64,000 nt of DNA from the NCBI GenBank assembly GCA_913060895.1, contig CAJXSN010000002.1, forward strand, positions 62,001 through 126,000, read 5' to 3'. Under the pieces are notes generated by a model. That model was not told where the DNA came from. It saw nothing but the letters and a program-made list of their open reading frames with translations, and ran no database searches. Source of the stretch: an uncultured Sphingomonadaceae bacterium. GTDB taxonomy: Bacteria; Pseudomonadota; Alphaproteobacteria; Sphingomonadales; Sphingomonadaceae. Below are positions 1-64,000 of this stretch, piece after piece. A program made the position numbers and the translations under genes. Within the stretch, counting starts at the first letter, position 1. Each line of letters starts with the position of its first letter.

Positions 1-938
1 TCAAGCGGTAGATTTCCGGCATCGTCCGTAGCCTGCATGATTTCGCCCGGCTTATAATCGTAGAACCGCATCAACCAGTCGGACTGATACAAACGGTGCT
101 CACGGATTAACGGGGGACGCTTTAATGGTAAGATGGCGCTAGCATTGGGGATTGGGCTGAAGGCGCTGTAATATACCCGCCGCAGCCGGAAATTATCATA
201 TAGGCGACTGGCTTTGCCTACGATATCTGCGTCGCTCGCAGTATCCGCACCGATAATCATCTGTGTCGATTGGCCCGCTGGCGCAAAGCGCGGTGCAAAT
301 TTGAACCGCTTCCGCGAATCCTTTGCCTCCACGATACTCGATTTCATGCCGCCCATCGCACTTTCGATCTGGCGCGCGTCCTTATCAGGCGCCAGACGAG
401 TCAATCCGCTATCGGTCGGCAGTTCGACATTAATCGAAACCCGATCCGCAAGCAGTCCCGCTTGATATACCAGACCGGGATCAGCCTCGGGAATTGTCTT
501 GAGATGGATGTAACCACGAAAATCGTGGTCTTCACGAAGGATACGAGCCGTTTCGACCAACTGCTCCATAGTGAAGTCGGAACTTTTGAGGATACCGGAG
601 GATAGGAACAGCCCTTCGATATAATTACGCCGGTAAAAATTCAGCGTTAGATCCGCAACTTCCTGCGGAGTAAAACGCGCGCGACGAACATTGCTGCTCT
701 TGCGGTTGATACAATAATGACAATCGAAAATGCAGTGATTGGTCATCAGCAACTTCAATAGTGATATGCACCGACCGTCGGGCGCATAAGCGTGACAGAT
801 GCCCATCCCTTCAGTCGAACCTATGCCTTTGCCCCCCATCGAATTTTTCTTCGCCGTACCGGACGACGCACAGGAGGCATCGTATTTCGCTGCATCAGCG
901 AGAATTTCGAGTTTTTGCAAGGTGCTCTGAACTGGCAT
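1..938 (-). CDS. Putative DNA modification/repair radical SAM protein (partial, C-terminus beyond left edge)
   Basis: Hand translation of the minus strand from ATG at 938: MPVQSTLQKLEILADAAKYDASCASSGTAKKNSMGGKGIGSTEGMGICHAYAPDGRCISLLKLLMTNHCIFDCHYCINRKSSNVRRARFTPQEV... Radical SAM CxxxCxxC (CIFDCHYC). Open through base 1, so absent from the ORF track. Confidence 0.85.
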   Translation of the reverse strand, partial: MPVQSTLQKLEILADAAKYDASCASSGTAKKNSMGGKGIGSTEGMGICHAYAPDGRCISLLKLLMTNHCIFDCHYCINRKSSNVRRARFTPQEVADLTLNFYRRNYIEGLFLSSGILKSSDFTMEQLVETARILREDHDFRGYIHLKTIPEADPGLVYQAGLLADRVSINVELPTDSGLTRLAPDKDARQIESAMGGMKSSIVEAKDSRKRFKFAPRFAPAGQSTQMIIGADTASDADIVGKASRLYDNFRLRRVYYSAFSPIPNASAILPLKRPPLIREHRLYQSDWLMRFYDYKPGEIMQATDDAGNLPL

Positions 939-940
939 TC

Positions 941-955
941 GTTCTATATATGTTC
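941..955 (-). promoter_or_regulatory. Candidate LexA/SOS box GTTC-N7-GTTC
   Basis: Exact GTTC TATATAT GTTC at 941-955, immediately upstream of the radical SAM gene start at 938; matches the alphaproteobacterial LexA consensus. Confidence 0.65.
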
Positions 956-1329
956 TTTAGCGATGCCGCGCTACACATCATTTGACACCTCTGCCGCGGT
1001 TCTACCGACATCGTTTGAGACATGGCGTTACACGTCTTCCAGTATCGAATGACGATGCCAGCACAGTTACAGTCTATTGATACCGTATATCGATCGCGGC
1101 CCGGTTGCAGATATGTTCTTAGATACATAAACTCCAAACTGCCCTAAAGCCTTGGAATATGATAATATTATGTATTTGCCGCAATGAGACCAGTTAACCT
1201 TTATCTTGTTGACGAGGTATCCGCTGAGACCCGCCCTTACGCTGTTAGAATTTGTCGGAGCGGCAGTCGGAACAGGAACAAATGCCTTCGAGCGGCCGTT
1301 GCATGATCATATAAAGGAGACCGACAACC

Positions 1330-1812
1330 ATGCAGTATGATTCAGGCAAAGCAGACGAATTAAAAACCGATTTCTGGAATGCTCTGGCAGATTCGCCGTT
1401 CGTTTTTCTCGAACGCAAGTCAGCCCCGACTGATGCCGTGGTGATGACTGCGCAACTCGACAAAGACGCCAACAGCGAAATCTGGTTCTTCACTACTCGC
1501 GACCATTCGCTTGCCAATATGGGCCCTGCCGTCGCAACATTTGCGGGTAAGGACCATAGTGTTTTCGCGCGGATCGAGGGCGAATTGACAGAGGAAAAAA
1601 GCAGCGAGCGGCTCGAAAAACAGTGGAGCAAAATCGTCGAATCCTGGTTCCCGAAAGGCAAGGACGATCCGAACCTGATAATGTTGCGTATGGATCTGGG
1701 CAAAGCCGAGATCTGGAACAGTGACCTTGGAGTGATCACAACGGCAAAGATGCTGTTTGGTAAGGATGTACGTAGTGATGCCAGTGAGCAGCACGTCGAA
1801 ACCACCCTCTAG
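1330..1812 (+). CDS. Pyridoxamine 5'-phosphate oxidase family / general stress protein-like flavoprotein
   Basis: 160 aa; ...EIWFFTTRDHSLANMGPAVATFAGKDHSVFARIEGELTEE... typical of the split-barrel FMN-binding family. Confidence 0.75.
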   Translation: MQYDSGKADELKTDFWNALADSPFVFLERKSAPTDAVVMTAQLDKDANSEIWFFTTRDHSLANMGPAVATFAGKDHSVFARIEGELTEEKSSERLEKQWSKIVESWFPKGKDDPNLIMLRMDLGKAEIWNSDLGVITTAKMLFGKDVRSDASEQHVETTL

Positions 1813-1834
1813 CGTCTAGCACTTAAACAATAAG

Positions 1835-1868
1835 AGCCGCCCCATAATTTTTGGGGCGGCTTTTTTTG
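1835..1868 (+). terminator. Rho-independent terminator
   Basis: agccgcccc-ataattttt-ggggcggct followed by a T run, between convergent genes. Confidence 0.8.
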
Positions 1869-1885
1869 AGTACAGTCCCTCGTCT

Positions 1886-3310
1886 CTATCCAAGCAGGCT
1901 CGGGAACAGTCCCGTCACCAGGATGATTGTAACAGCCAACGGGCAAAGCCACGCCAGCAGGAACCGCCAGATCGCAAAGGCTCCTTGAGAAAGGCCCGTG
2001 GTCCTTTCCAACAGCTTCCGGTCCGCCCTCCACCCTATGAACAGCGATGTCAGAAGCGCGCCGAGTGGCAGCATGATTTTGCCTGTGAAGCCATCGACAG
2101 TATCGAGAATATCGGTTTCGGCAAAAATTGACCAGAAACCGAGCGGACGGAAGTCTGACAGGATATTGTATCCCAGCAGACAGAATATCCCGATGACAAA
2201 CGCCGCGCCGCCAAAAACCAATGCCGATCTGGGTCTTGACCAGCCCAGCTCACCCACGCCCCACGCGGTCGGAACCTCCAAAAGTGAAATCGAGCTGGTA
2301 ATTGCAGCTACCAGGACGAGGACGAAGAACAGCAAGCCGATCAGAGATCCGGCAGGCATCGATTCAAAAGCGAATGGCAAGGTTTGGAACACCAGCGTCG
2401 GACCTGCCGCAGGATCTAGACCGACGGCAAAGACAATTGGGAAGATCATCAGGCCTGCCAGTAACGCAACGCCAGTATCGGCCAGCGCAATCGCCAAGGC
2501 GGTCGAACCCAGTTTGGTCCCCTGTCTTATATAGGAGCCGTAGGTAATGATCCCGGCAACACCCAGTGAAAGCGAAAACAACGCCTGCCCCAGCGCGGCA
2601 TTCATCACCTCCGGCGTTAATTTTGACCAATCAGGAGTAAACAGGAAAGCTGCGGCCTCCCCGACATCGCCGACAATCGCACCGTAAATCGTAATCGAGA
2701 TCAGTAGCGCGAAAAACGCCGGCATCAACCATGTTGCCGCTTTCTCGATCCCGCCACTGATGCCCCGGGCCACGATAAACAGAGTAGTACCCATAAAAGC
2801 AAAATGCATCGAAAGCAGCAGCGCCGGGTTGGCAAAAAGACTGCCCATCCGGCCTGAAATCTGTTCCTGGCTTTCACCTTCAAGCGCCCCGCGAAACGGG
2901 TCGCCGGCCAGTACGGCCTGACCGAAGTCTGCTGCGAACACGCCGACATAATACAGCACCCATCCGGCCACTACCGAGTAGAACGACACAATCAGAAATG
3001 CAGCAACCGCACCAAGGCCGCCAAAAAGCGACCAGCGTTCGGAAACATCGGATTCCCGGGCTACGCGCTTGATCGATCCAACAGCATCAGTCTGACCAGC
3101 CCGGCCGATGAAAATTTCTGCCAACAGCAATGGTAGGCCAAGAAGAAATACGCACCCAATGTAGAAAATAACAAAGGCTCCGCCCCCGCTTTCCCCGGCG
3201 AGCGTTGGGAAGCGCCATAGGTTGCCCAACCCGACAGCCGCACCGATGGCGGCCAGAATAAAGGCCGACCGGGACGACCAGCCATCTTTCGTGGAAGTTG
3301 CAGCGACCAT
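1886..3310 (-). CDS. Sodium-dependent transporter (SNF/NSS family)
   Basis: 474 aa; N-terminal WSSRSAFILAAIGAAVGLGNLWRFPTLAGESGGGAFVIFYI is the NSS signature. Confidence 0.92.
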   Translation of the reverse strand: MVAATSTKDGWSSRSAFILAAIGAAVGLGNLWRFPTLAGESGGGAFVIFYIGCVFLLGLPLLLAEIFIGRAGQTDAVGSIKRVARESDVSERWSLFGGLGAVAAFLIVSFYSVVAGWVLYYVGVFAADFGQAVLAGDPFRGALEGESQEQISGRMGSLFANPALLLSMHFAFMGTTLFIVARGISGGIEKAATWLMPAFFALLISITIYGAIVGDVGEAAAFLFTPDWSKLTPEVMNAALGQALFSLSLGVAGIITYGSYIRQGTKLGSTALAIALADTGVALLAGLMIFPIVFAVGLDPAAGPTLVFQTLPFAFESMPAGSLIGLLFFVLVLVAAITSSISLLEVPTAWGVGELGWSRPRSALVFGGAAFVIGIFCLLGYNILSDFRPLGFWSIFAETDILDTVDGFTGKIMLPLGALLTSLFIGWRADRKLLERTTGLSQGAFAIWRFLLAWLCPLAVTIILVTGLFPSLLG

Positions 3311-3458
3311 CTTTTAGATTCTCCCCATGCCGATGTCCGTGAAACACCGTGCAAATCAACGCACAAACGTCATTCCCGAAACGTCCATGCAAGAATTCTT
3401 CTCTCCCGCCAAGTAGCAGGCTTTGCCTTATCGCGTTCTGGCGGCTAATCGTGTGCCC

Positions 3459-4331
3459 ATGTCCACCACCTTTCAGATCGACACCTCGACCAGTCGCGCC
3501 AATCCGACACCCTCCCCGATGAAGCGCCTGACTGCACCGCGCATACGGGCCCGGAAGGTGCACGGAGTAACCGAGGAGCCGCTGGTTATGCTGACCGCCT
3601 ATACCGCGCGGCAGGCCCAATTGCTGGATGCGCATTGCGATCTACTGTTGGTGGGGGATTCGCTGGGACAGGTAATTTATGGTTTGCCTTCTACCATACC
3701 GGTAACAATGGAAATGATGGCCAATCACGCCGCAGCTGTTGTTCGCGGCAGTTATCATTCGGTCGTCGTGGTGGATATGCCCTTCGGTTCCTACGAACAG
3801 TCGCCTCAGCAGGCATTCGAGAATGCTGCGATTTTGCTGAAGGAAAGTGGCGCAGCGGCAGTAAAGTTGGAAGGCGGAGAAGCGATGGCGGACACCGTAG
3901 CTTTCCTGAATTCGCGCGGCATCCCCGTCATGGGCCATATCGGGCTGACACCGCAGGCGGTCAATGTGCTGGGCGGCTACATGGCCCGCGGGCGCACCGA
4001 TACAGAGGCAGACAAGATTGTCGGTGATGCAAAAGCACTGGATGAAGCAGGAGCCTTTGCCATTGTGATCGAGGGTGTTGTCGAACCTATTGCCATCGAG
4101 GTGACCAAGGCGGTTTCAGCGCCCATAATCGGGATCGGCGCATCCGCCCAATGCGACGGGCAGGTATTGGTTACAGAAGACATGTTGGGGATGTTTGAAC
4201 GGGTACCGCGTTTCGTCAAAAAATACGGCGACATTGCCACGGTCATTTCTGATACTGCGGCAAAATACGCTGGCGAAGTGCGCGGCCGCAGCTTCCCTGA
4301 CGAAGAACAGACCTATCAACCGCGCAAATAA
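3459..4331 (+). CDS. panB: 3-methyl-2-oxobutanoate hydroxymethyltransferase
   Basis: MLTAYTARQAQLLDAHCDLLLVGDSLGQVIYGLPSTIPVTMEMM..., PVMGHIGLTPQ; start chosen at ATG 3459. Confidence 0.95.
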   Translation: MSTTFQIDTSTSRANPTPSPMKRLTAPRIRARKVHGVTEEPLVMLTAYTARQAQLLDAHCDLLLVGDSLGQVIYGLPSTIPVTMEMMANHAAAVVRGSYHSVVVVDMPFGSYEQSPQQAFENAAILLKESGAAAVKLEGGEAMADTVAFLNSRGIPVMGHIGLTPQAVNVLGGYMARGRTDTEADKIVGDAKALDEAGAFAIVIEGVVEPIAIEVTKAVSAPIIGIGASAQCDGQVLVTEDMLGMFERVPRFVKKYGDIATVISDTAAKYAGEVRGRSFPDEEQTYQPRK

Positions 4332-4373
4332 GCTGCGCGCACAGAACACCCGATCTCTTTCAGGTAATTCCCA

Positions 4374-5456
4374 ATGGCCACGTTGCTGCGTTTTTACACA
4401 TTCTCGCTAGTCTTTACTGCCATCTGCTTTGCGCTGGGCGCTTGGTATGGCTGGGTCAGCACCGGCACAGTGGCAGGCATGCTGTCTCTGCTGTGGATCG
4501 TATTTGTCCTATCGATTTTGGAGGTATCGCTCAGCTTCGATAATGCCGTCGTAAATGCCACCGTGCTTCGCGATATGGACCAGGTATGGCAGCGACGGTT
4601 TCTGACATGGGGCGTATTGATTGCTGTGTTCGGGATGCGAATTGTGTTTCCCATCGCTATTGTGGCCATTGCCGCAAATCTCGGCCCACTGGAGGCGATC
4701 AACCTGTCGCTCAACGATCCGAAACAGTATGAGCGGATAGTGTCGGGAGCGCATATCGGAATTGCCGGTTTTGGCGGCGCATTCCTGGCGATGGTTGGGC
4801 TGACATTTTTCTTCGATAGCGACAAAGACATTCATTGGATCGCCGGAATAGAGCGCGCAATCAATCGTTTTTCGACCATTCCCGCAGTCGAAATTGGATT
4901 GGTCCTGACGTTGATTTACGCCGTTTCGACGCTGCTGGCTCCGTCCGAAGCGCTGACGTTTCTTACCGCTGGAATCCTGGGCCTTGTAACCTTTATCGCA
5001 GTCCATGCGCTTGGCGCTCTGATCGAGCAGTCAGAAGCTCGCAAACGCGCAACCGGGGCCGTTGTGCGATCCGGCATGGGGGGCTTTCTCTACCTCGAAG
5101 TGCTGGATGCTTCGTTCAGTTTCGACGGGGTAATCGGGGCTTTTGCGCTTTCCAACAATATGATCGTCATTGCGCTGGGACTGTCAGTGGGTGCGATGTT
5201 CGTTCGCTCCATGACAATCCATCTGGTGCGCGAAGGAACGCTTTCACAATACCGCTATCTTGAACATGGCGCTTTCTGGGCGATAATCGCGCTGGGCGTT
5301 ATCATGCTGATATCCGCACGCTGGCATATTCCCGAGACCTTTACCGGTCTGATCGGAGCAACTCTTATCGGTATATCTCTGTGGTGGTCAATCAGACACA
5401 ACCGGCGCGCGGTATCGAGTGATGGCATGGATGCTGCGGCTACACGTCCAGACTAA
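4374..5456 (+). CDS. DUF475 / TerC-like integral membrane protein
   Basis: 360 aa polytopic protein with FVLSILEVSLSFDNAVVNATVLRDM and ASFSFDGVIGAFALSNN repeats typical of TerC/DUF475. Confidence 0.85.
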   Translation: MATLLRFYTFSLVFTAICFALGAWYGWVSTGTVAGMLSLLWIVFVLSILEVSLSFDNAVVNATVLRDMDQVWQRRFLTWGVLIAVFGMRIVFPIAIVAIAANLGPLEAINLSLNDPKQYERIVSGAHIGIAGFGGAFLAMVGLTFFFDSDKDIHWIAGIERAINRFSTIPAVEIGLVLTLIYAVSTLLAPSEALTFLTAGILGLVTFIAVHALGALIEQSEARKRATGAVVRSGMGGFLYLEVLDASFSFDGVIGAFALSNNMIVIALGLSVGAMFVRSMTIHLVREGTLSQYRYLEHGAFWAIIALGVIMLISARWHIPETFTGLIGATLIGISLWWSIRHNRRAVSSDGMDAAATRPD

Positions 5457-7219
5457 CGCCCAGCCAAGGCCGATCCGTTTTCGAGGCTCTGCGTCTTTGC
5501 TAACGCGGTACGGGACACATCGCCCTGCTCTACCATAGCCAGCGCTTGTAGAGCGACCGGACTTTGCGGCTGTATGAATACGGCGCGGTGCGCACACCGT
5601 TTCGCCAGCTCCGGATTGCCTTGACGTGTGGCTACGACAGCGCGCAGCGACAGGACCTCCGGATCACGCGCAAATCCGTGCCCCATAGCCTGATCCAGCA
5701 AGGCCGATGCCCGGTCCATATCGCCCTTGTCATATGCGAAATTTGCCAGCATGGAGGCCAATTCCCCATTGGAAGGGTTGCCTGCCAATTGCGCCTCGGC
5801 CAACGTAATCGCATCTTCCCGGCGACCCATCGACCGCAAGGCGGCAATCATGCGCCGTGCTAGCGGCCACGGCCGGCGAATGCGAGCTGCATCGTTATAA
5901 ACCCGCAAGGCCCCGCCTACTTGCCGGTTAGACAAACGCGCATCGCCCAGCAGTGCCATCGCGTCTGCCGAACCGGGATAACGATTGCGGAACTCTGTAG
6001 CGGCGGCCAAAGCCCCATTCCTGTCGCCGCTCACTATCCGTCCGCGCACAAGCGACAAGGCATCCTCTCCGTTATCGACCCCGCGCCTGCTGGTGACGGT
6101 CAAGGAAACAGCAGGCTGCATCGCAACCAGATTGGCATCACGCGTTTCTGCGGCTCTGTCCAAGAGGGCTGCTGCCATATCGCGCTCTCCGACCGCTTCA
6201 TGGGCTCGCGCTACAACCAACCGCATATAGGGCGACGCACTCAGCAGCCGTGCCTCTTTGCTAAACCGATGGATCAGTTCACGATGGTTCCCCCCCAGCG
6301 ATAATGAGCGGGCGAGGAGTTCGCGCACTTGCCGGTTTTCCGGTTGCAGTCGGTTCAGCCGGTCGAACGCCTGCGCCGCGCTGGCATAATTCCCCTGTTC
6401 CAGATCGATAACCCCGCCCAGTAAAATGCCAGCAGGCATGTCGCTGGCAAAGTCACCGCTGCGAATCAGCAATTTCCGGGCAAGATCGAACTCAGCACCG
6501 CGGGCGGCTAGCACAGCCTGCAGGAAATAGGCTCGCAGATAGCCGGGATCTATCTTCACCATCCGGCGGGCCACCGCCAGGCTTTCTCTTGCCCTGCCCA
6601 GCTCTGCCAGAGTGGCAGAATAATCTGCCAGAATACCCAGATTAGCAGGCTGCTTTTCCAGCGCCCGCTCGAAATAAGGCAGCGCTGCAGCCATGCCCTC
6701 TGCATCGCGTGCCAATTGGCCACGCAGCAATAACGCCTCAGGATTGTCAGGACCCAATTCGATAGCCCGCATGGCGGCATCCACAGCCTGCGACTGCTCG
6801 CCTCCGCGATACCTCAGTCGGGCGATATAGACCCACAGTTCGGCATCATCGGGCATGAAGGATAGAGCTTTGTCGAAAGCAGTGCCTGCAGCGGGTAAAT
6901 TTCCGACCTGCATTTCCAGTTTGCCAAGCATCAGGAACCCGCGCCCGGCGGTATTTTCGGTAAACTCGCCTGCTTCCAGCCATTTGCGCGCTTCGGCTGT
7001 TTGGCCCTGCAGCAACTCTGCTTCGCCCATCGCAGCGGCAACCGCGTCGCGCGAACTGCCATTGCTCAGCATATCCCGCAGCGCCATCTCGGCTCCGAAT
7101 CCGTCGCCGGAGCCTAGCATGGCCTGCGCACGTTCGGGCGGCGGCAACTGCGCCTCTGCCTGGTCGCACGCGGTCATTGATAGTGTCGCAATCAAGGCGA
7201 AATGGCGTAACGCAGTCAT
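5453..7219 (-). CDS. TPR-repeat lipoprotein, PrsT-like (XrtA/PEP-CTERM associated)
   Basis: 588 aa, lipobox LSMTAC, multiple TPR units; directly follows prsR/prsK on the same strand. Confidence 0.7.
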   Translation of the reverse strand: MTALRHFALIATLSMTACDQAEAQLPPPERAQAMLGSGDGFGAEMALRDMLSNGSSRDAVAAAMGEAELLQGQTAEARKWLEAGEFTENTAGRGFLMLGKLEMQVGNLPAAGTAFDKALSFMPDDAELWVYIARLRYRGGEQSQAVDAAMRAIELGPDNPEALLLRGQLARDAEGMAAALPYFERALEKQPANLGILADYSATLAELGRARESLAVARRMVKIDPGYLRAYFLQAVLAARGAEFDLARKLLIRSGDFASDMPAGILLGGVIDLEQGNYASAAQAFDRLNRLQPENRQVRELLARSLSLGGNHRELIHRFSKEARLLSASPYMRLVVARAHEAVGERDMAAALLDRAAETRDANLVAMQPAVSLTVTSRRGVDNGEDALSLVRGRIVSGDRNGALAAATEFRNRYPGSADAMALLGDARLSNRQVGGALRVYNDAARIRRPWPLARRMIAALRSMGRREDAITLAEAQLAGNPSNGELASMLANFAYDKGDMDRASALLDQAMGHGFARDPEVLSLRAVVATRQGNPELAKRCAHRAVFIQPQSPVALQALAMVEQGDVSRTALAKTQSLENGSALAGR

Positions 7220-7220
7220 G

Positions 7221-8597
7221 CTAGGTTTGCAGGTCGTACTGCTTCAGCAAGTCGTATAAAGTAGGACGGCTGATCCCCAGCATCCGGGCGGTGCCGGAGA
7301 TGTTGCCCTCCGTGCGGGCCAATGCGTGGCGTATGATCTTGCGATCCGATTGCTCTCGCGCAGCCTTCAGGTTGAGAACATCGCTGGCCCCATCTTCGTC
7401 CGTACCCAGGTCGAGATCTTCTGCGCCGACCAATCGCGTATCGGCCATGATCACGGCTCTCTTCACGCGGTTCTCCAACTCGCGAACATTGCCCGGCCAA
7501 CCCCATCCATCAATGGCGGTTAGCGCATCGGGAGCAAAGCCTTTGACCTGCGGGTTCATCTCGGACGCGAAACGTTGCAGGAATGCTTTGGCAAGCAAAA
7601 TGGCATCTCCGGGGCGTTCTGCCAGCGACGGAATCTTTACAACGATTTCGGCCAAGCGGTAAAACAGGTCTTCGCGGAACGTGCCTTCGGTTGTCATTGC
7701 TTCAAGGTCTTGATGAGTTGCGCAAACGATACGCACATCGACATCAATCTGCTTGCGGCCCCCGATCCGCTCGATCACCCGCTCTTGCAAAAACCTGAGC
7801 AGCTTGACTTGCAATGGGAGAGGAATATCGCCCACCTCATCGAGGAACAGCGTGCCGCCATTAGCCTGCTCGATTTTACCCTCGGTCGTTTTGACTGCTC
7901 CAGTAAAAGCACCCCGCTCGTGACCGAACAGTTCGCTTTCCAACAGGTTTTCGGGAATGGCAGCGCAATTGATCGCGACAAACGGTTTATTCTGCCGTTT
8001 GCTGGCATCGTGCAGACCCTTGGCCAACAGTTCTTTCCCTGTGCCGCTTGCCCCCAACAGCATCACTGATACGTTTGTATCAGCCACACGTTCGATAGTG
8101 CGGGCAACCTTGGCCATCTCCGGCGCACCGGTAATCATCGTGCCCAAGACACGCTTTTCCTCCCCTACTTTTCCAGCAAGCCTGGTATTTTCGGCCTCGA
8201 TCTCATGGAGTTTGTAAGCCCGGCGAACAATTAACCCCAAAGTGTCGATGTCGACTGGTTTCTGGTAGAAATCATAGGCTCCGCGCGCGATAGCATCGAG
8301 CGCGCTTTCGCGGGCTCCGTGCCCCGAAGCGACCACAACTTTGGTATCTGGTTTGATTGCCATGATTGCGTCGAGCACTGCGAGACCCTCGCTCACTCCG
8401 TCGGGGTCCGGCGGCAGGCCGAGATCGAGGGTAACTACGGCAGGTTCGTCGGCACGAAGTGCTGCAATAGCTGCCTCACGCGTACCTGCGATAACTACAT
8501 CGAAGTCATCATAGGCCCATTTCAGCTGCGCCTGCAGACCTTCGTCGTCTTCCACGATCAGCAATTTTGGCAACGAAGGTTCGTTGGATTGCGACAT
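7221..8597 (-). CDS. prsR: PEP-CTERM-box response regulator, sigma-54-dependent (PrsR)
   Basis: Receiver domain (LLIVEDDEGLQAQLKWAY), AAA+ (GASGTGKELLAKGLHD, GAFTGAVK), C-terminal Fis-type HTH (GNISGTARMLGISRPTLYDLLKQY). Confidence 0.88.
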   Translation of the reverse strand: MSQSNEPSLPKLLIVEDDEGLQAQLKWAYDDFDVVIAGTREAAIAALRADEPAVVTLDLGLPPDPDGVSEGLAVLDAIMAIKPDTKVVVASGHGARESALDAIARGAYDFYQKPVDIDTLGLIVRRAYKLHEIEAENTRLAGKVGEEKRVLGTMITGAPEMAKVARTIERVADTNVSVMLLGASGTGKELLAKGLHDASKRQNKPFVAINCAAIPENLLESELFGHERGAFTGAVKTTEGKIEQANGGTLFLDEVGDIPLPLQVKLLRFLQERVIERIGGRKQIDVDVRIVCATHQDLEAMTTEGTFREDLFYRLAEIVVKIPSLAERPGDAILLAKAFLQRFASEMNPQVKGFAPDALTAIDGWGWPGNVRELENRVKRAVIMADTRLVGAEDLDLGTDEDGASDVLNLKAAREQSDRKIIRHALARTEGNISGTARMLGISRPTLYDLLKQYDLQT

Positions 8598-10735
8598 TAA
8601 GCGACCTCATCCATTGGTATTGAAGGTGGTGATTGCGGTGCTGCTGTATCCGAGAGCAGACATGCAGCGGCGGCCAGAGGCAGGGTAATTACAAAGCGCG
8701 TGCCGAGCCCCTTGCGCGACGTAACATCCAGACGCCCACCCATCGCTCGTACGAGCTCGCGAGCTTCGAATGCTCCGATCCCAAAGCCGCCATTTTTCGA
8801 AGAGACAAAGGGGCGGAAAAGGCCGGTCCGTATAAATTCAGAAGACATCCCCTCACCGCTATCGGCAATCTCGATGCGCGCCTGCAACCCGTCACTGGTG
8901 ACATCGATATAGACAGGCAGATCGGGCGTACTGGCATCGAATGCATTCTGTACGATATGAATAAGCGCCTGAGAAAGCGCTTCCCAATTCGCGTGTATTA
9001 TACAGTCTTGCGGGGCGGTAATTTGCAGTGTGTGCTGGCCCTCGAACCGCTGGTGCACGGATGCCAGCAGGCGGTTAAGCACAACCGGCTCAAGTTTGCC
9101 CTCCTGGCCTGATTTATATCCGCCGAGTCTGTCGATCAGGTTCTGTAATTTAGCTGATGCGGTGCGCAGGGTGATGAGCATATCTTTGCGGAAATCTGGC
9201 TTGTCTGCGTGGCGCTCGGCATTGCTGGCGAGCAGATTTAGCTGGCTTGCCAGATTTTTGATGTCGTGCATTACAAAAGCAATGCGGCGGTTAAACTGGT
9301 CGAACTGCGCCGATTGCATCAATGCCTCATGCCCGGCTTGTTCCGCCAGATAGCTGGAGACCTGACGCCCAGCGAGTTTGAGGAGATCAAAATCCTCCCA
9401 GTCCAGTTTCCGCGGCTGCGCAGGTCGCGCGAGCAGAATCGCGCCGACCAAACGTTCAAAATGCATCAGCGGCACGATGGCCCAGCACCTGCCGTCCGCC
9501 ACGATCCAACCGGGCAAAGCTGCGCTTTCGCCTGCGCGGTCCTTACCCCCACGCACTGCGTCAATATCGATAATATCGCCATGTGCCTCCAGCACCTGCG
9601 CCAGATCAAGCGGGATCGAAACGCCTTCCTCGCTAGCGAGCAACTGCCCGACATGACTGGTCTCGGGAAATTCGCCCTCTTCATTTACTAGGAACAGCAA
9701 GGCTGAAGGGCTGGCGGTAATGTCAGCCACCGCTTTCAAGATCCGCACATTCAACGCAGTCTCAGCAGTGGGACCACTGCTGATAGTCTGGGTGAAACGC
9801 AGCCATTCCTCGCGGTAATCATAGCGATGCCGAAAGAAATGCTTGAGTGCGATGACTTTCACCAGAGCGCGCATTTTTTCGCTAGGCAACCATATAACGC
9901 CCAGCACCAGTGCGCCTACCAACAGCCCCACCTGAGCAAGCCGCGCAGCATCACCATCAAACACGGCAAGCAGTTCTGATAAAGCAAACATGGCAAGCAG
10001 ATACGCACCGACCGAAACCAGCGAGATCGTCTGTAAAGTTGCAATGCGCGAAGGGCGCAGCTGGATCGGAGTGGTATTCGGGCGTGTGCCAAGAATGAGG
10101 CCGATCGCCCCCAACGCAATCACAAATCCGCGGAAAGTGGCAAGTTCTACCACTGGCCCACCGGCAAGAAACGTGATCACATAGTAATTGAGTTCAAAAG
10201 CCCAAATGCCTGCCAGTCCGATTATCATTGGGCGAAGGCCCTGACGGTTGTTTTCTCCGGCCCCGGCATAGAGATTTTGGACGAGCAGCAACGCGCCAAC
10301 GGTCACCATCATCCGCAGCATAAGCGAACCATGCACAACCACGGAATCTTGCGGCATGACCATCACCGTCAGCACAGCCATCATAATCTGGACGAGTTCC
10401 ACACCGACCAGCACAATGACGATAGGCCTCAGCGTCAGACGCTGACCAGCTGTATCGAACAGCCGGTGGATCAGAATTATAAGGGAGATATTGCGAACTG
10501 ACTCTGTAATGCACGATGCCAGCGACCATGGTCCGGAGGCAGCTACACTGCCCGCCCATAAGGCCATAGTCAGTAAGACGAACAGCGCGGGATAGCGTGC
10601 CGGTAATCCATTACGCCCCCCACGCAGCAACCACATGACGGCCAATCCGCATACGACGGCTGCCGCGAAATGCAGCGCCAGCAACACCGCGGATAAGGAG
10701 GCGAAGCTGTCCGTCAACGCGCGCCTTCCGACCAA
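8597..10735 (-). CDS. prsK: XrtA/PEP-CTERM system histidine kinase PrsK
   Basis: 712 aa; N-terminal TM array, GAF-like region, HisKA (FVMHDIKNLASQLNLL) and HATPase (NAFDAS, GFGIGAFEARELVRAMGG); adjacent to prsR. Confidence 0.88.
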   Translation of the reverse strand: MVGRRALTDSFASLSAVLLALHFAAAVVCGLAVMWLLRGGRNGLPARYPALFVLLTMALWAGSVAASGPWSLASCITESVRNISLIILIHRLFDTAGQRLTLRPIVIVLVGVELVQIMMAVLTVMVMPQDSVVVHGSLMLRMMVTVGALLLVQNLYAGAGENNRQGLRPMIIGLAGIWAFELNYYVITFLAGGPVVELATFRGFVIALGAIGLILGTRPNTTPIQLRPSRIATLQTISLVSVGAYLLAMFALSELLAVFDGDAARLAQVGLLVGALVLGVIWLPSEKMRALVKVIALKHFFRHRYDYREEWLRFTQTISSGPTAETALNVRILKAVADITASPSALLFLVNEEGEFPETSHVGQLLASEEGVSIPLDLAQVLEAHGDIIDIDAVRGGKDRAGESAALPGWIVADGRCWAIVPLMHFERLVGAILLARPAQPRKLDWEDFDLLKLAGRQVSSYLAEQAGHEALMQSAQFDQFNRRIAFVMHDIKNLASQLNLLASNAERHADKPDFRKDMLITLRTASAKLQNLIDRLGGYKSGQEGKLEPVVLNRLLASVHQRFEGQHTLQITAPQDCIIHANWEALSQALIHIVQNAFDASTPDLPVYIDVTSDGLQARIEIADSGEGMSSEFIRTGLFRPFVSSKNGGFGIGAFEARELVRAMGGRLDVTSRKGLGTRFVITLPLAAAACLLSDTAAPQSPPSIPMDEVA

Positions 10736-12099
10736 AGAACTACACGCAGAGTTTGCAGCAGGATCAGTAGATCAAGGAATGGTGTGTAATTCTTGGCATA
10801 ATAGAGATCATATTCCAGCTTATGTCGTGAATCCTCGATGCTGGCCCCATAAGGATAATTGATCTGCGCCCAACCGGTTATGCCCGGCTTCACCATGTGG
10901 CGCTCTGCATAATAGGGCAGTTTGTCATCAAGATCCGCCACAAATTTTGGCACTTCCGGGCGAGGCCCGACAAAGCTCATCTCGCCTTTCAGAACGCTCC
11001 ACGTCTGGGGCAACTCGTCGATCCTGACCTTGCGGATAAACTTCCCGATCCGGGTGATGCGAACGTCATTCTTGTCGGCCCATTTCTGGCCGTCTTTCTC
11101 TGCGTCGGCGGCCATCGACCGCAGTTTGATGACATTGAACGGAACGCCAAACAGGCCAACCCGCTGTTGTCGGAAAAAAGCAGGCCCCTTGCTGTCGAGC
11201 TTCACCAAGATGGCAAACAGCGCGATAACAGGGAGGGTCAGGATCAGTAGCACCCCGCTGGCAACAATATCGAACAGACGTTTCGCTGCGCTTGATACCA
11301 TGCGTCCTGACGAGAAACCGTCAGAGAAGATCAACCAGCTAGGGTTGACCGTATCGAGATCGACCCTGCCCGTTTCTCGCTCTAAAAAGCTGGAAAATTC
11401 ATTGATATGCACGCCGCGTGTTTTCACGCGTAACAAATCCTTCAAGGGCAGTGAATTGCGCCGTTCTTCCAATGCCAACACCAATTCGCTGACGCCCAGG
11501 TTTTCGACGAAGCGTCCGATATCGTGGATTGCAGCGCGCGGGATTGCTTCTTCGACCACCAGCGCGCCTTCGTTCATTGCCAGATAGGAAACGATAGCAA
11601 AGCCGCTTTCAGGCCGGTTGCCCAGCTTGCGTAGCCGCTCTGCCCGCTCTCCGGCGCCCAGTACCAAGACTCTGCGGCGAAAAGCGGATGTCCCCAAAAA
11701 TGCGTTTACCAACAAACGCCCGATTATCAGCATCAGGATGGAAAAGCCCATCGCGTACAGCAAGGTCGAGCGCCAGAATGTTGTGCCTGGCGCGATGAAA
11801 TCAATCACCGATAGCGCAATAATACCGATACTGATTGCCACCAACAATCGGGCACATGCATACCTCATGGAACGCAAAGCGTCGGACCCATAGACCCCGA
11901 CGGCAATCATTGCGATCCAGATGGTCACCGCAAATCCGCCCAATGGCAGAAACCGCTGGCTGATGGCGCCAACATCCAGTCCGATTTGCGAAGCCCGCAT
12001 ATGCCACGCAAATTCACCAGCCAACACCAGCAGGAGCAGATCGACTATGCCGAGTAGCAACACTGCGTGAGGGATATAATGTTTGAAAAGACGGATCAT
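10714..12099 (-). CDS. TIGR03013-like XrtA/PEP-CTERM system polyprenyl glycosylphosphotransferase
   Basis: 461 aa; C-terminal sugar transferase KRLFDIVASGVLLILTLPVIALFAILVKLDSKGPAFFRQQRVG...KLRSM...DELPQTWSVLKGEMSFVGPRPE...KPGITGWAQ. Confidence 0.9.
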   Translation of the reverse strand: MIRLFKHYIPHAVLLLGIVDLLLLVLAGEFAWHMRASQIGLDVGAISQRFLPLGGFAVTIWIAMIAVGVYGSDALRSMRYACARLLVAISIGIIALSVIDFIAPGTTFWRSTLLYAMGFSILMLIIGRLLVNAFLGTSAFRRRVLVLGAGERAERLRKLGNRPESGFAIVSYLAMNEGALVVEEAIPRAAIHDIGRFVENLGVSELVLALEERRNSLPLKDLLRVKTRGVHINEFSSFLERETGRVDLDTVNPSWLIFSDGFSSGRMVSSAAKRLFDIVASGVLLILTLPVIALFAILVKLDSKGPAFFRQQRVGLFGVPFNVIKLRSMAADAEKDGQKWADKNDVRITRIGKFIRKVRIDELPQTWSVLKGEMSFVGPRPEVPKFVADLDDKLPYYAERHMVKPGITGWAQINYPYGASIEDSRHKLEYDLYYAKNYTPFLDLLILLQTLRVVLWSEGAR

Positions 12100-12250
12100 T
12101 ATACACGTGCTTCCAGCAAAAATGGCTTTTGACCAAGCACTGGATTAGAGGTGATAGATGAAATGTCGGTAAACTTTACACCAAGGCTATGTGGCGCTGC
12201 GTGCAAGCAACTTGATAGTTAATAACGCGGTGAGGGCACGCTCAATGGAC

Positions 12251-13624
12251 CTATGGGCCGAATTCAAAGGGCGTCGCTGCGCGCGAAACTGTATCAAACG
12301 CCAAATTTGCGCCTCTGGGCGGCAGGGAACGCTGGCGGCAATCAGGGCGCCTGCACCGCTCGCACCCCAGACCGATCGGCTGGGCCTGTTCACGTAGCAA
12401 GGAGAGCCCTCGGGCCTGAGCCAACGGCTGCGCCAGACGCGCCTCTAGGCCCAGAACAATAGAGAATTTCCCATCCCCGCCGGTGGCATCAACAGCATGC
12501 GACAACGTAACCCATTCGCGGCCCGCATCGCTGTCTCCGTCAACCCTGACAGTCTGCGCGATCCACCTGTCCGGCCGCTCGAACGCTTCGTGAACTTGCC
12601 ACAATGGGCATGAATCTTCAGTCTCAAGCAGCAGTGTACCGCTGGCTCCGGCAAAGCGTTTGGAGAATTGTCCTGCCCGATCCACTCTCGCCATAAAGAA
12701 GGGCAGCCCGCGCTGCCCCACGCGCTGGAGCGTGGTAAGACGATGCGACAATTGCTCAGCACTTACGTTAAAACGGCGCTCTAGAACCGGTAGATCATAT
12801 CCAGTTGCATCGCAGGCACGCAGGAAGCGCGAATAAGGCATGATAAGGGCAGCAGCAAAGTAGCCAGTTAAATGGCGCTCGAACAGTTTTCGTGCACCCT
12901 CATCCTCGAATTGCGCCCCGGCCGCCAACTGCGCGAACGAGTCCCCATGTTCCAATAATCCCAATTGAAGGGCCAGCTGGAAGTTACGAGAGGCAGGAGA
13001 TAGCATTTCCGCCAATTGTACTTGCCTAGCATGCAGATCGAGCCGTCGCAGTGTTTGAGGCATGACCTCCCGGGGCAGCACGCGGATAGCCAACTGATGC
13101 CGTTCACGGAGGCGTTCTGTCAGAGCAGCACCCATATCGGCACGCGACAGACGTAATTCGTCAGCTAACTCTTCCGCCGCATTATCAAGGTCTGCAAAAT
13201 GATTGCGCCAACGCTCGATCTCCCGGCGCGAGGCTACCAGGGGATCGTATTGTCGGTCTATGCCATTACTCGCCTTGTCGAATAGGCGCACAAAGGCAGC
13301 GGCGGCCTGCGGAGCTGCAGCAAGAAATTCCGCCGCCTCCTCCCTGTCGATTCCCAAATCGGCAAACCGTTCATCCCCCAACCTGCGTGACAGTCCATCC
13401 AGTCCGCCAATCGCTTCGTCTGCTTTCAATCTCCGAGGGTCGAGATCGAACTGCTCGACCAGCTGGACTACCACCCGAGCTGAAACGGGGCGCTTATTGC
13501 GCTCGATCAGATTGAGATAGCTGGCAGATATACCGAGGCGCGCAGACATAGCTGCCTGCGTAAGGCCTTCACGTTTACGGAGGCGGCGCAGGGCCGGCCC
13601 GGCCAGAAGGGAAGATTCACTCAT
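12251..13624 (-). CDS. XRE-family transcriptional regulator, short-chain fatty acyl (ScfR/RamB-like) family
   Basis: MSESSLLAGPALRRLRKREGLTQAAMSARLGISASYLNLIERNKRPVS HTH plus IrrE/DUF955- and DUF2083-like C-terminus; divergent from isocitrate lyase. Confidence 0.82.
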   Translation of the reverse strand: MSESSLLAGPALRRLRKREGLTQAAMSARLGISASYLNLIERNKRPVSARVVVQLVEQFDLDPRRLKADEAIGGLDGLSRRLGDERFADLGIDREEAAEFLAAAPQAAAAFVRLFDKASNGIDRQYDPLVASRREIERWRNHFADLDNAAEELADELRLSRADMGAALTERLRERHQLAIRVLPREVMPQTLRRLDLHARQVQLAEMLSPASRNFQLALQLGLLEHGDSFAQLAAGAQFEDEGARKLFERHLTGYFAAALIMPYSRFLRACDATGYDLPVLERRFNVSAEQLSHRLTTLQRVGQRGLPFFMARVDRAGQFSKRFAGASGTLLLETEDSCPLWQVHEAFERPDRWIAQTVRVDGDSDAGREWVTLSHAVDATGGDGKFSIVLGLEARLAQPLAQARGLSLLREQAQPIGLGCERCRRPDCRQRSLPPRGANLAFDTVSRAATPFEFGP

Positions 13625-13627
13625 TTT

Positions 13628-13692
13628 GTAACTATCTTTACACTGTGACAAGTTACTATCGCTTAAACCGTGCAATAAGACAAGATAGTTTG
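13628..13692. promoter_or_regulatory. Candidate operator in the divergent regulator/aceA intergenic region
   Basis: Perfect 9-bp inverted repeat AACTATCTT (13630-13638) / AAGATAGTT (13682-13690), with a related GTTACTATCG between them. Confidence 0.45.
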
Positions 13693-13773
13693 TAAGTTTT
13701 TCTATATTATCGCATCGTGTGCAGCCATAAGAGGCGGGTAGATAAGACCTCCCCAAGAATGGAAGCACCGAAC

Positions 13774-15372
13774 ATGACCTATCAAGAAACGACCAACAAA
13801 ATCGCCAAAACCATTTCTGAAAATGGCGCGCCCTGGAATGCCATCGATGCTGAATCCGCTGCCCGGATGCGTTTGCAGAACCGCTTTCCTACCGGCCTCG
13901 ATATTGCGAAATATACCGCGAAAATCATGCGCGACGACATGGATGCCTATGACGCTGATCCAGCGCAATATACCCAGTCGCTCGGCTGCTGGCATGGTTT
14001 CATCGCTCAGCAGAAAATGATTTCCATCAAGAAACATTTCGGGGGCACGAAGCAGCGTTACCTGTATCTGTCCGGCTGGATGGTTGCCGCTCTACGCAGC
14101 GAATTCGGCCCTCTGCCAGACCAGTCGATGCACGAGAAAACCAGCGTCCCCGGCCTTATCGAAGAGCTCTATACCTTCCTGAAGCAGGCGGATGCTCGTG
14201 AGCTGGGTTTGATGTTTGCCGATCTGGACGCCGCGCGCGAAAAAGGCGACGAAACAGAGGCTAAGCGCATCCAATCCGCAATCGATAATTACGAAACGCA
14301 TGTCGTTCCGATCATCGCCGATATCGATGCAGGTTTCGGCAACGCCGAAGCTACGTATCTGCTCGCCAAGAAGATGATCGAAGCCGGCGCCTGCGCCCTG
14401 CAGATCGAAAATCAGGTCTCTGATGAAAAACAGTGTGGCCATCAGGATGGCAAGGTCACCGTGCCGCACGAGGAATTTCATCAAAAGATCCGCGCGCTGC
14501 GTTATGCCTTCCTCGAAATGGGCGTAGAAGACGGCATCATTGTCGCCCGCACAGACTCGCTTGGCGCTGGTCTGACAAAGTCGATCGCCTACACCAAGGA
14601 AGAAGGAGATCTGGGTGACCAGTACAACAGCTACCTTGATTGTGAGGAGGTCTCGCCCAACGCAATTAAGAACGGCGATGTCTTCCTGAGCCGCGAAGGT
14701 AAACTGCTGCGCCCCAAACGTCTTCCGTCGAACCTCTATCAGTTCCGCTCCGGAACAGGTGAAGACCGCTGCGTTCTGGATGGCATCACCAGCCTTCAGG
14801 CCGGTGCCGACCTGCTATGGATCGAAACCGAGAAACCCCATATCGGCCAGATTGGCGGCATGGTGAACCGCATTCGCGAAGTCATTCCCAATGCCAAACT
14901 GGTGTACAACAATTCGCCCAGCTTCAACTGGACACTCAGCTTCCGCCAACAGGTGTTCGATGCATGGGAAGCAGAGGGCAAAGACGTATCCGCTTTTGAT
15001 CGTTCTGGCCTGATGAGTGCGAATTACGACGATACCGATCTGGCGAAGGAAGCGGACGAGCGCATTCGCACTTTCCAGAAGGATTCGGCGTCGCAGGCTG
15101 GTATCTTCCATCACCTGATTACCCTGCCAACCTACCACACGGCCGCGCTCAGCACAGATAATCTCGCCAAGCGCTACTTTGGCGAAGAAGGGATGCTGGG
15201 TTATGTCAAACAGGTCCAGCGCGAAGAAATTCGCCAGGGTATTGCCTGCGTGAAGCACCAGAACATGGCCGGTTCGGACATCGGCGATGAGCATAAAGAG
15301 TACTTTGCCGGGGAAGCTGCATTGAAGGCAGGCGGCAAGGATAATACTATGAACCAGTTCGCCGCAGCATAA
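13774..15372 (+). CDS. aceA: Isocitrate lyase (long form)
   Basis: ...SGWMVAAL..., QIENQVSDEKQCGHQDGKVTVPHEEF (KKCGH-type active site, here KQCGH), 532 aa. Confidence 0.95.
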   Translation: MTYQETTNKIAKTISENGAPWNAIDAESAARMRLQNRFPTGLDIAKYTAKIMRDDMDAYDADPAQYTQSLGCWHGFIAQQKMISIKKHFGGTKQRYLYLSGWMVAALRSEFGPLPDQSMHEKTSVPGLIEELYTFLKQADARELGLMFADLDAAREKGDETEAKRIQSAIDNYETHVVPIIADIDAGFGNAEATYLLAKKMIEAGACALQIENQVSDEKQCGHQDGKVTVPHEEFHQKIRALRYAFLEMGVEDGIIVARTDSLGAGLTKSIAYTKEEGDLGDQYNSYLDCEEVSPNAIKNGDVFLSREGKLLRPKRLPSNLYQFRSGTGEDRCVLDGITSLQAGADLLWIETEKPHIGQIGGMVNRIREVIPNAKLVYNNSPSFNWTLSFRQQVFDAWEAEGKDVSAFDRSGLMSANYDDTDLAKEADERIRTFQKDSASQAGIFHHLITLPTYHTAALSTDNLAKRYFGEEGMLGYVKQVQREEIRQGIACVKHQNMAGSDIGDEHKEYFAGEAALKAGGKDNTMNQFAAA

Positions 15373-15395
15373 GCAGCGGGATCGGGAGAAAGATA

Positions 15396-15569
15396 ATGAC
15401 CGAAGGTACACCTCCGACAAAAGAACCGGGCCGTGCCCGTGCGCTGCTGTCGACTGCCGACTTCAAATTGCTGAGACGTGCGCTGGAAAGCCATGCGAAG
15501 GCGACCGAAGATCGGGAAGAATTGGCCAAGATCAATGCCCTGCATCACCGTCTGGGCAATTACGGATAA
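15396..15569 (+). CDS. Small conserved-looking protein downstream of aceA (57 aa)
   Basis: Hand translation MTEGTPPTKEPGRARALLSTADFKLLRRALESHAKATEDREELAKINALHHRLGNYG; 24 nt after aceA, followed by a terminator. Confidence 0.6.
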   Translation: MTEGTPPTKEPGRARALLSTADFKLLRRALESHAKATEDREELAKINALHHRLGNYG

Positions 15570-15600
15570 AACCAAATCACATCTCCTGGGGAGGAGACCG

Positions 15601-15635
15601 GCGGTCGGCGGAGCAATCCGTCGGCCGCTTTTTTT
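15601..15635 (+). terminator. Rho-independent terminator of the aceA unit
   Basis: gcggtcggcgga-gcaa-tccgtcggccgc followed by ttttttt. Confidence 0.82.
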
Positions 15636-15698
15636 ATTGGGCTGCCTCCGAACCGCTTCAATAGAATTGCTTAACATGCCGCTGGTAATCACAGAGGC

Positions 15699-16211
15699 AT
15701 GGTACGAAAGACTAAAGCTACGCCGAATGCGGCAAAGATGTATCGTCACTTTGCTGCAGTGACGGTGGTTATCACGATCGCCGTCGCGTTGATGGCCGAT
15801 TCAGATAGCCGCCGCGAAGTCGTGGCTGCTGTCGAGGAGCATCAGTCCGGGGCCGAACTACAACAGCAGAGCGACGCGATCGTCGCTAGCGGAAGTCTGA
15901 TTGACAATTCGCACTCCGGAGACATCGTCGGCGTTTTTGGTGATGACAGCTGGGTCGGCCACTCCGGTGGCAGGAATTCCAGTATTATCAATCCGGGTTC
16001 TCAGGCAGAGAAAGATATGCCTTGGGTACGACTGGGTATGAGCCAGAGCGACTTTGAAATGCTGCCACCCGAACAACGCAAGCGGCTATTGGCCCGACTG
16101 CAATCCAGCCAGCCCGACCAAGCAACAATAGCCCATATCAGCGAGCAATCCCTGCGCCGGTCCGGACGCACTGCACCATCGTCAGATGCGCCCGGCTCTT
16201 CCCGCCCTTAA
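15699..16211 (+). CDS. Hypothetical protein with N-terminal membrane anchor
   Basis: 170 aa, one hydrophobic segment (FAAVTVVITIAVALMA), Ser/Gly-rich remainder. Confidence 0.55.
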   Translation: MVRKTKATPNAAKMYRHFAAVTVVITIAVALMADSDSRREVVAAVEEHQSGAELQQQSDAIVASGSLIDNSHSGDIVGVFGDDSWVGHSGGRNSSIINPGSQAEKDMPWVRLGMSQSDFEMLPPEQRKRLLARLQSSQPDQATIAHISEQSLRRSGRTAPSSDAPGSSRP

Positions 16212-16227
16212 CCTGCAGCAACGCCGC

Positions 16228-17574
16228 CTACTCACCACCAGCGGGCATCAGACGCAATGTAGCATCGGCCAGAGCCTCTGCCGCTGTCGCGATTACCTTC
16301 TCAGCATCGGGAGCCCAGTACGGGCTGTGCAGCGAAGGCAGGGTGCCTTCCCCGCGCTGCGCTGCATCGAACTGCTCCTGCGGCACTCCGCCAACCCAGA
16401 AAATAAGCGATTGCACTTCATCGGGCGAATAACGTCTGAACTGGCCGAAATCCTCGCCGCCCATTACGCTGGGCACCTGCATAACCCGGTCGGCACCGAA
16501 CCGCTCACCAAAACCAGCCATAATCGTTTCGGTAAAGTCAGGGTCATTGTAGGTGGCAGGTGTGTATTGATCGGCAATCGTGACCGTCGGCATTTTATCA
16601 TCCGGCATTCCCGCTGCCATCGCTTCGCCCATCGCCACGCGAATAATACCGTCAAGTAACATCTTGCGAGATTCGTCGCTGTAGCTGCGAACCGTCAGCT
16701 GCAATTTTGCTTCGTCGGAAATAATGTTGTGCTTCGCCCCGGCATGGAAACTCCCCACGGTAATTACAGCCGGATCAAGCGGAGAGCTTTCGCGGCTGAC
16801 AAGCGTCTGCAGCTTCATCACGATAGCACTTGCCAGCACCACCGGGTCTTTAGCGGTATGAGGATACGCGCCGTGCCCGCCGATACCGGGCACTACAATA
16901 TCCACGCTATCGACGTTGGCGAGGGCAAAGCCGGGGGAATAGCCGATCATTCCGGCAGGAAACTGCGCTGCGTCGTGGAACGCGATCGCAAAATCCGGTG
17001 TGCCGAACCGCTCATACAGACCATCCTCCAGCATCGCCGGAGCACCCTCGCCCAGCTCCTCTGCCGGCTGCGCGATCATCATGAGAGTGCCCGACCAATC
17101 GTTTTTTCGATCAACCAGCAGCTGCGCAGCGCCGATCCAACCCGTCATATGGGTATCATGGCCGCAAGCATGCATGACGCCGGTTTCTACGCCCGATGCA
17201 GGTATGGCCATCTGTTTGGACGCATACGGCAGACCGGTTTGTTCCACCACTGGAAGACCGTCCATATCGGCGCGCAGCATCACCGTGGGGCCAGCGCCAT
17301 TCTTCATCATCGCGACCACTCCGGTCTTGCCGACGCCTTCGGTCACTTCAAAGCCCATTGCGCGCATTCGTGAGGCAAGCTTCTTGGCGGTTTCGACCTC
17401 TTCGAAACTTAGTTCGGGAGTCGCATGGAGATCGCGGTATAGCTCCATCAGTTCGGGCATATCAGCAGCCAGATCGCGGCGAAGAGTCTCGTCCTGTGCC
17501 CCCGCCGAAACGCTAGCTGCCAATGAAAGAGCTGCTGCCCCGATCAACCAACGCTTTGCTGCTATCATGCCCAT
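16228..17574 (-). CDS. M20 family amidohydrolase (hippurate hydrolase-like), secreted
   Basis: Signal peptide; MLRADMDGLPVVEQTGLPYAS, HACGHDTHMTGWIGAA, MGGEDFGQF. Confidence 0.92.
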   Translation of the reverse strand: MGMIAAKRWLIGAAALSLAASVSAGAQDETLRRDLAADMPELMELYRDLHATPELSFEEVETAKKLASRMRAMGFEVTEGVGKTGVVAMMKNGAGPTVMLRADMDGLPVVEQTGLPYASKQMAIPASGVETGVMHACGHDTHMTGWIGAAQLLVDRKNDWSGTLMMIAQPAEELGEGAPAMLEDGLYERFGTPDFAIAFHDAAQFPAGMIGYSPGFALANVDSVDIVVPGIGGHGAYPHTAKDPVVLASAIVMKLQTLVSRESSPLDPAVITVGSFHAGAKHNIISDEAKLQLTVRSYSDESRKMLLDGIIRVAMGEAMAAGMPDDKMPTVTIADQYTPATYNDPDFTETIMAGFGERFGADRVMQVPSVMGGEDFGQFRRYSPDEVQSLIFWVGGVPQEQFDAAQRGEGTLPSLHSPYWAPDAEKVIATAAEALADATLRLMPAGGE

Positions 17575-17801
17575 ATCGCTTCCCCGTTATTTACCTAACA
17601 AAACACAAAGTTGATGCGGCGCATTCTGCCTGATCCCCGAATTTTCGGCAGAACCCTTCGCCGGAAATGATTTTGGCCCAAAACGCGAAGTTGGCATACG
17701 GGCGTGAATCACAACCTGCCTACTGTTTGTACATTGCGGATGGTGTTGCACAAGCGGGCCATGCAGCAATTCCACACGCCGCCATGCTGCATATCACCAA
17801 T

Positions 17802-19601
17802 CTACATATCGTAAGTCATCACCAGCAGGAACGACAGCGTTACCACCATGATGATGACCAGCGGCACGCCGGTGCGGATGTAATCCTTAAATTCGTAAGA
17901 CCCCTCTGCCATGATCAGCATATTGGTCTGGTACGCAATAGGCGTGGCGTAACACAGATTGCATCCGAACAGCACAGCCAGCACCAGAGGCTCTGCCGGA
18001 AGGCCAAGCTGGTTGGCGATGCTGAAGGCAATCGGTGTTCCAACGGTGGCGGCCGTTGCATTGGAAGCGAAGTTGGTCAGGAAGGTGACGAAGATCATGA
18101 TCGTCGCCAGCACGGCAGCAGGTGCCATGAACTGCAAACCGTTGGCCAGAACCAGCCCCAGCCAGTCTGCCGCGCCGCTTTCATCGATAATCCTTCCTAT
18201 GGCGATGCTCGCAGCAATCAGCACGATGACTTGGCCGGACAACGCGCGGCCCACACGGTCGAACTTTACACATCCTGTTACGAACATCAGGATAGCACCG
18301 GCCAAAGCGGCAATCGCAATCGGGATTAGGCCGATGGAAGCAAGGCCAATGGTGCCGCCCATAATGCCTGCCGAGAGCCACGCTTTCGAACGGCGAGGCA
18401 GTTCACGCATTCCCTCAAGCATCAGCAGATTGTCGCTACGAGCAAATTCCTGCAAATCATCGGGTAGTCCCATGACGAGGAGGACATCCCCTTCCACCAT
18501 CCGAAGATCGCCACCATCGCTGTATTTGCGCTCCTCTCCGACCAAGCGCTCGGGCCGGTGGATGCCGATAACGGCAACGCCGTGCAGGTCGGCAATGCCA
18601 GAGCTGGGCAACGTGCGTGTGATCAGCCGACTGTCCGCTGTGATGGCCATTTCGACCACAGCGATGTCAGCTTTCTGCGCGCTCGCTTGACGCTGCATAC
18701 GGTCCAGGACCCAAGTGGGCGCTATCTCGCCCTCCAATACGCGCATCGCCTCTTCAATGCCGTCATGTGTCCCCGATAGCAGGAGCCTCTGCTGCACCTG
18801 CAGAACGCCTGTGGGGGCATTCACGAATTTTACGTCTTCGGGCAGGCGCGCTTCGATCTCGGATGCCTTAAGGCCAACTAGTTCGCTGCCCTGGCCAATG
18901 CGCAGACGCGTTGTGAAATGCCTGTCGGTATGCTCGTCCTCGACCCGGTTGTCTTTCAGCAGGCGCGGCATCACCAACCACAGATATGGCAATGCGACTG
19001 CACCGGCGAGCAGCACAATGGGTGTAAAATGGAACACGTCCATTCTCGGCATTCCCAAATCCACGGCTATCGAGACGACAAGAATGTTCGTCGATGTTCC
19101 AATAGTGGTTGCCACGCCCCCAATAAGCGAGGCCGCGTTTAGGGGAATCAGGGCTTTGGATGCAGGCAGCGCTCCGCGCGCGGCGAGCGTAACGAAAATC
19201 GGGATCAGCAGGACCAGAACCGGCGTGTTGTTTATGCCCATCGACAGGACAAAGGCGATAATCAGGCTGACCAGCAGGCCGACCTGCAGGTTGTATTTGA
19301 ACACCTGTTCCAAAAGGCGGGCCGCAGGTTCCAGCGCGCCCGTGACCACCAGTCCCCTGCCCATCACCATCAGTGCGCAGATCGTGATGAGCGCGTAATG
19401 TCCGAAACCCGCAAACGCGAGAATCAGACCGTCCGTTGGTCTGGCTCCCTCCAGCGGGAAAAAATACAGACCCACGGCAATTACCGCGATCGTCAGCAGC
19501 GACACAATCTCTGTCGAAATACGTCCACGCACGAACGCGATAAACATCGCCACGGTGACGACCATGGCGGCAATGGCATGGGGTGATGGGGGAGGTATCA
19601 T
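17802..19601 (-). CDS. SLC13-family permease with internal TrkA-C (RCK_C) domains
   Basis: 599 aa; NNTPVLVLLIPIFVTLAARGALPASKALIPLNAASLIGGVATTIGTSTNILV; two central RCK_C-like segments. Confidence 0.88.
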   Translation of the reverse strand: MIPPPSPHAIAAMVVTVAMFIAFVRGRISTEIVSLLTIAVIAVGLYFFPLEGARPTDGLILAFAGFGHYALITICALMVMGRGLVVTGALEPAARLLEQVFKYNLQVGLLVSLIIAFVLSMGINNTPVLVLLIPIFVTLAARGALPASKALIPLNAASLIGGVATTIGTSTNILVVSIAVDLGMPRMDVFHFTPIVLLAGAVALPYLWLVMPRLLKDNRVEDEHTDRHFTTRLRIGQGSELVGLKASEIEARLPEDVKFVNAPTGVLQVQQRLLLSGTHDGIEEAMRVLEGEIAPTWVLDRMQRQASAQKADIAVVEMAITADSRLITRTLPSSGIADLHGVAVIGIHRPERLVGEERKYSDGGDLRMVEGDVLLVMGLPDDLQEFARSDNLLMLEGMRELPRRSKAWLSAGIMGGTIGLASIGLIPIAIAALAGAILMFVTGCVKFDRVGRALSGQVIVLIAASIAIGRIIDESGAADWLGLVLANGLQFMAPAAVLATIMIFVTFLTNFASNATAATVGTPIAFSIANQLGLPAEPLVLAVLFGCNLCYATPIAYQTNMLIMAEGSYEFKDYIRTGVPLVIIMVVTLSFLLVMTYDM

Positions 19602-19721
19602 ATGACGGGATCGTGAATCCCTTAGTCAGCCAGCGAGCGCAAGCGTTTTAACGAAACTATGCGCCGAACCTTCCGCCCGCCACATAGTTCTAGCCTGCCA
19701 ACTTCACTTCGTGACACCCGC

Positions 19722-20318
19722 TTATCCTGCACCCTCATCCACAATTGTCATCACGATCAGGATGGCGAGGAGCGCGGTAGCCAGCGTGCCGGCAGCGCCC
19801 GCCGGCTGCGTCCAGGCCATGCCGTTGGCCATTCCCAGCAGGCACAGCACTGCAGCAGCAATACCTGCCAGAATACCTATCGCGCCCACCCCCTTTGCCA
19901 ATCCACCGCCGCTGGTAAATGCAGAAACGCCAAAGCCGATTGCCGCCAGAGCGAACATCGCCTTACCGTGGAAGTACAGGAAGAATGCACCCTGAAGGAC
20001 ACTCTGAAATATGGCTTCATCGGCCGCTTCCCGCGCTGGGCCGAATATCGCCAAACCCATGCCAACCTGTATCAGATTGACCAGACCGCCCACTGCAATC
20101 GCCGCCCACGCAAGTGGATGCACCCTGTCGCGGTTGGCCAGCACCAGTGCAACGATGGCGGGAATAGTAAACAGCGCCATTTCGGTGACCCATGTGACCC
20201 GCCGCAATGTCTCGCCTGCGGAATTCGATACGATGGTTATGTAGAAAACCTGAGTGAGCGCCGTGCCGAACAATGCGGCCGCAACAATCAAGGCGCCGCG
20301 CCGAATGGTGAATGTCAT
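19722..20318 (-). CDS. Hypothetical membrane protein
   Basis: 198 aa, several TM segments, good codon structure. Confidence 0.6.
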   Translation of the reverse strand: MTFTIRRGALIVAAALFGTALTQVFYITIVSNSAGETLRRVTWVTEMALFTIPAIVALVLANRDRVHPLAWAAIAVGGLVNLIQVGMGLAIFGPAREAADEAIFQSVLQGAFFLYFHGKAMFALAAIGFGVSAFTSGGGLAKGVGAIGILAGIAAAVLCLLGMANGMAWTQPAGAAGTLATALLAILIVMTIVDEGAG

Positions 20319-20451
20319 TGTTTGTTTCCCAGTTTCATGCGGACCCGGACGCGTCTTTTGGCGCGTACTTCGGTCTAAATTCGCTGAAGGTTACAGGAGC
20401 AAGGGCGGGTGCGCCACACGGTCGATCATGGAACCGCATCGAAAGAAAAAA

Positions 20452-20536
20452 TGGTGCCCCTGGCCGGACTCGAACCGGCACTCCGTTAGGAACTCGATTT
20501 TGAGTCGAGCGCGTCTACCAATTCCACCACAGGGGC
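20452..20536 (-). tRNA. tRNA-Leu (anticodon CAA), CCA encoded
   Basis: Reverse complement GCCCCTGTGGTGGAATTGGTAGACGCGCTCGACTCAAAATCGAGTTCCTAACGGAGTGCCGGTTCGAGTCCGGCCAGGGGCACCA folds with a long variable arm. Confidence 0.95.
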
Positions 20537-20564
20537 GCACCATGAAGACGGCGCGCGGATAGCC

Positions 20565-21398
20565 TTACTTGAGGGCATTTGCCAAGAGTTTGTGCAAACG
20601 CGAGTGCAATGCATCGTTTGCGGCCAGCACTTGGCGCGAGTGAATTGGCTCTGACCGGCCACGAAAATCGGACACAAAACCGCCCGCCTCGCGGACCAGC
20701 AGACATCCTGCGGCCGTATCCCAATCCTTCAGCCCGCTTTCCCAAAAACCGTCGAATCGGCCTGCTGCCAGCCACGCAAGATCGAGTGAGGCCGCGCCGT
20801 ATCGGCGAATACCTGCTACTTCTGGGCCGATGGCTCCAAAAATGCGCCCCCATTCGGCGAAGTCGCCATGGCCCTGAAACGGAATTCCGGTGGCGATCAA
20901 TGCTTCAGAAAGTCCCTTGCGGGATGACACCCGCAGACGCTTGTCCTGCAACCACGCACCACGCGCTTTCTCGGCCCAGTAGGTTTCATCTGTTATCGGC
21001 TGATAAACCACCCCGGCAGTTACTTCGCCCCATGGATCACCACTCATCCCCGCGCCGCCCAGTTTGGGCTCCTGCACAGCGATGGAGATCGCAAAGTGCG
21101 GGATTGCGTGGAGAAAGTTGCTGGTCCCGTCGAGCGGATCGATGATCCAGCGCGGCTTGGTCGGATCACCTTCGATTATGCCGCCTTCTTCCAGCACGAA
21201 ACCCCAGTCGGGCCGCGCCGCCAGCAACTCATCATAAAGCGTTCGCTCGGAAATCTGGTCAGCTTTGGTCACGAAGTCCGCAGGGCCCTTACGGCTCACC
21301 TGCAAGTGTTCGACTTCGCCGAAATCGCGGCGCAGTTTACCGCCCGCCTTGCGTGCGGCACGCTCCATGACGCGCACTAGTCCTGAATACATAGACAT
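20565..21398 (-). CDS. suhB: Inositol monophosphatase family protein
   Basis: DFVTKADQISERTLYDELLAARPDWGFVLEEGG, WIIDPLDGTSNFLHAIPHF, KDWDTAAGCLLVREAGG. Confidence 0.92.
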   Translation of the reverse strand: MSMYSGLVRVMERAARKAGGKLRRDFGEVEHLQVSRKGPADFVTKADQISERTLYDELLAARPDWGFVLEEGGIIEGDPTKPRWIIDPLDGTSNFLHAIPHFAISIAVQEPKLGGAGMSGDPWGEVTAGVVYQPITDETYWAEKARGAWLQDKRLRVSSRKGLSEALIATGIPFQGHGDFAEWGRIFGAIGPEVAGIRRYGAASLDLAWLAAGRFDGFWESGLKDWDTAAGCLLVREAGGFVSDFRGRSEPIHSRQVLAANDALHSRLHKLLANALK

Positions 21399-21404
21399 GA
21401 GGTT

Positions 21405-21968
21405 TTAGCTCGCCTTGCCGACGTAGGTTTGCTCATAAACGTCGACGACAATTTTCGTGCCGCTTTCGATGTGGGGCGGGACCATCACTCGCACGCCGTT
21501 TTCCAGTACTGCAGGTTTGTAACTGGAGGAAGCGGTCTGCCCCTTGACCACGGCATCTGCCTCGGTAATGGTTGCCTCTACCTGCTCGGGCAAGGCCACC
21601 GAAATCGGCTTTTCTTCCCAAAGTTCCAGCTTCACGGTCATACCGTCGGTTAGAAACGCGCGCGCATCGCCCAGCAGATCGGCGGGCAGATTGATCTGCT
21701 CAAAGGTGTCCTGATCCATGAACACCAGCATATCGTCATCCGCATACAGGAACTGATAATCTTGTGTTTCAAGGCGGACTTTCTCTACCGTGTCGGCGCT
21801 CCGGAAGCGAACGTTGGTTTTCCGCCCGTCCTCAAGGTTTTTCATCTCGACCTGCATATATGCACCACCCTTCCCGGGCTGGGTGTGCTGGATCTTGGCA
21901 ACTTTCCAGATGCCTTTTTCATATTCGATGATGTTTCCGGGACGGATGTCCACGCCGCTCATTTTCAT
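21405..21968 (-). CDS. efp: Elongation factor P
   Basis: [48 protein letters not shown]...; start set at MKMSG. Confidence 0.95.
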
Positions 21969-22108
21969 GAAAGTGTGCCTCGTAAATCTGGAGAAAACGG
22001 GCCGGACAAAGCGGTCAGACCCGAAATTACAGTCGTGCATTAGCTGCTGGGTCAGCTTGCGGCAAGGAGTGTGGCGATATGGCGGCTGACATGATATTCT
22101 CCCGATCC

Positions 22109-22489
22109 ATGAAGAACCACGCAATCCATATCATCTGTGCTCTGGCAGCCAGTTTGGCACTGGTTAGCGGCGGCCCTGCCCTTGCCCAGCCCGCAGGCAA
22201 GCTGGAGACATTGCCGCTGGGCCAGTATCGCTGCTCAGTGCCCGGCAGTGCAGCGGGCCAGGCCTGGCTACCGGTCGAGGCAATGGATTTCGTTATCGGC
22301 AATGCTTCAAGTTATACCAGTACTGATGGCAGCGGAACTTATCTGGCTACGGCAAAGATGGTGACGTTTACCCGCGGCCCTATGAAGGGTGTACGGCTGG
22401 AACGGCGTACCAAAAGTATTCTGCAAAAGCGCGAGGCCGATGGAGAACTTGGCCGACTGCGCTGTGTGCGAAGCCGGTCTGCCGGCTGA
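22109..22489 (+). CDS. Hypothetical secreted protein
   Basis: Signal peptide [27 protein letters not shown]; divergent from efp. Confidence 0.65.
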
Positions 22490-22496
22490 ACCTACG

Positions 22497-23225
22497 TCAG
22501 TCCGGTCCGTCAGATCGCTGCTGAGCGGTCTTACCAGTCAGCAGCGGGTATGGATTGATCGCATTGGCAGGCTCCCACCACTCGGCATCCTTGGTGGTAC
22601 GCAAAATAGCAAAGTGCAGATGCGGTGCATCCGCTTCTGCATTACCTGAACTGCCGACGGAACCTATCCGCTGGCCGCGCCGAACACGCATTCCTTCACG
22701 CAGGCCCGGCGCATATTCTTCCAGATGCGCATAATAATGAATCGTCTGTCCGTCTGTAGAGCGAACATAGATCGTCAGGCCCCCTGCATCGGAACTGAAC
22801 AGTTTCTCTATCTCGCCTGGACCGGCCGCAATAACCGAGGTTCCGTTGGGAGCCATAATGTCGATTGCTTCGTGTAGGCGATCACCGCCGGTGCGCGAGG
22901 CCGAGTAGGTATCGGTAAGATCGCTACGTCGGACATTCAGAACAGGTACCACCAATTGAGCAATCTCGCTATCCGTCGGAGCCGAGACATTGTTTGAATC
23001 GAGCGGCGGAGCAATCTTGCGACCGTTTTCGGCATCATTGCCCGCCTGGCCTGCAATCACTACCCCACTTGCCGAAGGGCTGGGCGCGGCATCGGCCGGG
23101 CGGACACTGTCACGCTGCCCTTCACCCGTGGCGTTTTCGATCAGGCTTCCACCGGCAACAATCCACACTGCCGATGTCAGCGTGGCCGTGATAACGATGG
23201 TGAGAAGACGATCAAAAAATTTCAT
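22497..23225 (-). CDS. M23 family metallopeptidase
   Basis: HEAIDIMAPNGTSVIAAGPGEIEKLF ... GLTIYVRSTDGQTIHYYAHLEEYAPGLREGMRVRRGQRIGSVGSSGNAEADAPHLHFAI. Confidence 0.9.
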   Translation of the reverse strand: MKFFDRLLTIVITATLTSAVWIVAGGSLIENATGEGQRDSVRPADAAPSPSASGVVIAGQAGNDAENGRKIAPPLDSNNVSAPTDSEIAQLVVPVLNVRRSDLTDTYSASRTGGDRLHEAIDIMAPNGTSVIAAGPGEIEKLFSSDAGGLTIYVRSTDGQTIHYYAHLEEYAPGLREGMRVRRGQRIGSVGSSGNAEADAPHLHFAILRTTKDAEWWEPANAINPYPLLTGKTAQQRSDGPD

Positions 23226-23271
23226 ATTTGTCCAATAGACCATCGAGCGCAGGAAATCACGCGCTAGCAGA

Positions 23272-23940
23272 TTACTGCGCTGGCTTGTGCGCGTTCGCCT
23301 GCGCCATTGCTGAAGCGAATGCGTTTATAACTATCACCTCGTCTCCACCCCAGACAGCGCCCGAAACGGCCAGAAAATCTGCACCGGCGGCGACAAGCGG
23401 CTGACAATTTGCTGGCGTTATGCCTCCAATGGCGACGCATGGGATCTCGAAAACGCCGGACCACCATTCGAGGATTTCCGGCTCTGGACGATGCTCTGTT
23501 TCCTTGGTCGTGCTTGGGAAAAACGCTCCGAAGGCCACATAATCCGCTCCTGCCTCCCCCGCCTCCATCGCAAAATGGCGGCTATCATGGCAGGTTACGC
23601 CGATCTGTGCTTGGGTTCCGAGCTCATCGCGGGCGTCGCGCGGATCCCCGTCACCCTGCCCCAAATGGACACCATCGGCGTCCAGTCGGCGGGCCAATGC
23701 GGGATCGTCGTTGACGATGAAGGCCACATCCCGTGCAGAGCAAATTGCCTGCAACGGCGAAGCAAGCCGTGCCGCCTCATGCTGGTCCACATTCTTTACA
23801 CGGAACTGGAAAGCAGTGATCAGTCCCTTGCCGGCATCTAGAGCACGCCCGAGCCGCTCGGGAAAATTGCCGCCTACATAGGGCGGAGAGATAAGGTAGA
23901 GTTGGCAGGCGGGTGCATAAACGGATGTATTGTCGGGCAT
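23272..23940 (-). CDS. thiE: Thiamine phosphate synthase
   Basis: FQFRVKN, FIVNDDPALARRLDADGVHLGQGD, DYVAFGAFFPSTTKE, VAIGGITPAN; start set at MPDNTS. Confidence 0.9.
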   Translation of the reverse strand: MPDNTSVYAPACQLYLISPPYVGGNFPERLGRALDAGKGLITAFQFRVKNVDQHEAARLASPLQAICSARDVAFIVNDDPALARRLDADGVHLGQGDGDPRDARDELGTQAQIGVTCHDSRHFAMEAGEAGADYVAFGAFFPSTTKETEHRPEPEILEWWSGVFEIPCVAIGGITPANCQPLVAAGADFLAVSGAVWGGDEVIVINAFASAMAQANAHKPAQ

Positions 23941-24017
23941 GGACGCTTCCCTAACCTCAGAGCGCGCATACGTCACCATTCACCTCTCGGCAATTATCAA
24001 AGGCTCACTCCGACATC

Positions 24018-24413
24018 ATGACAATACGCGGCCCCTTACTAGCCCCGATGCTCCTTTTGGCCGGATGCGCCGTGGTCCCCGCAGGAAATCAGGTACCCAC
24101 TGCCCCTGCGCCAGAGGGGTTTCAGGTCGGGATCGACCGGCCGGTGCGAGTGGGAAGTGTGAGCGTGACACCTAAGAAACTGGTCGAAGATTCCCGTTGC
24201 CCGGTTAATGCGCGCTGCGCTTGGGCCGGACGGGTCATTCTAAAGGCGCAAATCGATGGTGACGGCTGGCGCGATACGACCAACCTTACCCTTGGCGAAG
24301 AGTATGAAACGCACGGCATGCCGGTAAAGCTGGTCTCCGCAACGCCAGAACGCACTACCGATAGCGAAACGGACGAAACGAAGTATCGCTTCTCCTTTAA
24401 AAGGCCTAGCTAA
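24018..24413 (+). CDS. Hypothetical lipoprotein
   Basis: Lipobox LLLAGC; 131 aa; CPVNARCAWAGRV motif. Confidence 0.65.
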   Translation: MTIRGPLLAPMLLLAGCAVVPAGNQVPTAPAPEGFQVGIDRPVRVGSVSVTPKKLVEDSRCPVNARCAWAGRVILKAQIDGDGWRDTTNLTLGEEYETHGMPVKLVSATPERTTDSETDETKYRFSFKRPS

Positions 24414-24454
24414 AGTGGCAGGTAATGACGGAGAACCGCCAAGCCCCCACATCG

Positions 24455-25351
24455 TTAGCCCGGCTGCTTACTCGCGGTGTAGATCGCGTCAATTGCGCTC
24501 GACAGAGCTTCATCAAAGCGCGCATCATCCATCTGCGCACGCAATTCTTGCAGAAGGGCACGGCTGAAACTGGCGATCATACCGTGGTTTTTGGCCAGCT
24601 CGGTGCAGGCCTCCTCGCGCGAATACCCGCCGGACAGAGCTACCACGCGCAGTACTTTGGGATGTTCGGTTAGCGCTTTGTAAGTATCGGGCTCACTCGG
24701 GATAGTAAGCTTTAACATCACTTGCTGGCCGTCGGGCACACGGTTTAACTGGTCCAGCATTGCGGCGAGAAGCTGAGCCTCGGCCTGCGGACGGCTCTCG
24801 CTTTTGAGGCTCACTTCAGGCTCCAGAATTGGGACCAGACCATTGCCCAAAATTTGCAGGCCGAAATCCATTTGCTGGCGGACATTGTCGGCCACGCCGG
24901 TTTCATCCGCTTCGTGGATGACGCTGCGCATTTTCGTGCCGAACACGCCCAATTCCTTCGCCCGCTCGCAATTTGCATCCAACTCGGGCATTTCCTTCAT
25001 CAATTGCACACCGTTGGCAGTGTCATGCATTCCTTTGTCGACCTTCAGGAAAGGAACGATACCCTTGCCCGCCAGACGTTGAGGGATGGGAATGCCTTCG
25101 GGGTTGCAACCTTCCATTGTCTTTTCAAACAAGATCGCGCCGACCACTTTGTCGCCGGTAAAGGACGCGCTTTCCACAATACGACAACGCATTTCGTGGA
25201 TCTTGGCGAACATTTCCTCGTCGCCGGACCATTCGTCTTCAGCCACGCCATAACCAGCCAGCGCCTTTGGTGTGGAACCGCCGGACTGATCCAATGCCGC
25301 AATAAAGCCGTCGCCCTGCGCCATTTTGGCTTTCATCTGATCGAAGTTCAT
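24455..25351 (-). CDS. Fructose-bisphosphate aldolase class I
   Basis: GFIAALDQSGGSTPKAL, GAILFEKTMEGCNPEGIPIPQRL, LVPILEPEVSL, VVALSGGYSREEAC. Confidence 0.93.
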   Translation of the reverse strand: MNFDQMKAKMAQGDGFIAALDQSGGSTPKALAGYGVAEDEWSGDEEMFAKIHEMRCRIVESASFTGDKVVGAILFEKTMEGCNPEGIPIPQRLAGKGIVPFLKVDKGMHDTANGVQLMKEMPELDANCERAKELGVFGTKMRSVIHEADETGVADNVRQQMDFGLQILGNGLVPILEPEVSLKSESRPQAEAQLLAAMLDQLNRVPDGQQVMLKLTIPSEPDTYKALTEHPKVLRVVALSGGYSREEACTELAKNHGMIASFSRALLQELRAQMDDARFDEALSSAIDAIYTASKQPG

Positions 25352-25517
25352 CTGTCTTGGTCCTCAAAGAAAACGGGCGCCGCCTGAATGCGCGCATCAT
25401 TATTCATGGCAGGCCCTTTAGCCAGCGTTGCCCCCCGTCGCAACAGGGCCTGCAACTCGAGCCGCGTAACCTTTCCCACTGCCGCGCGTAGTATTGGAAT
25501 ACCCAAAGGAGGCCAGA

Positions 25518-26276
25518 ATGCTCGATAAGACTCAGGAACGACTATGTGATGAGAACCTATCCGACTTCAGCGACCTGAAAGCGCTGACCATCAACTGCAC
25601 ACTCAAGCCATCTCCGCAGGGATCGCACACGGACAAATTGCTTGGCATGATCGAGGCAATCATGGTTCGCAACGAAGTCTCTCTGGAGCAGGTGCGTCTG
25701 GTCGATCACTGCATAGCCCACGGCGTCTATCCCGACATGACCGAGCATGGGGCAGAAAGGGACGACTGGCCTGACATATGGGAAAAGGTGAAGGCCGCAG
25801 ACATTCTCGTAATCGGCACACCGATCTGGCTGGGCGAGAAAAGCAGTGTCTGCCAGCAACTGATAGAGCGGCTATATGCCCATTCCGGCCAGACCAACGA
25901 CAAGGGTCAATACGCCTATTATGGCAAAGTCGGCGGGGTCATCGTCACTGGCAACGAAGACGGTATCAAGCACGTCGCAATGGGCACTCTCTATTCGCTG
26001 CAACATGTAGGTTACACCATTCCACCGCAAGCCGATGCGGGCTGGATCGGCGAAGCAGGACCCGGCCCGAGCTATGGCGACCCCCTCGAAGATAGCGAAG
26101 GTTATGTTGGCTTCGACAATGATTTCACCCGTCGCAACACGACTTTTGCTGCTTGGAATATGCTGCACATGGCGCGGATACTAAAGGATGCTGGCGGAAT
26201 TCCGGCCCACGGCAATTTGCCGGAACTATGGAAAGAAGGGCGCCGGTTCGACGCACCGAATCCTGAATATCGTTAG
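25518..26276 (+). CDS. Flavodoxin family / NADPH-dependent FMN reductase-like protein
   Basis: ALTINCTLKPSPQGSHTDKLLGMI, ADILVIGTPIWLGEKSSVCQQLIERL. Confidence 0.85.
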   Translation: MLDKTQERLCDENLSDFSDLKALTINCTLKPSPQGSHTDKLLGMIEAIMVRNEVSLEQVRLVDHCIAHGVYPDMTEHGAERDDWPDIWEKVKAADILVIGTPIWLGEKSSVCQQLIERLYAHSGQTNDKGQYAYYGKVGGVIVTGNEDGIKHVAMGTLYSLQHVGYTIPPQADAGWIGEAGPGPSYGDPLEDSEGYVGFDNDFTRRNTTFAAWNMLHMARILKDAGGIPAHGNLPELWKEGRRFDAPNPEYR

Positions 26277-27715
26277 GCGAATCGGCGCAAAAAGTTTGTT
26301 CGCGTCTCCATACGCGCCAGAGCCCCATCCAGTTGCTGACGGATCGTATTTAGAACACGCTCGATATGCGCGGGCGGGATGGTATCGGCCCGGCGATCAT
26401 AGCCAGACGGTTGTAGGCCCATTCCGAACAGCAACTCGGTCCAGGTCTGCTCGTCGGCATAATCACGCTCGAACGAGGGAACGCGCGCACGGCTGCGAAA
26501 CTGGTCGATGCGGATCTGGAGGCTGTGTGGAGGCGGAGAGGCGCGCACTTCCTCCCACACCAAGCCTGCGTGCGCTCCCAAATACAACGGTGCGAAGGCG
26601 AAATCTGTAATACCGCGCACCGTCTCGGCGTGCTTGCGATTGAAAGCATCCGCTTCCGCTTGCATTTGTGACCGCACTGGCAAGCAATCGGCCAACAAAA
26701 GCGACTGCGCCTGAAGAAGCACTATGTCCGCCGACAGCATGGAGCCAATTTGTACCGATGCCGTACCGAGCCGAACCAAATTGTGCAGCCATGGCGTGTC
26801 GGTGCAGCCATTTCCGACAGTTGCTATAACGGCGCTCTCACTCGTGAATTGCAGAATAGTCTCCTCAGTCGTTTCTGTTGAGCAAGCGAAGGTAAGCAGT
26901 TGACCGCTTGCCGTGGGCGTGATCGCCAGCAGACCATCCTCCTGAGCGCGATAAATAGGCATTACAGGCTTGCGATCCGCCACAAGCGCAATTGTTGCGA
27001 CCTGCCCAAATGGCACAATCTGCAAAGGCCTCAAATCCTCCGGGCACCCCGCAACGTCACTTAGATCACCGGAGCAGTCCACAAAGAAATCACCCGGTAT
27101 CTTCGCGCCCGAATCCAGCGTCACGCTTCCAATGTCGCCGCAGCCATTAATCTGTGCCGCCGCAACCCTGCCCTTGGAAATCGTGCAAGCACCTTCGCAT
27201 CGCGCGCGCAGCATCGCGGCATATCTCCCGCGGTCGAAGCTCACCTGCGGCCCGAGCATTGCCAGCGGCGAATCCGGCGCATCAGCTGGAAGCGCCATCT
27301 TCCCAGCCTCCGCAGCGCGCGCAGCAAAACGGAACGGCGCAAAGCTTTGTCCGAAATCAGCGTTCCCGGCAGCCATCTTCAGAAGCAACTGATGCAGGGC
27401 CACACCGCCAACTGCCGGCAGCGTGCCCGATGGCGCGGTGACAAAGCGGCTGCCTTCGCCGCGCCAGTTCTCCAGCACACTCCCCAGAGATAATGCCGCA
27501 TCGCAATGTTCCAGCAGAGTAGCGCAATCGATCCCTGTTCGCGTGTGATAGCCACTGCCGAGAGGAACCGTTGCACCCCGAGGACCATAAATTCCGCCAT
27601 CTTCGATTACATGAAGCTTTATACGAGGGGGCAATTCGCGTTCCAGTAAGGCGGCAACCGGCCACACGTCGGCTGAGCGACCGGCCAGAACAATAGTGTG
27701 GACCGCGCTGCTCAT
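26273..27715 (-). CDS. Tryptophan 7-halogenase-like protein, apparently degenerate
   Basis: 480 aa; homologous architecture to the neighbour (GDFFVDCSGDLSDVAG) but no GxGxxG/AGW motif, no catalytic Lys context and no WxWxIP. Confidence 0.65.
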   Translation of the reverse strand: MSSAVHTIVLAGRSADVWPVAALLERELPPRIKLHVIEDGGIYGPRGATVPLGSGYHTRTGIDCATLLEHCDAALSLGSVLENWRGEGSRFVTAPSGTLPAVGGVALHQLLLKMAAGNADFGQSFAPFRFAARAAEAGKMALPADAPDSPLAMLGPQVSFDRGRYAAMLRARCEGACTISKGRVAAAQINGCGDIGSVTLDSGAKIPGDFFVDCSGDLSDVAGCPEDLRPLQIVPFGQVATIALVADRKPVMPIYRAQEDGLLAITPTASGQLLTFACSTETTEETILQFTSESAVIATVGNGCTDTPWLHNLVRLGTASVQIGSMLSADIVLLQAQSLLLADCLPVRSQMQAEADAFNRKHAETVRGITDFAFAPLYLGAHAGLVWEEVRASPPPHSLQIRIDQFRSRARVPSFERDYADEQTWTELLFGMGLQPSGYDRRADTIPPAHIERVLNTIRQQLDGALARMETRTNFLRRFA

Positions 27716-29244
27716 TACGCCCCGCTCTGCTTAAAGCTCGCGCCGTATTGGTGGATGAAAGAAAGATGCTCTTCCATTCCTTCCGCGCTCTCAAGAAGAG
27801 TCGAATGGATGCGCTCCAGATGAGCCTGCCGTTCGCCGGCGGACATTGTATCTACACGCGGGTCCAGCGTTTCCGGTATGATGTTCTGCCCGATAAATAC
27901 CGACAACCAACTCTGGAGCAAAAACAGCCCGTCTGAATAGTCGGGGGTCAGACCGCGCGACCGGAAAGCATCCATTTTTGCAGCGAGACTTGCTGGCAAT
28001 TCCATGTGCCGCATATCGTCCCAGAACGGTAAACCTTCCCGCTGGTTTGCGACATAATGCAGCAGTAGGAAATCCCGGATGCGCCCATATTCAAGATCCA
28101 TCAGCCGGTTGTATTCGCTTACATCCGCCAACTCGCACCGGTCGGTAGGGAACAGGTCGATCAGCTTCAGAATACCCGTCTGAATGAGATCGATGCTGGT
28201 TGATTCGAGAGGCTCAAGAAATCCGCCCGACAGGCCTATGGCCACTACATTGCGGTTCCACATCTGTCGCCGCTTGCCGGTTTTGAATACCAGCTGGCGG
28301 GGCTCAGCAATCGGTGTGCCTTCCAAATTTCCCATCAGCACATCCAGCGCACCCTGATCGGTAGAATACCGCTCGCAATAAACGTGCCCATTCCCAATTC
28401 GGTGTTGCAACGGGATACGCCATTGCCAACCCGCATCGCGCGCGGTTGCGCGGGTGAACGGCGTGGATTCGGCGCCGATCGCGCAGGGGACAGCCCAAGC
28501 ACGGTTGCATGGCAGCCAGTGGCTCCAATCCTCGAACCCGGTCTGCAATTCCTGCTCGATCAACAAGGCGCGAAAGCCCGAGCAATCGACGAACAGATCG
28601 CCTTCTATGACCTGCCCCGAATCCAGCACCACAGACACAATGTCTCCAGCGTCCGATCGTCGAGTTTCGACAATGCGCCCCTCCTGCCGCTTTACCCCCG
28701 CAGCCTGAGCTACATCCGCCAGATAGGCCGCATACAGCCCCGCATCGAACTGGAAGGCGTAATTGTAAGCCAGCATACCTTCCTGCGCAGAAGGAGGTTC
28801 GAACCGACCATTCCAACCGGCAACAATGGGCAAGGAATAATCGCCGAGCGCCGCCGTCTGGCCGCCATTAGCACGTTCCTTCAGCCAGTAATGATGGAAC
28901 GGAGCAGGCCCGATGGTTTCTCCGTACGTACCGAACGGATGCATATATCGATCGCCAGGCCTGCCCCAGTCACGAAATTCAATGCCCAACTTGATGGTCG
29001 CGGCAGTGCGGGACATCATGTCGCGCTCGTCGATCCCAACTATCCGGTTGAAATCTCGGATGTGCGGCAAGGTCGCTTCGCCCACGCCCACCGTGCCGAT
29101 TGCGTCGGATTCTACAAGAGTGATCGACAGACCAAGGCCGCCCAGCGAACGTGATAATCCCGCCGCCGTCATCCAGCCAGCGGTCCCGCCGCCGACAATG
29201 ACTATTCGTCGGATTGTTGGGGAAGGCTCCGCTGTTCCTGTCAT
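27715..29244 (-). CDS. Tryptophan 7-halogenase family FAD-dependent protein
   Basis: IVIVGGGTAGWMTAAGLSR, GVGEATLPHIRDFNRIVGI, IKLGIEFRDW, GDLFVDCSGFRALLIEQ, WQWRIPLQHRIGNGHVY, GGFLEPLESTSIDLIQ. Confidence 0.93.
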   Translation of the reverse strand: MTGTAEPSPTIRRIVIVGGGTAGWMTAAGLSRSLGGLGLSITLVESDAIGTVGVGEATLPHIRDFNRIVGIDERDMMSRTAATIKLGIEFRDWGRPGDRYMHPFGTYGETIGPAPFHHYWLKERANGGQTAALGDYSLPIVAGWNGRFEPPSAQEGMLAYNYAFQFDAGLYAAYLADVAQAAGVKRQEGRIVETRRSDAGDIVSVVLDSGQVIEGDLFVDCSGFRALLIEQELQTGFEDWSHWLPCNRAWAVPCAIGAESTPFTRATARDAGWQWRIPLQHRIGNGHVYCERYSTDQGALDVLMGNLEGTPIAEPRQLVFKTGKRRQMWNRNVVAIGLSGGFLEPLESTSIDLIQTGILKLIDLFPTDRCELADVSEYNRLMDLEYGRIRDFLLLHYVANQREGLPFWDDMRHMELPASLAAKMDAFRSRGLTPDYSDGLFLLQSWLSVFIGQNIIPETLDPRVDTMSAGERQAHLERIHSTLLESAEGMEEHLSFIHQYGASFKQSGA

Positions 29245-29249
29245 CCCTA

Positions 29250-30452
29250 TCAGCTTTGCAGCGCCGCGACTCCGGGCAGGACCTTACCTTCCATCCATTC
29301 GAGAAAGGCGCCGCCTGCCGTTGAAACGAATGTAAAATCGTCCTTCACACCGGCATGAGCGAGGGCAGCGACCGTATCCCCGCCGCCTGCCACAGAGACC
29401 AGCGAGCCGTCCTGAGTCAGGGCAGCTGCGGTCTTGGCCAGAGCGACTGTTGCCTCGTCGAAAGGCGCCGTTTCAAATGCCCCTAGCGGACCATTCCATA
29501 CCAGAGTGCGGCAGTTTTTAAGAACATCGGCCAAGGCTTCAACAGCCTGCGGTCCGATGTCTAGGATCATCTCGTCTGCGGCCACTTCGTGCACATTGCA
29601 GACGCGCAAAGAAACTGGGTTTGCTGCAAATTCCTTTGCCACCATAACGTCATACGGCAAATGGATGGTGCACCCTGCTTGATCGGCCTTGTCCATGATG
29701 GCGTTGGCCGTGTCCGCCAGATCATGTTCGCACAAAGATTTACCCACATCCACGCCGCGTGCGGCGAGGAAGGTGTTGGCCATACCGCCGCCGATAATCA
29801 GGTGCTGAACCTTGCCTACCAGATTATGCAATACATCGAGTTTCGATGACACTTTGGCGCCGCCCACCACTGCCGCAACCGGCGTTTCCGGCTTGCCGAG
29901 CGCCACGTCCAAAGCTTTCAACTCGGCCTCCATAGCGCGGCCGGCGTAGGACGGCAGCAGGTGCGCAAGGCCTTCAGTGGAAGCATGGGCCCGATGCGCG
30001 GCGGAAAACGCATCGTTCACATAGATGTCCCCATGCGCAGCCATTCCAGCGGCGAAGTCGGCGTCGTTCGTTTCTTCGCCTGGCCAAAACCGGACATTGT
30101 CGAGCAGGCCGATATCACCATTGCCCAGAATGCCGATGGATTGTTCTACAACCAGCCCCATGACTTCTGGGATGAACATGATCTCTCGTCCGATGACTTC
30201 CTCGACATCACCTTGCACCCAGCTTGTGCTCATGGTTGAGTGCCGCTGGCCCTTGGGGCGTCCGTAATGAGCGAGCAGCAGCACTTTGGCGCCTTTGTCC
30301 GCCAATTCTAGAATGGTCGGTTTTGCAGACTCCACCCGTGTGACATCAGTGGCTGAACCACCCTCCATAGGCAGATTCAGGTCTACCCGCACAAGAACAA
30401 CCTTGCCCGAAAGATCGGTGGGAAGATCGTCCAGAGTTTTGAATTGCGTCAC
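29250..30452 (-). CDS. pgk: Phosphoglycerate kinase (GTG start)
   Basis: [29 protein letters not shown] ... [15 protein letters not shown] start overlaps gap TGA (GTGA). Confidence 0.94.
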
Positions 30453-31453
30453 AGGCCGGCCATCACTCCGGCGGTGTCGATCATACGATTGGAGAAACCC
30501 CACTCGTTGTCATACCAGCTAACCACGCGGGCCAGCTTGCCTTCCATCACAGCTGTTTCCAAGCTGTCGACGGTAGAACTGGCCGGATGGTGATTGAAGT
30601 CACCGGACACCAGCGGCAGGTCGGTGTAATCCAGAACGCCCTTCATCGGGCCATCCGAAGCCGCCTTCAACGCGCCATTGAGTTCATCGACACTGGTGTC
30701 ACGGCTCGGCGTAAACACCAGATCAATAAGGGAAACGTTGGGTGTCGGCACGCGAACGGATGATCCGTCCAGCTTACCGTTAAGTTCGGGTAGAACGAGG
30801 CCGACAGCGCGTGCAGCGCCCGTGGTGGTCGGTATCATATTCTGTGCACCGCCGCGCGCACGGCGCATATCGGAATGCATCTGATCGAGCATACGCTGAT
30901 CGTTGGTGTAGCTATGTATCGTCGTCATGAAACCACGTTCGATGCCGACTGTGTCATTCAGCACCTTGGCCACAGGAGCAAGGCAGTTGGTGGTGCAGCT
31001 GGCGTTGGAGACAATATCGTCTTCCGCAGTCAGGCTGTCCTGATTTACGCCGTACACGATAGTTTTGGAAACGCCCTTCGCAGGGGCGGAGATCAGCACC
31101 TTGCGGGCACCAGCGGCGATATGCGGGCGGCAGGCTTCGTCGCTCTGGAAAAAGCCGGTGCATTCCAGCACAATGTCGATACCCATTGCCTTGTGTGGCA
31201 GATTGCCGGGATCACGCTCCGAAGTAACAGCAATTTTTTTGCCGTTAACGGTCATTTCGCCGTCGCCGTGCTCGATTGTCCCTGGGAAACGGCCGTGAGT
31301 AGAATCGAAACCGAACAATAGAGCGTTAGACTTGGTATCCGCCAGGTCGTTGATCGCGACCAGTTCCAGATCGTGATCGTCTCGCTCCAGCAAAGCGCGC
31401 GCCAAGAGGCGGCCGATACGTCCGAAACCGTTGATTGCAACTTTAGTTGCCAT
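30449..31453 (-). CDS. gap: Glyceraldehyde-3-phosphate dehydrogenase, type I
   Basis: [36 protein letters not shown]. Confidence 0.96.
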
Positions 31454-31467
31454 GAAACTTCTCCTGC

Positions 31468-33465
31468 CTATGCTTTGATTTTATTCATTATCTGCGGAAC
31501 GATAGCGTCCACAGTGAAACCGAATTTTTCGAAAAGGTCACCTGCCGGGGCCGATGCGCCGAACCGGTCTATACCGATATTGATCCCGTCTAACCCTGTG
31601 TAGCGTTCCCACCCGAAGGTCGTACCTGCTTCGATGCTGACCCTTAAAACGTTATCAGCTGGCAAAACGTCAGAGCGGTACTCGTCAGACTGTTCATCGA
31701 AGAGTTCAGTCGAGACCATCGAAACTACATCAGCGCCGATACCCGCAGCCTCGAGTTCTTTTGCGCAATCGATTGCGAGTGATACTTCAGAACCACTGGC
31801 AATCAACACGACGCGCTTATCGGCTTCCGCAGACTTCAGGCGGTAAGCACCCTTGGCCGACAGATTCTCGCCTGCATCTTTCAGACGCAATTGCGGCAGA
31901 CCCTGACGGCTGAGCGCGAGGATCGAAGGGCGATCCTTGCTCTTCAGAGCAATCTCCCAACATTCCCCCGTTTCGATCACATCCGCCGGGCGCATAACGA
32001 GCAGGTTGGGCATCGCGCGCAAGGACTGCAAATGCTCCACCGGCTGGTGAGTCGGGCCATCTTCCCCCAGCCCGATGCTATCATGCGTCATGACATAAAT
32101 CACGCGCGCCTGTTGCAGCGCGGAGAGGCGGATCGCACCGCGGGCGTAGTCGGTGAACACCATGAATGTGCCGCCATAGGGGATAACCCCGCCATGCAAC
32201 GCCATGCCGTTCATAGCCGCCGCCATGCCAAATTCACGGATGCCGTAATATCCGTAACGCTCTCCATAAGCGTCTGCGGTGAAGGGTTCCATTCCAGCTG
32301 TTTTGGTGTTGTTCGATCCAGTCAAATCTGCAGAGCCACCGAATGTTTCCGGAACGCGGGGGTTAATCTCCTCCAGCGCCATCTGGCTGGCAACACGGGT
32401 CGCCACCTTTTTCGGTTCAACATAGAGGCCGGCAAAATAATTGCTGCCGAATACCGTTTCTGGCAGGTCACCCTTCATGCGGCGTTCGAATTCGCTACGC
32501 TGGTCGTGGTTCAGGAAGCGGGCCTCCCATTCGCCATGCTCTTTTGCACCCGCCTCACCGGTAGCGCGCCAGTCTGCCAGCACTTCTTTCGGAATATTGA
32601 AGGGCGCTGCATCCCATCCCAACGCTTCACGGGCTCCTGCGATTTCTTCGTCTCCCAAGGGGGCACCGTGCGTTGCACTGGTTCCCTGCTTGGTCGGGGC
32701 GCCGCGTCCGATAACGGTGCGGCACGCAACAAGCGAAGGACGGTCATCGGCTTCGGCCTCTGCAAGAGCGCGCGCAATATCATCGAAATTGTGACCATCG
32801 CATTCGACAGTATGCCAGCCTGTCGCCTCGTAGCGGCCGCGAATATTCTCACTGGTGGAAAGATCCGCGGCGCCGTCGATGGTGATGCTATTGTCGTCCC
32901 ATAGGACGTTCAGACGGCCCAGTTTAAGATGTCCGGCCAATCCTATAGCTTCGTGGTTGATGCCTTCCATCAGGCACCCGTCCCCGGCGATCGTCCAGGT
33001 TTTGTGGTCGACCAGATCATCCCCGAACTGCGCATTCAGATGCCGCTCTGCCATCGCCATACCGACGGCCATTGCGAGACCTTGGCCCAGTGGGCCGGTG
33101 GTGCATTCCACGCCGTCCAACAGGAAATTCTCAGGGTGTCCAGCGCAAGGGCTGCCCAGTTTGCGGAAATTGCGGATGTCATCCATCGTCGGCTGGGCAT
33201 ACCCGGACAAATGCAGCAGGCTGTAAATCAGCATGGAACCGTGCCCTGCGCTGAGCACGAACCTATCACGATCATGCCAGTCCGGCGCAGCTGGATCGAA
33301 TTTCAGAAACTGCGACCACAAAACCGCGGCCACATCGGCCATACCCATCGGCATTCCGGGATGCCCGGAATTGGCGGCCTGCACCGCATCCATTGATAAC
33401 GCACGAACGGCATTTGCCATCTGTGTAAGGCTGGCGCGATCTTTGCTCGCGGAATCGGGGCTCAT
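31468..33465 (-). CDS. tkt: Transketolase
   Basis: AVQAANSGHPGMPMGMADVAAVLW, GDGCLMEGINHEA, HDSIGLGEDGPTHQPVEHLQSLRAMPN. Confidence 0.96.
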   Translation of the reverse strand: MSPDSASKDRASLTQMANAVRALSMDAVQAANSGHPGMPMGMADVAAVLWSQFLKFDPAAPDWHDRDRFVLSAGHGSMLIYSLLHLSGYAQPTMDDIRNFRKLGSPCAGHPENFLLDGVECTTGPLGQGLAMAVGMAMAERHLNAQFGDDLVDHKTWTIAGDGCLMEGINHEAIGLAGHLKLGRLNVLWDDNSITIDGAADLSTSENIRGRYEATGWHTVECDGHNFDDIARALAEAEADDRPSLVACRTVIGRGAPTKQGTSATHGAPLGDEEIAGAREALGWDAAPFNIPKEVLADWRATGEAGAKEHGEWEARFLNHDQRSEFERRMKGDLPETVFGSNYFAGLYVEPKKVATRVASQMALEEINPRVPETFGGSADLTGSNNTKTAGMEPFTADAYGERYGYYGIREFGMAAAMNGMALHGGVIPYGGTFMVFTDYARGAIRLSALQQARVIYVMTHDSIGLGEDGPTHQPVEHLQSLRAMPNLLVMRPADVIETGECWEIALKSKDRPSILALSRQGLPQLRLKDAGENLSAKGAYRLKSAEADKRVVLIASGSEVSLAIDCAKELEAAGIGADVVSMVSTELFDEQSDEYRSDVLPADNVLRVSIEAGTTFGWERYTGLDGINIGIDRFGASAPAGDLFEKFGFTVDAIVPQIMNKIKA

Positions 33466-33663
33466 TAGACGGACGTCTCCTGCATCGGCAACGCGCCTCT
33501 GGCGGGCGCGATTCGGCCTTTGGGAAGCCTTCGCCGTGCCGCCGCACAAGGTCAAGGCGGGCTAACGTTACAGGGATGGTACAGCGCTGCCTGATGCGAT
33601 TTATCAACAGGGCGCGGCAAACCTTTGCTCTTGAAGCAAAGTCGGAGTAAATTAGTTACTGTT

Positions 33664-33876
33664 ATGCAAGCTGATCGTACCGAAAACTTCATCCAGCGGA
33701 TCGAAACCGCACTCTCCCGCATCGCAAAGGCTGCGGACGAACCCGATAATCCTTCGGGCAGCGCGCAGATCCCGCCTTCGGTTTCCCAACTGGTCGTTCA
33801 GCACGAAGCTTTGCGGGAGGAAGTCGCTGCCCAGATACGCCGGATCGACGATGTGGTCGGGAAGTTGGAACGATGA
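33664..33876 (+). CDS. Small coiled-coil protein upstream of zapA
   Basis: MQADRTENFIQRIETALSRIAKAADEPDNPSGSAQIPPSVSQLVVQHEALREEVAAQIRRIDDVVGKLER; overlaps the zapA start. Confidence 0.75.
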   Translation: MQADRTENFIQRIETALSRIAKAADEPDNPSGSAQIPPSVSQLVVQHEALREEVAAQIRRIDDVVGKLER

Positions 33877-34508
33877 ACACCATCGAACTGGTCGTCGGCG
33901 GACAGACTTATGCCATCACTTGCGAAACGGGCGAGGAAGAGCATGTGCGTAACCTGGGGGCGACCATCGACGAAAAATTCGTTGAGATGGGCCCACGTTA
34001 TACGCAGAATTTGCTGTTTGCCGCCCTGCAACTGGCCGATGAGTTGCACGAAGCGCGCAAGGCAACTGCTTCTGTAGAATCTGACAAGCGCAAACTACAG
34101 GACGGATTCGATGCCTACCGTGCTGAGAAGGCACAGCAATTACGCGACGCCGATACGCTGAAGGGGCAAGGTGACGTCATGATGGCGCGCATTGCGGAAC
34201 TGGAGCAGGAACTAGACCGGATGCAATCGGCCCAGCAGAGCGCTGCGGAACATGCCAACGATGTGCGCCAGGAATTAGCGGCCCTGCGCGGCAAGGAAAC
34301 GGATCGGGAAGCCTTAGAGAACCGGCATCTGGCTCAAATTGCGAACCTGACCAAGGAACTGGCGCAGGCCAAAGCGACCCCAACAGCTGCCCCAGAACCC
34401 GAAAACAGTTTAGCCACTGATCCCGATCTGGCCCCTGCGCTGGAACGTTTCGCCTTATTGCTCGAAGAAACCGCCGAGAAGCTTGAGGAAAGGCGCGGGT
34501 ACAGCTAA
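33873..34508 (+). CDS. zapA: Cell division protein ZapA (with long C-terminal coiled coil)
   Basis: MNTIELVVGGQTYAITCETGEEEHVRNLGATIDEKFVEMGPRYTQNLLFAALQLADEL. Confidence 0.88.
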   Translation: MNTIELVVGGQTYAITCETGEEEHVRNLGATIDEKFVEMGPRYTQNLLFAALQLADELHEARKATASVESDKRKLQDGFDAYRAEKAQQLRDADTLKGQGDVMMARIAELEQELDRMQSAQQSAAEHANDVRQELAALRGKETDREALENRHLAQIANLTKELAQAKATPTAAPEPENSLATDPDLAPALERFALLLEETAEKLEERRGYS

Positions 34509-34514
34509 ATAGAG

Positions 34515-34675
34515 GTCGGCGGAACTGCCCGGCACGAGCCCGATTGGAACATTCCTGAGGCTATAAGCTTTCCAAAGGGAGCTGTCCCTACCCTGGAACA
34601 TGGGCCCCTGCGCTCTTCAGAGTGGAACCTGGGAACCGGGGCAAACGGCACCCACCTGACGTTTTTGCGTCAGAG
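34515..34675 (+). ncRNA. ssrS: 6S RNA
   Basis: Lies between zapA and the 5-formyl-THF cyclo-ligase gene (classic 6S context). Central tcccTACCCTGGAACATGGGCCCCTG-type segment and ctgcccgg...ccggggca complementarity; boundaries approximate. Confidence 0.7.
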
Positions 34676-34732
34676 AATTTCCCGGCAAACGACTCATGGT
34701 GGTTCCGCTACTTTTTCCCTTCACAAGAGCAC

Positions 34733-35317
34733 ATGGACCCGATGGATACAAAGCAGGCGCTCCGCAAAACTTACCGCGATGCGCGTCGCGATCACTTTCA
34801 GGCGCAACCACAAAGCATCCGTGCCTTACTCTTCCATCGTCCGCCTGCGCCACTGCTTGAACTAATTCCCAACGACGCGACAATCGGGCTGTATGCGGCG
34901 ACCGGAGCTGAAGCGCCGACTACCGCTTATGCGAAGTTCTTTCACGAGCATGGCCATGCATTGGCCCTCCCCCGGTTTACCGGTCCCGATAAGTCGATGG
35001 AATTTGCCGCTTACGACGATCCTTTCGCTGAAGGCGTTTTGGAGGAAGGCCCCTATTCGGTTCCGCAACCTTCAACGCAGTGCCCGATTGCCGTACCTGA
35101 CATTCTGTTTGTCCCACTTGTGGCCTTCACCCGCGATGGAGAGCGGCTGGGTCAGGGCGGCGGGCATTACGACCGCTGGCTAGCAGATAATACTGCAGCG
35201 AAATCAATTGGGCTGGCATGGGATGTACAACTGGCTGACAGTTTACCGGTGGAACCACATGACCGTTCTCTTACTGCTATCGTGACGCCAACCCGGTTCT
35301 ACGGACCATTCGCATGA
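34733..35317 (+). CDS. 5-formyltetrahydrofolate cyclo-ligase
   Basis: KQALRKTYRDARRDHF, DILFVPLVAFTRDGERLGQGGGHYDRWLA; start either 34733 or 34742. Confidence 0.9.
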   Translation: MDPMDTKQALRKTYRDARRDHFQAQPQSIRALLFHRPPAPLLELIPNDATIGLYAATGAEAPTTAYAKFFHEHGHALALPRFTGPDKSMEFAAYDDPFAEGVLEEGPYSVPQPSTQCPIAVPDILFVPLVAFTRDGERLGQGGGHYDRWLADNTAAKSIGLAWDVQLADSLPVEPHDRSLTAIVTPTRFYGPFA

Positions 35318-35529
35318 ACGAAGAACCCAAATGGCGCGTTCCTGTCGGCGTACTGCTAATCCTATTCGGATTAATTGTGTATGCTCTGGTTGTGGCCCGC
35401 TATGTGCCGCAATTCATCGCGGGCTGGCCCACCGTAGCCCAGAGTCTGGTGTATCTATTCTTCGGTCTGGCGTGGCTGTTGCCTCTCGGGCGCTTTCTGG
35501 CCTGGATGGAAACTGGCCACAAACGCTGA
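35314..35529 (+). CDS. DUF2842-like small membrane protein
   Basis: 71 aa, two TM segments; overlaps the stop of the upstream gene. Confidence 0.75.
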   Translation: MNEEPKWRVPVGVLLILFGLIVYALVVARYVPQFIAGWPTVAQSLVYLFFGLAWLLPLGRFLAWMETGHKR

Positions 35530-35662
35530 TTGCCGGGTATGTTAGTGAAGGCATGCCATTCCCCCTGAACACGCGCCGCACCACTCACCCTTTTGCTGTC
35601 ATCGTCATTGACGCCCGCCCGGCTTAGCGTAGGCACGCAAGCCTTGGGGCGATGGGGAATGC

Positions 35663-37144
35663 ATGACCAAAGAAACGCAGCGCGCGAGACAAACGCTTGC
35701 CGGTGGTCAACTGCCGACATTCGGCAAGCCTTCGTTTGGTACCAAGCTGGCGTTCGGCTTCGGATCGGCGGCCTTCGGGGTGAAGGACAGCGGCTTCAGC
35801 TATTTCCTGCTTTTGTTTTACGGTACGGTCGTCGGGCTTGAGCCGGGACTGGTCGGGCTGGCAATTCTGCTTGCACTGGTACTCGATGCAGTCAGCGACC
35901 CGCTGGTCGGTTACTGGTCGGACAATTTCCGGTCTCGCTGGGGACGGCGCCATCCATTTATGTATGCGTCGGCCCTGCCCGTTTCTTTCAGCTTTTTCCT
36001 TTTATGGAACCCGCCAGACTGGAGCCAGGGGGGCCTGTTTGTCTATCTGCTGTGCATCTCGGTCCTTATCCGCACTTTCATCACCTTTTACGAGACACCC
36101 AGCTACGCTTTGCTGCCTGAGTTGACGACCAATTACGAAGAACGCACTTCCATCCAGCTGTTCCGGACATTTTTCGCATGGGTCGGCGGCAATTTGCTGA
36201 CAGTGCTGATGTTCGGCGTGTTGCTCGTTCCCACAGAGCAATATTCCGACGGTATTCTCAACCATGAGGCCTACGCTACATTCGGTATTCTGGGTTCGTG
36301 CTTGATGTTTGTCGCCATCATGATCTCCTCTCTTGGCACGCATCACAGGATACCTGGCCTACGCCAACCGGGCCCTCCCAAACGCAAGACAGTGAGGCAG
36401 GTTTTCGGCGAGATTTCCGAAACGCTGCGCGACCGTAATTTCCTGATGCTGTTCTGGGCCTTTGTCATGAACTCAATCGCAGCGGGAATCGCTGCGTCAC
36501 TAGCGTTCATCATGCTTAGCTATTTCTGGGAGTTTACCGAATTCCAGCGGTTCATCTGGACTGCATCGGTATTCGTTTCGGCATTGGGCGCTCTGCTTCT
36601 GGCACCGCGCTTGGTGCGCCGTTTCGGGAAACGCCAAACAGTATTGAGCCTTGGCATCATTGCCTTCAGCATAGCGCCCATGCCTGTGGTGCTACGCCTG
36701 CTCGGCCTACTACCGGAAAATGGCGACCCGTTGCTTTTCCCATTGATTACCATAATCAATACCGTCGATCTGGCGATGATTATCGCCCTGCAGGGTACGA
36801 TGTATTCGATGATTGCCGATCTGGCGGAAAGTGGGGAGCTACGCACCGGGCGCCGCACAGAGGGCGTTTATTACGCCGCCGTGACCTTTACGCGCAAGAC
36901 CACAGCGGGCCTGGGCGTATTTGCTGGGGGTATGATGTTGTCTGCCATAAGTTTTCCTGATGGCGCAACGCCGGGGAGTGTCGATGCCGAAACCATCTGG
37001 TGGTTAGGTGCGCTGTATGCGCCTTCGCTATTAGTATTGTGGGCGACAATGCTGTTTGCCGTCAGCCGTTTTACCATCGATCGGGACCGCCATCAGGCAA
37101 ACGTGCGCGCGCTGGCCGCCGGAAACGACAAGCGCGCGCGATAG
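35663..37144 (+). CDS. MFS transporter, GPH (glycoside-pentoside-hexuronide)-like
   Basis: 493 aa, 12 TM; ALVLDAVSDPLVGYWSDNFRSRWGRRHPFMY. Confidence 0.88.
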   Translation: MTKETQRARQTLAGGQLPTFGKPSFGTKLAFGFGSAAFGVKDSGFSYFLLLFYGTVVGLEPGLVGLAILLALVLDAVSDPLVGYWSDNFRSRWGRRHPFMYASALPVSFSFFLLWNPPDWSQGGLFVYLLCISVLIRTFITFYETPSYALLPELTTNYEERTSIQLFRTFFAWVGGNLLTVLMFGVLLVPTEQYSDGILNHEAYATFGILGSCLMFVAIMISSLGTHHRIPGLRQPGPPKRKTVRQVFGEISETLRDRNFLMLFWAFVMNSIAAGIAASLAFIMLSYFWEFTEFQRFIWTASVFVSALGALLLAPRLVRRFGKRQTVLSLGIIAFSIAPMPVVLRLLGLLPENGDPLLFPLITIINTVDLAMIIALQGTMYSMIADLAESGELRTGRRTEGVYYAAVTFTRKTTAGLGVFAGGMMLSAISFPDGATPGSVDAETIWWLGALYAPSLLVLWATMLFAVSRFTIDRDRHQANVRALAAGNDKRAR

Positions 37145-37158
37145 TTCGGTATTGTCGC

Positions 37159-38133
37159 TTAGGATGCGGCTTGCTTGTTCATCCGACCGAGTATTGCTTC
37201 TGCCTCGCTCATGATGCCGTCGATCAATTCTTTACATGTCGGAATATCATTTATCAGTCCGGCGACCATGCCGCAGCTCCACGCGCCCTTGTCCATATCC
37301 CCTTCCATCATGATCTTGGGGTAGACGCCTGCAACCTCGTCAATGATATCTTCGAACTTCAGGTCATCGCCCAAACGCTTTTCCTTCTCGATCAGACGCT
37401 CGACCGCTTCATTGGTCATCACCCGCTCCGTATTGCGCAAGGAACGCATCACAAGGCGCGTATCAAGCTCGCTGGCAGCAACGATGGCCTGCTTCACGTT
37501 CTCGTGCACAGGAGCTTCTTGTGTGGCGATAAAGCGGGTGCCCATGTTCATCCCCTGAGCGCCCATCGCCAGACTGGCGACGAGGCTACGCCCGTCGGCC
37601 ATACCGCCGCTGGAGACAAACGGTATTTCCAGTTCGTCCGCAGCGCAAGGCAGCAGGATAAAGTTCGGCACGTCGTCCTCGCCCGGATGACCTCCGCATT
37701 CGAAGCCGTCGACCGACACGGCGTCACAGCCGATGTCTTGTGCTTTGAGCGAATGTCGCACGCTGGTGCATTTATGGATTACCTTGATCCCGGCGTCTTT
37801 CAACGGGGGTAGAAGTTCCGAAGGATTGCGACCGGCGGTTTCCACCACCTTCACGCCGCCTTCGATGATTACCTTCACCAGCCCTGGATAATCAGGAGGT
37901 GTCAGCGTGGGCAGCAGGGTCAAATTCACCCCGAACGGCTTGTCCGTCATGTCGCGGCACTTGACGATTTCATTGGCCAGCTTCTCCGGCGTGCCCAATG
38001 TGAGGCCGGTAATAATGCCCAGCCCCCCTGCATTAGATACCGCGGCCGCCATTTCGGCAAAGCCGACAAAATGCATGCCACCCTGAATAATGGGATGCTG
38101 AATGCCGAACATTTCGGTGATGGCGGTTTTCAT
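37159..38133 (-). CDS. Nitronate monooxygenase family protein
   Basis: HPIIQGGMHFVGFAEMAAAVSNAGGLGIITG, KCTSVRHSLKAQDIGCDAVSVDGFECGGHPGEDD, GMADGRSLVASLAMGAQGMNMGTRF. Confidence 0.9.
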   Translation of the reverse strand: MKTAITEMFGIQHPIIQGGMHFVGFAEMAAAVSNAGGLGIITGLTLGTPEKLANEIVKCRDMTDKPFGVNLTLLPTLTPPDYPGLVKVIIEGGVKVVETAGRNPSELLPPLKDAGIKVIHKCTSVRHSLKAQDIGCDAVSVDGFECGGHPGEDDVPNFILLPCAADELEIPFVSSGGMADGRSLVASLAMGAQGMNMGTRFIATQEAPVHENVKQAIVAASELDTRLVMRSLRNTERVMTNEAVERLIEKEKRLGDDLKFEDIIDEVAGVYPKIMMEGDMDKGAWSCGMVAGLINDIPTCKELIDGIMSEAEAILGRMNKQAAS

Positions 38134-38253
38134 AGATGCGTGTCCTTCCCTAAATCAGTTAGTCAGACCTTTGCCTTTCAAACGGCAAAGCTCAATGACC
38201 AATTTCATCTGTCTGGGGAAGAGTGCATCACCTATCCCGCAAAGCGAGAAAAG

Positions 38254-38330
<77 letters not shown>

Positions 38331-38540
38331 GCAATCGGCAGCACCGCTGCTCGGGAGCGGCGCAGTTAGGCCAGCCTCCGCAGCCTGTCAATGGCTCGAT
38401 AGCAGAGAGTTTGCGGGAAATTGTAATGATCGGCGACGGGATAAATCTTCGGCTGGAATTAACTATATCTTGGCGCTTTGGCTGCAAGCCGGTTTTGCAG
38501 GTCCGGGATCGCTCGGAAGACTGAAAAACGGGGATTTTTC

Positions 38541-38984
38541 ATGCGCCGATTTGTACTTGCCATAGGCCTGGCAGCGCTGGCCGCGACAGCAGTCGCCGCG
38601 CAACCCAATATCGCGATCGAACGATCCGTTTATATTGAACAAGAGGAAAAACAGAACGGACGCATCGTGCGTGCCCTGCAACCGGCCACCACATTGCAAA
38701 AAGGCGATCGCGTTGTCCTGATGCTGCGCTGGCGTTCACCGGGTCGCGGCAAAGATTTTGTGATGTCGAGCCGTCTCCCGCGCGACCTCGCCTTTCGCCG
38801 CAGCGGCGGGCAGAATGCGAAAGTATCGATCGATGGTGGGCGCAACTGGGGAAAACTGAACACATTACGAATCGGAAATCGCCGAGCCACGCCCGAAGAT
38901 GTGACGCATTTGCGCTGGCACGTCAGCGATGCCGATGCCGCGATCGGCCGCGGCGCAGTCAGCTTTGCGGCAGTTGTTCGTTAG
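38541..38984 (+). CDS. Hypothetical secreted protein
   Basis: MRRFVLAIGLAALAATAVAAQ signal peptide; 147 aa. Confidence 0.65.
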   Translation: MRRFVLAIGLAALAATAVAAQPNIAIERSVYIEQEEKQNGRIVRALQPATTLQKGDRVVLMLRWRSPGRGKDFVMSSRLPRDLAFRRSGGQNAKVSIDGGRNWGKLNTLRIGNRRATPEDVTHLRWHVSDADAAIGRGAVSFAAVVR

Positions 38985-38987
38985 ACC

Positions 38988-40283
38988 CTATCCCGAAACT
39001 ATCAGAACCGGCGTTTCGAGCAGCTTTTTCAGTGCCTGCACGAAACTGGCCGCATCATAGCCATCGACGACCCGGTGATCGCAACTGATAGAAATATTCA
39101 TCACCTTACGTTTCTCAATCCGCTCACCCCCCTGGCCGTCCGATACGAACATCGGCCGCTCGATGATCTTGTTCGGGCCGATTATGGCCACTTCGGGCCG
39201 GTTAATCACAGGCGTGGTAGCAATTCCGCCCAGCGGACCGAGTGAGGTGACCGTCAGCGTACCGCCGGTAAGTTCGTCCTTGGCCGCTTTGCCTGTCCGC
39301 GCCGCCTTTGCCAAACGGTTAATTTCACTGGCCATCTGCCAGACGTTCTTCGCCTGCGCATCCTGCAGCACGGGAACCATTAATCCAGCATCAGTCTGCG
39401 CAGCGATGCCCATCTGGACAGCACCATAACGCGTCACAATGCCAGCCTCGTCATCATAGCGGGCATTTATCATCGGGAACTCGGGCAGAGTCTTGCAGAT
39501 TGCGGTGATTATCAACGGCAAAATAGTCAGCTTAGGCTTGTCGCCCCGGCTGCTGTTCAGCTGCGCGCGCATTGCTTCCAGATCCGTCACATCGACTTCT
39601 TCGACATAGCTGAAGTGGGGTATATTGCGCTTTGACGCTGTCATGTTCTCGGCAATGCGGCGGCGCATTCCGATGACTTTCTTTTCTTCGTCGGGCCGCA
39701 CAGGAGCCGCACCGGAATAGCCGGCATTATAAGTCAAGAACTGGTCGAGGTCACCGTGCCGTACACGTCCATCCTCAGCCGGTTTGACCTGCCCCAGATT
39801 GATGCCCAATTCCTTCGCGCGCTTGCGCACGGCTGGGGTGGCCAGAACTTTGGCAGGCTCTTGGCGCTCTGGAATAGAAGATACAGGCTGGGCCGGTGCT
39901 GGATCAGGATCCGCGGCCATTGCATCATCAGCGTCGGATTGATCGGGTGTTTCGACCTCGATCCGCTCCTCAACTTCGACGGTCTTCGACGCCGGTGCCG
40001 GAACTTGCGCCGTGTGCTCGTTCACATCATCGGGCACTTTGCCCTCGATTTCCACAGTCACCAGCATTCCGCCGACGGAGATTATGTCACCTTCTTCTCC
40101 CGCGATCTCGGTCACCACGCCATCAACAGGGCTTTCGATGTCTATTGTCGCCTTGTCGGTCATCACGTCGACCAGATGCTGGTCTTCAGTTATCGTATCG
40201 CCGACCTTAACGTGCCACTCGACGATCTCCGCTTCGGCAACGCCTTCGCCCACATCGGGCATGTTGAAAATGAATTTCGCCAT
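38988..40283 (-). CDS. 2-oxo acid dehydrogenase E2 (dihydrolipoamide acyltransferase)
   Basis: Lipoyl domain (VMTDKATIDIESPVDG), E3-binding region, catalytic domain (SCDHRVVDGYDAASFV). Confidence 0.93.
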   Translation of the reverse strand: MAKFIFNMPDVGEGVAEAEIVEWHVKVGDTITEDQHLVDVMTDKATIDIESPVDGVVTEIAGEEGDIISVGGMLVTVEIEGKVPDDVNEHTAQVPAPASKTVEVEERIEVETPDQSDADDAMAADPDPAPAQPVSSIPERQEPAKVLATPAVRKRAKELGINLGQVKPAEDGRVRHGDLDQFLTYNAGYSGAAPVRPDEEKKVIGMRRRIAENMTASKRNIPHFSYVEEVDVTDLEAMRAQLNSSRGDKPKLTILPLIITAICKTLPEFPMINARYDDEAGIVTRYGAVQMGIAAQTDAGLMVPVLQDAQAKNVWQMASEINRLAKAARTGKAAKDELTGGTLTVTSLGPLGGIATTPVINRPEVAIIGPNKIIERPMFVSDGQGGERIEKRKVMNISISCDHRVVDGYDAASFVQALKKLLETPVLIVSG

Positions 40284-40289
40284 GTCGGA

Positions 40290-41357
40290 TTACTCTTTCA
40301 GAAGCCGGTCAATCGCCTCGCCGAGGCGGACGGGGCCGGGGAAATACGCCCATTCGAGGCTATGGGGATAGGGAGTGTCGAAGCCTGTTACGCGCTCGAT
40401 CGGGGCCTCTAGATGATAGAAGCAGCGCTCTTGCACCAGCGCGGAGAGCTCTGCGCCAAAGCCTGAGGTTCGAGTAGCCTCATGCACGATCATGCAGCGG
40501 CCAGTGCGCTTTACCGATGCCTCGATGGCTTCGATATCAAGCGGCACCATTGTGCGCAGATCGAGAATGTCTGCTTCAACACCCTTCGCCTCGCAGACGG
40601 CCTCGGCCACATGAACCATAGTGCCATAGGCGAGCACAGTCATCTGCTCTCCCTTGGTTACCTGTCGCGCCTTGCCCAGTGGAACTTTATAATATCCTTC
40701 CGGAACAATGCTGTCCTTATGCCGCTTCCAAGGCTCGACCGGGTTGTCGTAAAACCCGCTGAAGGGGCCGTTATAGATGCGTTTCGGCTCGAAGAAGATG
40801 ACCGGATCATTATCCTCGATGGCACTGATTAGCAGGCCCTTCGCATCGTACGGTGTGGCCGGAATGACCGTTTTCAGGCCGGACACATGGGTGAACAGCG
40901 ATTCCGGGCTCTGGCTGTGGGTCTGGCCGCCAAAAATACCGCCTCCGAACGGGCTCCGCACTGTCATAGGCGCAATATACTCACCCGCAGAGCGATACCG
41001 CAGGCGGGCCGCTTCGCTGATCAGCTGGTCCAATCCTGGATAAATATAATCGGCAAATTGAATCTCCGGGATCGGTCGCAGGCCGTATGCCCCCATGCCG
41101 ACTGCCACACCAATGATACCGCATTCATTGATTGGAGTGTCAAATACACGCGACTTGCCGTGCTTTTCCTGCAGCCCTGCAGTGCATCGGAACACACCGC
41201 CAAAATAACCGACATCCTCACCAAACACGACTGTATCGGGATCGCGCGCCAGCATAACGTCGAGCGCTTCGTTGATCGCTTCGATCATGTTGAGGCGGCG
41301 CTCACCACTTTCTTTATCGGCGGACTTCACTGAGTTTTTGGTTACAGTCTCGCTCAT
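40290..41357 (-). CDS. Branched-chain alpha-ketoacid dehydrogenase E1 beta subunit
   Basis: NMIEAINEALDVMLARDPDTVVFGEDVGYFGGVFRCTAGLQEKHGKSRVFDTPINECGIIGVAVGMG. Confidence 0.94.
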   Translation of the reverse strand: MSETVTKNSVKSADKESGERRLNMIEAINEALDVMLARDPDTVVFGEDVGYFGGVFRCTAGLQEKHGKSRVFDTPINECGIIGVAVGMGAYGLRPIPEIQFADYIYPGLDQLISEAARLRYRSAGEYIAPMTVRSPFGGGIFGGQTHSQSPESLFTHVSGLKTVIPATPYDAKGLLISAIEDNDPVIFFEPKRIYNGPFSGFYDNPVEPWKRHKDSIVPEGYYKVPLGKARQVTKGEQMTVLAYGTMVHVAEAVCEAKGVEADILDLRTMVPLDIEAIEASVKRTGRCMIVHEATRTSGFGAELSALVQERCFYHLEAPIERVTGFDTPYPHSLEWAYFPGPVRLGEAIDRLLKE

Positions 41358-42670
41358 TGTTTGGGGAGCCCTTCGGGAAACTTGGTTTCGCGCTCATGGA
41401 TCGCCTGCTCGGCCTGCTCCTGCAGATGCCAGGGCAGTTCCTCAAATACATCCTCGAACATGGTGTGGAAGGGATGATGCAGACCATGGCCAAGAATGCC
41501 GTTCTTCTCGGCCTCCTTGGTCGTCTTTTTGACCAGATCGACGCATTCGACATCAAGCGCCGCCTGCCGTTCTTCGTCCCACTCGCCCAGCGCAATCAGA
41601 TGTTTTTTCAAACGGTTGATTGGATCGCCCAGCGGCCACTCCTCGCGCTCTTCGGCACTGCGATAGCCACTCGGATCGTCGGAAGTTGAGTGGCCTTCCG
41701 CCCTGTAGGTGAAGAATTCGATCAATGTCGGCCCAGCATTGGCCCGTGCCCGGTCGGCAGCCCATTTTTCAGCAGCATAGCATGCTAGGGGGTCGTTGCC
41801 ATCGACCCGCAGGCTGGCAAGGCCGTAGCCGAGACCCCGCGCCGCAAACGTCGTCCGCTCTCCGCCGGCAAATCCGCTGAAACTGGAAATTGCCCACTGG
41901 TTGTTAATCACATTCAGGATGACCGGTGCATTATATACCGTGGCGAAGGTACAGGCAGAATGGAAGTCGCCCTCGGCCGTACTGCCTTCACCCACCCATG
42001 TCGCGGCGATCCGGCTGTCACCCTTGATCGCCGATGCCATCGCCCAGCCCACTGCTTGCGGAGTTTGCGTAGCCAGATTGCCAGAAATGGTGAAGAAGCT
42101 GTGCTTGCGACTGGAATACATAATCGGCAGCTGGCGGCCTTTCAGCTTGTCACCCTTGTTCGAGTATATCTGGTTGATCATCTCGATCAGCGGATATCCA
42201 CGTGCAATCAGAACGCCCTGCTGGCGATAGCTGGGGAAGACCATATCATCGCCGGCCAGCGCCATAGCAGTTGAAACGCTGGTCGCTTCTTCACCAGTGC
42301 ACTTCATGTAAAAGCTGGTCTTGCCTTGGCGCTGGCCACGGAACATCCGCTCGTCAAAAGCGCGAACCAATGCAAAATGGCCGAGCATTTCACGCAAGGT
42401 ATCGGGAGTCAATTTTGGGTCCCAAGGCCCATGTGCTTTGTTGTCCTCACCCAAGACACGGATCAGATCGTGAGCGAGTGGTGCAGTCTCTTTCGCTTCA
42501 CATACTTCGTCGGGCCGTATCTGAGCGCCCGCTTCGGGAATATCCAGATGGCTATAATCAACCGTATCGCCGGGCCGATAATGTGGTTCGGGGACATGGA
42601 GAGTTAGGGAAGGTTTATTCTGCCCTGCATTTCCCTGTGTCGAAGCCGCGTCTTTGGGCCTGTCGGCCAT
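41354..42670 (-). CDS. Branched-chain alpha-ketoacid dehydrogenase E1 alpha subunit
   Basis: VFPSYRQQGVLIARGYPLIEMINQIYSN, WVGEGSTAEGDFHSACTFA, NVINNQWAISS. Confidence 0.94.
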   Translation of the reverse strand: MADRPKDAASTQGNAGQNKPSLTLHVPEPHYRPGDTVDYSHLDIPEAGAQIRPDEVCEAKETAPLAHDLIRVLGEDNKAHGPWDPKLTPDTLREMLGHFALVRAFDERMFRGQRQGKTSFYMKCTGEEATSVSTAMALAGDDMVFPSYRQQGVLIARGYPLIEMINQIYSNKGDKLKGRQLPIMYSSRKHSFFTISGNLATQTPQAVGWAMASAIKGDSRIAATWVGEGSTAEGDFHSACTFATVYNAPVILNVINNQWAISSFSGFAGGERTTFAARGLGYGLASLRVDGNDPLACYAAEKWAADRARANAGPTLIEFFTYRAEGHSTSDDPSGYRSAEEREEWPLGDPINRLKKHLIALGEWDEERQAALDVECVDLVKKTTKEAEKNGILGHGLHHPFHTMFEDVFEELPWHLQEQAEQAIHERETKFPEGLPKQ

Positions 42671-42767
42671 AGAATTCTCTCCCGCTGCCCGCCCATAAAG
42701 ACGGACGCAATATTTCTTCCATGCGCATTTTTATTGCGCGCGGGGCGGCGGGTCAAGGTTTGTGGAC

Positions 42768-43715
42768 TTAAACCGCCACAGGTGCTTTTATAGGAGCTTG
42801 CGGAGCGTAGTCATGGACCGCAAAATCCTCAATCGTATAGCCGAAGATGGTGTCCGGCCTTCGTACTATCTCAAGCGTCGGATGGCCTCGAGGTTCCCGT
42901 GCCAGCTGCTCTTCGACCAGATCAGCGTGATTGAGATATAAATGCGTGTCGCCGGCCATCCATACCAGTTCCCCTGGCTGGAGATCGGTCTGCTGCGCAA
43001 TCATGCGCTGTAACAATGCAGCCGACCAGAGGTTGAACGGCAGGCCCAGCGCCACATCACAGCTGCGCTGATACAGCACCATGTTTAACCGGGCACAGTC
43101 ACCCTTTCCGGCAACGTGAAACTGATAGGTCTTGTGACACGGCGGGAGCGCCATCCGGTCCAGCTCGGCCACGTTCCACCCTTCAATGATATGACGACGG
43201 CTACCGGGATTGTGGCGCAGGCTCTCGACTACCTGCGCCACTTGATTGATGCTTTCACCAGGTTCGTAAGTACCATCCTTGCGATAGCGCCATGTCGGCC
43301 AATCCGTCCATTGTTTGCCGTAAACAGGCCCCAGATCGCCCCACTTTGCAGCAAATGTCTCGTCATCGGCAATCCGTTGAACGAATGTGTTCAGTGCAAT
43401 GTCCCGACCCGTTTCCCGGACGTAGCGCGCATGCGGCCATTCGTTCCAGATCTTCACGCCCTGGAGCACCAGTGGACGGATGTTTGTATTGCCAGTCAGA
43501 AACCACAGCATCTCGCGCGTGGCGGTTTTCCAATAAACACGTTTGGTTGTAAGCAGCGGCATCACTCCGCTTGCAAGATCAAACCGCAACTGCGTCCCGA
43601 ATACTGAACGGGTCCCTATGCCAGTGCGATCGACCCGCTCGTCGCCGTCACGCCAGATACGCTCCATAAGGTCGAGATACTGCTGTTCGGGATGGTGCGC
43701 TTCTGTCTTCATCAC
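42768..43715 (-). CDS. thyA: Thymidylate synthase
   Basis: QYLDLMERIWRDGDERVDRTGIGTRSVFGTQLRFDL; LPPCHKTYQFHV; HLYLNHADLVEEQL. Confidence 0.96.
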   Translation of the reverse strand: MMKTEAHHPEQQYLDLMERIWRDGDERVDRTGIGTRSVFGTQLRFDLASGVMPLLTTKRVYWKTATREMLWFLTGNTNIRPLVLQGVKIWNEWPHARYVRETGRDIALNTFVQRIADDETFAAKWGDLGPVYGKQWTDWPTWRYRKDGTYEPGESINQVAQVVESLRHNPGSRRHIIEGWNVAELDRMALPPCHKTYQFHVAGKGDCARLNMVLYQRSCDVALGLPFNLWSAALLQRMIAQQTDLQPGELVWMAGDTHLYLNHADLVEEQLAREPRGHPTLEIVRRPDTIFGYTIEDFAVHDYAPQAPIKAPVAV

Positions 43716-43825
43716 TGACTATAATAGCGGGTAAATGTCCACTTGCCACCCTGCCGAGCCCAACCTATATGCACGCGCCTTGCCTCGACCCGCATTGCTT
43801 CAGGGCGAAACGGGACCGACACGGT

Positions 43826-43902
43826 CGGGGAGTAGCTCAGCCTGGTAGAGCACTGTCTTCGGGAGGCAGGGGCCGGAGGTTCGAATCCTCTCTCCCCGAC
43901 CA
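43826..43902 (+). tRNA. tRNA-Pro (anticodon CGG), CCA encoded
   Basis: CGGGGAGTAGCTCAGCCTGGTAGAGCACTGTCTTCGGGAGGCAGGGGCCGGAGGTTCGAATCCTCTCTCCCCGACCA. Confidence 0.95.
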
Positions 43903-43925
43903 ATTTCCTTATTGCGCTGACAGAC

Positions 43926-45434
43926 CTATCCCATTGCCGGACGAGCTACCGTTGCACGATTAGGCGCACGGGCAATTACCAGCAGGATCAGCACCGGTAC
44001 GAAATACACCAATGTCTGCGTAATTCCGTGGGCAAAATTCATGCCGATAGTCCCAAAGCCCAATCGCCAGATACTCACTGCGTAGATCAGCGTAACCGGG
44101 AAAGATATGCCAAGAAGAGGTCGGCACGATTCGTAGAACACCCGCAGCATGGCTCCGAACAAAAGCATCGGCAGGATCAAGCCGATAAAACCGAAATTCA
44201 TCCACCCTTCCGCAATCATGCCCGACGGCCAGCCCGACAAACGCACGTCTTCACCAAAAATTTCGCCCTTAACATACGAGCCCAAGCCCACTTGTGGTTT
44301 GTCCAACCACATTGATCGTGGAATCGGAGCCGAGAGCAACGCCGCATAACTCTGACCGTTGAGGTAAGGTCGAATTTCCGGAACGCGGTCGATTATTGCA
44401 GAAGTCCGAACGAAATCTAGTGAGTTGCCTGAGCCAACAACCCTATCGATTGCTGTCAGATCACGGGTCATATCAGTTTGATTTTCCTCTCTAAGAACGC
44501 CAAGAGTCGCAACAATAAATACCCCCGAAAGGACTGCGATAACAATTGTGCGCGACCGCAATTTGCCATAATAAAACAAGAAAATCATCAAGTTCAGCAT
44601 AAGAAGAATTAGGCTAGATCGTGAGCTTGTTAAGAAAGGACCTACAATTGCCAGAAGGGCGACACCGGCTAGTACGGCCAGGTTGAAACGTGTCAGCCGA
44701 AGCATCCGAAGAAGCATCAGCGCGCCCATGAAGAGAAATGTGTACGCGCCAAAGCCCGCGATAAATCGCTCTGTTCCGGTGCCGTAAATAACCTGACCGC
44801 TATCATCGACGTATTCGTGAACACGCTTGTAACTTTCGCTTGCAAACCCGCTATCGAAGCCGATGCCGAAGGAGTTTACCAGCATTAGAGTTCCAACGAG
44901 TGCCATTCCGCAGCCAATAATTACGCTGAGCCATGTCCGACGCAGTGAAAGTGAATAGTCTCGGATAAAAGAGAATTTTTCCAGATGAATACGCATTGTG
45001 GCAGTCGCATAGCCAACACATAGAGCTGCAATGCTGGTCAAAATCCAAGGCGCGTTTGTCAGCACGTCGTCGAATGTAGTTTCCATCATAATGAATTCGA
45101 CCCGATCGCTTTCCGACCAATAAAGCCAGAATGCTCTGAGCGTAGTTCCAAAAAAAATTGCCAAAGCAACGAGATTGATGGGCTCGAACGGATCAAACCG
45201 CGTTGAGCGAAACAAGCCGACTCCTAACGGCAGCAAGAAGGAAACTGTTGCTACGGAAAGATATGTGATTGAAGACTCGTTGAAAGCCATTCCCCACATA
45301 AGCAACACTACTGCCAGCACAGTGAGAACGACAAACCCGTAAGTCGCAGCTTGTGACGATCGCTTTTGCGCAAGGTTCCCCGCATTGTATGAGCCCGCAA
45401 TGTCAGATCGCACGCTATTGATAAAACCTGCCAT
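43926..45434 (-). CDS. O-antigen/EPS polymerase-like (Wzy-type) membrane protein
   Basis: 502 aa polytopic protein with a large loop; adjacent to the EPS operon. Confidence 0.7.
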   Translation of the reverse strand: MAGFINSVRSDIAGSYNAGNLAQKRSSQAATYGFVVLTVLAVVLLMWGMAFNESSITYLSVATVSFLLPLGVGLFRSTRFDPFEPINLVALAIFFGTTLRAFWLYWSESDRVEFIMMETTFDDVLTNAPWILTSIAALCVGYATATMRIHLEKFSFIRDYSLSLRRTWLSVIIGCGMALVGTLMLVNSFGIGFDSGFASESYKRVHEYVDDSGQVIYGTGTERFIAGFGAYTFLFMGALMLLRMLRLTRFNLAVLAGVALLAIVGPFLTSSRSSLILLMLNLMIFLFYYGKLRSRTIVIAVLSGVFIVATLGVLREENQTDMTRDLTAIDRVVGSGNSLDFVRTSAIIDRVPEIRPYLNGQSYAALLSAPIPRSMWLDKPQVGLGSYVKGEIFGEDVRLSGWPSGMIAEGWMNFGFIGLILPMLLFGAMLRVFYESCRPLLGISFPVTLIYAVSIWRLGFGTIGMNFAHGITQTLVYFVPVLILLVIARAPNRATVARPAMG

Positions 45435-45676
45435 GCATGAAGAACCATCTGTATTGCTGTTGCGGCGACCAGCTGTGTACTGAAATACCGAGTTTCCGCC
45501 TGCTAATCAGAGACGTGGTATAGGTCAAACGAAGACAGTGGCATCCAGCAAACGTTATGGTCTGCCCACAGAGTTCGATTAACACGATTTCGTTGACTGT
45601 CTTGCACCATATCGATTGGCTGCTAAAAAGCGCACCAGATCGCACCCCCAATTTCGCAATCTAACGGAAAATCCTA

Positions 45677-46741
45677 TTGTCTAGAAAATCTGCTCTCATC
45701 ACCGGTGTGACCGGTCAGGATGGCGCGTATCTGTCGCAGCTATTGCTAGACAAGGGATATGACGTTCATGGTGTAAAGCGCCGCTCATCCTCCTTCAACA
45801 CCGGCCGGATCGAGGACATTTATCAGGACCCGCACGAGGAAGAGCAGCGTTTTCACCTGCATTACGGCGATCTGACAGATTCGACCAACCTGATCCGCAT
45901 CATTCAGGAAACGCAGCCGGACGAGGTTTATAACCTCGCAGCGCAGAGCCACGTCGCAGTCAGCTTCGAGACGCCGGAATATACCGCCAACGCAGATGCC
46001 ATCGGCACGCTTCGTTTGCTGGAAGCCATCCGTATTCTGAAGATGGAAGAGAAGACCCGTTTCTATCAGGCATCGACCAGCGAGCTTTATGGTCTGGTGC
46101 AGGAAGTCCCGCAGAGCGAGACCACACCTTTCTATCCTCGCAGCCCTTATGGTGTGGCCAAGCTCTATGGTTATTGGATCACGGTGAACTACCGCGAAGC
46201 CTACGGGATGCACGCCTCCAACGGCATCCTGTTCAACCATGAGAGCCCGTTGCGAGGCGAAACCTTCGTTACACGCAAGATCACTCGGGCTGTGTCAGCA
46301 ATTAAGCTGGGCCGTCAGGACAAGCTGTATCTGGGCAATTTGGATGCTAAGCGCGACTGGGGCCATGCGAAAGAATATGTCGAAGGCATGTGGCGCATGA
46401 TGCAGCAGGATACGCCCGGCGATTACGTACTGGCGACCGGCGAAACCGTAACCGTGCGGCATTTCGTGGACATGGCTTTTGCCGAAACCGGTGTGACGAT
46501 GCGCTGGGAAGGCGATGGCGTACATGAAAAAGGTTACGACGCAGACGATGGACGTTTGCTCGTCGAAGTCGATCCTCGCTATTTCCGCCCGACCGAAGTC
46601 GACCTGCTGATCGGCGATCCGACTAAAGCTCTTGAGAAGCTAGGCTGGAAGCACACCACCTCGGTGGGGGAACTGGCCGCAGAAATGGTCCGAGAAGACC
46701 TGAAGGTAATGCAGAACGCGCCGATTCAGAAGGACGCGTGA
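45677..46741 (+). CDS. gmd: GDP-mannose 4,6-dehydratase (TTG start)
   Basis: [63 protein letters not shown]; YGxxK-type [12 protein letters not shown]. Confidence 0.95.
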
Positions 46742-47688
46742 TGTTCGATCTTGCAGGGAAAACCGTTTATGTCGCCGGGCACCGCGGCATGGTCGGCGGC
46801 GCAATTGCTCGTCAGCTAGTGGAACAGGATTGCACCATCCTCACCGCAACACGGCAGGAACTCGATCTGCTGGATCAGGCCGCTGTGTTTGCATGGATAG
46901 AACAGGCCAAGCCTGACGCCATTGTGATTGCGGCGGCCAAGGTTGGCGGAATTCTAGCAAACGCCAATTACCCTGCGGATTTTCTGTATCAAAACCTCGT
47001 AATCGAAACAAATCTGATTGAGGCCGCAAACCGCGCTGGAGTCGACCGGCTGCTGTTCCTTGGTTCCTCCTGCATCTATCCCAAGTTTGCCGAGCAACCA
47101 ATTCAGGAAGATTCGCTGCTTACCGGTGCGCTGGAACCAACCAACGAATGGTATGCGATTGCTAAAATCGCAGGGATTAAATTGTGCCAGGCCTACCGCA
47201 AGCAGTATGACCGCGACTACATATCAGGTATGCCGACCAACCTTTACGGTCCTGGCGACAATTTCGATTTGCAGTCTAGCCACGTGATCCCAGCCCTAAT
47301 GCGCAAGGCGCATGAGGCTAAGCTCGCTGGCGATGACACGATAACTATTTGGGGTACAGGCACGCCGCGCCGCGAATTTTTGCATGTGGATGACTGCGCC
47401 AGTGCATGCGTTCATTTGTTGAAGACTTACAGCCATGAGGCGCATGTCAATATCGGCTCTGGCGACGATCTGCCGATATACGATTTGGCTCAACTGGTTT
47501 GCGATGTGGTCGGCTTTGATGGAGACATCGTGCGCGATAAAACCAAACCAGACGGCACCCCGCGCAAATTGATGGCCGCAGACCGCCTGCGGGCGATGGA
47601 CTGGAAACCCTCGATCTCTTTGCGCGACGGGCTGGCCAGCACCTACGCCTGGTTCCTTGAGAACAAGGCCCAAGCACGCGGCCCGTGA
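46741..47688 (+). CDS. fcl: GDP-L-fucose synthase
   Basis: VYVAGHRGMVGGAIARQL, FLGSSCIYPKFAEQPIQEDSLLTGALEPTNEWYAIAKIAGIKLCQAYRKQY. Confidence 0.94.
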   Translation: MFDLAGKTVYVAGHRGMVGGAIARQLVEQDCTILTATRQELDLLDQAAVFAWIEQAKPDAIVIAAAKVGGILANANYPADFLYQNLVIETNLIEAANRAGVDRLLFLGSSCIYPKFAEQPIQEDSLLTGALEPTNEWYAIAKIAGIKLCQAYRKQYDRDYISGMPTNLYGPGDNFDLQSSHVIPALMRKAHEAKLAGDDTITIWGTGTPRREFLHVDDCASACVHLLKTYSHEAHVNIGSGDDLPIYDLAQLVCDVVGFDGDIVRDKTKPDGTPRKLMAADRLRAMDWKPSISLRDGLASTYAWFLENKAQARGP

Positions 47689-47692
47689 AGCC

Positions 47693-48955
47693 ATGCGGAT
47701 TTTATTTCTCGGCCTTAATTATGCCCCGGAAGAAATTGGCATTGCAGCCTATTCCACAGGTATGTGCGAGGACTTGGTCAAGCGCGGCCATGAGGTTCAG
47801 GCTATCGTTGGCAAGCCCTATTACCCTGGGTGGTCGGTGCCGGAAAGCTTCCAAGGTGGCGGAGCAAGGCATTCTGTTGAAAATGGCGTCGATCTAACCC
47901 GCGTCCCGCACTATGTCCCAGACAACCCCACCGGAGCGCGGCGAATAATCCATCATGCAACCTTTGCATTGAACGCGCTGTTGCCCATGGTTCGTACCTC
48001 CCGCGCTTTCAAGCCTGATGTGGTCTTGACCATTGCCCCTTCTACAATCGCAGCCCCGGTTGCCAGGCTTGCAGCGAAGTTGGCAGGTGCGAAATCGTGG
48101 CTTCATATTCAGGATTTCGAGGTCGGGGCAGCGTTTGCCACCGGTCTTGTCTCCCCGTCTGGCATTACAGCAAGACTAGCGCGTGCGTTCGAGAAATGGG
48201 TTGTGGGCGGGTTCGACCGGATCAGTTCCATAAGTCATGAGATGTGCAAAAGTGTGGCCTCATTGGGTGTTCCAGAAGATCACATTGTTTCGTTTCGCAA
48301 TTGGGCAGAAATAGAGCAGATCGCTCCACTTGACCGGGCATCGGATTATCGTGAGCTATGGGGCATCTCAGCGCCGCATGTCGCGTTATATTCTGGCAAC
48401 ATCGCAAACAAACAGGGGATCCGCATTGTGGTCGATGCAGCCCGCGCTTTGGCCGACCGTGACGATATCGAATTCGTTGTATGCGGGAACGGACCCAATC
48501 GAGCAGCCCTTGAAAAGCACGCCGAAGACCTGACCAATATCCAATTCCACGATCTGCAACCCAAGGGCCAGCTGTGTGAACTGATGAATCTTGCGACCAT
48601 TCATCTGTTGCCGCAGCGCGCAGATGCGGCCGATCTGGTCTTGCCATCGAAGCTCACCAACATGCTGGCCTCTGGGCGACCGGTCATCGCGACGGCGAAT
48701 AACGATACCGGCCTGGCGCAAGAAGTTAGTGGCAATGGACTGGTCGTTCAGCCTGAGGATACAAAAGCGCTGGCAAATGCTATTGCTCTGCTGGCAGACG
48801 ATGAAAAACTGCGTACTATGTACGGATCTGCAGCGCGCATCGCAGCATTGGCGAATTGGCATAAGGATAAGGTGTTGAGCCGGTTCGAAGCAAATTTGCA
48901 GGAATTGGCAGTGGGCCCGAACACATTCGTCCGGCTTGATAAAGAGAAACGCTAA
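47693..48955 (+). CDS. WcaI-family glycosyltransferase
   Basis: MRILFLGLNYAPEEIGIAAYSTGMCEDLVKRGHEVQAIVGKPYYPGW; C-terminal GT4 LPSKLTNMLASGRPVIATA. Confidence 0.87.
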   Translation: MRILFLGLNYAPEEIGIAAYSTGMCEDLVKRGHEVQAIVGKPYYPGWSVPESFQGGGARHSVENGVDLTRVPHYVPDNPTGARRIIHHATFALNALLPMVRTSRAFKPDVVLTIAPSTIAAPVARLAAKLAGAKSWLHIQDFEVGAAFATGLVSPSGITARLARAFEKWVVGGFDRISSISHEMCKSVASLGVPEDHIVSFRNWAEIEQIAPLDRASDYRELWGISAPHVALYSGNIANKQGIRIVVDAARALADRDDIEFVVCGNGPNRAALEKHAEDLTNIQFHDLQPKGQLCELMNLATIHLLPQRADAADLVLPSKLTNMLASGRPVIATANNDTGLAQEVSGNGLVVQPEDTKALANAIALLADDEKLRTMYGSAARIAALANWHKDKVLSRFEANLQELAVGPNTFVRLDKEKR

Positions 48956-49740
48956 TGAAGACGCCAGACAACGCTGCCATGCAGACGCAGAACAACTTGC
49001 AGCGTGCCTTTCCGGAAATCGGTGCAGGCGGTTTCAGCCGGGTGGATGGAACGGTGTCGTTTTACACTCGGATCAATGCGCTGGCCCGCCCTGACATGAC
49101 TGTTCTGGATTTGGGGGCCGGACGTGGCGGACAGATCCACGATGCCGACACACCATTTCTGAAGAACTTGCTCACACTGAAAGGGAAAGTTTCAAGCCTG
49201 CATGGGGCTGATGTCGACCCTGTTGTCGAACAAAACCCTTTCATCGACCAGGCCCACATCATTGTTCCGGACGAACCATTGCCCTTCGCAAACAATCAGT
49301 TCGATCTCATCTTCGCCGATTGGGTGTTGGAGCATGTCGCGACGCCGGAATTATTCTCTCGGGAAGTCGACAGGATCCTGAAGCCGAATGGCTGGTTCTG
49401 CGCCCGAACCCCCAATCGGTGGGGTCTGACAGGTATGGCAACACGCGCAGTCCCCTCAAAATATCACGCACGGATCGTGGGTAAGTTGCAGCCGGGGCGG
49501 ATCGCAGAGGATGTGTTCCCAACATGTTATAAACTGAATTCGCATAGCGACCTCGATCGCCATTTTCCCTCGGAAAAATTTCAGAATTACAGCTTCAACC
49601 ACAACGCAGAGCCGCCCTATGTACAGCGTTCTCGGATGGCTATGGCAGCGGTGTTCGCATTCTTCCGGGTAGCGCCGTCGATAATGGGCACCAATCTATT
49701 CGTATTCTTACAAAAAAAGCCGGTAGAGGGTGGATCATGA
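48955..49740 (+). CDS. Class I SAM-dependent methyltransferase
   Basis: MTVLDLGAGRGGQ, PFANNQFDLIFADWVLEHVATPELFSREVDRILKPNGWF. Confidence 0.85.
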   Translation: MKTPDNAAMQTQNNLQRAFPEIGAGGFSRVDGTVSFYTRINALARPDMTVLDLGAGRGGQIHDADTPFLKNLLTLKGKVSSLHGADVDPVVEQNPFIDQAHIIVPDEPLPFANNQFDLIFADWVLEHVATPELFSREVDRILKPNGWFCARTPNRWGLTGMATRAVPSKYHARIVGKLQPGRIAEDVFPTCYKLNSHSDLDRHFPSEKFQNYSFNHNAEPPYVQRSRMAMAAVFAFFRVAPSIMGTNLFVFLQKKPVEGGS

Positions 49741-50975
49741 AGCCCTTCAACCACCTTAGTTCTGCAGTTTTTCCGCTTCTGCTGATTGTCGGATGCACAC
49801 CCGTTGAGAGCCGGGATTTTTTCCCTGATGACGGGCTGGACGATGCGGAAGAGCTCCAAGCCGAAATCGATGCCACAGCAGCGATGGGCGGCGGTACAGT
49901 AGCTCTGGATAACGGCACCTACAATTTGTCGCGCCCTGTCTACCTGCGCGATAATGTTGTATTGCAGGGCAATGGACCGAAGACGATCCTAACCAACGAA
50001 GGATTAAACGGAAAGTCCACTTGGGGGGGCGTGACCCTGTTTGCAGGCAATTTGGCAGCTGCAAGCTTCACATATAATGGCGGGCGAGGCCATCGCGGAT
50101 ACCGGGTACAACGCACCGGCGCTGCGTCAGTCCGGTTTGCAGATTGCACCGCACCAACGACAAAACCGGTGGCCGGCGATGTGGTCTGGTTGGCCTCAGA
50201 AAAAGGCGAGGAAGGCAGGGGCGGCTGGCATCGTCCTTATTCCGGCGAAATGCATCTGGTGACCAGCATTTCCGATTGCACTATTACTTTTGCAGACCCG
50301 GTAGAAATAGCAAACACTCACCTGATCGACTTGCATTGGCCTGAAACGGATAGGGTTCGCTACTCGGATGTAGAACGTAATCGCCCGATCAAATTTGCAG
50401 CTGTTCGCAATTTGCAGTTGCGCTCTTCTGCTAGCCAGGCAATGCTGACAACCGGCTGTTATAAATGTGTATTTGACGGACTGACCATCGGGCGCAGCCG
50501 CAGACTGTTGGCGGTTCAAGGCATGCGGAACGGTATCTATCGCAACATTAGCGGTATGTTCGAAGAGCGCGGAATCGAGTTCGCCATGTTTGCCACTAAC
50601 AATGTCGTGGAAAATATCTCCGGACGTTACGAGCCGCGGATTGGGTATCCGTTACGCCCTGTTGTCCGCTTGGGCGAAAGCTCCCGCGACAATGTCATCC
50701 GGAATGTCCAGTTCAATCTTCTCAATGCTGCAGATGTTGCGAACCCAATTCGCTTTGATGAAAGTTCGAACAATATTCTGGAAGATATCGTTCTGACAGT
50801 AAATGATGACGCTCGCCCACCAAAATTTATCTATCGCCCGGAGGGTGCCAAGCGGGGACAAAGTCTTACTTTGCCCGCCGGGACGAATCTTAGGGGTGTA
50901 AAACAATGTTCTCGCATTCATGAGGCTCCTAAAGGAAGCCCTACATCTGAACCGCTAAGCTGCGAGGAATTCTGA
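49737..50975 (+). CDS. Lipoprotein with predicted right-handed beta-helix (pectate-lyase-superfamily-like)
   Basis: Lipobox LLIVGC; DDAEELQAEIDATAAMGGGTVALDNGTYNLSRPVYLRDNVVLQGNG; repeated N-rich beta-helix-like turns. Confidence 0.65.
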   Translation: MKPFNHLSSAVFPLLLIVGCTPVESRDFFPDDGLDDAEELQAEIDATAAMGGGTVALDNGTYNLSRPVYLRDNVVLQGNGPKTILTNEGLNGKSTWGGVTLFAGNLAAASFTYNGGRGHRGYRVQRTGAASVRFADCTAPTTKPVAGDVVWLASEKGEEGRGGWHRPYSGEMHLVTSISDCTITFADPVEIANTHLIDLHWPETDRVRYSDVERNRPIKFAAVRNLQLRSSASQAMLTTGCYKCVFDGLTIGRSRRLLAVQGMRNGIYRNISGMFEERGIEFAMFATNNVVENISGRYEPRIGYPLRPVVRLGESSRDNVIRNVQFNLLNAADVANPIRFDESSNNILEDIVLTVNDDARPPKFIYRPEGAKRGQSLTLPAGTNLRGVKQCSRIHEAPKGSPTSEPLSCEEF

Positions 50976-51839
50976 GTGTCCGTCGCTTGTCCATTGCACA
51001 AAAGCGGCTTTGCCGAACGTGCGGAACATGGTTGGAGCGCTCCGACATCGGCTTTTCTGTCTGCTCGTCACTTGGCTCGTAAATCCGTGCTAGCACTGGC
51101 AAACCAGACTTTTAGAGAGCCGACCGGCAACTTCGTTCGCTGCCTGTACGGCCATGCTGTGTTTCCAGAGCAGCGCGAAACACTGCGCAATCTTGTGCGG
51201 TATTGCCGGAACCGGGGCGAGTTTATCACTACAGCGCAGTTGCGCACCATAGTCGAAAGCGGCGAAGAGCCGGATGGACGCTTTTTTCATCTCTCCTTCG
51301 ATGATGGGTTCGCGAACGTGTACGAAGAAGGCGGCGCAGTATTGGCGGAGGAAGGCGTTCCATATGTCATGTTCATTGCCACCGACCTGATCGGTGCTTC
51401 GCTGGAGAAAATGCAGGCCTATAATGACACGGCGCTGAAATACCGCCAGCCTTTACGAACGATGACTTGGGATCAAGTGCGCCAGAGCATTGCGGACGGC
51501 GCGGAAATTGGGTGCCACACTCAAACGCATGCGCGCCTCTCACATATCTCTTGCGATACCGTTCAATTGGTAGCGGAGATCAGCGAAGCAAAGTCGATTA
51601 TCGAGAATGAAACAGGCCGTGTATGCGACGCTTTTGCGTGGCCTTTCGGCAAACATGCCGACATCGATGAAGCGGCTCTTACTGCGATCAAGGATGCCGG
51701 TTTCTCAATTTGCTTCAGTGCCGAACGCGGTGCGGTGGTACCGGGACAGGACAGTATGTTCGAAATCCCCCGGCATCAGTTGGAACTTCACTGGCCGAAG
51801 TGGGAACTCGAACTGTTCGCTCGGGGTTATCGGGATTAA
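50976..51839 (+). CDS. Polysaccharide deacetylase family protein (GTG start)
   Basis: GRFFHLSFDDGFANVYEEGGAVLAEEGVPYVMFIATDLIG, EIGCHTQTHARLSHIS, AFAWPFGKHADIDEAALTAIKDAGF. Confidence 0.88.
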   Translation: MSVACPLHKSGFAERAEHGWSAPTSAFLSARHLARKSVLALANQTFREPTGNFVRCLYGHAVFPEQRETLRNLVRYCRNRGEFITTAQLRTIVESGEEPDGRFFHLSFDDGFANVYEEGGAVLAEEGVPYVMFIATDLIGASLEKMQAYNDTALKYRQPLRTMTWDQVRQSIADGAEIGCHTQTHARLSHISCDTVQLVAEISEAKSIIENETGRVCDAFAWPFGKHADIDEAALTAIKDAGFSICFSAERGAVVPGQDSMFEIPRHQLELHWPKWELELFARGYRD

Positions 51840-51842
51840 GAG

Positions 51843-52913
51843 ATGGCTCTCTGGTCTATCCCTCGGTCCCGTAAACGTCTGACCATTTTTGGTGCGTATG
51901 GCGGCATTAACGCCGGCGATGAGATGATATTGCGTGCGCTCCTGCAACGGATTGTCCGTGAATCTGGTGCAGATCAACACGCACGTGTGATCGTAGACCG
52001 CCTACCAAAAGGCCCATCACTAACCAAAGACTACGTTGCACGGGATGTTGTGCCTGTCAGTTTCCGTGACATCGCACGCAGTTTGTCAGGTAGCTGGGGT
52101 TCCGATCTGGTGATCGGTGGCGGGCAGGTTATCGACGGACTCAATGGGATTAAATATCCACTGTTGCAACTGGCGCAAGCTCTGATTTCAAAAGCATCGG
52201 GGGGCCAAGTTAGCATTCTTGGTGCCAGCTGTGCCCGGCTTGAAAACAGCGGCGTTCGTGCCGTGTATGCGCGGCTCTTTGCTGCTTGCGACGCAATTTC
52301 GGCCCGTGACGAGCATTCAGCGCAAGATATTAGAGCAATTGGCGGTACCAACCTTTGTCCTGTCAAAACGGAGGCGGATCTTGTTTTCGGGATGCGGGAT
52401 ACGATCACCAGCAATACGCCGCTTGCCGATCGCAAGCTTATCCTACTTGCACCGCATCACGCCCCCTCATTGCCACTCACTGACGTTGAAGCATCGGCGC
52501 TATTGCTGGAAAAGCTTAGTAAACTCGGTGGAGATCACGAGGTTCGGTTGATCCTGCACGATGACAGACCTGATTTCGATACCCACTTCGTAAGGCGCCT
52601 GCGTGCTATAATGGGCGACGCTATGCCCTCTGCCTCCAATCCGAAAACCACCGATGAGACTATCGCATTGTATCAACAGGCAAGGATGGTGATTAGTGTC
52701 CGTATGCATCCTATCATCATCGGGGCCTGTGCAGGAGCGGCCTGTGTTCCCATAAAAGGCAGCCGGAAGCAGGAGGATCTGGCGGGCAGGATCGGACTGA
52801 CGACAGTTGCCCTCACAGATGCTGCAAGCAAGTCACCTGAAGCACTACAAAAATGGTTCGACTGTTTGCCTGATCAAACCGCGCTTCGCGATCTGGAACG
52901 TCTTGCCAAATGA
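51843..52913 (+). CDS. Polysaccharide pyruvyl transferase family protein
   Basis: FGAYGGINAGDEMILRALLQ, DLVIGGGQVIDGLNGIKYPLLQLAQALISKASGGQVSILGASC, MVISVRMHPIIIGACAGA. Confidence 0.88.
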   Translation: MALWSIPRSRKRLTIFGAYGGINAGDEMILRALLQRIVRESGADQHARVIVDRLPKGPSLTKDYVARDVVPVSFRDIARSLSGSWGSDLVIGGGQVIDGLNGIKYPLLQLAQALISKASGGQVSILGASCARLENSGVRAVYARLFAACDAISARDEHSAQDIRAIGGTNLCPVKTEADLVFGMRDTITSNTPLADRKLILLAPHHAPSLPLTDVEASALLLEKLSKLGGDHEVRLILHDDRPDFDTHFVRRLRAIMGDAMPSASNPKTTDETIALYQQARMVISVRMHPIIIGACAGAACVPIKGSRKQEDLAGRIGLTTVALTDAASKSPEALQKWFDCLPDQTALRDLERLAK

Positions 52914-54016
52914 CCGTACACGGGAATGATAGGCACCGACCTATGAATGAAATTCCTTTGTTGTTTGTAGGCCCCCTACCCCCACCTGTGCACGGTCAAG
53001 CCAACAGTACACAGTACGTGCTCAATCTCGTTCGGAGCGAACTTGCCCGTCCAGTCCGGGTTATCAATACAAGTGAGCGCGGGGTTATCGGCAATGCAGG
53101 TCGGATGCATCGCCTCGCCAGCCATCTGCTGGCTGCGAATGCAATCATTACTGGTCAATATGCTTGCGCATATTTGTCGGTAAATGCGCGTGGAGGCCTT
53201 GTTTTAACACGACTGCTTGCCCGCTTGGCAAAACTGCGAAAAATTCCGGTCGTATTTCATCATCACTATTATTGGCATTTCGCAGAATTCGACAAAGCAG
53301 TCGAAGCTATGGCACGAGCTGCTGGCCCGAGTGCATGGCATGTGACAAATTGCGTAGATATGTCGCGGCAAATGGAAGCCATCTACCCCGCGATCAGACG
53401 GACCGCCGCTTTCAGCAATATTGGCGCTGTACGTGTTCGGGCGATAGATAAGCGAGGGCGCGACAAATCAGCCAGCCCAACCTTGGGGCACATGAGCAAT
53501 CTGTCAAAGGCCAAGGGTATCGAGAAATTATTCGAGGCTTTCCGAAGCGTTAAGGCAGAGTGGAGCGAGGCCCGACTCATTGTTGGCGGCCCCATAGCCG
53601 ATGAAGTTGCGGAGCGGGCGGTGGCGGACGCAAAAGTCGAATTTGGCAATTCAGTCGAATTTCTCGGTCCGCTATCGGACGCGGACAAGCCTGAATTTTT
53701 TGAGCGGATTGATGTGTTTTTCAATCCCACTACGGGCGACACACAGGGCATCGTTAATCTGGAGGCGTTGGCGTCGGGAGTCCCCGTAGTTGCTACTGCC
53801 CTGTGCTGTATTCCGTCGGACATCGGTGAAACCGGTGGTTTGGTCGCATCGCACGAGCAATTGACGCAGAGCTTGCTCGAATATCTGGATAATAACAAGG
53901 ACAGGTTGTCAGAAGCTGGAACAAAGGCTCAGAAGCGGTTTGACGAGCTATGGGACCATCACGTGGTGGAGCAGAAGCACTTGATGACAATCCTTGATAG
54001 ACCGGAAAATCCCTAA
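52910..54016 (+). CDS. GT4-family glycosyltransferase
   Basis: LLFVGPLPPPVHGQANSTQYV, GHMSNLSKAKGIEKLFEAF, FFNPTTGDTQGIVNLEALASGVPVVAT. Confidence 0.87.
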   Translation: MTVHGNDRHRPMNEIPLLFVGPLPPPVHGQANSTQYVLNLVRSELARPVRVINTSERGVIGNAGRMHRLASHLLAANAIITGQYACAYLSVNARGGLVLTRLLARLAKLRKIPVVFHHHYYWHFAEFDKAVEAMARAAGPSAWHVTNCVDMSRQMEAIYPAIRRTAAFSNIGAVRVRAIDKRGRDKSASPTLGHMSNLSKAKGIEKLFEAFRSVKAEWSEARLIVGGPIADEVAERAVADAKVEFGNSVEFLGPLSDADKPEFFERIDVFFNPTTGDTQGIVNLEALASGVPVVATALCCIPSDIGETGGLVASHEQLTQSLLEYLDNNKDRLSEAGTKAQKRFDELWDHHVVEQKHLMTILDRPENP

Positions 54017-54834
54017 TGAAGCCAGATTTCCTCATTATCGGCGCGATGAAATGCGGGACGACTACGTTGTTTCGCGATTTGTCGAAACACCCGTCGATAT
54101 TCGCACCGGGTAATAAGGAACCCGAGGTGTTCCTGCGAGACGTGCAGCCCCGCGACCACGCTGCGGACTATGCTGCATTGTTTGCCGGTGCTGATGCCCG
54201 CCAATTAAAGGGTGAGGCCTCGACCGCTTATACCAAACGCCCGGACATTGTTGATATTCCGGATCGAGCGCTGGCTCTGTGCGGCCCAGACCTAAAATTG
54301 ATCTACCTACGTCGTGATCCTGTAGCGCGCATTGCCAGCCATTACAGACATGCGCTGGAACATGGGACGATTACCGTCCCCTTCTCCGTTGCATTACGTC
54401 AACATCCCGAATTGATCGCTTACACTCGTTATGATTGGCAACTGGAACTATGGCACCAAGCTTTTGGTCGTGAAGCAATTATGGTTCTCGAACTGGAGGA
54501 TTATTCCGCGAACCGTCAGAAGAAACTCGCTGAAGTACTGCATTTCCTGGGATTGAGTGCATCGGAGATGCCTTCCATCGATCCAGAAGAACACGCCAAC
54601 ACAGCCGGAGAGGCAAAAACAATAAGAAACCCTCTGTTGCGCAGTGTGATCTACTCCAATTTTTATCAAAACAAGATCAAAACGCTGTTTTCCGACGAGT
54701 TACGCGCGAAAGTACGAAAGGCCATTCTGCCTTCTCCGGAACGGGCCGAACTTGATATTTCTTCAGCCGACCGTGTCTTTATCAAAGAAAGTCTATCGTC
54801 CAACTCGCCAATCCGCGAAGAGCCTGCTGTATGA
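54016..54834 (+). CDS. Sulfotransferase domain protein (1)
   Basis: PDFLIIGAMKCGTTTLFRDLSKHPSIFAPGNKEPEVF (PAPS-binding 5'-PSB), LKLIYLRRDPVARIASHYRHALEHG (3'-PB). Confidence 0.9.
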   Translation: MKPDFLIIGAMKCGTTTLFRDLSKHPSIFAPGNKEPEVFLRDVQPRDHAADYAALFAGADARQLKGEASTAYTKRPDIVDIPDRALALCGPDLKLIYLRRDPVARIASHYRHALEHGTITVPFSVALRQHPELIAYTRYDWQLELWHQAFGREAIMVLELEDYSANRQKKLAEVLHFLGLSASEMPSIDPEEHANTAGEAKTIRNPLLRSVIYSNFYQNKIKTLFSDELRAKVRKAILPSPERAELDISSADRVFIKESLSSNSPIREEPAV

Positions 54835-55577
54835 ACTTTGCTTTCAAAACCAAGATGGCAATGCGCAACAATCCGGTGCTGTTCCGGCTACTGTACACCA
54901 GTCGAGAGACGCCGATGATGAAGCGCCGCGTAGTGCGTCCGAATGACGCCGCGTTAATTGAGGGCTTCCCACGCTCTGCCAACACCTTTGCCAGTTATGC
55001 ATTTTTGATCAGCCAAGGCGATGACATTAAGTTCGGCAATCATTTCCACAGCCCCGCCCAATTTGCCTTGGCGCGCCAATATGGCGTCCCTGCGCTGCTT
55101 GTAATCCGTGAACCGGTGGCTGCCTGCCTGTCCTTCGTCATTTTTGACGGATCGATGGAGCCACGCGAAGCTCTTCAGCGTTACATTTCTTTTCACGAGC
55201 CATTGATAAATCGGACCGAACATTTCTGCGTGGCTCCGTTCGACGAGGTTACCAAGAACTTTGGCAAATCTATTGCGCGAATGAATACCCAATTCGGTAC
55301 CAACTTTAGCAATTTCGATCACGATGATGAGTCCGAAAAGCGCGTGTTTGACCGGATCGCTGCAGACCGAGCGAAGCGAGCAGAAAAATTTGGTGATCGC
55401 TACCGTGACCCCATGCGCGCTACAGTTCCCACCGCTGAGAAGCAGGCGCGGAAAAACGACCTCCGCCGCGCTTTTGACGAGCCCGAACTCGCTCCGTTGG
55501 TCATACGGGCGAGACAACTCTTCGATGGCTTGACTGCCGGATTGGAACAGGGAACGCGACGCCGAAACCCGCGATGA
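54831..55577 (+). CDS. Sulfotransferase-like P-loop protein (2), divergent
   Basis: ALIEGFPRSANTFASYAFL replaces the canonical PKSGTT loop; LLVIREPVAACLSFVIFD resembles the RDPxxxxxS region. Confidence 0.6.
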   Translation: MNFAFKTKMAMRNNPVLFRLLYTSRETPMMKRRVVRPNDAALIEGFPRSANTFASYAFLISQGDDIKFGNHFHSPAQFALARQYGVPALLVIREPVAACLSFVIFDGSMEPREALQRYISFHEPLINRTEHFCVAPFDEVTKNFGKSIARMNTQFGTNFSNFDHDDESEKRVFDRIAADRAKRAEKFGDRYRDPMRATVPTAEKQARKNDLRRAFDEPELAPLVIRARQLFDGLTAGLEQGTRRRNPR

Positions 55578-56893
55578 CAACAGGTTTGCAATCTCTCAAA
55601 GACACCTTCGTCAAGCGGGCGAAAGGCGGTTCCATCCGACGGTTTTCACTCTCGATGTCAGCTGCGGTGCTGGGCCGTCTTTCGCTGCTGGCTCTTAGCA
55701 TTCTTGTTGCCCGCAGTCTGGGTGCAACCGACTACGGAGCATTCACATTTGCCACAGGCCTCGCGCTGGTGCTGGGGCAGTTTGCCGGATTGGGTTGGCC
55801 CACACTGATGAACAGACTTATCCCGGGGTTCAAAAAGGATGGTGACTGGAGTTCAATGCGTGGACTGCTGCGCGCAGGCCCAGCGATCATTCTGACAGCG
55901 TCGCTCGTCTTTTCAAGCGTACTAGTGATCGTATCTTATCGGGTCGGCGAGCTTCGGCTCTCCTTTATACTGTCCGCGTTGCTTACCCCGCCGTTCGCTT
56001 TTTGCATCCTGCGGCGCCAGCAGTTGGCAGCGCTGAAGAAGGCACACTTTGGGATGCTTCTCGATCAGGGATTTGGCGCTCTCGTGACAGTCGGTCTGCT
56101 GTTGATCCTAGGGGGGCTGACGTTGGGTGAGACCGTTGTCGCCTATGCTATAGCTACGCTGGGAGGCACTATGATTGGCGCATCACTTGTGCGCAAATTT
56201 TCTCCGGTCGAGGTGTTTGCAGCAAAGGCGACCTACCGTTTGGCACCTTGGATGGCGACTGCTTTTCCAATCATGATCGGCCTTTCGGCAAAGCTGCTCT
56301 TAGGCAAGACCGACGTCCTCCTGCTCGCTCCACTCGCTGGGCTAGAGGCATCGGGAATATACGGTGCTGCCTGGCGTTTGACATACATTCTTACTTTTCC
56401 CCAAGTCGTCCTGATGACTCTCGTCACCCCCGCCCTCAGCGAAGCGTTTACCAGTGGTCAAGCAGCGCGAGCGCGGCGAATTGTGTTTCTGTCGCTCGGC
56501 TTTACGACGCTGACGACAGCTCCCTTCATCGTCGCATTCTTTGTCTTTGGGCCACAGATCATCGGGCTGATATTCGGTCCCGGTTTTGAAAACGCCACTG
56601 TGCCCCTGCAAATATTGTCTCTCGGACAATTGGCTGTCAGTTTCTCCATGGTCTTTGCCTCCGTCCTGATGATGGGAGGAAGAGAGCGCCTGTTTGCAGG
56701 ATGGAACGTGATACTTCTCGCAATCAATATAGCGGCCTGTCTGATCCTGATCCCGTCGCTTGGTCCCATAGGGGCAGCGATTGCAATGGCGGGTACTGCA
56801 GGGCTGCTTTTGCTTGGTCAGGCTGCGCTGGCTTGGCAACTCGTCTTGCGGAGACCAATTGGACAATTGAAAGCGCAATACAATGTCGAGTAA
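55574..56893 (+). CDS. Oligosaccharide flippase (Wzx-like)
   Basis: 439 aa, 12+ TM; AVLGRLSLLALSILVARSLGATDYGAFTFATGLALVLGQFAGLGWPTLMNRLIP. Confidence 0.88.
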   Translation: MTTGLQSLKDTFVKRAKGGSIRRFSLSMSAAVLGRLSLLALSILVARSLGATDYGAFTFATGLALVLGQFAGLGWPTLMNRLIPGFKKDGDWSSMRGLLRAGPAIILTASLVFSSVLVIVSYRVGELRLSFILSALLTPPFAFCILRRQQLAALKKAHFGMLLDQGFGALVTVGLLLILGGLTLGETVVAYAIATLGGTMIGASLVRKFSPVEVFAAKATYRLAPWMATAFPIMIGLSAKLLLGKTDVLLLAPLAGLEASGIYGAAWRLTYILTFPQVVLMTLVTPALSEAFTSGQAARARRIVFLSLGFTTLTTAPFIVAFFVFGPQIIGLIFGPGFENATVPLQILSLGQLAVSFSMVFASVLMMGGRERLFAGWNVILLAINIAACLILIPSLGPIGAAIAMAGTAGLLLLGQAALAWQLVLRRPIGQLKAQYNVE

Positions 56894-57725
56894 TTTTGTA
56901 CAAAGCACGGTTCTTCGATCCATTGCTCTTCGGGCAGTGCGAACTGCAGCGCGAGCGCAATTCTGGCGCACCGGGCCCCGTGTTTTCGTCAATTCTATTC
57001 CCAAGGCAGGCACACACTTGCTCACCTCCGAGCTTGACCGAATAACTCCATTACAGAATTGCCGCCTACACTTGAATGCCGCCCAATTGGGCACGAATGA
57101 TGCTGCTGACGGCGGCGCACCATCGATAAATAAGGAGAGTTTATCACATCAGATTGGCACTGTGCGGGGCAGCCAGTACTTTACCGGACATCTTCCGTGG
57201 TCCGTAGAGCTGCAGTCCGTATTATCTTCGGCTGATATCAGCAGTATTTTCATATTGCGTGATCCCCGCGATATCCTGGTTTCCCGTTATCACTATGTGA
57301 CCGCGCTTAGACGGCACCACCTTCACGATTTTCTAACGAGCGTTTCTGATAAGCCGGTCGATGTGTATCGCAAGTTGGTGCTCGGGCATGAAGGCGCCCC
57401 CTTTATTCGCCCTATGCGTCATATGCTGCGCCAATACTTGCCTTGGCAAGCTGCTTCTGGAGTATTGACGGTACGTTTCGAAGATTTGGTTGGAGCAAGA
57501 GGCGGCGGAAATGATGCTATCAAGCAGCTTTGGCTGGAGAAAATTGCGGGGCACATCGGCGTAGCATTGAATAACAGGCAATTTGAACCGTCAGCCCCCC
57601 CAAAAAAGACGCCAACCTTGCGCAAAGGAAAAGCCGGTGCCTGGAGCGACGAACTCCCTTCCGAAATAGCCTCTCTTATCGACGAGGAATGCGGGCCGGA
57701 AATGATGGCTATCGGTTATCCGTAA
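56883..57725 (+). CDS. Sulfotransferase domain protein (3)
   Basis: RVFVNSIPKAGTHLLTSELDRI (5'-PSB), SIFILRDPRDILVSRYHYVTAL (3'-PB). Confidence 0.87.
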   Translation: MSSNFVQSTVLRSIALRAVRTAARAQFWRTGPRVFVNSIPKAGTHLLTSELDRITPLQNCRLHLNAAQLGTNDAADGGAPSINKESLSHQIGTVRGSQYFTGHLPWSVELQSVLSSADISSIFILRDPRDILVSRYHYVTALRRHHLHDFLTSVSDKPVDVYRKLVLGHEGAPFIRPMRHMLRQYLPWQAASGVLTVRFEDLVGARGGGNDAIKQLWLEKIAGHIGVALNNRQFEPSAPPKKTPTLRKGKAGAWSDELPSEIASLIDEECGPEMMAIGYP

Positions 57726-57772
57726 TCGGGCCTACGAGCCCAGTCGCGATATTTCACCTGCAGCGATAACAG

Positions 57773-59020
57773 CTATTGTTGACGAATTTGCAAATCTGCA
57801 AATTCGGCCTGTTGTGAACGACCGCCCAGATTCCGGCCGGTTTGGAGCATCAATTGCTGAACAGGGCACCCTGCCTCCGGTATACGGAATTCAAAGGATG
57901 ATAAACTCCAGTCATCGCTCTCTCTACCTTCTGGCACTCTCGATTGCCCAAGGGATTGATCCAAGCATCCGACTATCCATGTGAGCTCATCATTCTGTCC
58001 TGACCGGCGAAGCATACTCATGCGATAACTGCCGGGAGAAAGGCGCAAAGTTTGCGTCACCGCAGGCGCCGTTACTCTACTGGAAGTGCGCACAAAAAGT
58101 GACGATCTTCCTTCGGGTCCGCCGGTCTCATTGACAGATACAACCGTTCGCTTGGCAGAGCCGTACTGCCAAGCGAACGGGTTAGTAGTTTCCTCGGTAT
58201 CAACAGAAAGAGTGGCAAAGCGAACAAACGCGGCATCGTTGATTCCATCCCTTTGTGTCTCCTCGTCCACTTCTTCTGCGACGCGGGCCAGCGTATCTGT
58301 TTGTCCGAGCGTTAGAAGACTTGCATAAACTGCGGCTTTTTCGGGATCGCTGATTTGCGCGCCAGCGGCCTTCAAATCGACCAACATCGAACCCATCGAA
58401 TTTGCAGCATCGGCATTAGCGAATTTGGGCGTAGCTGCGAACAACTCGGAACGCCACGGAGGGTTTTCCAAAAGCCGATCAGCAAGAAGCCCCCGCAACT
58501 CCGCATCACCGAGCATCAGGGAGACCAACTGGAAGCTTTCTGATGATATCTCACGACGACGAAGCAGCGCGTCCATACGGTCGATGACTAGCGGACGATC
58601 TGCTTCGGACAGGCCCACCATCATCAATTTTGCCTGAGATTGAGAGTCGCGCCAACCCAGCAATCCTACCGTCTTCAAGTGAGGATTGCCGAGAGTATCC
58701 AGCAAGGGTGTATCAAGACCCGACTCAATTTCTGCGAGGATACGAACGGAACTCTGATGAACAGGTTGCTGCTGAATGGCCTTACGAGCAATGCGCAATG
58801 CATTTTCAGTATCGCCGGTTGCTGCAAGCGCAATAGCTTCATCGCTCATTGCATCCGAGGACCGGTAGGGAGAGGCAAAGCCCAACCCGACCATACCCGC
58901 CTGATCAACGGCGCTGCCTAAGCCATGCCAAAGTATTAGAGCCGCTACAGCGAATCCGATTAGGCGCGTGCGACCATTACCAATACCGAATGAGTTTTTT
59001 GCATCTTCAGCAGTGGTCAT
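57773..59020 (-). CDS. Membrane-anchored hypothetical protein with helical-repeat N-half and beta-rich (CBM-like) C-half, EPS locus
   Basis: 415 aa; TM LIGFAVAALILWHGLGSAV, TPR-like ENALRIARKAIQQQPVHQSSVRILAEI, C-terminal LSPGSYRMSMLRRSGQNDELTWIVGC...FEFRIPEAGCPVQQLMLQTGRN. Confidence 0.55.
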   Translation of the reverse strand: MTTAEDAKNSFGIGNGRTRLIGFAVAALILWHGLGSAVDQAGMVGLGFASPYRSSDAMSDEAIALAATGDTENALRIARKAIQQQPVHQSSVRILAEIESGLDTPLLDTLGNPHLKTVGLLGWRDSQSQAKLMMVGLSEADRPLVIDRMDALLRRREISSESFQLVSLMLGDAELRGLLADRLLENPPWRSELFAATPKFANADAANSMGSMLVDLKAAGAQISDPEKAAVYASLLTLGQTDTLARVAEEVDEETQRDGINDAAFVRFATLSVDTEETTNPFAWQYGSAKRTVVSVNETGGPEGRSSLFVRTSSRVTAPAVTQTLRLSPGSYRMSMLRRSGQNDELTWIVGCLDQSLGQSRVPEGRESDDWSLSSFEFRIPEAGCPVQQLMLQTGRNLGGRSQQAEFADLQIRQQ

Positions 59021-59034
59021 AGCCAGCCTCGTCC

Positions 59035-61227
59035 TTATGAGTTGGCATAATCGTATTCATATTCCTGATAGTAATACTGATAGCCTTCGCCCTTCGCGTC
59101 GAATTTCGTCATCACCAAACCAAGCAGTTGTTTCGCATGATTATTCAAGCGGGCAATCATATCTCTGGTCTGGGCAGGCCGCCATTCACCGGCTTCTAGC
59201 GCAAACAGAGTCGCATCAACATGAGATGACAGGATCAATGCGTCGGACAGGCCAAGGACCGGTGGGCCGTCAATAAGAATATGATCGTATTTTTCACCGC
59301 ACACGTCCAGAAGGTTCTTAAATGCAACGGATGAAAGCAGATCAACAGGGTTGGGTGGAATGTGCCCGGACGGCAAGAAATCGATTGCAAGCGGCTCCTG
59401 AACAGTACGGATGGCATCTGCAATAACCGTCTGGCCAGCCAGCACCTCGGCCAGACCATTTTCGTTATCTAGACCAAGCAGTTTATGCATATTGGGTCGC
59501 CGCATATCTGCATCCACCATCAGAACGCGGTTGCCGCGCCGGACCAGATTTTTTGCGATAGCAAAGCTGGTCGTCGACTTGCCTTCGCCGGCACGGCCAC
59601 TGGTTGTAAACAACGATTTGGGCACCCCGCCCGTACCTGAAAGTGCGAGGATCGACGTCAAAGTCTGGAAAGATTCTGATATGTTCGAAAGATTCTCTTC
59701 CAACGCTTGCTCGATATCCACGCCCTTCGGACGCGGAATCGTTGCCAGTAGGGGAACCGACAGATGCCGGCGGACATCGTCCGGTGTACGAATGCGGTTG
59801 AAAATCTGCTCGCGGAGCAGAGTTGCCAGTGCCGCCAGAACAAGTCCGAGGACGAGAGCGATCATCATGTTACGCGTCGGTTGTGGAGCAAACGGAATGC
59901 GCGGACGCTCTGCCTTGTCAACAACGGTGATATTGTTGCCAGTCAAACCGGCGGACGCGGTAAGTTCACGGTAGCGCTGGAGTAACCCGTCGTACAAAGC
60001 ACGGTTGGTCGCTACCTCGCGGTTAAGAATACTGTATTCTACATTGCGGGACTGCTCGCCTTGCTGTTGTCCGGTAAGGCCCTGCAGTGCTGAGCCCAAT
60101 TCACGCTCCCTGCCTAAGGTTGCCTCATAATTGCGGCGGATCGAATCCTTGATGTTTGCAGAAATCGAAGAAATTTCACGCTCGATCTGGCCTAGCTCCG
60201 CTTCGGCTTCCTGAACTTCCGGCGAGTTGCTGATATAGCGCTGCTTAACTTCAGCTAGCTGTGCTCGCAGCTCGGCTCGCCGGCGAAGCAGATTGGAAAC
60301 AGCAGAGTTCTGATAGACTGCAGGAAGACTTAAAGCAGGGCTATTCTGCGCAGAGCGCCACGATTGCTCTGCCTGAATGCGCGCGCTACGTGCCTGGACG
60401 AGTTCTTGGTTAGTCTGACTGATAGTATCGTTGGTCAAAGACCCGCTCGGGTCTCCATCCGCATTGCTTCCCGTCGAGACAATCCCTGTATTGCGCGCAT
60501 ATGTGGCGAGATTAGCTTCGGAATCTTCTAGCCGTTCTCGCGCTTCGGCCAGTTGTTCTGCGACGAATTGCCGAGCGTAGGCGGTAACATTGAAACGGCG
60601 GGTCAGGCTGTCTTCAATATAATTTTCAGTGTAACTATTTGTTACCCTCGAGGCCAAATTGGCATCGGGGCTGGCAAAGGTAATTGTGATGATCCTCGAT
60701 TCGGGAACTTTTGTAACCGTGCGGTTTTGAAGCAGTTGTCCGACAACTGCTCGCTTGCGTGCGTCTGCAGCTTCACGGCCAGACAGGTCTTCCGAGACGG
60801 GGTTTGCATTCATCGCAACCAAAAAATCGTCATTGTTCAGCAGACCGAGATCTTCCGCGACTGCCTCTGCTATAGCACGACTTTCGATGATTTCGATTTG
60901 AGTGCGAAGAAACTCATCGCTGCCCTGGGCAGGAATCTCTGCCTGAACATCCTCGACATCCAGAACATTGGACTGACGGGAATCGACTTCCAACGTGGAT
61001 TCAGCGCGGAACATCGGCACTGAGAGTGCAGTTAAAACAGCAGCGGCCAACATTGTGCCAGTAAGGACGCCAAGGATGATCCACTTGTTGCGCATCACCA
61101 CAGCGCGCAGTTCGACAAAATCAATCAGTTGACCGTCATCGCTTCTGGCAGAGTCATTACCAATCATGCGGGTAGGCTCGACAAGAGGCACCTGATCCGG
61201 TTGAGCAAGAGGACCCGAAGGATTCAT
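59035..61227 (-). CDS. Polysaccharide biosynthesis tyrosine autokinase / chain-length determinant (Wzc-like)
   Basis: Wzz domain, GNVR-type PxxP, Walker motifs FTTSGRAGEGKSTTSFAIAKNLVRRGNRVLMVDADMRRPNMHKLLG, Tyr-rich tail GEGYQYYYQEYEYDYANS. Confidence 0.95.
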   Translation of the reverse strand: MNPSGPLAQPDQVPLVEPTRMIGNDSARSDDGQLIDFVELRAVVMRNKWIILGVLTGTMLAAAVLTALSVPMFRAESTLEVDSRQSNVLDVEDVQAEIPAQGSDEFLRTQIEIIESRAIAEAVAEDLGLLNNDDFLVAMNANPVSEDLSGREAADARKRAVVGQLLQNRTVTKVPESRIITITFASPDANLASRVTNSYTENYIEDSLTRRFNVTAYARQFVAEQLAEARERLEDSEANLATYARNTGIVSTGSNADGDPSGSLTNDTISQTNQELVQARSARIQAEQSWRSAQNSPALSLPAVYQNSAVSNLLRRRAELRAQLAEVKQRYISNSPEVQEAEAELGQIEREISSISANIKDSIRRNYEATLGRERELGSALQGLTGQQQGEQSRNVEYSILNREVATNRALYDGLLQRYRELTASAGLTGNNITVVDKAERPRIPFAPQPTRNMMIALVLGLVLAALATLLREQIFNRIRTPDDVRRHLSVPLLATIPRPKGVDIEQALEENLSNISESFQTLTSILALSGTGGVPKSLFTTSGRAGEGKSTTSFAIAKNLVRRGNRVLMVDADMRRPNMHKLLGLDNENGLAEVLAGQTVIADAIRTVQEPLAIDFLPSGHIPPNPVDLLSSVAFKNLLDVCGEKYDHILIDGPPVLGLSDALILSSHVDATLFALEAGEWRPAQTRDMIARLNNHAKQLLGLVMTKFDAKGEGYQYYYQEYEYDYANS

Positions 61228-61276
61228 AAATCTGATTTCCAGCTAAATAATAAAAATTACAATGACCTCAACGCCA

Positions 61277-61987
61277 TTAAAGCGCTCTGAACACTGCGGC
61301 TGCCAATGGCGAGGCACGAAGCAGCTCCAGATAATCCCGCCGTGCATTATCGAGATGCACCACAACCACATCACCAGAGATCAACTGTGGATCGTCCTGC
61401 ATACCGCGTTCGATTGCAGTCAAATTGAACAACGCTCCAAACCGTTGCCCTTCGATTGTGCGGAAAACCACCACGTCATCGCGGCTTGCAAGTTCATTAG
61501 TTCCCCGTGCCCGTGCGATCGCTCCAAGCAATGTCATATCCTTGTCGGCAGAGAAAACACCCGAAGAATTCACCGCACCCTCGACCACAATACGGCGCGT
61601 CGCTGCTTCCAGCAGCATGACGGTAACATCGGGATTTCTCAAGTAGACCTGGCCGAGACCGCTCTCTATCTGCCGGGCCAATTCGAAAACCGTGTCTCCA
61701 TTAGCGTCAAGTCGGCCGAGCAGGGGAAAAGCAATCGCTCCAGTGGAATCCAGCGTTATCTCGTCAAAAGACAAATCCGGCTCCCGAAATGTGCGAATGC
61801 TGATCTTGTCATTCGGACCGAGAGGATATGTTGAAGCATCGATGTCCTTGAGAGGAGCCTCGAATTGGGCAGCAACCTCGCCAATGGGACGGGACTGCTG
61901 CTCGATTGTGCCGCTACACCCTGTCAGAAGCAGAAGCAAACCACTCAGCATCAATGTGTTAATCCGCAAAACTCTCACTCCGAACAC
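61277..61987 (-). CDS. Polysaccharide export outer-membrane lipoprotein (Wza-like)
   Basis: Lipobox LLLLTGC; YPLGPNDKISIRTFREPDLSFDEITLDSTGAIAFPLLGRLDANGDTVFELARQIESGL (Poly_export + SLBB). Confidence 0.9.
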   Translation of the reverse strand: MFGVRVLRINTLMLSGLLLLLTGCSGTIEQQSRPIGEVAAQFEAPLKDIDASTYPLGPNDKISIRTFREPDLSFDEITLDSTGAIAFPLLGRLDANGDTVFELARQIESGLGQVYLRNPDVTVMLLEAATRRIVVEGAVNSSGVFSADKDMTLLGAIARARGTNELASRDDVVVFRTIEGQRFGALFNLTAIERGMQDDPQLISGDVVVVHLDNARRDYLELLRASPLAAAVFRAL

Positions 61988-62046
61988 AAACCATCAGTAT
62001 CCCACGGCGAGCGCTATCGCACGGTGGGCAGCTATAAGAAAGGGGG

Positions 62047-63435
62047 TCAATATGGGGGGCGCTTCAACCGATCCCCGCTATCGTGTGGCTTCGGCATTAT
62101 CAAGCCGCAAAGCGCCGCAAATATAACGACAAGCGTCGTGGTACGCAGAGGATAATCGAAACTGCTGTGGATAAGCAAAACGAGTATTGCGAAAACCGCC
62201 AGAACAGCGATCCGCTGAGATGTACCGTCACGGCCGATGCCTTGGCGCAGCACCTTGACTGCAGCCCAAGCCAAAATACCCAACCCAGCCAACATCAGAA
62301 TAATACCAGGAAGCCCGGCCTCCAAGGCAATCTCCAGATATTCGTTATGCGCACTGTTAATGAATTTTGGCCCAACTTCGGCGAGAGGCTGTTTGGCTTT
62401 ATAATAATCGACAAAACTTCCGATGCCGATCCCGAACGGCAACGTTTCACCAATGAAATCGATGGTACGCGGCCATATCAAAAAACGCATTTCGTCGTCG
62501 CCTCCGAACCGCGAAAGTGTGGCGGCGAAAATACGATTTCCCGACAGCAAGGCGCCGGAACCTGCGGCGAATAGAAAAGCCACGAAACCAGCAATAATCG
62601 CCAGTCCACGCTTCCCGAAATCTCCTACCTGACTGGTCACAATCGCCAACCAGGCCACCAGAGCCAATGCTAGACCTCCGCGTGAACCAGTTGCCAGAAC
62701 TGCCAACACAAATACCCCGCTCAGCGCAGCAAGGATGCCCAAACGCATCCCCCGGCCCATGCTACCCATCCGCAAATGAGGTGAGCCCAGAACGGCGGCC
62801 GTCGTTAACCAACCGACGATCATCAGATCAGCCTGATGGTTCCTGTTGGAGAAAAATCCAACTCCGAAGCCTCTGTTGGTCGCCGTATACATGTGCAAGG
62901 TCGTGGTGCCGCCAGCATACTGCAACAGGCCGAGCACGGCGCTCAAGAGTGCTACCGCGCTTATGCCTAGGGCGATTTTTGCTCTCTGCGTTCCGTCCAT
63001 TCGGACAACAGCAGCAAAAATGGCGACCGGTGGGATCATCAAAAGAAGATTGTCGAACGCTTCATTCGGGACCAGTGTGAAAGGCCGCCAGCCATAGCCT
63101 AGCCCGAGCTCGCTTAGAACTTGCTGAGCCACTGGAACCGGATGCAGGAACTCCCATAGCACAAAAGGGAGCGGCAACAGGTGCAGGATAATCAGGCCAA
63201 ATATGGAAATGATAAGCCAATAAGATGCCCGAATTAACTGATTGCTAGGCGGCTTGCGCGCTTTGAATGTGGCAACAAGCAAAGCAATAGCGGCCAACTG
63301 CACAATCATTTCACGCACCGCACTACCGTTGCCTTGTCCGCCAAATAAAACCGCCAACGCGATAACGAATAAAGAGGCGAACACAGGCCCATCACGTGAG
63401 CCATCGTTACCTTTTGAGAATAATGCCTGATTCAT
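62047..63435 (-). CDS. O-antigen ligase family protein
   Basis: Polytopic; GFGVGFFSNRNHQADLMIVGWL, FGIGIGSFVDYYKAKQP...FINSAHNEYLEIALEAGLPG typical of WaaL/Wzy_C. Confidence 0.87.
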   Translation of the reverse strand: MNQALFSKGNDGSRDGPVFASLFVIALAVLFGGQGNGSAVREMIVQLAAIALLVATFKARKPPSNQLIRASYWLIISIFGLIILHLLPLPFVLWEFLHPVPVAQQVLSELGLGYGWRPFTLVPNEAFDNLLLMIPPVAIFAAVVRMDGTQRAKIALGISAVALLSAVLGLLQYAGGTTTLHMYTATNRGFGVGFFSNRNHQADLMIVGWLTTAAVLGSPHLRMGSMGRGMRLGILAALSGVFVLAVLATGSRGGLALALVAWLAIVTSQVGDFGKRGLAIIAGFVAFLFAAGSGALLSGNRIFAATLSRFGGDDEMRFLIWPRTIDFIGETLPFGIGIGSFVDYYKAKQPLAEVGPKFINSAHNEYLEIALEAGLPGIILMLAGLGILAWAAVKVLRQGIGRDGTSQRIAVLAVFAILVLLIHSSFDYPLRTTTLVVIFAALCGLIMPKPHDSGDRLKRPPY

Positions 63436-63562
63436 GGGGAGCGCTATAGGATGAGGCTTGTCTTCATGCCAGCACCACGTGCCCTTAAATGCCCGATCTA
63501 TCGTACCATCGGATGGAACGGGAACGATGGTTGGGGATTGAATGGGCAAAGGAACCTAAACC

Positions 63563-63721
63563 ATGCAAATTATCATTTTTATAGCCAGCATTCTCCTTCC
63601 ACCCTTGGGCGTCGCCCTGAAACACGGGCTGGACCGCGATTTTTGGATTAATCTTATCCTCACTATAATTCTCTTCGTGCCCGGCGTAGTTCACGCAATT
63701 TATGTTAACTTTGTTCGCTAA
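63563..63721 (+). CDS. YqaE/Pmp3 family small membrane protein (52 aa)
   Basis: Hand translation MQIIIFIASILLPPLGVALKHGLDRDFWINLILTIILFVPGVVHAIYVNFVR. Confidence 0.85.
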   Translation: MQIIIFIASILLPPLGVALKHGLDRDFWINLILTIILFVPGVVHAIYVNFVR

Positions 63722-63729
63722 TACGTAAT

Positions 63730-64000
63730 TTGGCTGAACGGGACCGGAAAGATCGCCACCGTGCGGTACCAAGCGGGCGCATTGCCCGGATGGCAGGTTT
63801 TGGCAGGTTGGCTGGCGGCGTGGCCGGATCGGTCTTGGGCGAAGGCGCGCGGCGGATGGCAGCGGGCGATCGGCCCACTATAAACGAATTACTCCTGACA
63901 CCAGCCAATGCTTCTCGCCTTGCCGACCGACTGTCCCACCTACGTGGAGCAGCCATGAAACTGGGCCAGATGATCAGTATGGATGCTGGCGACATGCTCT
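63730..64000 (+). CDS. AarF/UbiB (ABC1) family kinase-like protein, N-terminal part (truncated by right edge)
   Basis: TTG start candidate; LAERDRKDRHRAVPSGRIARMAGFGRLAGGVAGSVLGEGARRM...RLADRLSHLRGAAMKLGQMISMDAGDML (KxGQ motif). Confidence 0.8.
   Translation, partial: MAERDRKDRHRAVPSGRIARMAGFGRLAGGVAGSVLGEGARRMAAGDRPTINELLLTPANASRLADRLSHLRGAAMKLGQMISMDAGDML

Follow-up and report, generated by a model that had tools for sequence, protein, structure and literature searches.

The closest described relative of the locus reported here is a two-gene operon, COG1573-COG4277, which is considered a putative UDG-based base excision system and which, according to PMC8565304, is SOS regulated in Verrucomicrobia and Alphaproteobacteria; for these two groups, that paper cites earlier works, including one on the Caulobacter SOS regulon. 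SOS control of the same operon has been predicted in Bacteroidetes (PMC8565304). Separately, DUF4130 has been linked to SplB-like radical SAM proteins and to uracil glycosylases (PMC3765255), and His109 of M. smegmatis UdgX makes a covalent link to the abasic site (PMC10776899). The functions of two of the NCBIfam families concerned, TIGR03916 and TIGR03915, are uncharacterised. We take the first of these to be COG4277, on the strength of family knowledge and the gene pairing.

To place a new example alongside these systems, we analysed a TIGR03916 gene from an uncultured Sphingomonadaceae bacterium, the beginning of which lies in a 64,000-nucleotide stretch of DNA (the window). As in the COG1573-COG4277 operon, a UDG-family protein and a radical SAM (rSAM) protein are paired under a LexA operator, which is of the same GTTC-N7-GTTC type as that of the operon in Alphaproteobacteria. 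Unlike in that operon, UdgX supplies the UDG part here and is joined to DUF4130 in one protein, and the operator overlaps a promoter predicted to be leaderless, an arrangement that was not found in the literature searched. The regulation of this locus is confirmed as another instance of the already reported SOS control of COG1573-COG4277, and the leaderless operator/promoter geometry, together with the optional nature of UdgX, is possibly new to the literature. The features of the locus are collected in Table 1.

Table 1. Features of the rSAM locus, with positions given in the window.
Feature	Position	Strand	Remarks
rSAM gene, 5' part (TIGR03916, rSAM_link_UDG)	1..938	-	runs on past base 1
CX3CX2C [4Fe-4S]/SAM motif codons (Cys69, Cys73, Cys76)	711..734	-	invariant in 54 aligned orthologs
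Predicted transcription start, A of ATG	938..938	-	7 nt downstream of the predicted -10
LexA/SOS box GAACATATATAGAAC	941..955	-	exact match; kept in 79/80 + 41/42 alphaproteobacterial orthologs
Predicted -10 TATATA, inside the LexA box	945..950	-	geometry common to 47 aligned upstream regions
Predicted -35-like gTAGCGC (ortholog consensus CTnGgC)	968..974	-	17 nt before the predicted -10
Partner marker (gene outside the window)	1..1	-	DUF4130-UdgX fusion, G000:C2 about 60115-61572; separated from the rSAM stop by 121 nt

The rSAM protein and its DUF4130-UdgX partner

The complete rSAM gene (L009:9695-10939(-)) encodes a protein of 414 aa, residues 8-408 of which match TIGR03916, 'putative DNA modification/repair radical SAM protein', over the full model, with 574.4 bits against a curated cut-off of 343.5. 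This family assignment rests on NCBIfam, since the Pfam radical SAM and HhH matches fall below their gathering scores, as is the case for HHH_3 at residues 330-359 (E=1.2e-4), a possible C-terminal helix-hairpin-helix region. A phmmer search of the protein against the PDB gave no sequence match at 1e-3. The protein is modelled as a radical SAM barrel (mean pLDDT 87) that comes closest to the HydE, biotin synthase and RlmN types and has no close relative of solved structure. Its best 50 fold matches are HydE, biotin synthase, RlmN and viperin-type barrels, and no spore photoproduct lyase or SplB is named among these 50. Neither the PDB sequence search nor these fold matches point to SplB as the closest protein. 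SplB-type radical SAM DNA lyases (COG1533) and PA0069-family rSAM proteins resemble the present protein in being radical SAM proteins under SOS control, but they belong to families that differ from TIGR03916. Besides the cysteines of the CX3CX2C motif, Cys23, Cys48 and Cys57 are invariant in the 54 sequences, making a second Fe-S cluster possible.

A phage origin of the family was also considered and rejected, because the matches named 'Acinetobacter phage MD-2021a' lie beside glyS/glyQ and resemble a chromosomal contig. The record L191 (CAKLQH020000003.1), which bears this name, contains glyS, glyQ and the rSAM/DUF4130 pair. The remaining phage-collection matches of the family are unannotated gut fragments.

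Directly downstream of the rSAM gene, and on the same strand, is a DUF4130-UdgX fusion of 485 aa (L009:8116-9573(-)). An earlier note, made from the letters of the window alone, had placed the rSAM protein in a poorly characterised family suspected to act in DNA repair and had suggested that the gene be followed beyond base 1 in search of a UdgX-like partner; the family name agrees with the first statement, and the fusion supplies the partner. It scores 223.7 bits with TIGR03915 (SAM_7_link_chp, DUF4130) and 313.1 bits, against a cut-off of 189.95, with TIGR03914 (UdgX), and its Pfam domains are PF13566 and PF03167. All three NCBIfam models, TIGR03916 included, are matched far above cut-off, and no difference from these families was found. 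The UdgX domain shares about 45% identity with M. smegmatis UdgX (6ail) across some 190 aa and has its GEQPGD motif; the GKRRIH loop can be aligned with the KRRIH loop that carries the cross-linking His, and the modelled domain matches UdgX structures with a target TM of about 0.88. Unlike the M. smegmatis protein, the host protein adds an N-terminal DUF4130 domain.

Of 123 ortholog loci, 121 have the partner beside the rSAM gene. Among 39 aligned partners, 12 end after DUF4130, without a UDG domain, and no UDG gene is adjacent to rSAM + DUF4130 in Bacteroides, Spirosoma or Pusillibacter. Therefore, it is rSAM + DUF4130 that forms the constant pair, with UdgX as an optional addition. These observations weigh on the interpretation offered in the Bacteroidetes LexA paper, namely that the operon serves UDG-based base excision directed at uracil, the rSAM protein being accessory. 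The name given to the operon in PMC8565304, a putative UDG-based BER system, expresses this interpretation, and a UdgX domain with a cross-linking KRRIH loop is what it would call for; however, both the partners that stop after DUF4130 and the genera without an adjacent UDG gene speak against it, and we judge it unlikely as an account of what the operon is for.

The LexA box and its conservation

On the plus strand, positions 941-955 read GTTCTATATATGTTC (GTTC-N7-GTTC), and two bases (939-940) separate this box from the ATG of the rSAM gene at 938-936 (-). The bare pattern proves nothing and was rejected as evidence for function, as it occurs at about chance level: the window holds two matches where 1.76 are expected, and the whole genome holds 84 sites as compared to 66 for a reversed control pattern. 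What lifts the 941-955 box above chance is its position, its spacer and its conservation. All seven spacer letters are A or T, and with a spacer matrix built from other alphaproteobacterial orthologs the spacer ranks 4 among the 84 genomic sites (background P about 0.0008). The second match in the window, at 12581-12595 (-), sits within a 505-aa ORF resembling an XRE-family regulator and is probably a chance occurrence. A divergent neighbour at 1330-1812 (+), about 375 nt from the box, encodes a pyridoxamine-5'-phosphate-oxidase-like protein (PF16242), and no sign was seen that this gene shares the SOS box.

The earlier note had claimed an exact match to the alphaproteobacterial LexA consensus at this site, which holds, and had proposed a search for the box upstream of orthologs. 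Upstream of the nearest orthologs, 80 genes from Sphingomonadales, the box is exact in 79 cases and has a single mismatch in the remaining one; the letter-reversed control pattern has no match in the 23.9 kb of upstream DNA of these 80. For 42 further alphaproteobacterial loci, taken from a family search and representing several families, the exact box was found before 41, as compared to 2 matches of the control pattern and 0.25 in shuffled sequence, and one locus (L113, from a 1.5 Mb genome) has no recognisable box. Altogether, 120 of 122 alphaproteobacterial orthologs keep the box in the same place while their flanks diverge, and in several orders its distance from the ATG is quite different or its orientation is reversed.

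Outside of the Alphaproteobacteria the same gene is preceded by other operators. The LexA motif of beta- and gammaproteobacteria is CTGT-N8-ACAG, and this motif is present 8-49 nt upstream of the rSAM gene in exact form in 16 of 20 beta/gammaproteobacterial genomes and with one mismatch in another; the other three loci have no recognisable box. A Caballeronia plasmid copy (L190) also has CTGT-N8-ACAG, which brings the count to 17 of 21 exact and one near. In a Bacillota plasmid copy the Bacillota-type motif, GAAC-N4-GTTC, occurs twice, 156-185 nt upstream. None of the motifs tested was found at the Bacteroides, Spirosoma and Acetoanaerobium plasmid copies, nor at two Acinetobacter copies; Acinetobacter is a genus that is not known to have LexA. 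Without selection for SOS control, such a swap of operator type before one and the same gene would be difficult to account for.

Promoter geometry and the start codon

The gap between box and ATG is exactly 2 nt in about 43 of the 80 sphingomonad orthologs. We compiled an upstream profile from 47 aligned regions, which were picked by their exact box and about four of which may have another true start. Across these regions the AT block inside the box forms a -10 (TATAAG/TATATA), the eight letters of the GAAC half-sites are invariant and the flanks show little conservation. Counted from the box, positions -19 to -14 hold a further conserved element, CTnGgC (T 91% and G 91% at its two key columns), which, when read as TTGgcg, lies 17 nt from the -10. 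In the window copy the -10 is present and the T and G of the -35 are kept, yet the -35 is overall a weak match. A leaderless mRNA, predicted from the -35/-10 spacing together with the 2-nt gap, is the simplest reading of this arrangement and the one that we favour. Leaderlessness is not universal: in about half of the orthologs the ATG is further from the box, some of these having a leader, and part of the Erythrobacter/Porphyrobacter relatives have a longer one. In the upstream regions of the latter (L058-L083) a short leader that contains the inverted repeat GGAACAC..gaaag..GTGTTCC separates the box from the ATG.

Since a good -10 lies within the block and a conserved -35 stands 17 nt upstream of it, the AT-rich block could be imagined to be kept mainly as a core promoter, with the GAAC repeats incidental and no LexA regulation. 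However, the eight GAAC letters are more constrained in the box-picked regions than any -35 position, and the exact box precedes 79 of 80 orthologs, even if the 47-region set was picked by the box. Moreover, the variable distance and orientation in several orders, and the use of a different LexA motif in other classes, would not be expected of a mere core promoter, so that we regard this explanation as very improbable.

The tight spacing had led the earlier note to suggest either a leaderless mRNA or a start further downstream, and of these two we favour the first. In the second, the box would be real and translation would begin at the downstream MGGKGIG (Met34) of a leadered mRNA, which would fit with the 2-nt spacing being too tight to accommodate a Shine-Dalgarno sequence. 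Such a start would cut away the region of residues 9-27 (KLEILADAAKYDASCASSG), with positions that are invariant in 54 orthologs, and TIGR03916 covers the N-terminus from model position 3. We excluded it because it removes this invariant N-terminus, including Cys23, and give the corresponding explanation hardly any credence. Finally, that the box is a coincidence, GTTC-N7-GTTC being short and its counts in the window and the genome near expectation, is already refuted by the conservation test, in which the box persists in Alphaproteobacteria among diverging flanks and gives way in beta- and gammaproteobacteria to a group-specific LexA box.

The host SOS regulon and the proposed mechanism

The host genome encodes LexA (TIGR00498, 169.6 bits), with two overlapping boxes 38-49 nt upstream of lexA, and RecA (TIGR02012, 571.8 bits), with the box GTTCCACACTTGTTC upstream of recA. 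Further high-ranking boxes are found at imuA, a dinB-like polymerase gene, uvrD, radA and a PA0069-family rSAM gene, and uvrA also has a box; UvrD and UvrA were identified from their own sequence alone. Conservation under two different LexA motifs, together with this LexA/SOS regulon, lends strong support to SOS control of the rSAM gene, as had been proposed from the window alone. On the sequence evidence, the 941-955 motif is almost certainly a genuine SOS switch before an rSAM/uracil-glycosylase repair operon.

In undamaged cells, LexA on 941-955 would cover the -10 and block transcription. RecA filaments would trigger self-cleavage of LexA and thereby free the promoter, whereupon RNA polymerase would produce a leaderless mRNA whose first base is the A of the ATG or lies no more than about one base from it. 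The operon products would constitute a damage-induced DNA base repair or modification pair. Taken as a whole, this combination of a LexA-blocked -10, a damage-released leaderless operon and a repair/modification pair is very probably the right explanation of the locus. As for the chemistry, the rSAM protein may process a DNA lesion together with DUF4130 by 5'-deoxyadenosyl radical chemistry, and UdgX may excise uracil and then, by way of the His in its KRRIH loop, remain attached to the abasic site. It is with modest confidence that we assign the repair or preparation of the lesion by radical chemistry to rSAM + DUF4130 and the handling of accompanying uracil or abasic sites to UdgX.

A broader proposal, which we put forward tentatively and would not yet call probable, is that in many sphingomonads the operator, an element of about 17 bp, holds a leaderless -10, and that rSAM + DUF4130 form a core radical repair pair to which UdgX is an optional add-on. 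If the operator is indeed of this kind, a single element of about 17 bp joins repression to the mRNA 5' end; if the core pair is as proposed, the extra invariant Cys of the rSAM protein possibly hold a second Fe-S cluster and UdgX is not the defining activity. The retention of LexA control even where the LexA motif differs places the rSAM family firmly in the DNA-damage response and argues for rSAM + DUF4130 being a repair system worth biochemical work, for which mitomycin C offers a simple condition for finding a phenotype. It also suggests that UdgX, which has mostly been studied alone, can work with a radical enzyme.

Other genes of the host genome with LexA boxes include the second rSAM gene (PA0069 family, L011:1830-2936), which has an AT-rich box at its start. 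Outside the window, a 76-aa ORF (MMITIALFALFATALCASVLSLLDT...; L014:2558-2896, G000:C2:252557-252895) with a likely membrane helix has a LexA box 108 nt upstream, and GAAC-N7-GAAC also stands 110-112 nt upstream of each of the four homologs that a set of 20 relatives yielded; this ORF is a candidate for a small SOS-induced membrane protein, perhaps a SidA-like division inhibitor. The box GTTCTATTTATGTTC lies at the start of a 352-aa protein (L010:1430-2497, G000:C1:163929-164996) whose C-terminal domain is of the winged-helix (MarR-like) kind, and a box is located just upstream in five of its six closest homologs too. Lastly, a tyrosine integrase gene (L023:1257-2489) has a box-like GAACAAAATAAGAAC 31 nt upstream and possibly belongs to an SOS-controlled mobile element.
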